Assembly: GCA_016928255.1 (NCBI GenBank)
Contig: JAFGLB010000018.1
Location: 1 to 40,289 of the forward strand
DNA: 40,289 bases
Source of the DNA: Bacteroidota bacterium
GTDB lineage: Bacteria > Bacteroidota > Ignavibacteria > UBA10030
Direction of reading: 5' to 3'
Below are positions 1 to 40,289 of this stretch, piece by piece. Made by a program: the position numbers and the translations under genes. Each line of letters opens with the position of its first letter. The first letter of the stretch is position 1. Below the pieces are notes generated by a model. The model ran no database searches. It was not told the origin of the DNA and worked only from the letters and a program-made list of their open reading frames with translations.

Positions 1-144
1 AAACAATTAACCAATTAAAACTAAAATCTACGCCCAAGTTACGGCGTGTTGCTTAAATCATTTTTACACAACTATTGACATTAACTCCTCAAATTTTTTT
101 AGATAGATTTACAAATAAACTTTAAATATTTTTCCCAAAAATAA

Positions 145-1878
145 TTATTCTAACTCAAATATTCTATCTCCTTTGCTGACTCCGTTTTCATTAAAAGCAT
201 CAATAGTAAAATAGTACTTGGATGTACTGTTTAAACTTCTGATCGTTATTGAATCAATGCCCAGCACCTGATAATTGTGATATAATTTATTCTTTTCAGT
301 TCCATAACGAACGTTGTAGCCGAACGCGTTCGTACTTTTAGTCCATTTTAGATCCGCCACACATCTATCCTTCGCTGAACGGACAATATTCATTTCCTTA
401 ATTTTTGTTGGAATAGTACCTTTACCTTTTCCAAAGACACGAAGATCGGCTAATGCAAAAGTACCTTCGGGAATATGATAATTTACAAGTCTGATATAGC
501 GGGCCTTTATAGGAGCTCTTAGTTCGATGTAATCATGCGGCACATCAGACTTGTTTTCCGTTTTATCCGCTAAAGCATGCCAGGTTTTATTATCTGAAGA
601 ATATTCCAATAAATATTGATGTGAAATCCCAGAATTGCGCCCAAATATTTGTGTTTCATTTTCAGCGTAATTAACCTGAACAGCATTTACTGTGCACTCC
701 TTCTTCATATCAATTGAAATCCATTCACCTTTATCACCGGTTTTTGCACTCCAATATGTACGAATGTTTTCATCTGCTGCGTATTGTTTTGGATGATCCG
801 GTAATTCCGAAGAGACCTGAACCGGTCTATTATAGGATAGCAGCATCCAGTGTGTTGATATTTCTTCGGGACCTGATATTTTTTTATCCGGCACCTTGAA
901 AGGAAAATCGCCGTAAGCTGTATAAGTATATAGTTCGCCATCTCTATCAAAAAACATTGGAAATAATCCGAGACGCCTTTCAAACATATGTTTCTGTGAG
1001 ATTGTCATAGTAGAAATATGCCAGAAGTTGCCGTATTTATCCTGAAAAGTGCTGCTGTGTCCCGCACCGGTGATAAAACCTTCAGGTTTGGATGAGCAGG
1101 GATTGCTCGGCGCAAGTGTAAAATCCCCTAACGGCTTGTCTGAAATATATAGTCCATCGCAATAACTTTTAAATTGCGTGCCGGGAATAGCATACTGAAA
1201 ATAATATTTACCGTTATGCTTTGTTATCCATGAACCTTCTATCCAGGGATTTGTCGGTATATCTTCATTATAGTCACCAGATCTTTCCCATCCGTATATA
1301 TCTTTATGACTGTTGAAAAGAACCTGCGGTTCTCCAATCGGATTAAAAGTATTGGGATCTAATTCTACTCCGTAAATAGGATATTTATTTGAACATCCAT
1401 AATAAAAATACAAACGGCCGTCATCATCAAAAAATAAACACGGATCAATCATGCCGATAGGAAATGCCGGATTAACTATCTGCCACTTACCTGATTTCGG
1501 ATCTGCAGTTTTATAAATCACCGGTTTATCCGCTGATGCCATGAAGTATATGGCATCGTTTTTTACAACCGCAGTAGGAGCATAATCCTCCATAGGGAGA
1601 TCTTGAGTTGTAATTAAATCCCAGTTCAATAAATCAGTTGAATGCCAATATCCGCCGGATTTTGATGCGAATAAATAGTATTCATTTTTAAAATTGACCA
1701 TAGTCGGATCGGCTGCTTCTCGCCGGGAAGGCTTATCTAAACAAAATCTGTAATTAAGATTAAGTGGATTACAAATGGTAATTTGTCTATTTTTATTGGA
1801 TTTATTATCAGGCTGTCCGTATGTTTTCACCGCAACGCTTAATAAAATTACTATGAAAACAGATGCTATCTTTTTCAT
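145..1878 (-). CDS. Secreted GH43-family glycosidase with discoidin and Fn3 domains
   Basis: Predicted secreted glycoside hydrolase of family 43 (arabinofuranosidase/xylosidase type), about 577 aa. I chose the ATG at 1878 because it opens a signal peptide (MKKIASVFIVILLSVAV) and has AGGAG/AAGAAGG just upstream; the frame is open further upstream, but that part lacks signal-peptide character. The five-bladed GH43 propeller spans roughly residues 50-340, with the three expected acids visible: D57 (ADPTMV), D145 (MIDPCLFF) and E214 (WIEGSW). A discoidin/F5-8C carbohydrate-binding domain follows (about 347-487), then a fibronectin III domain (about 495-577). There is no 'NYPNPFN' sorting tail. 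It is the last gene of a minus-strand glycan-degradation operon, 47 bp after the GH3 remnant. Exact substrate within GH43 cannot be told from sequence alone. Confidence 0.9.
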   Translation of the reverse strand: MKKIASVFIVILLSVAVKTYGQPDNKSNKNRQITICNPLNLNYRFCLDKPSRREAADPTMVNFKNEYYLFASKSGGYWHSTDLLNWDLITTQDLPMEDYAPTAVVKNDAIYFMASADKPVIYKTADPKSGKWQIVNPAFPIGMIDPCLFFDDDGRLYFYYGCSNKYPIYGVELDPNTFNPIGEPQVLFNSHKDIYGWERSGDYNEDIPTNPWIEGSWITKHNGKYYFQYAIPGTQFKSYCDGLYISDKPLGDFTLAPSNPCSSKPEGFITGAGHSSTFQDKYGNFWHISTMTISQKHMFERRLGLFPMFFDRDGELYTYTAYGDFPFKVPDKKISGPEEISTHWMLLSYNRPVQVSSELPDHPKQYAADENIRTYWSAKTGDKGEWISIDMKKECTVNAVQVNYAENETQIFGRNSGISHQYLLEYSSDNKTWHALADKTENKSDVPHDYIELRAPIKARYIRLVNYHIPEGTFALADLRVFGKGKGTIPTKIKEMNIVRSAKDRCVADLKWTKSTNAFGYNVRYGTEKNKLYHNYQVLGIDSITIRSLNSTSKYYFTIDAFNENGVSKGDRIFELE

Positions 1879-1925
1879 TATCGACACCTTCTTTTCTCCT
1901 AATAATTTATAGTGGTTCCATTTTT

Positions 1926-2168
1926 TTATTGAATTATTATATTTCTTTTCAATCGAATATCCTTTGACGAACTGCCGATCTGAATTTTCCACTTTCCTGT
2001 TTCAACTTTGAGATCGTTGGTTTGAATATCGTAAAAAGATAGTTGAGATGCCGGAATTTTGGAAGCGAGCGATTTGCTTTCCCCTGAAGCAAGCACAATT
2101 CTTTGGAATCTCCGCAAAAATTCAGGCATGGCGCACAATACGGGAAAAAGACAGATATCTCGAGACAA
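1926..2168 (-). pseudogene. C-terminal remnant of a GH3 beta-glucosidase
   Basis: A fragment of about 65 codons that matches the C-terminal Fn3-like domain of family 3 glycosidases (beta-glucosidase/beta-xylosidase). Visible signature pieces are LRRFQRIVLASGESKSL, IPASQLSFYDIQT and the closing GKWKIQIGSSSKDIRL, the classic GH3 end. The match begins near position 2126; the sequence upstream (to about 2305) does not continue as a recognisable GH3 protein and no catalytic domain is present. The only in-frame initiator is a TTG without a Shine-Dalgarno. It sits between two GH43 genes on the same strand, so it looks like the 3' stub of an operon gene whose body was deleted. Not expected to be functional. 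Confidence 0.8.
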
Positions 2169-2305
2169 TCCGGGCTTTTGCTTGCGAATTGAGAATTATA
2201 TTAAAAAAAGTTGTAAGATTTTATAGAATAGGACTCTGTTAACTCAAGTAGTTATCTTTGAACTGCCTTTCGTTAGTAATATTTTTTAATTAACATTTTT
2301 AGTTA

Positions 2306-3649
2306 TTATTTAAATTGAATCCAATCTATTTCTGCGGGATTATCACCCTTTAGTATTACTACCAGATTGTGAATTCCTTTCTGGTTTTTTAGTACTTTCG
2401 TATTAATCGTTTTCCATTCCGTTCCTGCAGGTATTTTTAATTCGGCAAGCAGAAAACCGTCTGCTTTATCCAGACGAATTTGGAGGGTGCTTCCCATCTG
2501 CGATAAGGCTTTTACCTGTACCGAATTATATCTCTTGCTCCCAAAATCAATTCCATTGTACTGTACCCAGGCATTCACATTATCGAGTATCGTCTTCCAA
2601 CCCTCAAACCTGTTAAGCGAGTCGAGAAATGCGATCGATGCACCGTTATCGCTTTTCAGGCTGTATCTATCAATCTGAATTTTTTTTGAAGCTTCTGTCA
2701 ACCCAACACCGCGCAATGTAGGAATAACTTTTTTAATTGTGCCGTCTTCGTTAAAGAACAAACTATCAATCCTGACCGATCTGTTTTTATCGAAGTGAGG
2801 CGATAAATCACTGGAATGATAAAACAGATACCATTGTTTTTTAAATTCAATAATTGAATGGTGGTTAGTCCAGCAGCCGGGTGTTTCGTCCATTATAACT
2901 CCCGCTACTTTAAAAGGTCCTATGGGATTATCTGAAATTGCATACTCAAGCCTTTCTGTTACATTCTGAACGTGTGGGTATGTCAGGTAATATATTCCGT
3001 TACGTTCAAATAGAAAAGGACCTTCTCTGAGGCCTTTTTCGGGCAGGCCTTGAACTACCTTCGGTTCAGATTCAAGCTCCAGCATATTTTCTTTCAGCTT
3101 CGCTACTCTTGTACCTCTGCCCGCCCAGTATAAATATGCCTGGCCGTCTTTATCAATGAATACATTCGGATCAATTCCATGCGCCCCTTTGATAGGTTCA
3201 GGCTGTGGTATAAACGGACCGTGTGGTCTATCCGATACGGCGGCTCCTATTGAAAAACCTCTTCCATAGGTTGAATCTTTGGCCGGAGCAGGAAAATAGA
3301 AATAATATTTTCCATTTTTGTAAATGCAATCCGGGGCCCATAAACTGTAAGATTTTGAATTTGCCCAGGGAATTTTATCCTGACTTACAATTACACCATG
3401 ATCTGTCCAATCTGTCAAATTCGATGAAGAAAAAACATGATAGTCTTCCATGCAAAACCAGCCGGGACGTCCGCGTCCTTCCTTTGCCAAAATATCATGC
3501 GAAGGATAAAGGTATACACTGTCACCAAATACCCTGGCCGAAGGATCAGCTGTAAACTGATCGCTAATAATTGGATTCTGGGCAGACAGGATATTCGTAA
3601 CCAATAATGGAGCAATTGCTAAAAATAAAAAAAATAAATATGATCGCAT
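2306..3649 (-). CDS. Secreted GH43-family glycosidase with C-terminal CBM6-like domain
   Basis: Predicted secreted arabinoxylan- or xylan-active enzyme of 447 aa. It starts with a signal peptide (MRSYLFFLFLAIAPLLV, cleavage probably near AQ at 23-24) and has AAGGA upstream of the ATG. The GH43 propeller covers about residues 28-305 with base D35 (TADPSARVF), pKa modulator D160 (GIDPNVF) and general acid E209 (REGPFLF). Residues about 320-447 form a beta-sandwich resembling CBM6, ending in the typical AEIDWIQF strand. It lies 21 bp downstream of the GH9 gene, so co-transcription is very likely. The combination GH43+CBM6 is common in xylan/arabinan utilisation clusters; the exact specificity is not resolvable here. 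Confidence 0.9.
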   Translation of the reverse strand: MRSYLFFLFLAIAPLLVTNILSAQNPIISDQFTADPSARVFGDSVYLYPSHDILAKEGRGRPGWFCMEDYHVFSSSNLTDWTDHGVIVSQDKIPWANSKSYSLWAPDCIYKNGKYYFYFPAPAKDSTYGRGFSIGAAVSDRPHGPFIPQPEPIKGAHGIDPNVFIDKDGQAYLYWAGRGTRVAKLKENMLELESEPKVVQGLPEKGLREGPFLFERNGIYYLTYPHVQNVTERLEYAISDNPIGPFKVAGVIMDETPGCWTNHHSIIEFKKQWYLFYHSSDLSPHFDKNRSVRIDSLFFNEDGTIKKVIPTLRGVGLTEASKKIQIDRYSLKSDNGASIAFLDSLNRFEGWKTILDNVNAWVQYNGIDFGSKRYNSVQVKALSQMGSTLQIRLDKADGFLLAELKIPAGTEWKTINTKVLKNQKGIHNLVVILKGDNPAEIDWIQFK

Positions 3650-3670
3650 TATAATTATTCCTTTAACCGG

Positions 3671-6259
3671 CTATTTCTGATTTTTTACCAATTCATTTGC
3701 AGCATTTGCCAGAAAGATATAATCGGCGCTGCCTCCTATCGTCACTTCATTTTCGCCCCATAAAAACGGCCAATCATCTTTATTCTCCAGAAAATCCGGT
3801 TTCAGCAGCATCACACCCGGAGCAATGCCGCCGGCAATAATTGAGAAATCGGCTCTATTATTTCCATAGGCAACTTTCTTAGAACGTGTTCCTACTGCTT
3901 CTACAAAAGATAAATTAGAATACGGATGGCAGCCAAAAATATAATTCAAACCCCTTAATACATATTCTTTGTTCATTACATCCGGAAACTCCTTATATGC
4001 ATAATAGTTTGTAACAGCAGAGCTTACTGCACTGCCGCTTCCACCCCAGCCGCCGCCCGATATAGGCAATCCATACGGATTTTCCTTTTCAATTGCGGCT
4101 ATAAAATCTTTGTACTTAATAACATATTCCTTTAACTTGGCTTTATATGCATTGTCCATATAGGGGACAGCCTTTAATGCAGAAGTAAGGCCTCTGCCTG
4201 CAAAAAATATCTGACCAAAATCTTGAAAACGTTTTGGTATCCTTCCCGGTTGTTCAAGTGATGTCCAAATTTTTTTCAAGAACCTGTCAGCATATTTCTT
4301 GTCTTTTGTTGTAATATATAATTGAAGTACTGCATCTATATCTGAACCTCTGCCCCAAAATGAAAACATCGGATCAATATTTGTGTCGGGTTTCTTACTT
4401 AGTTCATCAGCTTCTTCTACCAATCTTATTGCATGTGAAAGACTCCTTGTTGCAAGATCATCATTAAATCCTTTGAGAGCCCGGCTTGCCGCCGCCAATG
4501 CTGCAGCTGTCTGATAATCCATAAACGGCGTACGGGTAGTAAAAGCCCAGCGATCATCAAAAGTACCGCTTGATTTACCATCAGTTTCATAGGGTTTCAA
4601 ATTTGGATTGTATGGAAGATTATCCGTTTCAGTAACCGCATCCCCAAGATGATGGTACTGGTGCAGGTTGGGTACAATAATGCCCATAACCGGATGACCA
4701 ATATTTTCACACTGTGCAACCAGGTTTAATGTCCCATGCTCAATCTGCTGTAAAATATCAGGTTTCCCATCCGGACGATGAATATCAGTATAACGGGTTT
4801 TCTGGTCGATATATGTCTCATCTCTGCCGACTTTGAAATTTTCCCATATGTCTACAAAACTTGAAACAACCATGTTATGAGAACCGGTCTGAATATCAAA
4901 ATCACCCGCATCGAACCAGCCGCCGACTGCCATGTTTGGAATACGCTCCAGAGGTTTGTATTTAGTATCTGTAGATGCACCCATCTTATATCCGTCAAAA
5001 TGCTGATGATTAAGAGGAGCTTGGAGACAATCATCCATATAAGGTGCACCGTGCCATACACGATAAGCTTCGTTAACTTTCATATGGTCCATCTGGACCG
5101 GGAACCAAACATCTAACGTCGGATGCCATACATCATCATACACATCAGAGGCTATTTTGAACGTATTTGTTTTCTCATTGCCATACTGGATATAATAGAC
5201 ACCTTCTTCCTTTACTGAACTGAAATCAAATTTTACATAATTATATCTCAGATATTTTCCCCAGAACTTCACTTCACCGTTATATTTTTCAACATGTTTT
5301 CCGTCTTCATTAACATGGAAAAGCGAAGCTGATTTTAATTGACTATCATTCTTGTCTAATTCTATAACCGCAATTTTTTCCTGATTCGGAGTATATCCAA
5401 CCTGTGAAAATCCAATATTTGGTTTTCTGATCCATTCCGGAATTACATTCGGTTCGAGATACCATGTTAATACTTTCCCGGTTTTATTTACCGGAATTAA
5501 ACTGCGGATTACAAACCATCCGTTTTGGGCCAGGTTACGGCCGTCGAAAAGCATTAAATCAACATCCATACTCCTAATTTTTACAAAACGTTCAGGATTT
5601 TCCGGTGCTAATACAATGGTCTTACCAGCTGCCAGCGGAAGAGGAACAATAAATTCATCTCGTCCTCTATCTTCAAAAGTTGTGTGTCCTGCAAACTGAG
5701 GTATTTTTTTACTTATCGGTTCAATTTTTGTATTACCGGCCGGATATTTCGGGAAATTTCCCGGCTTGCCGTCGATCAAATAAGTATTTTCAAAATACGA
5801 TGGCGGAAGGAATTCAAGGTTGAATCCCGCATATCCTTCAAGTTCTTTCGGAAGCGGCTTGTCAAGATGAACAGTAATTTTTACACCGTTATCGTTTGCC
5901 GCGACATTTATTCTGGAATCAAAGCTGTATTCTTTGTATCGTAATATTACATCTATACTGTTATTTATTTTATCGACCTTCCGGTCGACTACATCAGGTA
6001 TCTTATCCCATTGTTCAGGTGTGTTTTGCAGCCTAACCGCACCACCTGTTGCCGTACGTACCCCGTGATGAATGATTTCAATACCGGCAGTTTTTTCATC
6101 AAAAAAAACGCCGTCAAATCGGTTGCTATATACAAGGACATTCACTCCGCGAGTCTCAAAATATTCAAGATCATTCAGCATCAGTTTCTGAGATAAAGAC
6201 ATATTCTGAGAAATAAAAAGAACAACAAATAGAGAAAGCCATATTGATCTATTTTTCAT
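3671..6259 (-). CDS. Secreted GH9 family glycoside hydrolase (cellulase type)
   Basis: Large secreted inverting glycosidase of family GH9, about 862 aa from the ATG at 6259, chosen because it begins a signal peptide (MKNRSIWLSLFVVLFIS) with GGAG upstream; a longer open frame to 6343 is unlikely to be translated. Order: signal peptide; an unassigned N-terminal region (about 25-275); an Ig-like CelD_N domain (about 280-375, NIGFSQVGYTPNQEKIAV); then the (alpha/alpha)6 catalytic domain (about 385-860). Catalytic signatures are WFDAGDFD (Asp pair 450/453), the NYIFGCHPYSNLSF block near the end and the general acid Glu in GENEV (about 838). Family activity is endo- or exo-acting on beta-1,4-glucan or related beta-glycans. 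It is the first gene of the operon and lies next to a palindrome at 6329-6352. Confidence 0.92.
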   Translation of the reverse strand: MKNRSIWLSLFVVLFISQNMSLSQKLMLNDLEYFETRGVNVLVYSNRFDGVFFDEKTAGIEIIHHGVRTATGGAVRLQNTPEQWDKIPDVVDRKVDKINNSIDVILRYKEYSFDSRINVAANDNGVKITVHLDKPLPKELEGYAGFNLEFLPPSYFENTYLIDGKPGNFPKYPAGNTKIEPISKKIPQFAGHTTFEDRGRDEFIVPLPLAAGKTIVLAPENPERFVKIRSMDVDLMLFDGRNLAQNGWFVIRSLIPVNKTGKVLTWYLEPNVIPEWIRKPNIGFSQVGYTPNQEKIAVIELDKNDSQLKSASLFHVNEDGKHVEKYNGEVKFWGKYLRYNYVKFDFSSVKEEGVYYIQYGNEKTNTFKIASDVYDDVWHPTLDVWFPVQMDHMKVNEAYRVWHGAPYMDDCLQAPLNHQHFDGYKMGASTDTKYKPLERIPNMAVGGWFDAGDFDIQTGSHNMVVSSFVDIWENFKVGRDETYIDQKTRYTDIHRPDGKPDILQQIEHGTLNLVAQCENIGHPVMGIIVPNLHQYHHLGDAVTETDNLPYNPNLKPYETDGKSSGTFDDRWAFTTRTPFMDYQTAAALAAASRALKGFNDDLATRSLSHAIRLVEEADELSKKPDTNIDPMFSFWGRGSDIDAVLQLYITTKDKKYADRFLKKIWTSLEQPGRIPKRFQDFGQIFFAGRGLTSALKAVPYMDNAYKAKLKEYVIKYKDFIAAIEKENPYGLPISGGGWGGSGSAVSSAVTNYYAYKEFPDVMNKEYVLRGLNYIFGCHPYSNLSFVEAVGTRSKKVAYGNNRADFSIIAGGIAPGVMLLKPDFLENKDDWPFLWGENEVTIGGSADYIFLANAANELVKNQK

Positions 6260-6865
6260 ATTTACTCCGATTTTTTTATCCGGTTTATTTTTATTTTCTT
6301 TGAATTCAACAGTTCCAATTTTGCTTTGTAAGAAATATAACAATATTTCTTAGTCCTTAGTATTAGACGTGCGGTAAAATGAATAGTTTTTTTTAAAAGA
6401 ATCTGATAACTCGTAGCATTCTAATGATGGACAAGTAATGTAAATTTGTTAATTTCCCCGAAAACTAGAATATATTCAGGTTATGAAAGATTTTCGGAAG
6501 GATTAATGGCGATTTTTTGATTTCAATAAGAAAAAAATTTATTACCAGCCGTACCGCTTTCATCTAATTTGAGACATTTTTCCCTATTGCTTTCCATCTG
6601 CACATCTATACACAATTTCCGCAACCTCGGTATTTATTTTGAATATCATCTGAGAGTGCAATCCTCCGGCAGATTCCCTAACCGGACTGTCAAGTTTTAC
6701 GATATTTTTCCCAAAAATAATGCATCTATTACAGCTATAAAGTAAGCTAAGCGGCATAGGCAAATATTCCTGCAAAATTTTCAGTTTTATATACCATATT
6801 TGAAAAAATCAACGTACTATTCGTAAGAGTCAATTGTTGAGGGACACAATTGAGAACGGGCACTG
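6260..6865. other. Divergent intergenic region
   Basis: About 600 bp between the minus-strand GH9 operon and the plus-strand response regulator, expected to hold both promoters. The only strong element is the palindrome at 6329-6352. A 63-codon open frame at 6584-6775 (minus) starts with TTG and lacks a ribosome binding site; I do not accept it as a gene. No tRNA-like, riboswitch-like or repeat structure was seen. Confidence 0.6.
6329..6352. promoter_or_regulatory. Perfect 10-bp inverted repeat, candidate operator
   Basis: TAAGAAATAT, a 4-nt spacer (AACA) and ATATTTCTTA form a perfect dyad 70-93 bp upstream of the GH9 start codon. Its symmetry and position suit a dimeric repressor or activator site for the glycan-degradation operon. 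It is not followed by a T-run, so a terminator is unlikely. The assignment is inferred from geometry only. Confidence 0.45.
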
Positions 6866-7264
6866 ATGAATACTACGGAGCAAAAGCCTACAGTATTGAT
6901 TATAGACGATGACGATTCACACCGCCGTCTTGCACAGGTAATTTTTGAGAAGAACGGATTCGAAGTATCAGTTGCCAATGAAGGCGGTGAAGGAATCCGT
7001 CAGGCGCTTGTCAAACCCCCTTCGGTAATTATACTTGACCTTATGATGGAAGGCCTTCACGGCTTTGAAGTATGTAAAATGCTCCGGGCAAATTCAAACA
7101 TGCGCCGTACTGCGATTATCGTCACATCCGGAAAATCATACAAAGCCGACGTAGATAAAGCGATACAATTAGGTGCTGATGCCTATGTTGTTAAACCGTT
7201 TTTACCCAAGGAACTAATTGAAATTGCCACCTTATACATGAACTTGCGAGCAAATCAGCCATGA
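6866..7264 (+). CDS. Single-domain response regulator (CheY-like receiver)
   Basis: A 132-aa protein consisting only of a receiver domain. The acidic pocket is D14-D17 (LIIDDDDSH), the phospho-acceptor is D58 (IILDLMM), the switch Thr is T87 (IIVTSG) and the conserved Lys is K110 (VVKPF), so it should be phosphorylatable. It has no output domain and would act through protein-protein contact. Its stop overlaps the start of the downstream MBL-fold gene (ATGA at 7261-7264), which implies translational coupling and a joint function. No histidine kinase lies nearby. The ribosome binding site is weak. Confidence 0.93.
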   Translation: MNTTEQKPTVLIIDDDDSHRRLAQVIFEKNGFEVSVANEGGEGIRQALVKPPSVIILDLMMEGLHGFEVCKMLRANSNMRRTAIIVTSGKSYKADVDKAIQLGADAYVVKPFLPKELIEIATLYMNLRANQP

Positions 7265-8148
7265 TGAATATTCGATTCTGGGGAACGCGGGGGTCTATTC
7301 CTTCACCGGGAAAATCAACGGTAAAATACGGAGGCAATACATCATGCGTCGAGGTACGTGCCGGTAATCAAATTCTAATCTTCGATGCGGGTACAGGCAT
7401 ACGCGATCTCGGCAATCACCTGATGAAAGAATTTGCAGCTCAGCCGATGATGACACTGCATCTTTTTATAAGCCACACACATTGGGATCACATACAAGGT
7501 TTTCCGTTCTTTATGCCGGCATATGCAAAGAATTTCCAGCTTTATGTATACGGGCCGCCTGCCCGCGATAAAAGCCTGAGAGATCTTTTAAAATTCCAGA
7601 TGGATTCGGAATATTTTCCTGTTCCTTTAGGCGACCTTAACGCTCAAATCGTGATGCAGGAAGTACGTGAGACTTTCCGTATCGGAGAAATTCAGGTGAC
7701 GCCTTTTTATATAAATCATCCTGCGATGACGCTTGCTTATAAAATAGTAGAAAACGGAAAAACTTTCATTTACGCTTCCGATAACGAGCCGTACAGGTAC
7801 ACACTTCACGCTGCACGGAAAGACCAGCTTGCATCTCAATACGGAGCGGAACTCGATCAGAAATTTATCGACTTCCTGAACGGCGCAGACCTGGTCGTTG
7901 CTGAAGCGCAGTACACGCTGGATGAATACAGGTCAAAGATCGGCTGGGGCCACTCTCCTGTCGAATCTGTTGTTGAATTTGCTATAAAAGCAAATGTAAA
8001 ACAGCTTGCGTTATTCCACCACGATCCTTCACATGACGATGCAGCAGTTGATGCAATGGTTAAACATGCACAAAAACTGCTCTTTGCTCAAAAATCGACT
8101 ATCCACTGCGTAGGTGCTGCTGAAGGATTGGAAATCAAGATTACGTAA
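7261..8148 (+). CDS. MBL-fold metallohydrolase, phosphodiesterase-like
   Basis: A 295-aa metallo-beta-lactamase-fold enzyme. The metal-binding signature H72-x-H74-x-D76-H77 (SHTHWDHIQG) is intact; further ligand candidates are the Asp in YASDNEP (about 176), the His in GWGHSP and the late FHHDPSHDD. The N-terminus (MNIRFWGTRGSIP) is typical of the RNase Z/PhnP/class II cyclic-nucleotide phosphodiesterase-like branch. It is probably cytoplasmic, with no signal peptide. The ATGA overlap with the response regulator suggests that phosphorylation of the receiver controls this enzyme, or that both act in one second-messenger branch. A second ATG at 7264 is an alternative start. The substrate is not determinable here; cyclic nucleotides are one possibility. 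Confidence 0.85.
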   Translation: MMNIRFWGTRGSIPSPGKSTVKYGGNTSCVEVRAGNQILIFDAGTGIRDLGNHLMKEFAAQPMMTLHLFISHTHWDHIQGFPFFMPAYAKNFQLYVYGPPARDKSLRDLLKFQMDSEYFPVPLGDLNAQIVMQEVRETFRIGEIQVTPFYINHPAMTLAYKIVENGKTFIYASDNEPYRYTLHAARKDQLASQYGAELDQKFIDFLNGADLVVAEAQYTLDEYRSKIGWGHSPVESVVEFAIKANVKQLALFHHDPSHDDAAVDAMVKHAQKLLFAQKSTIHCVGAAEGLEIKIT

Positions 8149-8181
8149 TCAAAAAGAAGGAAAGTCAGTTTACGCATACTT

Positions 8182-9291
8182 CTATCTGCAGATCCGGGAC
8201 TGCATTTTTCCGGTAATATACTCAGCAATCTGCCGCTTGAATTCCTTTCTGTCAAATTTTTCTGCATGGCGCCGTATTGCATCTGCATCGAATTTCATTT
8301 TTGACAAGGATTTAACGGCATCTAAAAGCGATTCGACTGTCTGATCATAAAAGAATACACCGGTCGGCGAACTGCCGCTTCCCACAACAGTCTCCAACGC
8401 CCCTCCTTTTGCATACGCAGCTACCGGTTTCCCGCTTGCCATTGCTTCGAGCGGTACAATTCCGAAATCTTCAACACCCGGAAAAATCAATGCGCGGCAT
8501 CCTGAATACAACCGGGCAAGATTTTCATCGCTCTGCCACCCGAGAAATTCAATATTCTTTCCTGCCGTTTTCTCAAGTTTTTCTTTCTCGGGCCCCGAAC
8601 CGACTACAAGGAGCTTTTCGCCCGACCTGTTAAATGCTTCCACTGCGAGATCGATTCTCTTATACGGAACCAGCGCACTTACAACCAGATAGTACCCGTC
8701 ATCCTTAAACGATACCGTAAACAATCCGGTGTTTACCGGCGGATAAATCACGTCGGATGCTCTATGATAAATCCGCGAAATGCGTTCTGCAACATTATTG
8801 GAATTTGCTATGAAATATTGTACACGTTCACAGGTACGGATATCCCACCGGCGCAGATAAGGCGCAGCTAACTTCATCGCCATGCGAGTAACAAATCCGG
8901 CACGCCCTTTAGCGAAGTACTCGTCATATTGATCCCATATGTACCGCATAGGCGTATTGCAGTAGCAGATGTGCATTGCGTTTTTTCCGGGAGCGGCAGC
9001 TTTCGCCACTGCGACGCTAGTGGAAAGAATAAAATCATATTCCGAAAAATCCAGCATATCAACAGCAAGAGGCATCAAGGGCAGATAATGCCTGTATCTT
9101 GTTTTCTTAAAAGGAAGATGCTGAATGAATGAAGTTTTAATTTTCATTTGCTCGATGACCGGCGACATCATTCCTTCATTATGCACAGTAGCAAATATTA
9201 CGGCATCGGGAAAAAGTTCGCAAAAGACCTCGAGTATCTTCTCTCCGCCTCGCATCCCTGTAAGCCAGTCATGAACAAGGGCAACTTTCAT
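8182..9291 (-). CDS. GT4-family glycosyltransferase
   Basis: A 369-aa GT-B fold retaining glycosyltransferase. The N-terminal half opens with MKVALVHDWLTGMRGGEK, a pattern seen in GT4 enzymes of surface polysaccharide synthesis. The C-terminal donor-binding half has VVSALVPYKRIDLAVEAF and the family E-x7-E motif, E274 and E282 (EDFGIVPLE). No signal peptide or clear membrane span, so it probably acts at the cytoplasmic face. It is convergent with the MBL gene (33-bp gap) and divergent from uvrB. It is not within an obvious polysaccharide locus here, so the acceptor and sugar are unknown. Confidence 0.9.
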   Translation of the reverse strand: MKVALVHDWLTGMRGGEKILEVFCELFPDAVIFATVHNEGMMSPVIEQMKIKTSFIQHLPFKKTRYRHYLPLMPLAVDMLDFSEYDFILSTSVAVAKAAAPGKNAMHICYCNTPMRYIWDQYDEYFAKGRAGFVTRMAMKLAAPYLRRWDIRTCERVQYFIANSNNVAERISRIYHRASDVIYPPVNTGLFTVSFKDDGYYLVVSALVPYKRIDLAVEAFNRSGEKLLVVGSGPEKEKLEKTAGKNIEFLGWQSDENLARLYSGCRALIFPGVEDFGIVPLEAMASGKPVAAYAKGGALETVVGSGSSPTGVFFYDQTVESLLDAVKSLSKMKFDADAIRRHAEKFDRKEFKRQIAEYITGKMQSRICR

Positions 9292-9403
9292 AAATTAATA
9301 ATCCGTATAAATAATTAATTCCTATACCACAGGTAAAATAACAAAAAAAAAGACCTCATCAAATTCGGCAGTTGAAGACATAATTGCTTTATCGTATATT
9401 TAA

Positions 9404-9437
9404 CAGCGGCTGTTCGCATGATATAAAAACGCCGCTG
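9404..9437 (+). other. Hairpin in the uvrB upstream region
   Basis: CAGCGGC and GCCGCTG form a perfect 7-bp stem around a 20-nt loop, ending 34 bp before the uvrB start. It is GC-rich within an AT-rich leader. It is not followed by a T-run, so it could be an mRNA leader structure or protein site. No match to a known LexA box was recognised. Confidence 0.3.
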
Positions 9438-9471
9438 CCAAATAACTGATTTTTTAAAAAGAAAATTACAG

Positions 9472-11484
9472 ATGTCGTATCAACTCATTACAGATCTTGT
9501 TCCTTCAGGCGATCAACCCGAGGCAATTCGGCAGTTAACAGAGGGAGTCAAACGGGGCGACCGGCATCAGACGCTGCTGGGCGTTACGGGCAGCGGAAAA
9601 ACATTTACAATTTCCAACGTTATCTCGCAAACCGACAAGCCCGTGCTCGTTATGTCTCACAATAAGACGCTTGCCGCACAGCTGTATGCGGAATTCAAAT
9701 CCTTCTTTCCAAAAAATCGTGTTGAATTCTTCATCAGTTATTATGATTACTACCAGCCTGAAGCATACATCCCTACGTCAGACACATATATAGCAAAAGA
9801 TTCTTCTGTTAATGATGAAATTGACCGCCTGCGGCTGCGCGCGACAAGCGCTCTGCTGAGCGGCGACCCGAATGTCATAGTCGTCGCTTCGATCAGCTGC
9901 ATTTACGGCATCGGCGCACCGGATGAATGGATCAAGCAGACTCTTATACTGAAAAAAGGAGAGCATCCCGGCCGGCAGGGTTTACTTAAACGTTTAATTG
10001 ACTTGCTGTATACAAGAAACGACTATGAGTTTGCGCGCGGTACATTCCGTGTTCGCGGCGATGTTGTTGAAATAATACCCAGCTACGAGAACGAAGAAGC
10101 CGTACGTATAGAATTCTTCGGCGACGAAATTGAACGCATATCTTACATCAATAAAACAGACGGCAGGGTGGTCGGCGAGACCGATTTTGAGATGATCTAT
10201 CCTGCAAAACAATTCATCACTTCGCGCGAGACTATTGAGCGGGCGAGGGATGATATTTATAAGGAATTACGCGAGAGGGTCGAGGAATTCCGTTCTCTTG
10301 GAAAACTTGTTGAAGCACAGCGGCTTGAACAACGTACCAGGTTCGATATGGAAATGCTTCGTGAAGTCGGATATTGTTCGGGAATAGAAAATTATTCGCG
10401 TCATTTCGCGGGAAGACCGCCCGGATCGCGTCCGTCCTGTCTGCTGGATTATTTCCCCAAGGACTTCCTTACCATAATCGATGAATCGCACGTCACCGTG
10501 CCTCAAATCGGAGGCATGTATGCCGGCGACCGCTCGCGGAAAACAACCCTCGTTGAGTACGGCTTCCGCCTCCCTTCCGCTCTCGATAACCGTCCACTGA
10601 CATTCGATGAATGGGAAGCAATGGAAAAACAAATCATTTTCGTCAGTGCTACGCCGAGACCGTATGAATTGGAAAAATGCAAAGGAGTCGTCGTCGAACA
10701 GGTTATCCGCCCGACAGGCCTGATTGATCCGGATGTTGAAGTGCGTCCCAGCAAACACCAGATAGACGATTTGATCGCAGAAATCCGTACACGCACAATA
10801 CGCAAAGAACGGACATTAGTCACTACACTCACGAAACGGATGGCTGAAGACCTGACTGAATACCTGACAAATATAGGAATCAATGTGCGCTACATCCACT
10901 CTGAAGTCGACGCACTGGAGCGTGTTGAAACACTGCGCGATTTAAGGCTTGGTGAGTTCGATGTTCTGGTCGGTGTAAATCTTTTGCGGGAAGGACTCGA
11001 CCTGCCCGAGGTTTCTATGGTGGCAATAATCGATGCAGATAAAGAGGGCTTTTTGCGTTCCGAGCGCTCGCTCATACAAACCGCAGGCCGAACAGCACGC
11101 AATGTAAACGGAAAAGTCATTCTTTATGCGGATAGAATAACCGGGTCCATGGAACGTATGATCGGCGAAACAAACCGGCGAAGAACAAAACAAATCGAAT
11201 ACAATAAGAAGAATAATATTACTCCAGTAACAATCTATAAAACGGTTGAAGAAATTCTGGCTTCAACATCGATCGCCGATGTTAAAATGAAACGGGACGA
11301 GCGCTATCAGAAAGCAAAGCCGCGTGCAATCGCGGAAACAGTAGCAAAATATCTGACAAGCGGCCAGAAAAAAGACCTGCTCGATGAATTAAAAGCTGAA
11401 ATGAGACAGGCGGCAAAAGACCTTGAATTCGAACGCGCCGCCGAATTACGGGATGAGATTGAGAAACTTGAGAAGAAAAGCTGA
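9472..11484 (+). CDS. uvrB: UvrABC system protein B
   Basis: Excinuclease subunit B of nucleotide excision repair, 670 aa, full family length. It verifies lesions delivered by UvrA and recruits UvrC. Visible features are Walker A GVTGSGKT (37-44), the beta-hairpin segment [12 protein letters not shown] with the following [10 protein letters not shown], the Walker B region [12 protein letters not shown], helicase motifs V/VI ([12 protein letters not shown] and QTAGRTARN) and the C-terminal UVR domain (about 632-668, [17 protein letters not shown]) that contacts UvrC. The ATG at 9472 gives the standard N-terminus; there is no strong Shine-Dalgarno, which is common in this lineage. A terminator follows at 11534-11575, so it is probably monocistronic. 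Confidence 0.98.
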
Positions 11485-11533
11485 TTTTTTTTAAAAGTAA
11501 CAGCATTCTTTCTTTGATTTTTTTTAACGCTTC

Positions 11534-11575
11534 ACTTATCCGCCGTGCATACAGGGATAAGTCTGTTTTTTTTTT
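11534..11575 (+). terminator. Rho-independent terminator after uvrB
   Basis: ACTTATCC (11534-11541) pairs with GGATAAGT (11555-11562), an 8-bp perfect stem, and is followed within 3 nt by a run of ten T (11566-11575). It lies 50 bp after the uvrB stop and ends 31 bp before the comF-like start. Confidence 0.8.
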
Positions 11576-11606
11576 ATCGCGCCATTTTACATAATTGATC
11601 ATATCC

Positions 11607-12305
11607 ATGAAAATAAGCAGATTTATAATAAACCCCTTGCTCGATTTCATTTATCCGCCTATATGCATTTCATGCAGCTCTCTTCTTTCGGACAACAGCC
11701 AAAAGATATGCAGCAGCTGCTGGGATGCAGTTAAAACAGTAACAAAAGACCACCCTCTCTACTGGGAAACCCGCAACAGATTGATCGCATCCGGCAGTAT
11801 AGACGATTTAGTATCATGCTATATATTTGAAAGAGAAGGTCCGACGCGGCATATAGCGCATGCACTGAAGTACAGGGAGTACAGATCCCTGGGTATAAAT
11901 CTGGGAGAAAAAATCGGGAATCTGATCGCTGATTGGGAGATATCATTTGATGTAATTGTGCCGGTACCGCTTCACCGTATAAAATACCGGGAACGCGGAT
12001 ACAATCAATCTGAATATATCGCACGCGGAATTGCCGGAGTAACCGGCAAACCGGCGGCCTGTGATATAGTCAGGAGAAAGCGATACACGCAAACACAGAC
12101 AAAATTGAATATAGAAGAGCGCTATCTGAATATGAAAGATGCATTTGAGATACTTCCGGATGCATCAAAAAAAATTTCCGGAAAAACCTGTCTTCTTGTG
12201 GATGATATTATTACAACCGGGGCTACGATAAATTCCTGTGCAAAGGAAATACTGGCTGCAGGGACAAACTCGATAATCGCCGCTTCTGCAGCTCTTGCTA
12301 AATAG
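11607..12305 (+). CDS. ComF family phosphoribosyltransferase-like protein
   Basis: A 232-aa ComF/GntX-type protein. The ATG at 11607 (MKISRFIINPLLDF) is preferred over the TTG four codons upstream. The N-terminal zinc-ribbon-like motif is C20-x2-C23 and C35-x2-C38. The middle has the family block VPVPLHRIKYRERGYNQS. The PRPP-binding loop is CLLVDDIITTGATINSC near residue 200. Family members are linked to DNA uptake and to nucleotide/biotin-type phosphoribosyl chemistry, but the reaction is generally unproven. It is separated from uvrB by a terminator. No competence genes are nearby, so a competence role is only an inference from the family. Confidence 0.9.
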   Translation: MKISRFIINPLLDFIYPPICISCSSLLSDNSQKICSSCWDAVKTVTKDHPLYWETRNRLIASGSIDDLVSCYIFEREGPTRHIAHALKYREYRSLGINLGEKIGNLIADWEISFDVIVPVPLHRIKYRERGYNQSEYIARGIAGVTGKPAACDIVRRKRYTQTQTKLNIEERYLNMKDAFEILPDASKKISGKTCLLVDDIITTGATINSCAKEILAAGTNSIIAASAALAK

Positions 12306-12517
12306 CTCTTACACCTCAGTAAAAACAGCCGATTTTTAAGGAGATTCTCAATATTCTGCCGCCAGTTTTTTCTTAATCCGGCCCCCTCTTGTATTTTCCA
12401 AAATTAATACTAACTTTCAGCGTGAGTAAAAAGTTTGTGATAGCTGGCACAAGGTTTTGATACGATTGTATAGATATTTGTTCAGAAGTGTTATTGTAAA
12501 TGTAAAGGAGTAATGCT

Positions 12518-13633
12518 ATGACAAAGTCAAACACTCCGCCAGAACAACCGGCAAGTCCCGCCCAGAATGAACCTTCAAAATTAATAAGTGAAATTCTCAA
12601 ACGGACGAACCAGTTAATTCAGAGCGGTGACTTTGATCGTGCGCAGGGAGAATTACTGAATGCCAATAAGACTGCAAAAGAGCAGTTTAAAAAATCACCT
12701 GTTATTCCGGCTGCGACCAATAAAGTTGTTGTACCGCAGGCTCCGGCTGGACATCTTCCGTTAGCGCCGCTGGACGCAATAATGTCCGTTGCTTCGGCAC
12801 AGAAGCAAAGCAGTATTCCCCCCCAAAATGCAGAAGTTAAAAAACCGGCACCAAAATCGGAAAAACCGCAGGTCCAAAAACCAGATCCGGCAAATGACCG
12901 CAGTATAGAATTCAACTGCTACCGTGAAGCACTGGCAAAATCGTGGTATGACGGGGCTTTATCGAACGAAGAACAGCGGCATTTGCAGGAATTACGGACT
13001 GTGCTGGAGATTTCCGATTCCGAGCATAAAGAGATGGAAAAGGAAATTAAATATTCCTGTTACAAAAATGCCTTTGTCAAGCAATTCGGCAGAGGGCCGG
13101 TCACCACGGTGGATTCAGATAATTTGACAAAACTACAAAAAGAGTTCGGCGTTTCGGTTGAAGAACACTTATTGATCCTTGGTCCTTCCCTGCAGACAAA
13201 ACAACAAAAACAGCGGGATAAAATCCTTGTCATTGACGACGATGACGAGTTTCTGAATATGATAAGCGGTTCAATGAAAGATGAAGGATTTGATGTCATT
13301 GCAGTGCAAACATCGGATGACGCGTACAAACTTCTGCATGAAATGACGCCCGATCTTATTATTTGCGACATCAATCTGAAAACTTCAACGATGAATGGCT
13401 TCGTTCTGTACGAAAAAGTCCAGGCGCATAAGAATCTTCAGAATATTCCTTTTATTTTTCTGACAGGATTGATGGATGAAAAACTTGCATGGACCGGAAA
13501 AGAACTTGGCGCAGACGATTATCTGTTGAAGCCTGTCTCCAGAAACACACTTCTCTCGACACTGCATGGTAAATTAAAACGTTTTAGACAGCTGAGGAAT
13601 TCTTCCTCTCCGCAGAATTCGGCTTTCTGTTGA
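12518..13633 (+). CDS. Receiver-domain protein with TPR-like N-terminus and helical middle domain (tandem copy 1)
   Basis: A 371-aa cytoplasmic signalling protein. A good ribosome site (AAAGGAG at about 12503-12509) precedes the ATG. Order: a half-TPR-like helix pair (about 21-50, ISEILKRTNQLIQSGDF); a Pro/Lys/Gln-rich linker (about 60-128); an unassigned helical domain (about 128-225, starting DRSIEFNCYREAL with W-Y-DG and SEHKEMEKE landmarks); and a receiver domain (about 234-350) with acidic cluster VIDDDDE, phospho-acceptor D284 (IICDIN), switch T316 (FLTG) and K338 (LLKP). There is no DNA-binding or enzymatic output domain. The next gene is a paralog of the same architecture. The middle domain vaguely recalls TerB-like helical bundles, but I do not recognise it. 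Confidence 0.88.
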   Translation: MTKSNTPPEQPASPAQNEPSKLISEILKRTNQLIQSGDFDRAQGELLNANKTAKEQFKKSPVIPAATNKVVVPQAPAGHLPLAPLDAIMSVASAQKQSSIPPQNAEVKKPAPKSEKPQVQKPDPANDRSIEFNCYREALAKSWYDGALSNEEQRHLQELRTVLEISDSEHKEMEKEIKYSCYKNAFVKQFGRGPVTTVDSDNLTKLQKEFGVSVEEHLLILGPSLQTKQQKQRDKILVIDDDDEFLNMISGSMKDEGFDVIAVQTSDDAYKLLHEMTPDLIICDINLKTSTMNGFVLYEKVQAHKNLQNIPFIFLTGLMDEKLAWTGKELGADDYLLKPVSRNTLLSTLHGKLKRFRQLRNSSSPQNSAFC

Positions 13634-13881
13634 GGTAATTTGTAATATTTGCCGTATTTCTGAGAATCATCATATTGGGCAGATTTCCATATATTGGCTG
13701 TTACTTTTCTACAATGCTCTAAGCATAAATCTGATGGACAAGTAACTTTCCCTTAAAAAAAACCTTAAATTCAATCGATTTTCAACGTTTGCTTAATTTA
13801 TCGGCATTGGACAATGTTCTGTGCAGAGCGGAACGGTTATTGATGCTAGACTAAACGAAAGATAAAATAAGGAAAACGAAA

Positions 13882-15075
13882 ATGAGTAATCAAAATATAC
13901 CTCAGCAGACGTTCCAGTCATCCCACGAACTGACGCCTCGCGATGACAATAAGAAAATCGTCAGCGAAGTTCTAAAACGTGTGGATCAGCTTATCCGTAA
14001 AGGCGATTTAGACCATGCGGAAAGAGAAATCGGCAAAGCTAAGGAAATAGATCCGAGGAACGTATATGCATTCGCTTTAGAAGAGCGTATAATAAACATG
14101 AGAAAAGACATCGAGCGGCTGGCGGAAATTAACCGCCGCAAGGAGAATATACAGCCGGTTGCTGTAAAACCGACAACAGAAGAATTACCGTCTGCACCTT
14201 TGCCAAAACCTGTTCAGGCCGACCTTAAACCGGCGTACATTGCGCCAAAAAAACCTCTGCCTCCGTTTCCGCTGGATAAATCAATAGATACTACGAAAAA
14301 GGAAAGAGAACCCCAGCAGGACCGTGTCGTCGATCGAAGCATAGAACTGGAATCCTACCGCAAAACACTCGCTGATATGTGGAATGACGGGGCACCAACA
14401 GAGGAAGGAGAACGGCGTTTAAACGAATTAAGGACATTACTGGAAATTACGGATGCAGAACATGAAGGAATAGAAAAAAATGTAAGGCGGGAATGCTACA
14501 AGAATGTTATCATCAAGCATTTATCGACAGATCCGATTGTGCTGTCGGATATCAGCTTCCTTACAAGTATACAGCACTTGTTTAAAATATCAGCAGAAGA
14601 GCATGTACAAATTCAGACTCAGCTTATGAATGTAATCCAGCATAAGCAAAGGAACAGGATTCTTGTTGTTGATGACGATACACGCCTTCTGGAATTGCTT
14701 GCAGCATCGCTGGAAGATAATGGATTTGACGTTACGGCCTTATCAACCTCGGACGAAGCTTATGCACTGCTCCGTAAATTCGTTCCGGATCTGATTCTAT
14801 GTGATATCAATCTCGAGACATCTACAATGGGCGGTTTTACATTCTATGAAAAAATACAGGAGCTGGAACATATTCAAAGCGTTCCTTTCATCTTCCTGTC
14901 GGGTCTCACGGACGAAGTTCTTATACGAACAGGGAAGGAACTCGGCGTGGACGATTACCTGATGAAACCCATATCAGAACAGACACTGATATCCACATTA
15001 AAAGGAAAACTAAAACGATTTAAGCAGTTAAAAAAGGTCTCCGCAAAACAAATACCTACGATGGCTGTTGTATAG
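13882..15075 (+). CDS. Receiver-domain protein with TPR-like N-terminus and helical middle domain (tandem copy 2)
   Basis: A 397-aa paralog of the preceding gene, with AAGG upstream of the ATG. Order: TPR-like module (about 28-76, VSEVLKRVDQLIRKGDLDHA then EIDPRNVYAFALEERI); Pro-rich linker (about 90-150); the same unassigned helical domain (about 152-245, DRSIELESYRKTL, W-N-DG, DAEHEGIEK); and a receiver (about 258-375) with VVDDDT, phospho-acceptor D308 (LCDIN), a Ser at the switch position (FLSG) and K362 (LMKP). All phosphorylation residues are present. A 248-bp gap separates the two copies, so each may have its own promoter. A strong terminator follows at 15114-15144. Function is unknown; it is likely a phosphorylation-controlled scaffold. 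Confidence 0.88.
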   Translation: MSNQNIPQQTFQSSHELTPRDDNKKIVSEVLKRVDQLIRKGDLDHAEREIGKAKEIDPRNVYAFALEERIINMRKDIERLAEINRRKENIQPVAVKPTTEELPSAPLPKPVQADLKPAYIAPKKPLPPFPLDKSIDTTKKEREPQQDRVVDRSIELESYRKTLADMWNDGAPTEEGERRLNELRTLLEITDAEHEGIEKNVRRECYKNVIIKHLSTDPIVLSDISFLTSIQHLFKISAEEHVQIQTQLMNVIQHKQRNRILVVDDDTRLLELLAASLEDNGFDVTALSTSDEAYALLRKFVPDLILCDINLETSTMGGFTFYEKIQELEHIQSVPFIFLSGLTDEVLIRTGKELGVDDYLMKPISEQTLISTLKGKLKRFKQLKKVSAKQIPTMAVV

Positions 15076-15101
15076 AATATAGGATAATCTTACAGCGATC
15101 A

Positions 15102-15947
15102 TTATTCTTCTCCCTGCCGGCCTGTTATGGCCGGCAGTTTTTTTATCAGGACATATCTTTTGTAAAGAATGGAGATAATAAGTATCGAGTTCATCAGAAA
15201 TAAATTAAGATAGAGATATACATCAATCCTGTACAGGACCGAACACACCATCAATAAAAAATACTCTGTGCCAAAACCAAGCAGACCGGAGATACGCAAA
15301 GAAGTTTTATCTGAATACCAATTGTGTATTATACTATCCAGCCGGCGATCATCTCCGCTTTTATCGGATTTACCCGGCCTGCTGCCGGAGCACCAATTAT
15401 CGATTTTCGCCATAAGCCGGTCCTGCCAGCCGTAAATAAAAATGAAAATCCGCTGCAGCGTCAATTCGATGCCGCCCTTTTTCAAATCCTCTGCCTGAAT
15501 TTCTTCAGACGAACGATTGTTTAAATACTCATCCTGCAAATGAAGATATTTTACCTGGTAAAAAACGTGGTATGAAACTCTCAGTGTAATTCCCAGAAGG
15601 CCTGACACCGCTAGCAACGGCATCCACAAGCTGCTGCCGGATTGAAAAAGAACCCAGCCAATCGCGCTGAACACTGCGGCATTAACTACAAAATCACCGA
15701 TAGAATCCAAGAATCTGCCTGTACGGCTCGATTGCTGTTTTACCCTTGCGAGCTGACCGTCGGCAGAATCGAGCAAATCCTTAAGCGTGATCAGCAGTCC
15801 TGCTGTTACAAATGCACCCGGAGTACCCTCTAAATAAAAAAATGCGGCTGCAAGTCCGGATATTATAGACGCTATAGTCACCTGATTTGCTGTAACAGGT
15901 GTATAATAAAGCACCCATACTATCAATCCCGCGACAGGACGAAGCAA
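15102..15947 (-). CDS. CDP-alcohol phosphatidyltransferase family membrane enzyme
   Basis: Integral membrane phospholipid-synthesis enzyme that moves a phosphatidyl or phospho-alcohol group from a CDP-linked donor. The full family motif is present: D60-x2-D63-G64-x2-A-R68, then G77-x3-D81-x3-D85 (DSADGQLARVK ... GRFLDSIGD). Hydrophobic spans occur at about 3-15, 22-38, 44-56, 86-115 and 225-262. The start is uncertain: the listed end uses a TTG with no ribosome site, while family-like residues (INTYLLRP) continue upstream in frame to an ATG at 16007 whose very next codon is TAA. The gene lies downstream of the split helicase. The acceptor alcohol cannot be told. Confidence 0.85.
   Translation of the reverse strand: MLRPVAGLIVWVLYYTPVTANQVTIASIISGLAAAFFYLEGTPGAFVTAGLLITLKDLLDSADGQLARVKQQSSRTGRFLDSIGDFVVNAAVFSAIGWVLFQSGSSLWMPLLAVSGLLGITLRVSYHVFYQVKYLHLQDEYLNNRSSEEIQAEDLKKGGIELTLQRIFIFIYGWQDRLMAKIDNWCSGSRPGKSDKSGDDRRLDSIIHNWYSDKTSLRISGLLGFGTEYFLLMVCSVLYRIDVYLYLNLFLMNSILIISILYKRYVLIKKLPAITGRQGEE
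15114..15144 (+). terminator. Rho-independent terminator after the tandem receiver genes
   Basis: CTGCCGGCC (15114-15122) pairs with GGCCGGCAG (15129-15137) around a 6-nt loop and is followed by seven T (15138-15144). The 9-bp GC-rich stem is strong. It lies 39 bp after the stop of tandem copy 2 and inside the last codons of the convergent CDP-alcohol phosphatidyltransferase gene. Confidence 0.85.
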
Positions 15948-16000
15948 GTACGTATTGATAAGTTCATCGGATATATCGGATTTAATGGATTTTCGATAAG

Positions 16001-16024
16001 ATTACATTTTACCTGACATGTAAT
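16001..16024. repeat. Inverted repeat around the candidate CDP-alcohol transferase start
   Basis: ATTACAT (16001-16007) and ATGTAAT (16018-16024) form a 7-bp dyad with a 10-nt spacer. On the minus strand the second arm contains the ATG-TAA pair of the downstream gene and the loop holds its AGG. The structure could influence initiation or be incidental. Confidence 0.4.
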
Positions 16025-16038
16025 AGTGCAATCATGGA

Positions 16039-17064
16039 TTAATCAACGACCCATGGTTCCAGCAGGTGCTCGCCGATACCTTCAATAAAACGTGAAGGTT
16101 TTGTTAATATCAAGCCGCTCTCGCGGTCGTAAATATTCATCGGATATGTAATAATTAAATGTTCCTTTGCACGCGTGCAGGCAACATACATAAGCCGGCG
16201 TTCTTCTTCCATCTCTTCATCGCTTGCCGCAGCCCGCATTACAGGGAATCTACCTTCAAGCGCGTAGATTACAAAAACAGTATTCCATTCCAATCCTTTA
16301 GCGCTGTGAATTGTTGAGAGCGTAAGGTATTCAGTTTCCGGGCCCGGCGATTCAATATCGGCAATACTTTCATTAGGCGGTTCAAGAGCCAAATCCGTCA
16401 GTAATTCATCAACCGACCTGTAGCGTTCTGTAATATTTTGAAATGTTTCCAGGTCTTTTTTCCGTTTAAGATGATCTTCATAGCGAGCCCGAAGTATAGG
16501 CTCATAATACTGCAGAATAAGAGATGTCTTTTCAGCCGGAGGAATATCAGGCGATACAATTTCTTTCAGCACATCGAATAATTTACGGACATTTTCCGGA
16601 TAACCGCCGTATTCCATCCAGAACTTTGTCGTTGCGGTTACAGCCTCCTTGAATTCCTTTACCAGGCCGACACGCCTTTTCAGAATATCGTCCACGACCT
16701 TTTCCGCCGTGCGGGGACCCACGCCGTCTATAAGCAGAAGAATACGGTTCCATGATACGACATCCTTGGGATTCTCAAGCACTCTCAGGTATGCCACAAC
16801 ATCTTTAACATGCGCCGTTTCTATAAATTTAAATCCGCCGAACTTTAAAAACGGGATATTCGCTTTAGCCAGCTCGATTTCAAGATCGAACGAATGAAAC
16901 GAAGACCTGAACAATACCGCCATCTCTTCGAGCGGTATGCCCATTTCACGGAATTCCAATATCTTCTGTACTACATACCTCGACTGCTGGTTCTCTGTCT
17001 GCGCTGAAACAAGCTGCGGAAGATTTCCGCCCGATTTTTTAGTATAGAGCTGTTTAGCGTACAT
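16039..17064 (-). CDS. UvrD/Rep-family helicase, C-terminal half (split gene)
   Basis: C-terminal 341 aa of an SF1A (UvrD/Rep/PcrA-type) DNA helicase. It carries the 2A/2B domains, with motif V in TLSTIHSAKGLEWNTVF and motif VI in EERRLMYVACTRAKEHL. It is in the same frame as the N-terminal half at 17065-18063 and separated from it by a single TGA (17065-17067). Its ATG is the codon immediately after that stop, so the junction reads TGA-ATG. A purine-rich AGGGAGAGG lies about 12 nt upstream inside the first half and could support re-initiation. Both halves are intact otherwise. Alternatives are a nonsense mutation, stop readthrough or a sequencing error. Confidence 0.88.
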   Translation of the reverse strand: MYAKQLYTKKSGGNLPQLVSAQTENQQSRYVVQKILEFREMGIPLEEMAVLFRSSFHSFDLEIELAKANIPFLKFGGFKFIETAHVKDVVAYLRVLENPKDVVSWNRILLLIDGVGPRTAEKVVDDILKRRVGLVKEFKEAVTATTKFWMEYGGYPENVRKLFDVLKEIVSPDIPPAEKTSLILQYYEPILRARYEDHLKRKKDLETFQNITERYRSVDELLTDLALEPPNESIADIESPGPETEYLTLSTIHSAKGLEWNTVFVIYALEGRFPVMRAAASDEEMEEERRLMYVACTRAKEHLIITYPMNIYDRESGLILTKPSRFIEGIGEHLLEPWVVD

Positions 17065-18063
17065 TCAACTGCCCAGCCTCTCCCTGCCGCGTACGATTAT
17101 TTCATTTGCTAAATTCAAAATCGGCTGAGTACTTCTGTAATTTTCTTCCAGCTTGATTATCCTGCAATCATTGAATTCTTCGCTGAATGTCAGGATATTT
17201 CTGATAGTCGAACCCCTGAAAGAATAAATGCATTGTGCATCATCACCGACTACCATTAAATTCCTGTGTTTGGATGCGAGCAGTTTTACTATTTCTGCCT
17301 GCAGTTTGTTTGTATCCTGGTATTCGTCAACCATAATGTACTTATAATGCTCGGAGAGGGCTGCACGCACTGCTTCTTCCTGTCTGAGCAGAAGTGCAAA
17401 ATTCAACAGCAGATCGTCATAATCCATCAGGTTATGCTCATGTTTGTATTTGACGTAGGCATTATGAAGGGCAGTGATATCATTCTCTATCTCCATATAC
17501 TGCGGGTAATCCGCGGCCAGAAGTTCTTTCACGGGCGTTACCGTATTCAGCGACCGGCTGTAGAGATCATATAACGTTTCTTTACGTGGAAATCGTTTCT
17601 CTCTCGTATCGTATTTCATGCGTGTACGGATCAGGTTTACAACATCTTCAGCATCAGCCTGATCGAGTATCGTGAAGTTGTTTTCATATCCCAGGCGGCC
17701 CGCATGTTTTCGCAGTACGCTATTCGCAAAAGAATGGAACGTTCCGCCTGAAACCTGTTCGCATCTGCTGTCGAGAAGGATCGATGCTTTCCTGAGCATT
17801 TCCTGCGCCGCTCTTCGCGTGAATGTCAGCAGGAGCAGCGAATCGGGTTTAATACCGAGCTCGACCAGATACGCAACGCGGTATACAATCGTGCGGGTCT
17901 TCCCTGTTCCAGCTCCGGCGATAATAAGATGCGGGCCGTTAACTGATGTCACGGCTTCATACTGCGCCGGATTTATTTCCTGTTTATAATTAATACGCAG
18001 GTGCTGGGGCTGAACAAGATGAAGGTGATCACCGGGAAGCGTTTTAAGTGTGAATTTCTTCAT
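17065..18063 (-). CDS. UvrD/Rep-family helicase, N-terminal half (split gene)
   Basis: N-terminal 332 aa of an ATP-dependent SF1A helicase. The ATG at 18063 (MKKFTLKTLPGDH) is chosen over a TTG 14 codons upstream. Visible motifs are Q (INPAQYEAV), Walker A/I (GAGTGKT), Ia (LLTFTRRAAQEM), Ib (GGTFHSFA), II (MVDEYQDTN), III (VVGDDAQCIYSFRG) and IV (KLEENYRST). It ends in an in-frame TGA at ANEIIVRGRERLGS, just after motif IV, where the family continues into domain 2; that continuation is exactly the next reading block (16039-17064). Combined, the two would make about 674 aa, normal for the family, acting in DNA repair or replication-fork maintenance. It is divergent from ackA. Confidence 0.88.
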   Translation of the reverse strand: MKKFTLKTLPGDHLHLVQPQHLRINYKQEINPAQYEAVTSVNGPHLIIAGAGTGKTRTIVYRVAYLVELGIKPDSLLLLTFTRRAAQEMLRKASILLDSRCEQVSGGTFHSFANSVLRKHAGRLGYENNFTILDQADAEDVVNLIRTRMKYDTREKRFPRKETLYDLYSRSLNTVTPVKELLAADYPQYMEIENDITALHNAYVKYKHEHNLMDYDDLLLNFALLLRQEEAVRAALSEHYKYIMVDEYQDTNKLQAEIVKLLASKHRNLMVVGDDAQCIYSFRGSTIRNILTFSEEFNDCRIIKLEENYRSTQPILNLANEIIVRGRERLGS

Positions 18064-18148
18064 TCTATGCCGAACAGGTTTTTTTTTAGATGTTATCTGA
18101 ATCAAGATAGCTCAAAATAACTGAAAAATGAAACGCTTATTTCTTGAG

Positions 18149-18177
18149 TTTTCAGCAACAAAGCCGTACGTTATAAT
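18149..18177 (+). promoter_or_regulatory. Candidate sigma-70-type promoter of ackA
   Basis: TTTTCA (18149-18154), a 17-bp spacer and a perfect TATAAT (18172-18177) sit about 70 bp upstream of the ackA start codon. The -35 element matches four of six consensus positions. Confidence 0.45.
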
Positions 18178-18186
18178 ATAATTTAT

Positions 18187-18211
18187 ATAGCAATGAAATA
18201 TCGATTGCTAT
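18187..18211 (+). other. ackA leader hairpin
   Basis: ATAGCAAT (18187-18194) and ATTGCTAT (18204-18211) form an 8-bp stem around a 9-nt loop, followed by T-rich sequence. It lies about 35 bp before the ackA start and just after the predicted transcription start, so it could stabilise the leader or weakly attenuate. This is inferred from sequence only. Confidence 0.3.
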
Positions 18212-18244
18212 TATTTTTATCATTTTAAATACCAGACAGAACAA

Positions 18245-19495
18245 ATGAATATACTCGTATTAAACTGCGGCAGTTCTTCTCTAAAATTTCAGATTATCCA
18301 GACAGATCTCGAAAAGATTGAGAAGGATGCCGACAAACAGCTTGCCAAAGGCCTGATCGAGCGGATTGGAAGTCAGGCTCTTGTTACAATGCAAGCGACC
18401 GGCAGGCCTGTTGTAAAACATGCAGCCCCGTTAAGAGACCACCGGTCAGCACTCGATCATGTTGTCAAATGGATCATTTCAAAGGACTCGCAGATCCCCG
18501 AGATCCAGTCACTGGCGGATATTCATGCAGTAGGCCATCGTGTAGTTCACGGTGCCGAGCATTTCACAAAATCAACAATCATCTCGGATGAAGTTATTCG
18601 CGGTATCGAAGATTGCATTGATTTAGCTCCCCTGCATAATCCGGCAAATCTTAAGGGTATTAATGCCGCCCGCGAACTTTTGGGCGACGGCATTCCGGAA
18701 GTTGTTGTATTTGACACCTCATTCCATTCAACAATGCCGGAAACGTCGTTTTTATATGCAATCCCCTACCAGCTGTACCGCAGGCATAAAATAAGGAGAT
18801 ACGGTTTCCATGGCACGTCCCACCGCTATGTAGCATACCGCTACCGGCAGTTGACCGGAAAGAAACCGGATGAGACCAATGTTATAACACTGCATCTCGG
18901 CAATGGATGCTCGGCCTGTGCCATCAAGAAAGGTGCTTCTTTTGATACTTCGATGGGACTCTCACCGCTGGAAGGGCTTGTAATGGGAACGCGAAGCGGT
19001 GATATAGACCCAGCTGTAATTGAATTCCTCTCTCATAAAGAAGGAATGTCAATGAATGAAATAGATACACTGCTGAATAAGCAGTCGGGACTTCTCGGCA
19101 TCTCCGGATTAACCAACGATATGCGCGATTTACTTGCCGAGGCTAATGATCATCAGGACCGGCGTGCAACGCTTGCCGTTAATATCTTTGCACAGCGCGC
19201 AAAGAAATACATTGGATCGTATTTGGCAGAAATGAACGGAGCCGATGCATTAATATTTACGGGAGGTATTGGAGAAAACGCATGCAGAATCAGGCAGCGT
19301 GTTTGTGCAAACCTCGAATGGCTCGGTATTGAAATCGATGAGAATCTCAACAAGGAAATGACCGGAGGAAAAGAAGGCGAAATCAATACGAAGAAAAGCC
19401 GTGTTAAGGTATTCGTTATTCCGACCAACGAGGAACTGCTTATTGCACGAGATACAGCCCGATGTATCCTGGATTCTTTGAATAACAAGAGCTGA
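18245..19495 (+). CDS. ackA: Acetate kinase
   Basis: Interconverts acetyl phosphate + ADP with acetate + ATP, the last step of acetate fermentation; cytoplasmic, 416 aa, full family length. Signatures are the N-terminal MNILVLNCGSSSLKF, LAPLHNPANLKGI, the catalytic-region FDTSFHSTMPE and RRYGFHGTSHRYV, the phosphate-binding HLGNGCS, and the C-terminal nucleotide-binding FTGGIGENA. No phosphotransacetylase gene is adjacent, so it stands alone here, between its own candidate promoter and a strong terminator. The ribosome site is weak. No anomalies. Confidence 0.98.
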   Translation: MNILVLNCGSSSLKFQIIQTDLEKIEKDADKQLAKGLIERIGSQALVTMQATGRPVVKHAAPLRDHRSALDHVVKWIISKDSQIPEIQSLADIHAVGHRVVHGAEHFTKSTIISDEVIRGIEDCIDLAPLHNPANLKGINAARELLGDGIPEVVVFDTSFHSTMPETSFLYAIPYQLYRRHKIRRYGFHGTSHRYVAYRYRQLTGKKPDETNVITLHLGNGCSACAIKKGASFDTSMGLSPLEGLVMGTRSGDIDPAVIEFLSHKEGMSMNEIDTLLNKQSGLLGISGLTNDMRDLLAEANDHQDRRATLAVNIFAQRAKKYIGSYLAEMNGADALIFTGGIGENACRIRQRVCANLEWLGIEIDENLNKEMTGGKEGEINTKKSRVKVFVIPTNEELLIARDTARCILDSLNNKS

Positions 19496-19524
19496 TAAAA
19501 CAAATATTTGTTATTATGTATAAT

Positions 19525-19557
19525 AATGCGCGGATAGTTTTGTCCGCGCATTTTTTT
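19525..19557 (+). terminator. Rho-independent terminator after ackA
   Basis: TGCGCGGA (19527-19534) pairs with TCCGCGCA (19543-19550) around an 8-nt loop and is followed by seven T (19551-19557). The flanking A-T pairs extend the stem. It sits 30 bp after the ackA stop, in front of the convergent secreted-protein gene. Confidence 0.88.
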
Positions 19558-19596
19558 AACCTGATACTTACTTTATATACTATCGCTTATCTCTAT

Positions 19597-21456
19597 TTAT
19601 CTTATTAATATAAGTTTTTTTGTTTCTGTAGAATTTTTTACTTTCAACTGATAAAAGTAAACTCCGCTTGGAATGTCTTCTGCGTAAAAATTTATTCTAT
19701 AGATACCTGCTGGTTTTTCTTCATTAACAAGAGTGGCAATTTCCCTCCCAAGAATATCATATATTTTTAATCCTACCTTACTTCTTACTTTTAACTTATA
19801 ACTTATCACTGTAGTTGGATTAAAGGGATTAGGATAATTCTGCAATAACTCAAATCCTTTAATTCTGTTAGTTTTTTCTGTTACATCGGTAATAGCAGTA
19901 TCTTTTCCGGCCTCCAGCCAATATGAAATTCTTGCATTCTCATTTTCTTCCTGCAATTTCCATTCTGCATATTCTTCCGGCCACCATCGGTATAAATCAC
20001 CCAATGGAAAATCGCCCATACCTCCTGTTTTTAAAGTATCATTTGTGTACGCAAGGTTCTCTTCCAATGGCCACAGATGATTTATGGTATTCTCAGGCTT
20101 CCACGGCCAGTGATAATCTGCGCTACCGGAATCCCATTTCCGAATCAGGAATTCTTTAATAGCTAATGAATCAGTGGGTGGAAGAATAAATCTAGGATCC
20201 ACGGAATCATAGATCACTGCTCTATTCATATATGGAAATACCTTATTCCCATTTTCAGTTGAATCAAAAAATGAAAGTGTGGTAGGATTTAAAATGGGCT
20301 GAGGCACAGGGATTTCACTTAATCGCCCTTGCTGTCTTTTTTGAATGCTGTAAGGATTGTTATACATCCAATCTGAAAGCCATTTTTCTATATAATAACT
20401 GCTGTTTGTAAACAGTATACGGCGACCCTGTTCGTTGAATGGAACCTCAAAACCGAACGATAAAATGCTGTCAATTCTGATCGTTCCGCCATTTAGCTCT
20501 CCACCTGTATATCCAAATCCCTCATATGCGGGGATATATCCAAACATATAAGTATTGACAAAGATGGAGTTTGTAACAGCTGTCTTATACCACCATCCGG
20601 ATTGCAGTGTGTACATCATGGTGTTCAAGAATGTACAATGGTTAAATCTTACATAGTCTGCATAATTGAATTTTCCATCATTACTCTGTTGCTGGGAATA
20701 AACATATCCAATGTTGGCAAATGTACAATTCTCAAAGATTAAACTATCAATATGCCAATCAGAACTTGCATTATAATAATAGGGAAAAGAAACTGCTCTG
20801 CCATAATATCTGAAATGCGAGTCTGTACAATTTTTCCAGTAGCAGTTTTTAAATATTCCTTTAAAATGTTTTGATGCAATTCCCACAGCCCCGCTTCCAT
20901 CAGCCGGAATTTTAGAAAAATCAAAAATTACATTTTCAAAAATCCCGACTTGTTCACTAATAAATTCGGGACTGTTTTCAATTTGAATATTAGCACTTGT
21001 TTGCCATCCGTTAGTATTTGCAAACAATAGCCAAAGGTTTTTAAGTGTTATATTTCCAAAGCATCTGATCATAACTCTCACAGGAGAAATATATTCACTG
21101 GAACCGGCTGCGCTGAGTATTTGCGGCGGCGCTGTTTCTTGTGTTGGTCCCGGCTCAGGAGCAATGATTGTTAGGCCTTCCCCTGCAGGTACTAGTATTG
21201 AGTCAGTAAGAACATAATAGCCATTAGGTTCGAGTACAAATACGGTGCTGGAAAGTTTTCCTGCATCAGCAATAATTTTCACTGCTAAATTAAGATTTCC
21301 TTCGCTGGGGGGTATATCGCTTTGTACATAAACTGTGTCTTGCTGACTGAATGTTTTGGATGTAGAGATAACTGATAGTATCAGAACCAAGGATAGCAGG
21401 ATGAAATCATTTCCTGGTATGAAGAAGTTTTGTATTTTTATAATATTCTTTTTCAT
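19597..21456 (-). CDS. T9SS-type secreted beta-helix-like protein
   Basis: A 619-aa exported protein. A signal peptide lies at about 15-38 (FILLSLVLILSVIS), with GGAG upstream of the ATG. Residues about 45-350 have the repeated pattern of a right-handed parallel beta-helix, with recurring IFENVIFDF, LIFENCTFANI and VRFNHCTFLNT-like rungs. The C-terminal 80 residues are a type IX sorting domain (FELLQNYPNPFNPTTVISY ... SGVYFYQLKV), which should direct secretion across the outer membrane and surface attachment or release. The beta-helix suggests carbohydrate or surface binding, but I see no catalytic triad and assign no function. It is downstream of, and on the same strand as, another T9SS-type protein. 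Confidence 0.85.
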   Translation of the reverse strand: MKKNIIKIQNFFIPGNDFILLSLVLILSVISTSKTFSQQDTVYVQSDIPPSEGNLNLAVKIIADAGKLSSTVFVLEPNGYYVLTDSILVPAGEGLTIIAPEPGPTQETAPPQILSAAGSSEYISPVRVMIRCFGNITLKNLWLLFANTNGWQTSANIQIENSPEFISEQVGIFENVIFDFSKIPADGSGAVGIASKHFKGIFKNCYWKNCTDSHFRYYGRAVSFPYYYNASSDWHIDSLIFENCTFANIGYVYSQQQSNDGKFNYADYVRFNHCTFLNTMMYTLQSGWWYKTAVTNSIFVNTYMFGYIPAYEGFGYTGGELNGGTIRIDSILSFGFEVPFNEQGRRILFTNSSYYIEKWLSDWMYNNPYSIQKRQQGRLSEIPVPQPILNPTTLSFFDSTENGNKVFPYMNRAVIYDSVDPRFILPPTDSLAIKEFLIRKWDSGSADYHWPWKPENTINHLWPLEENLAYTNDTLKTGGMGDFPLGDLYRWWPEEYAEWKLQEENENARISYWLEAGKDTAITDVTEKTNRIKGFELLQNYPNPFNPTTVISYKLKVRSKVGLKIYDILGREIATLVNEEKPAGIYRINFYAEDIPSGVYFYQLKVKNSTETKKLILIR

Positions 21457-21546
21457 TAAAGCTCCAAATTATCCATAATCCAAAAAGACTTCTAATAACC
21501 AGTATATGAAAACGCGATTATTTTAGAAGACAATATTTTTAGTTTT

Positions 21547-23388
21547 TTACTTCATCAACATCATTTTGACCGTTTGTACTTGGGAATTACAAATAATACG
21601 GCAGAAATAAATTCCAGATGATACAGAACTTCCACTGATATCTCTTCCATTCCATTGTGTATTATGCCAACCTGCGGTTTGAAACTCATTGTCAATAAGA
21701 GCAATAACTTCTTTACCGAGTATGTCGAATATTTTAATAGATATTTTACTTTCGGAAGCAATATAATAGCTTATTTGAGTTGATGGATTAAAAGGATTTG
21801 GATAGTTCTTAATCATGAATTCGTTTTCAGAATCGACTGCAATCCTTTTTGGTTTACTGTCTCCTAACCTGGGAGAAGGAGTAAAATCCTTGTATTTATC
21901 AAAATCTTCAAGTAGTTTTTTACCGTATTTTAACCAATTACCTTGCTGAGTGTAGATAACAAATACTCCTTCTTCAGTATAAAGATTATTACTGTTTTCA
22001 TTCAAAATATCATCCATTACCTTTTTATTTCCCTTATATGTCAGATCTATCATCGGCATAATTACATAAAACTGTTTCTCAAAATTCAATTTTTCTATCA
22101 ATAAGGGTAGTACTTTTTTACCAGCCGAAAGGCAGTAATAAATGAAATCAAAATATTCTTCTGATTCTGCATGACTTATCAAACTACTCTGAGTACTTAT
22201 CTCTGGACTAGACCAAGTTGCCCTCCAAGCATTATACTTGCTATTAAATTCGTTAATTTCTGAATCTTTCAAGAATTTTTCTTTGAGATCCATAATTATG
22301 AATAATTCATCATCAGTTAATGTGGTCTTATCTACTTTTGACAACCCTCTTTTTATTGACTCTTCATCAGTTATATATTCTGAAGTACTTTTTGATAACG
22401 AATTTTTAGATAAACCGCCAAATTTATAATAACGTGTGATGTACCCAAAGTGGGATTGTAATGCATATCTAGGATGAAAAAATCTTTCATAATCTCCGTC
22501 TTTACTTTCCCAGTCATAGCCATGCGGATATCCGTTAGCCGGTTCTAAGTTAGGATTACTTTGCCATCTTGAATTAACAGCAGCATGACTATAATGATCA
22601 ATTTTCCAATATAAATCTATTAAGCTATTTGCAGCAGTTGCACCTGCATTTGTGTAAGACCAGGCACCAGCATATCTTGGAACAGGATTATTGCCGTAAA
22701 AATTGTCAAAGCTATGAGTATCACTGGTCGGATCATACCAATAATTTGGTTCATCCCGCCCTGTATCCCAGTGAAAAATTTGACCCGGTTGAGCTGGATC
22801 AATAACGTAAGAAGTAACTCCACCTGCCCAACCATAGCAAGTATATGGCCAGCCTGGATCAGATCCCGGTGTCTGATCTGTTTTTCTCGCTGACAAAATT
22901 GCATCATCTGCTTTAAAATATGGGCTAAGTAAACGCCCAGTGTAATTTTTACATCTCATATATAAATCACAGGTACCAGTCGGATAATAAGTACTGGCAG
23001 ACGTAACAAAGCAATTCCACATTCTTTGACTATAGGATTTCTTCACTCGTGCATTTTGTTGCCAAATAAAATCACCTGAACCAGCATAATCGTCATTATA
23101 ACCAAGAATTCTTCCGTTTAAACCTGTTTCATAACTTTCAATCCAAAGCCTCGGATCACCCGTTGGAAAGCAGGTAAAATAATTTATTATAGCTGTTTCT
23201 GTATGGTCGCATCTAAAACCTGATCCTGCTATAACAATATTTGAAGCATACAAATTATCATTTAAATAAAGATTTGTCGTCTGAGAAGTATTAGAAAAAT
23301 AAGATCTTATAAGAATACAATAATAACCAGCATATTGAATGTTAGCGATAATTTTTGCCTGATAACCTTGTCCTCCATTATCATTTCC
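21547..23388 (-). CDS. T9SS-type secreted protein, C-terminal part of a frameshifted gene
   Basis: C-terminal portion (about 613 codons) of a secreted protein whose N-terminal part is encoded at 23381-24160. The frame is open up to the junction and reads convincingly as protein there (AKIIANIQYAGYYCILIRSY, then TTNLYLNDNLYASNIVIAG). Residues near the end form a type IX sorting domain (NYPNPFNPSTQISYY ... SSGIYFCRI). The middle is rich in aromatic and Gly/Asn residues (WDTGRDEPNYWYDPTSDTH, YPHGYDWESKDGDYERFF) and matches no family I know. A start at the internal TTG (23253) would lack a signal peptide, so independent function is unlikely. The coordinates assume a shift at the C5/G5 run 23387-23391. 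Confidence 0.75.
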   Translation of the reverse strand, partial: GNDNGGQGYQAKIIANIQYAGYYCILIRSYFSNTSQTTNLYLNDNLYASNIVIAGSGFRCDHTETAIINYFTCFPTGDPRLWIESYETGLNGRILGYNDDYAGSGDFIWQQNARVKKSYSQRMWNCFVTSASTYYPTGTCDLYMRCKNYTGRLLSPYFKADDAILSARKTDQTPGSDPGWPYTCYGWAGGVTSYVIDPAQPGQIFHWDTGRDEPNYWYDPTSDTHSFDNFYGNNPVPRYAGAWSYTNAGATAANSLIDLYWKIDHYSHAAVNSRWQSNPNLEPANGYPHGYDWESKDGDYERFFHPRYALQSHFGYITRYYKFGGLSKNSLSKSTSEYITDEESIKRGLSKVDKTTLTDDELFIIMDLKEKFLKDSEINEFNSKYNAWRATWSSPEISTQSSLISHAESEEYFDFIYYCLSAGKKVLPLLIEKLNFEKQFYVIMPMIDLTYKGNKKVMDDILNENSNNLYTEEGVFVIYTQQGNWLKYGKKLLEDFDKYKDFTPSPRLGDSKPKRIAVDSENEFMIKNYPNPFNPSTQISYYIASESKISIKIFDILGKEVIALIDNEFQTAGWHNTQWNGRDISGSSVSSGIYFCRIICNSQVQTVKMMLMK

Positions 23389-24160
23389 CCCATGATCCTT
23401 TGTTGACAGGATCTTGCATATTAAATAAATGCATTACAGGATTTGAACCATAAGGATCAGGTCTTTTCGTTTCAAACACTGTCGTTCCTGGATTAAGATA
23501 TAGATAAAAAAAAGAAGTATAGGTAAAGGTAATATCTACTTGATGATCATATGTTCCACGCGGATTAGGTAAAACCCTCATCAGATTTTGATTCTTCAAT
23601 GAATCATTAATCAAATCGAAATCTTCAGGGACAAGTAATTTCTTTTTAGCTGCTTCAAAATAATTCATCCATCGTTCGTCTGAAAATTCTACATTAGATT
23701 CTTCTTTTGTAAGTTTAATAAAATCGACAGGAGGCACCTCGGGAATACTTGAGTAAAAAGTTAAAAAATGTTTACCAGCACCGAGTGAAAGCTTTGCTGT
23801 TTTAGAATTACCATTAGTTAATAGCTTCGAGCTTTGCCATCCTTCTTTCTGAGGATTAAGATTCCCTGCATGTGTTTTCTGCTCATCAATATATAACTTT
23901 AATCCATTATTCTTCTTGATTATACTTGTGTTCATCACCCACGCAGAAAGAAAATATTCTCCATCAATAGGCAATTCTATTTCAAATGTCTTCATTGATA
24001 TTTCACCTTCTACGCTAAGCATAGAACTTATAAGAACACACTCGCCGCCAAGTTTCTGATCTCCACTATTAAAGAACTTTTCCTTTAAAAATTGGATATT
24101 TGTCTGTGCTATAGCATAATTTTCAAACAGCAGGAAAATTAATAATATTGATTTTTTCAT
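23381..24160 (-). CDS. Secreted protein, N-terminal part of a frameshifted gene
   Basis: N-terminal 259 codons of the same gene as 21547-23388. The ATG at 24160 follows GGGGTGAGAAG, a good ribosome site, and opens a signal peptide (MKKSILLIFLLFENYAIAQ). Residues about 30-160 look like a beta-sandwich binding domain (LPIDGEYFLSAWVMN ... LSLGAGKHFLTFYS). The frame ends at a TGA (23381-23383) just after GSWGK, while a frame shifted by one base continues as GNDNGGQGYQAKI. Removing one G from the G5 run (23387-23391, minus strand) joins the two into a protein of about 870 aa ending in a T9SS tail. Either a real frameshift mutation, a phase-variable tract or a base-calling error. Confidence 0.75.
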   Translation of the reverse strand: MKKSILLIFLLFENYAIAQTNIQFLKEKFFNSGDQKLGGECVLISSMLSVEGEISMKTFEIELPIDGEYFLSAWVMNTSIIKKNNGLKLYIDEQKTHAGNLNPQKEGWQSSKLLTNGNSKTAKLSLGAGKHFLTFYSSIPEVPPVDFIKLTKEESNVEFSDERWMNYFEAAKKKLLVPEDFDLINDSLKNQNLMRVLPNPRGTYDHQVDITFTYTSFFYLYLNPGTTVFETKRPDPYGSNPVMHLFNMQDPVNKGSWGK

Positions 24161-24590
24161 CTTCTCACCCCGAGTTATATTCAAAATGTTTTTACTTAAA
24201 AGCGCATTATATAATTTGTTGAATGGCAATATCAGCTGGTAATTAAGATACAGTCGCCATTCCCAGTCTTGTTTTTTTATTCTAATTAGGCTTATAAATA
24301 ATAATCGTTGATATGCATAGAGATAATATCTCTGATGTATTCTCATAAATACATTTACTTCAGATATTATTGGCGATATCCCCTTGGCTTTTTCTTTTAA
24401 GCTAATAATTACATTTATCAAAATCAAGAAAAATTATAATATTACACTTATCCAAATTGATTACTCGAAAATTTATTTTGATCCGTAGTTCTATTTACAT
24501 TACTTAAAAAACCGCCTATTTTCTTTCTGGTTTTATTGGCAATTTTTTTGCATTCTTATAAATCAAAAACAGAGCATCCACATAATTCCA
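24161..24590. other. Divergent intergenic region
   Basis: 430 bp of AT-rich DNA between the frameshifted secreted-protein gene and the glucan phosphorylase gene. Open frames in it are short and lack ribosome sites; the minus-strand frame continuing upstream of 24160 is not protein-like. It contains a 15-bp palindrome (24319-24333). Nothing else was recognised. Confidence 0.6.
24319..24333. promoter_or_regulatory. 15-bp palindrome, possible operator
   Basis: AGAGATA-A-TATCTCT is a perfect 7-bp dyad with one central base, about midway between two divergent genes. It could bind a dimeric regulator of either gene. Short and AT-rich, so chance occurrence is possible. Confidence 0.3.
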
Positions 24591-26726
24591 ATGCCTATTA
24601 TTTCTAAATCAAAAAATCCTTCGCATTTACATCTTTCTGTGCGCTTACGAATGCTTTCGAGAAATCTCTGGTTTACCTGGAATCCGGAAGCATGCAGATT
24701 ATTTAAAGAACTATCCCCTTTTGTATGGCAGAGATCGAACCATAATGCCGCAGCAGTGATGAATGAAATATCTGATCGTGAACTGGAAGCACGACTGCGT
24801 GATCATAATTTTTCAAAAAGAGTTCATGCTGTTCTGGAAAATTTTGAATCATATATGTCGGAAAAATCGACCTGGTCAAAGCGACATGCGGCGGCACTGA
24901 AAGATCCTGTTGCGTACTTCAGCGCTGAATTCGGACTGCATGAATCATTGCCTATATATTCGGGCGGACTCGGAATACTTTCCGGCGACCATACAAAGTC
25001 AGCAAGCGACTTGGGTATACCTTTTATCGGAATCGGACTTTTCTACCGTCAGGGTTATTTTCAGCAGAAACTGAATGCCGACGGCTGGCAGGAAGAATTT
25101 TATCCTGCAAATATCCCGGATAATCTTCCACTTGAACTTGTTCTCCAGCCGGAAGGCGGCAGGCTGCTAAATTCTATCGAGATTGGACACAGCACGGTAT
25201 ATTTCCAGACGTGGGCAGTGCAAGTCGGTCGGGTTACTCTCTTCCTTCTTGATACGAATCTTCCTGAAAACGATCAGCACTTTCAAAACCTCACATCTAC
25301 TGTCTACGGCGGCAACATAGACACGCGAATTGGCCAAGAAAGCATTCTCGGAATAGGCGGCGTGCGGCTCCTCCAATCATTAAAAATTTTACCCTCTGTT
25401 TATCATATGAACGAAGGGCATTCTGCATTTCTTGTGCTTGAGCTGTTGAACCAGGAATTGAAATCAGGCAAAACACGTGAAGAGGCAGAACAGGTAGTTC
25501 GCTCAAAGTGTGTTTTTACAACACATACGCCGGTTCCGGCGGGACATGACAGGTTTAATTCTGAATTGATGTCTTACACATTCGGTAAATTCTGGAACTC
25601 GACGGGATTGACTCATGAAGATATGATGTCCTACGGAAGAATAAATCCTGCCGATACAAACGAGCAGTTTACTATGACCGTTCTGGCAATAAAAATGTCG
25701 CGCGCTTCAAACGGAGTAAGCGAACTGCATGGACATGTCAGCAGAGAGATGTGGAAGAGCATTTTCCCCGGCAAAACCGTGGATGAAGTACCAATCGGAT
25801 ACATTACAAACGGCATACACACGCCGAGCTGGGCAACTGCGTACGCTCATAGTTTTTGGAACAGGCGGCTGGGTTCGGACTGGACCGATAAATTAATGGA
25901 ACCTAAATTCTGGAAGAAAATAGCAAACGACGAATTAGCAACCGACGAAGAATTATGGGCATTGCGATATAACCTGCGCCGTAGTCTTGTTGAATATGCG
26001 AGACGCAGGCATGCAGAACATCAGAGCTGTCAGGCAGAAGCATCATATGCATCAAGTAATATTTTGTCCCCCGATGCTTTAACAATAGGTTTTGCACGCA
26101 GGTTTGCCACATACAAACGGGCTCCGCTGATATTCAGACATCTGGAAAAAACGATTCCCCTCCTTGCCGATGCACAGCGTCCTGTTCAAATAATTTTTGC
26201 CGGAAAGGCGCATCCGCGCGACAACGAAGGCAAAAGATTTATACAAAACATTATCGAGATAACACGCCATTCTCAATTAACCGGCAAGGTTGTTTTTCTT
26301 GAAAATTACGATATAAAAGTTGCGCGTTATCTTATTTCAGGAGTTGATGTATGGCTGAATAATCCGCGGCGTCCGCTCGAAGCCAGCGGAACCAGCGGTA
26401 TGAAGGTTACAATACATGGTGGACTTAACCTCAGCATTATGGACGGATGGTGGCGTGAGGCTTACAACGAAGAAAACGGCTGGAAAATCGGCGATGATTC
26501 AAACGACGCAGATCTCGAGACTCAGGACGAACGCGATTTTGGGAGTTTAGTTCAGTTGATTACAGAATCGGTCGTTCCGGAATTCTACGATCGGGATGGA
26601 CAGGACATACCCCGTAAATGGCTAAAACGTGTCCGAAACGCTATGCAGACACTGATATCGCAGTTTAGTACAGACAGGATGGTAGGCGAATATGTGCAAA
26701 AATATTATCTTAAGAAAGACAATTAA
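24591..26726 (+). CDS. glgP: Alpha-glucan phosphorylase (GT35)
   Basis: Cytoplasmic, PLP-dependent enzyme that phosphorolyses alpha-1,4-glucan to glucose-1-phosphate; 711 aa, matching the shorter 'type 3' phosphorylases that begin with a DUF3417-like N-domain (LRMLSRNLWFTWNPEACRLF ... WQRSNHNA, about 20-55). Family blocks: PVAYFSAEFGLHESLPIYSG, FTTHTPVPAGHDRF, then the PLP-site segment LEASGTSGMKVTIHGG with the Schiff-base lysine near residue 605, followed by DGWWREAYNEENGWKIGD. No anomalies. There is no glgA, glgB or glgC beside it. Supplies glucose-1-phosphate from storage or imported glucans. The Shine-Dalgarno is poor. Confidence 0.96.
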   Translation: MPIISKSKNPSHLHLSVRLRMLSRNLWFTWNPEACRLFKELSPFVWQRSNHNAAAVMNEISDRELEARLRDHNFSKRVHAVLENFESYMSEKSTWSKRHAAALKDPVAYFSAEFGLHESLPIYSGGLGILSGDHTKSASDLGIPFIGIGLFYRQGYFQQKLNADGWQEEFYPANIPDNLPLELVLQPEGGRLLNSIEIGHSTVYFQTWAVQVGRVTLFLLDTNLPENDQHFQNLTSTVYGGNIDTRIGQESILGIGGVRLLQSLKILPSVYHMNEGHSAFLVLELLNQELKSGKTREEAEQVVRSKCVFTTHTPVPAGHDRFNSELMSYTFGKFWNSTGLTHEDMMSYGRINPADTNEQFTMTVLAIKMSRASNGVSELHGHVSREMWKSIFPGKTVDEVPIGYITNGIHTPSWATAYAHSFWNRRLGSDWTDKLMEPKFWKKIANDELATDEELWALRYNLRRSLVEYARRRHAEHQSCQAEASYASSNILSPDALTIGFARRFATYKRAPLIFRHLEKTIPLLADAQRPVQIIFAGKAHPRDNEGKRFIQNIIEITRHSQLTGKVVFLENYDIKVARYLISGVDVWLNNPRRPLEASGTSGMKVTIHGGLNLSIMDGWWREAYNEENGWKIGDDSNDADLETQDERDFGSLVQLITESVVPEFYDRDGQDIPRKWLKRVRNAMQTLISQFSTDRMVGEYVQKYYLKKDN

Positions 26727-26868
26727 AGATATTTCAACGATTCATCCCCTTTAAAAGACAATTTTTACTAAACTTCATTAAAGACATTATTGACATTCTT
26801 CTCCTACCGCACTATCTTTAAGTGATATAGCGGATATAGACTTGTATCTGAACTAGGAGCATGATTAT

Positions 26869-29823
26869 ATGACCAATCCATCAGAAATACGAACGCAAAA
26901 AATTTCTGCAATCATGTTCACAGACATTGCGGGATTTTCCAAAAAACTCTCTGAAGATGAAGTCCGCGCATTTGATCTTCTGAAAACCCATGATGCATTA
27001 ATAAGAGTTCTTACAGCAAAGTTTGACGGGAAAGTGCTTAAATCACTTGGCGATTCTTTTATGGTAGAATTTCCAAGCGGCGTCAATGCTGTAAAATGCG
27101 CGGTAGAGATACAGAAAAGGTTTTGGAACTTTAACCGCGGCAAAATGGAATCGGACACAATAAGAATCCGCATAGGCATTCATATAAGTGAGACAGTCGT
27201 ACGCCATGGCGACATATTGGGAGCGGATACAGCGATCGTCTCGCGGATCGAAGCAATGACCGAGCCTAACCGCATCTGTATATCCTCGGATGTATACGAG
27301 CACATAAAAAATTTACTGCCGATTCAGGTTTACAGAATGGGTTCTTTGGAACTCAAGGATGTAGCGCGAGAGATCGAGGTATACGAAATACTCATAGACT
27401 CCATACCTGAACTTGCCCAGCCCTCGGCAACTGCACAGCAGGTATCGTTATCACAGCAAAGTACTGTTGCAGTTAAGCGTGAAGAGGAAGAATTCCGCGA
27501 AGCAAAAAAAATTGAGGAGACAAAACAGCGTCTTTTCAGTGATCAGGCAAGAATGGAAGAAGAGCGAAACAAAAAAATTGCCGCCCATTATACGCGTGCA
27601 GAAATTTTCTTCGAAGCAGGCGCTATTGAAAAAGCCGAGCAAGAGCTTGCCGAAATCGCAAAACTTGATCCGCAGCAGCGCCCGCCTGTACAAAGGGACA
27701 ACAAAGAAGAGGAAACGAAGCGTTCAATCCAGGATCATCTTTTTAAAGCGCGTGATTTCCTGACCGTTAAAGAGCTCGATGCCGCCGAAGAAGAGGTAAA
27801 CGAGATCTTCCGCACTAATCCTCTTCACGTGGAAGCCCAGCAGATACTCATGCAGATCGAAGAGGAGCGGTACAGGCAGGAGGAGAAAAAGCGGGTTAAG
27901 CATTCAGAACCTGAAACTAAGCATATCTCAGAAGATGAACAGAAAATTGAATCTCTTCTTGAGCAGGCAGAGAATCTGCTCCAGGAGGAAAAATTCACGG
28001 ACGCCACATTTGTATTGCATGATCTGTTTCTTATAGATCCGAATCACTTTAAAGGAAGGCGCCTCGAGGAACGCATACGGCAGGCTGAACAAACAAAGAT
28101 CGAACTGCAGCGCCTTCAAGGCGACCAGCCGCACGAAGAACAGCGTTATTATCCCGGCCTTGCCCAGCTCCAAAGAAAAGTGGAAGATCAAATACAGCAG
28201 CAGTCACAGGTAATACAGAGGGGAGCAGTCCGCGGCCCGAGATCAAACAAACCGTATCAGATTGCCGGAATTGTTTTGCTCGTGATAGCTGCGTTATTTA
28301 TCATCCCAAAAATTATTGATTTAATCTTTCCCCGGCATGCATCGATTGCTATACTAAGATTTTCGAGCCCGGCCGGGGAATTAAATGAATTCGACCTGTC
28401 TGATGTTCTTCCAAAACTGCTTGCAGAGGATTTTTCACGTTGCGAACATGTCACGGTGATTTCCCCTTCATCTTCACTTTTATATATATCCGATCCGGCA
28501 TACTTGAATAAAATAGCTTCCAACCTGCAGGTTGAATATGTCCTGGCAGGTTCTATAAAAAATGATGACGGACGTTACAGTGTCAAGCTCAGTCTTCTCG
28601 CTCCTGATGAAGATGAACCGATAGATCTTGGAACAGTTCAGGGTTCGTATGCAACTTTAAGCGGAATGCGCTCGTCAATTTTGCAGAGAGTTCTTGAGAA
28701 ATCCAAAGTAAGATCGGATATTCCGGAAATAATTCAGCCCGCTAATACTGATGCATTTGTACGGTACATAAAGGGATTGCATTATATGAACCGAAAGTCG
28801 GGACAGTATATCGACTCGGCTAGAATTCTGCTTCAAACTGCCGTTCAAATTGATCCTACGCTGTGCATGGCATACGGGTCGCTGGCAGAGCTGCAAATGC
28901 GCACATTTAAAACGATCGAGGAAAATCAATTACTTCAATCGGCAATAGAATATGCACAGCGGGCTTTAAAATGTTCACCGAATGATGCGGTAGCACATCA
29001 AGTTCTGGCAGCAGGCAGCCGCCTTTCACAGAATTACTACTCGGCTTTATCCTATCTCAACCAGAGCCTGGAAATAGATCCGCAAAATCCTGAGTGCTTC
29101 AGAGAACTGGCACTTCTTTCTCTTATCAGCAGAAAGTTCGATGAAGCCGCATCATATGCTTCCGTGGCAATTACTTATGACCCCAAAAACGCCTATTCTC
29201 ATTTTGTACTCGGACTAGTCCGGCAGATGAAACAGGATTATTTCGGTGCGGAGAATTCATATCAGCAGGCACAGCAGCCGGGCGAAGATAATTCGATACT
29301 GATGGCTTACTATGTCCAAAATGTCTGGATTGGCCAGGGAAACTATGATAAAGTGATACGTTACTGCGAACAGATGATACGTACATCGCCGGAGAATTAC
29401 AGGTATTATTATTGGATCGGACGCGCATATCAGCTTTCACTGCAAATAAGTATAGCGGAAGAATGGCTTCGCAAGGGACTCGCCAAAGCAGAACAAAGCA
29501 TTGATGAAGACCCCAAGGATGCCATTGCTCATACGTATGCCGGATTGATCTATTCCCGTCTTGGGAAATTCCCCGAAGGCGAAGCGGCCATGAACAAGGC
29601 AATGAGACTTGACAGCGCTTCAGTCGAAGTGGTATTCAGGAACGCAGACCTTTACTCCATTCAACGAAATAAAGAAAAAGCACTTTCCGCACTGGAAAAT
29701 GCATTGAGGCGGCAGTACGACTTTGCTGAAATATTAAATCCGGATTTATCTTTTGTAGCGCCCGAGTCTGAATTTATTTCAGCTATCACTCAGAAAATCG
29801 AAGGCAAGTGGCCGGCAAAATAA
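26869..29823 (+). CDS. Class III cyclase-domain / TolB-like / TPR membrane protein
   Basis: A 984-aa protein with AGGAG nine bases before the ATG. Order: class III nucleotide cyclase domain (about 10-185); three TPR-like helix pairs in a charged region (about 235-430); one transmembrane helix (about 463-486, IAGIVLLVIAALFIIPKI); a TolB/FlgO-like domain (about 490-620, SIAILRFSS ... VEYVLAGSI); and C-terminal TPRs (about 630-975). The cyclase domain keeps the metal Asp residues D19 and D62, the adenine-specifying K58 and D115, and R126, but has Ala122 where the transition-state Asn is expected. It faces the cytoplasm at its N-terminus with TPRs on the far side of the membrane. Either a low-activity adenylate cyclase or a degenerate sensor; the partner is unknown. 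Confidence 0.9.
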   Translation: MTNPSEIRTQKISAIMFTDIAGFSKKLSEDEVRAFDLLKTHDALIRVLTAKFDGKVLKSLGDSFMVEFPSGVNAVKCAVEIQKRFWNFNRGKMESDTIRIRIGIHISETVVRHGDILGADTAIVSRIEAMTEPNRICISSDVYEHIKNLLPIQVYRMGSLELKDVAREIEVYEILIDSIPELAQPSATAQQVSLSQQSTVAVKREEEEFREAKKIEETKQRLFSDQARMEEERNKKIAAHYTRAEIFFEAGAIEKAEQELAEIAKLDPQQRPPVQRDNKEEETKRSIQDHLFKARDFLTVKELDAAEEEVNEIFRTNPLHVEAQQILMQIEEERYRQEEKKRVKHSEPETKHISEDEQKIESLLEQAENLLQEEKFTDATFVLHDLFLIDPNHFKGRRLEERIRQAEQTKIELQRLQGDQPHEEQRYYPGLAQLQRKVEDQIQQQSQVIQRGAVRGPRSNKPYQIAGIVLLVIAALFIIPKIIDLIFPRHASIAILRFSSPAGELNEFDLSDVLPKLLAEDFSRCEHVTVISPSSSLLYISDPAYLNKIASNLQVEYVLAGSIKNDDGRYSVKLSLLAPDEDEPIDLGTVQGSYATLSGMRSSILQRVLEKSKVRSDIPEIIQPANTDAFVRYIKGLHYMNRKSGQYIDSARILLQTAVQIDPTLCMAYGSLAELQMRTFKTIEENQLLQSAIEYAQRALKCSPNDAVAHQVLAAGSRLSQNYYSALSYLNQSLEIDPQNPECFRELALLSLISRKFDEAASYASVAITYDPKNAYSHFVLGLVRQMKQDYFGAENSYQQAQQPGEDNSILMAYYVQNVWIGQGNYDKVIRYCEQMIRTSPENYRYYYWIGRAYQLSLQISIAEEWLRKGLAKAEQSIDEDPKDAIAHTYAGLIYSRLGKFPEGEAAMNKAMRLDSASVEVVFRNADLYSIQRNKEKALSALENALRRQYDFAEILNPDLSFVAPESEFISAITQKIEGKWPAK

Positions 29824-29999
29824 ATCTGGCATTTCTCAACGGCCTGATTTACTGATATTTCCTGTTTTACGGGAACAGATGTATTTAAACCTGCTCATTG
29901 TCCTTTCGACAGCAATTCTTTATTTGCCTCCCGTCATTTTTTTGCATAAGTTATGCTGGTTTTAGGATATTACTAAATATAGAAATTGGCAACGGTATT

Positions 30000-30476
30000 A
30001 TGTCCCTCCGAAGAAGAATAGTAAGAGAACGGGTTTTGCAGGCATTGTATGCCTTTGAGTTGTCTCAGGAACCCATAGAAACGATTATTAAAAATATTGC
30101 GGGTGATTTGCAGAAACAGCCGGAATCATTCTCATTCGCCAAACAGCTGATTTTAAAAGTAATAGACGATAATAAAGAATTGGATTCTCTTATCCGCCAG
30201 CGTGTCGAGCATTGGGAATTCAATCGGCTCGCGATAATCGATAAGATTATACTTCGCATGAGTATTTGTGAACTATTGTATTTCGAGGATATCCCCCCAA
30301 AAGTTACGATAAACGAAGCTATCGAAATCGCACGTTCGTTCAGTACCGATAAAAGCGACAAATTCGTTAACGGCGTTCTCGATTCTATTCTTGAAGACCT
30401 TAAAAAAGAAAACAGGATAAAAAAGACCGGACGCGGACTTGTCGATACTCACGCGAACAAGAAGCCAAAATCATAA
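30000..30476 (+). CDS. nusB: Transcription antitermination factor NusB
   Basis: A 158-aa RNA-binding factor that with NusE (S10) nucleates antitermination complexes, chiefly on rRNA operons. The ATG at 30000 gives the standard start SLRRRIVRERVLQALYAFEL; a longer frame from a TTG at 29898 is not NusB-like. Family blocks present: ELDSLIRQRVEHWEFNRLA, IDKIILRMSICELLY and PPKVTINEAIEIARSFS, ending FVNGVLDSI. Its stop overlaps the next gene's start (TAATG), so it is coupled with the MFS transporter gene. Confidence 0.97.
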   Translation: MSLRRRIVRERVLQALYAFELSQEPIETIIKNIAGDLQKQPESFSFAKQLILKVIDDNKELDSLIRQRVEHWEFNRLAIIDKIILRMSICELLYFEDIPPKVTINEAIEIARSFSTDKSDKFVNGVLDSILEDLKKENRIKKTGRGLVDTHANKKPKS

Positions 30477-31753
30477 TGAGTAATCCGATCTCTCAATCTC
30501 CTATCCGTCCGGCAAAACGCGGGCAGGTTTTTTCCTGGGCACTCTTTGATTTTGCCAATACGGCGTTTTACGTCATTATCCTTACAGTGGGATACCCGCT
30601 CTACTTCAAAGAAATAATTGCCGGCAGCGAACAGGGTGACCTTCTGTGGGGTTCCTCCTTCAGTATTTCTATGATAATCGTCGCATTGCTTTCTCCTGTA
30701 CTCGGAGCCATAGCAGATAACGGAGCAGGAAAAAAAAGATTCCTGGGAATATTTACATCTATTTGCATCTTGTCGACTGCACTTCTTTTCTTCGTTTATA
30801 ACGGAATGATTATAACAGGAATGATACTGCTTATACTGGCTAATATAGGTTTTGAGGCAGGCCTGGTTTTTTATGATGCTTTTCTTCCGGAAATATCCAC
30901 AGAAAAGAGTTACGGCCGGGTATCAGGTTACGGTTATGCACTGGGATACGCCGGATCACTTTTTACACTTGCACTCGCTTACCCGCTTTACGCCGGCGGC
31001 TTCAGCGAAGCTAACCTGCTGAATATCAGAATCAGTTTTCTAATCGCTGCAGGATGTTTTTTTCTTTTCTCTCTGCCGCTGTTTTTTTTCCTTCCGGATA
31101 AACAGCGGGTTTCGAGCCAGAAATTCAATTCCGTCAAGGCAGGCTTCGAACGGCTCCGATCAACTTATAAGCAATTTCCGAGGTACCGGAATGTTGCGCG
31201 CTTCCTCTTTTCCTATTTTATCTACATCGACGGAGTAAATACAATTATTATTTTCTCTTCAATATTCGCTCATGAAACCTTGAAAATGGGAATCGGTGAA
31301 ATTGTTATTTTCTTCGGTATGGTTCAAACATCCGCCATAATAGGATCCATTATATTCGGCATACTTGCGGATCATTTAGGACACAAACGCACACTGAGCA
31401 CAACACTGCTTCTCTGGCTGGTTATAATTATTTTAGCATATTTTGTCCAGGATAAATTGCCGTTCTATATCATCGGTTGTCTTGCAGGCATCGCTTTAGG
31501 CTCCTCTCAGTCTACAAGCAGAAGCCTGATGAGCGATATTACTCCCTATGAAAAAAAGACGGAGTTTTTCGGCTTTTATTCCTTTTTTGGAAAGGCATCC
31601 GCCATTTTGGGCCCCTTTGTCTTTGGAATAATTTCTGTATATTTCAATCAGAGGATAGCCATTCTTTCAATAGGTTTTTTTCTTATTGCGGGATTTATTT
31701 TACTGCAAAGAGTTGAAGAACAAACAAAAAAAGGATCTGCTGTTGACGGATAG
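30476..31753 (+). CDS. MFS transporter of the UMF1 (Atg22-like) group
   Basis: A 425-aa inner-membrane protein with about twelve hydrophobic spans. The N-terminus WALFDFANTAFYVIILTVGYPLYF is characteristic of UMF1/Atg22-like transporters, and the loop SPVLGAIADNGAGKKR is the MFS motif A-like segment; FGILADHLGHKRTL repeats it in the second half. Substrates of bacterial members are poorly known, and yeast Atg22 exports amino acids from the vacuole. Its start overlaps the nusB stop, and the next gene follows after 31 bp, so the three probably form an operon. No direction of transport can be deduced. Confidence 0.92.
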   Translation: MSNPISQSPIRPAKRGQVFSWALFDFANTAFYVIILTVGYPLYFKEIIAGSEQGDLLWGSSFSISMIIVALLSPVLGAIADNGAGKKRFLGIFTSICILSTALLFFVYNGMIITGMILLILANIGFEAGLVFYDAFLPEISTEKSYGRVSGYGYALGYAGSLFTLALAYPLYAGGFSEANLLNIRISFLIAAGCFFLFSLPLFFFLPDKQRVSSQKFNSVKAGFERLRSTYKQFPRYRNVARFLFSYFIYIDGVNTIIIFSSIFAHETLKMGIGEIVIFFGMVQTSAIIGSIIFGILADHLGHKRTLSTTLLLWLVIIILAYFVQDKLPFYIIGCLAGIALGSSQSTSRSLMSDITPYEKKTEFFGFYSFFGKASAILGPFVFGIISVYFNQRIAILSIGFFLIAGFILLQRVEEQTKKGSAVDG

Positions 31754-31784
31754 AAAATATTTTTAATACAGGAAGGAACATCAC

Positions 31785-32711
31785 ATGCGTATTTTCATTT
31801 ATTCTGCCCTTATAATACTCTTTCTGGGATGCGGTACGGAAGAAAAAGAGACTACCACGAGGGGGCGGCTGCATTTTATCATTCCGGAATCTATTGCGCC
31901 GCTTATGATCAACGAAGTTGAAATATTTTTAAAACTATATAAAGAAAACGGGGCAGAAATAACATATACTATTGCTTCAATTGAAACTGCAGCAAGCCAA
32001 TTCGTGCAGGATACGGGCAGAATTGCATTCCTGCCCCGCCCGCTTACAGAACAGGAAATAGAAATTGTAAAAGCTGTTTCGCCTAACTTTAATGAATTGA
32101 TCGTAGCGTACGACGGAATTGTAATTGTCGTCAATCAAAAGAATGAATTCAGCCGGATGTCGACAACTGAAATTCAAAAGATCATCTCAGGAAAAATTAC
32201 CCGCTGGGAGCAGCTTTCATCTACCATGCCGGTGAGAGGAACAATAAAAATATACTGCCAGGATTCATCAGACGATCTGGAGTTTCTCAGGCATCGGTTA
32301 TTAAAAGATGCAAACGTAACCGCCAAAATCAATAAGACTCTTTCCGACGAACAAACGATACAGTCGGTAGAAAATGACCCGATATCTCTCGGTATAGTGG
32401 CTCTTAACTGGGTAAATTCGGCAAAATCACAGGTAAAAATCATCGAACTTGGACGAACAAAAGAAGACGCGGATACTTCATTCATGCCTCCGCCCGAAGC
32501 AATAGGCAAATACTACTCCCCGCACCCTGCTTACATCCACCTGAACTATTATCCGCTTAAACGTGCCATATATCTATACACACGCAATAACGTAGATTTA
32601 GCGGCAGGATTCGGGACATACGTAGCGACATCGGAGGGCCAGAAAATTATACTTGACCACGGGCTTCTTCCAGGCACACAGAAGATAAAGCTGAAATCTG
32701 CGCAGCCTTGA
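31785..32711 (+). CDS. PstS-like substrate-binding lipoprotein
   Basis: A 308-aa periplasmic-type solute-binding lipoprotein with a strong ribosome site (AGGAAGG). The signal peptide ends in a lipobox, LFLGC with Cys16 (SALIILFLGCG), so it should be membrane-anchored. The fold resembles phosphate-binding proteins: IAYDG-like segment VAYDGIVIVVNQKN, STTEIQKIISGKITRWEQL, and the final TSEGQKIILDHGLLP, all typical of PstS relatives. No permease or ATPase genes (pstCAB) are nearby, so it may serve as a sensor or an unlinked transporter component. Phosphate is the likely ligand by family, but not shown. Confidence 0.88.
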   Translation: MRIFIYSALIILFLGCGTEEKETTTRGRLHFIIPESIAPLMINEVEIFLKLYKENGAEITYTIASIETAASQFVQDTGRIAFLPRPLTEQEIEIVKAVSPNFNELIVAYDGIVIVVNQKNEFSRMSTTEIQKIISGKITRWEQLSSTMPVRGTIKIYCQDSSDDLEFLRHRLLKDANVTAKINKTLSDEQTIQSVENDPISLGIVALNWVNSAKSQVKIIELGRTKEDADTSFMPPPEAIGKYYSPHPAYIHLNYYPLKRAIYLYTRNNVDLAAGFGTYVATSEGQKIILDHGLLPGTQKIKLKSAQP

Positions 32712-32764
32712 ATAGATGCACAAATTATTCAAAAAAACCACATCCCAAAAATAAACGGGGACTC

Positions 32765-35700
32765 ATGAATCGCATATTCAGATATATACCTAATATATCC
32801 ATCCTATCAAGGATTATTATCTCTTTATTCCTATTTTTTAATATTACTCTGAAAATATCCGCACAAAGTAGTTCAAGTAAAAATCTTACAGGCACCATTC
32901 CGCATTCTGTAATGTTAGCACCACCAAAAAAGTGCTTTATCAAAACAATGCAGGATTATAAAAAGCACAAACTATCAGGACTAAAAAAAGGTCAGGCAAA
33001 TCAATTAATAGCAATTCAAGGAACAAGAGAAGTGCCTGTTTTATTAGGAAAATTCTCGGACACACAAAATGATCCATGGAATCCTAATGACTTACAAAAA
33101 GCACTATTTGATGGTCCATCACCTAGATCAACGATGAAAGAGTATTTCCATGCAATGTCATACGGACAGTTCAATGTTGGTGGTTCTGTTTCAGCATGGT
33201 ATACTGTATCCCATCCTAAGAGTTATTATAGTACACATGGGACTCTTTTTGATAACCCGCAGACTAAAGAATTCCTGAAAGAAGTACTGGATTCTTCAGA
33301 TAGTTCAATTGATTTTCGTCAATTTGACAATGATGGACCCGATGGGATCCCTAATTCAGGCGATGACGATGGTTTCGTCGATATTGTTTTTTTTGTTTCT
33401 ATCGGATCAAATGGACGTTCTTCCGATGATATTTGGCCGCATTTCTATCTATATAGTATTTTTTATGGAAATCCATATACTACTAACGATATCGGTATAA
33501 ATGGCCAACCCATTTTAATCGATGAATATACTATTCAAAATTCAGAATCGGGCGAAGATTATTACTCACTACCACCTACCGCATTATTTTGCCATGAATT
33601 CGGACATGCACTTGGTTTACCTGATCTTTATGATATAGACTACAGTTCAGACGGAATTGGGGGATGGGGACTTATGGGATACCAGAGTTATTATTCTAAT
33701 GAGCATCCTGTAGGTATGGAAGCCTGGTCTAAGTATCACCTGGGGTGGATTATTCCACCGGTATACGATGAAGGCAGCCATCTGAATCAAGTAATCAGAA
33801 ATTCCTATCAAAATTCAGAGGCATATATAATAAAGAAGAAAAGTGATAGCAAATACTTTCTGATAGAAAACAGAAGAAGAATTGGATTTGATGAATTTAT
33901 TAGATGCGAAGGCTTATTGATCTGGTCTGTAAACGAATCAAAATTTGAATTTGGACAGACAGGAGGTTATGGTTGGAACAATGCAGGTAATGCTGATGAT
34001 AGTGATAGAGGAGTAAATCTAATAAAAGCGGATAATTCAGACAATGCTTACACCGAAGAAGGAGACGCTTATCCGGGGCATGCTAATAATCATACTCTTG
34101 ATCGAAATAGCTTGCCAAATAGCAGGGATCGTGACGGATTTGATACAGGGATCGGAATTACTAATATTAGAGAACAGGAAGACACAATCGTTGCTAATAT
34201 CAGTATCAGTACCGCAGTTTTGAATTCTTTCCTTATTGAACCACAACCGATGGAATTTTTCAATACAAATGAATTAATCGCGATAAAAGGTACAGCAGAT
34301 GGTACAAATTTTATAAGTTATGATTTGGATATTGGTGAAGGAACAAATCCGCAATCATGGACATCTTTCGTGACAAATAATTTTCGTGTTGTTGACTCAA
34401 CTTTAGGATATTTAAATCCTTTCTCAATATCTAAAGAAAATATATATACAATTCGATTGAAAGCGAAAGACAATGAAGGCATTTCTGTAAGTACTTCTCA
34501 GATTTATCTTAGTTCTGCTTTTGCTTCAGGTTGGCCGCAGAAAGTTGAGGATAGAATAATTGCACATTCAATCGGAGTGGATGATATAGATAATGATGGC
34601 AAAGTTGAAATAACTGCCGGAGTATATAGTACGACAAAAAGTAATGCTTACTTATATATGTGGACAAGCGATGGAAGATCAAAGGATTCTCTATTATGGC
34701 CAAAGACAGTATCAGGAAACCGGATTTCCGCTCCAGCTTTTGCTGATTTAGATAGAGATGGCAAAAAAGAAATAATTTTTACAACAATAAATAGTTTATA
34801 CGTTCTGCGAAGTGATGGTACAAATTTCCCTGGATGGCCAAATCCAATTTCTTCTTTTTCTGCACCAGTTGTTAGTGATATTGACGGTGATGGAAATCTT
34901 GAAATTATTGCCTCTGAAACATCTTCACCGAAAGTATACGCTTGGCGATCGAACGGAGTACAATGTTCTGGATGGCCACAGACTATGGATAATAATAATT
35001 TTTATGGTCCTGTTGTATCGTTTAGTCCTGTTGTATCTGACCTCGACAATGACGGCAAATGCGAAATCATTCAGAAAAATGAGTCCGGACAGCTATATAT
35101 ATGGAATTACGATGGACAACTAAGAAGAAGCCTGTCATTAGCTGAACATGATTTTAGATCATCTGAACCGATTGTTGCGGATCTGGACGGTAATGGACAA
35201 AAAGAAATAATAACTCTATGTGATCATAGTATCTACGTATTTACCATAGATGGATCAATAGTCCCTGGCTGGCCTAAACCAATCAATAGATATGATGCGA
35301 CAGAGACATTTGCAGTTTCAGATATAAACAACGATAATTATGCTGAGATTATTCTTGCAACGGATTACGTTACTGTATATGATTACCAGGGCAACATACT
35401 GCCTGGATGGCCGTCAGATCCTTTATTAAGTGATCATATAGATGCCGAAGCCAATCCTACGCATCCAATTGCTGCGGATATCAATAGCGACGGTGAAATT
35501 GAAATTATTGTCGTTAATTATAGAAATATATTTGCCCTTTCAAATAAGGGCAAAATTATTGATGGATGGCCGCGAAAAATACCTAATCGTGTTGATCAGG
35601 GTTACTGGATAGCTTTTCGCGAATATACTCCAATTATTACAGACATCAACCTGGATGGAAATATTGAAATCGCTCTTGGCGCTGAGAATCAAGTATTGGT

Positions 35701-36748
35701 CTGGGAACTGGGAACCAAGATAAAACGAGCTAATACAAGTTGGCTGAAATGGCAAAGCAATAAATGGAACACAGGCGAATATAAATTTATTCCCAGTGAT
35801 GATATTCCTTTCACGACCGGGCCGGATATCTCCCATCCTCCAATGTTGTCATTAGGTAATGTACAAATAGGGCAATCGAAGGACACAACAATCACAATAA
35901 ATAACCTCGGGAACGATACACTGCGAATAACTTCAATCACTTCTATCCGCAGTGAAATATTATCTTTATCGAATATAATAAATATCGCACCCGGTAAACG
36001 GGCAATTGATACTTTAAGGTTTACTCCGATTTCGTCTTGTCAGGTAATATCAGAACTTGTTATCACAAGCAATACCTTAACTTCTCCGGATACAATTATA
36101 GTATCCGGAATTGGTATTGGAAATAGTGGTACAAGTTATTCATATAAAGTCATTGATTTTGATAAGATAAAAGTCGGTCAATTCAAAGATAGTACAATTT
36201 CTATAACAAACACTGGTAATGATACATTAAAAATACTATCAATAACATCATCGAATTCTTCTTTTTCTGTCTATCCAGCAACGCTAATGGTTGCACCTCA
36301 GCAGACTCTGGAAGATACAATAAGATTTGCACCAACAGGAATTGGTAGTATCAATTCCAAAATAGTTATTGTATCCAATGCACCAATCTCACCAGATACA
36401 ATTATTGTGACAGGTATTGGATTAGATCCAACAGAATCAGTTGATGATTTATCGTATCAAATCCCAAAAGAATATTCAATTTCTCAAAACTATCCAAATC
36501 CTTTTAATGCAAATACAATAATTCGTTATGGATTGCCTCAAAATAGCATGGTCCGAATCGAAGTATTTGATATACTCGGAAGATTAGTAAATACAATAGT
36601 TAACGGGGTACAAGAAGCGCGTTATTACGAAGTTAGTTGGAATAAAGGTATAGCTTCAGGAGTCTATTTCTATCGAATGATAGCAACAGGGCTCAACGAT
36701 AATTCGAAAACATATATTGAAGTTCGAAGAATGGTTCTGTTAAAATAA
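32765..36748 (+). CDS. T9SS-secreted M6-family metalloprotease with FG-GAP propeller
   Basis: A secreted protease of about 1327 aa. The ATG at 32765 follows GGGGA and leads into a signal peptide (IIISLFLFFNITLKISAQ); a longer frame from a TTG at 32708 is less likely. The M6 catalytic domain spans about 65-470, with zinc motif HEFGHALGLPDLYD (His277, Glu278, His281) and the Met-turn-like GGWGLMGY. Eight FG-GAP/integrin-type calcium-loop repeats (DIDNDGKVEI, DIDGDGNLEI and others, about 590-985) form a propeller. Two ASH-like repeats follow (about 1020-1115 and 1125-1220), then a type IX sorting domain (NYPNPFNANTIIRY, about 1240-1327). Likely degrades extracellular protein or matures surface proteins. 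It is AT-richer than its neighbours. Confidence 0.92.
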   Translation: MNRIFRYIPNISILSRIIISLFLFFNITLKISAQSSSSKNLTGTIPHSVMLAPPKKCFIKTMQDYKKHKLSGLKKGQANQLIAIQGTREVPVLLGKFSDTQNDPWNPNDLQKALFDGPSPRSTMKEYFHAMSYGQFNVGGSVSAWYTVSHPKSYYSTHGTLFDNPQTKEFLKEVLDSSDSSIDFRQFDNDGPDGIPNSGDDDGFVDIVFFVSIGSNGRSSDDIWPHFYLYSIFYGNPYTTNDIGINGQPILIDEYTIQNSESGEDYYSLPPTALFCHEFGHALGLPDLYDIDYSSDGIGGWGLMGYQSYYSNEHPVGMEAWSKYHLGWIIPPVYDEGSHLNQVIRNSYQNSEAYIIKKKSDSKYFLIENRRRIGFDEFIRCEGLLIWSVNESKFEFGQTGGYGWNNAGNADDSDRGVNLIKADNSDNAYTEEGDAYPGHANNHTLDRNSLPNSRDRDGFDTGIGITNIREQEDTIVANISISTAVLNSFLIEPQPMEFFNTNELIAIKGTADGTNFISYDLDIGEGTNPQSWTSFVTNNFRVVDSTLGYLNPFSISKENIYTIRLKAKDNEGISVSTSQIYLSSAFASGWPQKVEDRIIAHSIGVDDIDNDGKVEITAGVYSTTKSNAYLYMWTSDGRSKDSLLWPKTVSGNRISAPAFADLDRDGKKEIIFTTINSLYVLRSDGTNFPGWPNPISSFSAPVVSDIDGDGNLEIIASETSSPKVYAWRSNGVQCSGWPQTMDNNNFYGPVVSFSPVVSDLDNDGKCEIIQKNESGQLYIWNYDGQLRRSLSLAEHDFRSSEPIVADLDGNGQKEIITLCDHSIYVFTIDGSIVPGWPKPINRYDATETFAVSDINNDNYAEIILATDYVTVYDYQGNILPGWPSDPLLSDHIDAEANPTHPIAADINSDGEIEIIVVNYRNIFALSNKGKIIDGWPRKIPNRVDQGYWIAFREYTPIITDINLDGNIEIALGAENQVLVWELGTKIKRANTSWLKWQSNKWNTGEYKFIPSDDIPFTTGPDISHPPMLSLGNVQIGQSKDTTITINNLGNDTLRITSITSIRSEILSLSNIINIAPGKRAIDTLRFTPISSCQVISELVITSNTLTSPDTIIVSGIGIGNSGTSYSYKVIDFDKIKVGQFKDSTISITNTGNDTLKILSITSSNSSFSVYPATLMVAPQQTLEDTIRFAPTGIGSINSKIVIVSNAPISPDTIIVTGIGLDPTESVDDLSYQIPKEYSISQNYPNPFNANTIIRYGLPQNSMVRIEVFDILGRLVNTIVNGVQEARYYEVSWNKGIASGVYFYRMIATGLNDNSKTYIEVRRMVLLK

Positions 36749-36800
36749 TTTCTAATACTCGTCCACTTAAAAAACAAGGTTTATATCGATATTCTTTTGC

Positions 36801-39800
36801 CTAAAAATCCGCACCCAGTGAAAAATAATAGTACGGTTCGGAGAATCCGGAATACTTGTAGCGCCACGCCACGTCAAAGCGGAGTGGAAATCCAAATATA
36901 AACAGGCGTGTTCCAAGTCCGGTTCCAACAAGCAGATCGCCTAAGACTGTCTCTCCGCTCGGGTCGACGGCCCACATCTTCCAGCTCTTCGAATCCGTCC
37001 AGGCCGAGCCCACATCAATGAATGCCGTGCCCAGAATATTTGCAAATCCGATCGGTACCGCTCCGAAAATTAGATACTTTAACAGTGGAAACCGAAATTC
37101 TAAATTCGCAACGGCAAAGTGAGTCCCTACCTGCTGAGCATAATTAAAACCTCTTAAAGGCAGCACAGGCGTAAGAAAAGCAAAATCCTCAACATTTTTA
37201 ATTGGTATATCATTATATGTATAATCCCAATTGAACCAGCCCTCTGTACCTCCGATGAAGAAATTCTGTTTATTGCCGCCGGTGCTTAATCCGCCTGAAA
37301 TACGATAAGCAAGAATGAATTCCTTGGCCAGCCTGTTGTAACTTCTGTAATCAGCTGTAAAGGTCTGGATATCCAATCCTTCGCCGCCCAATTTTGGCGT
37401 TCCGTAAAACGTAAAATTAAAGCGCGAGCCGTTGTTTGGACCGAACCATGCTCCCTGCCATAATGAATTATCCCAGACATAGCTTAATAAAGGTAAAGCT
37501 AGCGAACGGCTTTGTTTAGGTTCGTACGGATCATCCAGGTTTTCACGCGATAAATTCAGCCACATCAAGGAACCGTCTATACGGTTAAACCGGTCGATGG
37601 GATAAGATGCCGTTAAACCGGCCCCCCATGTTCGAAAACGATACAATACGCTGAAATAATAAAAATCATTGTCAAGCAAAAGGAACTTAGCATTGTGAAA
37701 GGCCTGGAAACCCCAGTCGATTCTTCCGGGCAGATAGTAATAAGAGATACCGTAATCGCTGTTCTTTAAATCTATCATTAAATTCGTCTGGAATACTATT
37801 TGATGATCACCCAGCATATCGCTGAATGCAATAATTGCACCTCCCCCCAATCCGTATAATGTATTATAACCTGCTGCTCCATACACAAGATCAGGTGAAA
37901 AATTCAATTTATAACGCCGCGGAATATAATTGCCTTCGCTGTCCAGATTATCTGCTATTACTTCTTTCGAAATCGGAGGCGGGACATTTGTTGTATCGTC
38001 ATTCGATGCCGTGGAAAAAATATAGCCGGAAAAATCCGGTTTCGCCTCCGGTTCATATGCAGTCTCAATCCCGACAGTATCCGCAACAACTATTACGTCG
38101 TCATGAACAGCTATTGTATCGGATTCCGGACTATACGAGAGCAATTCTCTAGGTCTTTCATCCCGCGGCAAATTATATTTTATCTTATAGTATTCGGTCG
38201 GTTCCAATGAAGTGACATTCAGCTTTCGCTCCAATGGGCGCAGCATCAGATAAATATCAAATCCGGCTTCATTCATTGACGAAAAAACAAGTTTGGAGCC
38301 GTCCCGTGAAAGAGATAACTGATAGATACCGCTGATCGAGTTTGTTACAGGATAAAACTCGCCCGTTTCTAAACACTGATTATACAGGTTATTGATCCCG
38401 TTAATATCAGAAATATATAATATGCGCTTTCCGTCCGGAGAAGGAACCGGGGAGGATTTGCTGCCGTTCGGCTGTGTTGTAATGCGATGAATTACACCCG
38501 TTGAAATATCAAGCGAGTAAATATCTGTCTGCCCGGATTCATAATCCCATATCCTGAAATCTTCAGGGACTAAAGACGGCGAGATCATATCGCCTCTGTC
38601 CGATACAAAAAAGACCGTTTTGCCGTCGTTAGAAAAAACAGGATCCATGTCCGAAAAAATATCATTAGTCAGATCTTTAAGTTCCTTCGTTTCCATATTA
38701 TATAAATAAATATCCGACTGCGGTATTTTTACACCTACAAAAACAAGCGTACTGCTGTCATTACTCCAGTGAACTGAAAATATTCCATCCAGATCAAATT
38801 CAAATTTTTCTCTGCTGCCCGATTCAACATCCACAGTAATAATTGCATCATGTCCACCTGACTTTACTGCAAGTGCGATTTTTTTTCCATCAGGCGACCA
38901 GGTAATTCCCGGTGTTAATAAATGCAATTCCTCAAAATCATTTGTTTTCTGGCCGCTTACAATTTTACCGAGAATCTCGCCATCCAGCGCAGACATCAAA
39001 AATACATCAAAATAATCACCCCTGTCAGAGATAAATGCAATCTTGTCTCCTTGCGGCGAAATAGCCGGACTTGTATTATAAAAATTATCGTCATCTACAT
39101 GGTTTGTAAGCCGCTTATATGAGAAATCCGCCGGTTCTTCCCGTTTTGCCACGTCAGGCCAGTAATATACCTTCTGTTCTTTTTGCCAGCGCTCGGACAG
39201 TTCTTTTATCGGCATTCCTAAAGCAGAATTAAAACCTTTCTCCACGCTTCTGGCCCTTTTAATTTCATGAAATATCTCTGAAATCTTATGCTCTCCATAT
39301 TTGTTCGCAATATAAAACCAGACCGATTGTCCGCCGCGGTACGCAAAATACCCGTTCAAATGTGAGATCGGGGGCAGATAATTATGGACGGTTGCATCCC
39401 GTATGAACATGTCCGAATTGTTATCCCATTTCAACGATGAGTATTCGCAAATACCTTCATTCATCCACAATGGAATCTGAACAGGAGCCTTGTTGGAAAT
39501 AAGCGATTGGATTGTACCCCCGTAAAACATATCGTTTATAACTCCATGCACCAGTTCGTGATGAATAACATGCCTGAATTGTGCGTAATCGCCTTCAAAA
39601 GGAACAACTATGCGGTTTTTGAAGAGTTCTGTTACCCCGCCGATTCCCTCCTCTAAAAACTGGCTTATTACATTTGTCTGCTGAAATTCGTTGTGTGAAT
39701 TATAAACAACAAAAGATATGCGGTTATTTATTTCATATCGCAGCAGATTTTTTATCGATTCATACGCATTTTCTGCCGCGGATGCAGTAAACTGTGCAAT

Positions 39801-39968
39801 TTCATAACCATCCTGTGAAAAGTAAATATCGAAATGATCCGACTGGATATACTGCCAGTGAAAATATTTGTATTGAACCTTATTCTTTCCGAAAACAGAA
39901 TTCTGTGCCGTTCCCTTGTTGACCACGAGGAAAACAAATAAACCGATCAGAATAAACCACTGTTTCAT
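36801..39968 (-). CDS. Outer-membrane fusion: gluzincin peptidase, PD40 propeller and beta-barrel
   Basis: A 1055-aa exported protein with signal peptide MKQWFILIGLFVFLVVNKG and a good ribosome site (AGGAGAG). Residues about 40-270 form a gluzincin-type metallopeptidase: HHELVHG with His137, Glu138, His141 and a third ligand Glu171 in WMNEGICEY. Residues about 290-585 hold six WD40/PD40 blades as in TolB (SPDGKKIALAV, SPDGKRILYIS). After a linker, about 695-1055 looks like an outer-membrane barrel of the D15/BamA-like type, ending in a terminal Phe (YYYFSLGADF). It sits downstream of the ribonuclease R gene. Probably a surface- or periplasm-facing peptidase anchored in the outer membrane; substrates unknown. 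No frameshift seen. Confidence 0.88.
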   Translation of the reverse strand: MKQWFILIGLFVFLVVNKGTAQNSVFGKNKVQYKYFHWQYIQSDHFDIYFSQDGYEIAQFTASAAENAYESIKNLLRYEINNRISFVVYNSHNEFQQTNVISQFLEEGIGGVTELFKNRIVVPFEGDYAQFRHVIHHELVHGVINDMFYGGTIQSLISNKAPVQIPLWMNEGICEYSSLKWDNNSDMFIRDATVHNYLPPISHLNGYFAYRGGQSVWFYIANKYGEHKISEIFHEIKRARSVEKGFNSALGMPIKELSERWQKEQKVYYWPDVAKREEPADFSYKRLTNHVDDDNFYNTSPAISPQGDKIAFISDRGDYFDVFLMSALDGEILGKIVSGQKTNDFEELHLLTPGITWSPDGKKIALAVKSGGHDAIITVDVESGSREKFEFDLDGIFSVHWSNDSSTLVFVGVKIPQSDIYLYNMETKELKDLTNDIFSDMDPVFSNDGKTVFFVSDRGDMISPSLVPEDFRIWDYESGQTDIYSLDISTGVIHRITTQPNGSKSSPVPSPDGKRILYISDINGINNLYNQCLETGEFYPVTNSISGIYQLSLSRDGSKLVFSSMNEAGFDIYLMLRPLERKLNVTSLEPTEYYKIKYNLPRDERPRELLSYSPESDTIAVHDDVIVVADTVGIETAYEPEAKPDFSGYIFSTASNDDTTNVPPPISKEVIADNLDSEGNYIPRRYKLNFSPDLVYGAAGYNTLYGLGGGAIIAFSDMLGDHQIVFQTNLMIDLKNSDYGISYYYLPGRIDWGFQAFHNAKFLLLDNDFYYFSVLYRFRTWGAGLTASYPIDRFNRIDGSLMWLNLSRENLDDPYEPKQSRSLALPLLSYVWDNSLWQGAWFGPNNGSRFNFTFYGTPKLGGEGLDIQTFTADYRSYNRLAKEFILAYRISGGLSTGGNKQNFFIGGTEGWFNWDYTYNDIPIKNVEDFAFLTPVLPLRGFNYAQQVGTHFAVANLEFRFPLLKYLIFGAVPIGFANILGTAFIDVGSAWTDSKSWKMWAVDPSGETVLGDLLVGTGLGTRLFIFGFPLRFDVAWRYKYSGFSEPYYYFSLGADF

Positions 39969-40010
39969 ACAATCTTCTCTCCTATTAAATCAGAATCTCC
40001 AAAACAGTCT

Positions 40011-40040
40011 AAATAAAAACCGGCCGAAAATCAATCCGGC
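40011..40040 (-). terminator. Weak candidate terminator after the ribonuclease R gene
   Basis: On the minus strand CCGG pairs with CCGG (five pairs with a G-U) around a 12-nt loop and is followed by five T then ATTT. A second dyad, CCGTAT-TT-ATACGG (40048-40061), lies just upstream. The stem is short, so readthrough into the next gene is likely. Confidence 0.3.
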
Positions 40041-40075
40041 AATATAACCGTATTTATACGGCATCTTTAACAGAT

Positions 40076-40289
40076 TTATTTATACCTTTTCCGGCGCGGA
40101 ATTTCTGCCGGCCCATTATCAACGACCGTAAAATCTATCCGGTGTTCTTCAGGATTCACTCTTACAACTTTAACTTCCAATGTATCGCCAAGCCGGTACT
40201 GCTTATGCGTTCGGCGCCCTTTAAAAGCGTACTGCTTTTCGTCGTATTCATAATAATCATCATTTAAATCTCGAACATGAATCATTCCT
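40076..40289 (-). CDS. rnr: Ribonuclease R, C-terminal fragment cut by window edge
   Basis: The last 70 or so codons of a gene running off the right edge. The sequence GMIHVRDLNDDYYEYDE, then YRLGDTLEVKVVRVNPEEHRIDFTVVDN, is the C-terminal S1 RNA-binding domain of the RNase II/RNase R family, with a short basic tail (PRRKRYK) as in RNase R. The frame stays open through the window end (the codon before the Met is Gly), so the internal ATG is not the true start. The enzyme would be a processive 3'-5' exoribonuclease of mRNA/rRNA turnover. The catalytic domain is outside the window. Confidence 0.85.
   Translation of the reverse strand, partial: GMIHVRDLNDDYYEYDEKQYAFKGRRTHKQYRLGDTLEVKVVRVNPEEHRIDFTVVDNGPAEIPRRKRYK

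Follow-up and report, generated by a model that had tools for sequence, protein, structure and literature searches.

UvrD-type helicases are textbook single-chain motors. In PcrA, the gamma-phosphate makes contact with arginines from motifs IV and VI. PcrA, UvrD and Rep are SF1A 3'-5' helicases that have the fold, the motifs and the domain order in common with the helicase described here, the best solved relatives of which are PcrA (1pjr) and UvrD (2is1, 3lfu). However, each of these enzymes is encoded by one gene, whereas our helicase is divided over two genes and two polypeptides across a whole clade. Its direct homologues are fused helicases of the same subfamily from other families of the class and phylum and from Desulfobacterales (L013), which show 48-63% identity over the whole length but are each encoded by a single uninterrupted gene, their chain running on without a break at the position of the cut in the split clade. 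RecBCD, AddAB and AdnAB are multi-subunit enzymes with UvrD-like motor domains, however, each motor is located within one polypeptide, while in the present case one motor extends over two. UvrD-type helicases in pieces have been made in the laboratory: proteolysed PcrA was deposited as several chains with other cut positions (PDB 1qhh), and recombinant fragments of the Plasmodium UvrD are cut elsewhere and do not originate from separate genes (PMC3503981). Genes broken in two, of which both parts were kept, have been reported for other proteins, namely the split Doa10 (PMC3464245) and the split genes of Nanoarchaeota (PMC3655853), and their products are thought to reassemble. A published description of a split UvrD-type helicase was not found in the literature searched, which omits most subscription journals.

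The window, i.e. the whole stretch of 40,289 nucleotides that was analysed, contains the divided helicase on its minus strand. The N-half starts with the ATG at 18063 and comprises 332 codons before the TGA at 17067-17065. The C-half frame follows immediately with the ATG at 17064-17062 and comprises 341 codons before the TAA at 16041-16039. Both halves are in one frame at the TGA-ATG, and the junction TGA is the sole internal stop in 18063-16039 (minus strand). The preliminary description had recognised the two blocks, the single TGA and the following ATG in the same frame correctly, only the strand was missing. Its assignment of motifs Q to IV to the first block and of motifs V and VI to the second is seen in the alignment and in the motif conservation, and the halves are indeed free of further damage, since no other stop occurs and the motifs are intact. 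The features of the locus are as follows:

17065..18063, minus strand: N-half gene, 332 aa, with 1A, 1B and the first strand-helix unit of 2A (PF00580); from ORF and translation, Pfam and conservation in the clade
16039..17064, minus strand: C-half gene, 341 aa, with the remaining 2A and 2B (PF13361); from ORF and translation, Pfam and conservation in the clade
17062..17067, minus strand: junction TGA-ATG, in frame in the window genome; from the sequence, junctions of relatives compared
17077..17085, minus strand: AGGGAGAGG, possible weak ribosome-binding site for the C-half; from the sequence
17890..17916, minus strand: Walker A (motif I) GAGTGKTRT, N-half residues 50-58; from alignment and motif conservation
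17128..17151, minus strand: motif IV LEENYRST, N-half residues 305-312; from alignment and motif conservation
16270..16320, minus strand: motif V region LSTIHSAKGLEWNTVFV, C-half residues 249-265; from motif conservation
16156..16209, minus strand: motif VI region EEERRLMYVACTRAKEHL, C-half residues 286-303; from motif conservation

The N-half, in which Walker A and B are located, matches the UvrD N-terminal domain (PF00580, E 3.1e-76), and the C-half matches the UvrD C-terminal domain (PF13361, E 2.7e-48). The AGGGAGAGG noted earlier before the second start is present 12 nt upstream of the C-half ATG. However, a Shine-Dalgarno-like word of at least 4 bases precedes the C-half start at only 12 of 46 family junctions and a recognisable ribosome-binding site is absent before most of them, hence such a site is not a conserved feature. 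The C-half is followed directly on the same strand by a CDP-alcohol phosphatidyltransferase-like gene (PF01066, E 8.3e-14; 15102-15947, minus). An acetate kinase-like gene (18245-19495, plus) is oriented divergently about 180 bp from the N-half start, and a uvrB-like gene (670 aa; 9472-11484, plus) is situated about 4.5 kb from the split helicase; both were named by eye from their sequences.

For searching, the two halves were joined with the TGA read as Trp. The joined chain aligns with PcrA residues 11-647 (1pjr, E 1.1e-94), and because the alignment ends at residue 647 of 724, the C-terminal extension of PcrA is missing from the split helicase. Judged by profile scores, the pair resembles PcrA/UvrD but falls far short of the equivalog cut-offs, since it reached 465.7 bits versus 911.2 for the NCBIfam PcrA equivalog TIGR01073, i.e. 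about half, and 378.2 bits versus 1144.45 for TIGR01075. Modelled as one chain, the joined halves take a UvrD-like form (mean pLDDT 84.1) that comprises the four SF1A domains 1A, 1B, 2A and 2B and matches UvrD, PcrA and Rep with TM values of at least 0.8 and up to 0.84. In this model the break falls into a low-confidence loop (residues 330-333), which follows helix 313-324 and precedes strand 350-354. The motif IV strand (301-305) and the next helix of 2A are thus part of the N-half. The cut therefore lies inside domain 2A and not between 1A/1B and 2A/2B, where it had been placed wrongly before. When the C-half was modelled alone, its confidence was 68.6 compared with 84.1 for the joined chain and lowest towards the C-terminal part of its 2A, whereby the C-half-alone model used a deeper alignment and model confidence also depends on the alignment. 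In the UvrD of D. radiodurans, AMPPNP sits between 1A and 2A (PMC3797037); together with the PcrA arginines of motifs IV and VI this suggests that the ATP site would be common to the two polypeptides.

The same split was searched for in relatives, as had been proposed, and it was found at one and the same site in each of the 50 homologues that were analysed, which come from six related families of the Ignavibacteria-type lineage (f1, f2, f3, f5, f6 and f9). Among 60 relatives and wider samples of the class and phylum, many of which are metagenome assemblies, the homologue ends near N-half residue 327-340 in the order of the window genome and in family f9, while it forms one frame of about 650-830 aa in other families; the search with the C-half as query gave a matching picture. 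In a tree built from 50 split and 25 fused sequences (75 in total), all split tips fall into one clade without any fused member (FastTree 0.999; UFBoot 100). The support for this clade was 0.972 from the N-half alone and weak from the C-half alone (0.128). The monophyly of the split homologues is explained by a single ancient fission, and the fused sequences surrounding the clade indicate that the fused state is ancestral. Hence, the pattern is that of a gene fission, with unsplit homologues outside, as seen in the trees and in the class and phylum scans, and split ones in one nested clade with purifying selection on both parts. Two apparent fused copies in G017 and G027 (open frames of 619 and 566 aa) were rejected, because in both the N-half terminates at the usual position and the C-half occupies a different frame, so that the extra length lies upstream. 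In otherwise fused families, L133 (G157) and L134 (G229) have shorter frames of 490 and 501 aa that end away from the conserved split, possibly due to damage or sequencing error.

The in-frame TGA-ATG arrangement is particular to the window genome. At the 46 junctions compared, the frame of the C-half relative to that of the N-half is 0 in 14 cases, 1 in 18 and 2 in 14, the N-half stops with TGA (18), TAA (16) or TAG (12), and the spacing between the halves ranges from -4 to +1231 nt. Even the same-genus genomes G001-G004 have other stops and spacings at the same place of the split. Moreover, unrelated genes are found between the halves in some families: a lipoprotein-like gene in 6 of 7 f3 and 2 of 4 f2 genomes, a homocysteine S-methyltransferase gene in f6 (PF02574 confirmed in G057 and G036; G050 similar by eye), and the gene of a 23S rRNA-intervening-sequence protein in G025 (L027; PF05635, E 2.3e-35). 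In f9, N-half and C-half are located on different contigs; in G063, about 20 kb of contig follow the N-half without a C-half, and a pdxH-like gene adjoins the N-half. In the examined f2, f3, f6 and f9 genomes, the end of the N-half generally coincides exactly with the point from which the fused chain would run on (...RARE|KYTK...), and the f1 and f5 N-halves carry short variable tails.

Some further observations were made at these junctions. The lipoprotein-like protein (L038, L039, L042, L044, L048, L050, L054, L059) is conserved with about 260-290 aa, had no Pfam match when L044 was tested, and the stop of its gene overlaps the C-half start by 4 nt in several f2 and f3 genomes. Short junction gaps in L022, L032 and L065 contain near-palindromic AT-rich repeats that resemble REP-type or small mobile elements. 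In G014:C31, the split pair occurs twice on one contig with equal scores and in opposite orientation (35573-37761, plus; 87566-89754, minus), which could reflect a duplication or an assembly artefact.

Both halves are under strong purifying selection, because the pairwise dN/dS values, a measure that the preliminary description had recommended, range from 0.01 to 0.15 for both in comparisons with unsaturated dS. Motifs I, Ia, II, III, IV, V and VI are all present over the two halves, conserved in the 50 split sequences, and equally conserved in the split and fused groups. Invariant residues in the split alignments are K55, D246, E247, Q277, R283 and R310 of the N-half and R298 of the C-half. 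Both halves were found in 48 of 61 genomes, neither in 12, the N-half alone in none and the C-half alone in one (G051), where the C-half match begins at contig base 1; these counts are not phylogenetically independent and the joint presence is partly shared ancestry. The pair is absent from f4, most of f5, one genus of f6 and one incomplete f1 genome, a distribution indicating that it was probably lost together several times.

The single in-frame TGA of the window could in principle result from a recent nonsense mutation or an assembly error in a decaying pseudogene, one of the options considered originally. However, the relatives in all six families are cut at the same site, G001-G004 with other stops and spacings, the split has one old origin, and neither relaxed selection nor further damage is seen in halves with low dN/dS and intact motifs, so that the likelihood of this explanation is next to nothing. 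The frame that is open on both sides of the TGA could also be read through or bypassed, giving one helicase of 77 kDa from a recoded stop. Such a mechanism goes along with a fixed frame relation and a short conserved junction, however, the relatives use three frames and three stop codons and have intervening genes or separate contigs. This variability excludes readthrough or frameshifting as the shared mechanism, nothing calls for a recoding limited to the window genome, and the one-chain product is considered very improbable. An intron or another spliced element that restores one chain at the RNA or protein level would fit the gaps found at this site in some families, which reach about 1.2 kb. 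Yet no Rfam family reached the gathering threshold at 12 loci, the long gaps examined contain ordinary genes, the window genome is without gap, and the N-half ends right at the junction with no room for an intein fragment, hence splicing is exceedingly improbable.

It is unlikely that the halves are separate genes working independently with own functions and without a joint helicase. The other genes between them in f2, f3 and f6 and the different contigs in f9 are in line with independence, as is the report that isolated Plasmodium UvrD fragments are active alone (PMC3503981), which counts against a joint enzyme as preferred here. However, the halves are present or absent together and each keeps its own part of the ATP site as in the fused relatives, while a lone C-half without Walker A and B would not be expected to keep motifs V and VI.

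The clade carries two independent genes of single origin and with the same cut site, conserved motifs, purifying selection and joint presence or absence. We regard it as highly probable that the gene of a single-chain SF1A helicase from a PcrA/UvrD-like subfamily underwent one ancient fission in the clade ancestor, and that its product has since consisted of two polypeptides assembling into one helicase. The same ancient cut kept across six families implies that the halves very probably join as one working enzyme, and we propose an obligate heterodimer with a composite ATP site. In this scenario, the C-half, with 2B and the other part of 2A, would complete 2A by associating non-covalently with the N-half, which contributes 1A, 1B and the first strand-helix unit of that domain. 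ATP would sit with Walker A/B and motif IV of the N-half on one side and motif VI of the C-half on the other, and the heterodimer would act as a 3'-5' ssDNA translocase/helicase. In the window genome, coupling or re-initiation at the TGA-ATG is the probable mode of C-half translation. The preliminary description had offered a two-subunit helicase made by re-initiation as one option; the two polypeptides are supported by the same-site split in relatives and the purifying selection on both halves, whereas re-initiation or translational coupling is applicable only where the halves touch or overlap, as in the window, and not at separated junctions.

The genome also has an ordinary single-chain PcrA-like helicase (L002, 744 aa), and no fused copy of the split-helicase subfamily was found in it, which makes an accessory role of the split enzyme likely, probably as a helicase in repair or replication. 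It is conceivable, if rather doubtful, that the division is useful in itself as a motor from separately supplied halves, where the supply of one half sets the helicase activity; such control might be strongest where another gene separates the halves or where they are on different contigs (f9). For the annotation of genomes, the case illustrates that an old conserved gene fission can be mistaken for a broken gene. Collectively, our data describe a lineage-wide natural two-gene helicase that is cut inside the second RecA-like domain, with an ATP site that would extend across two proteins. Such a natural split helicase may offer a ready-made test of how the motor is assembled and whether the coupling between ATP use and movement requires a covalent link.
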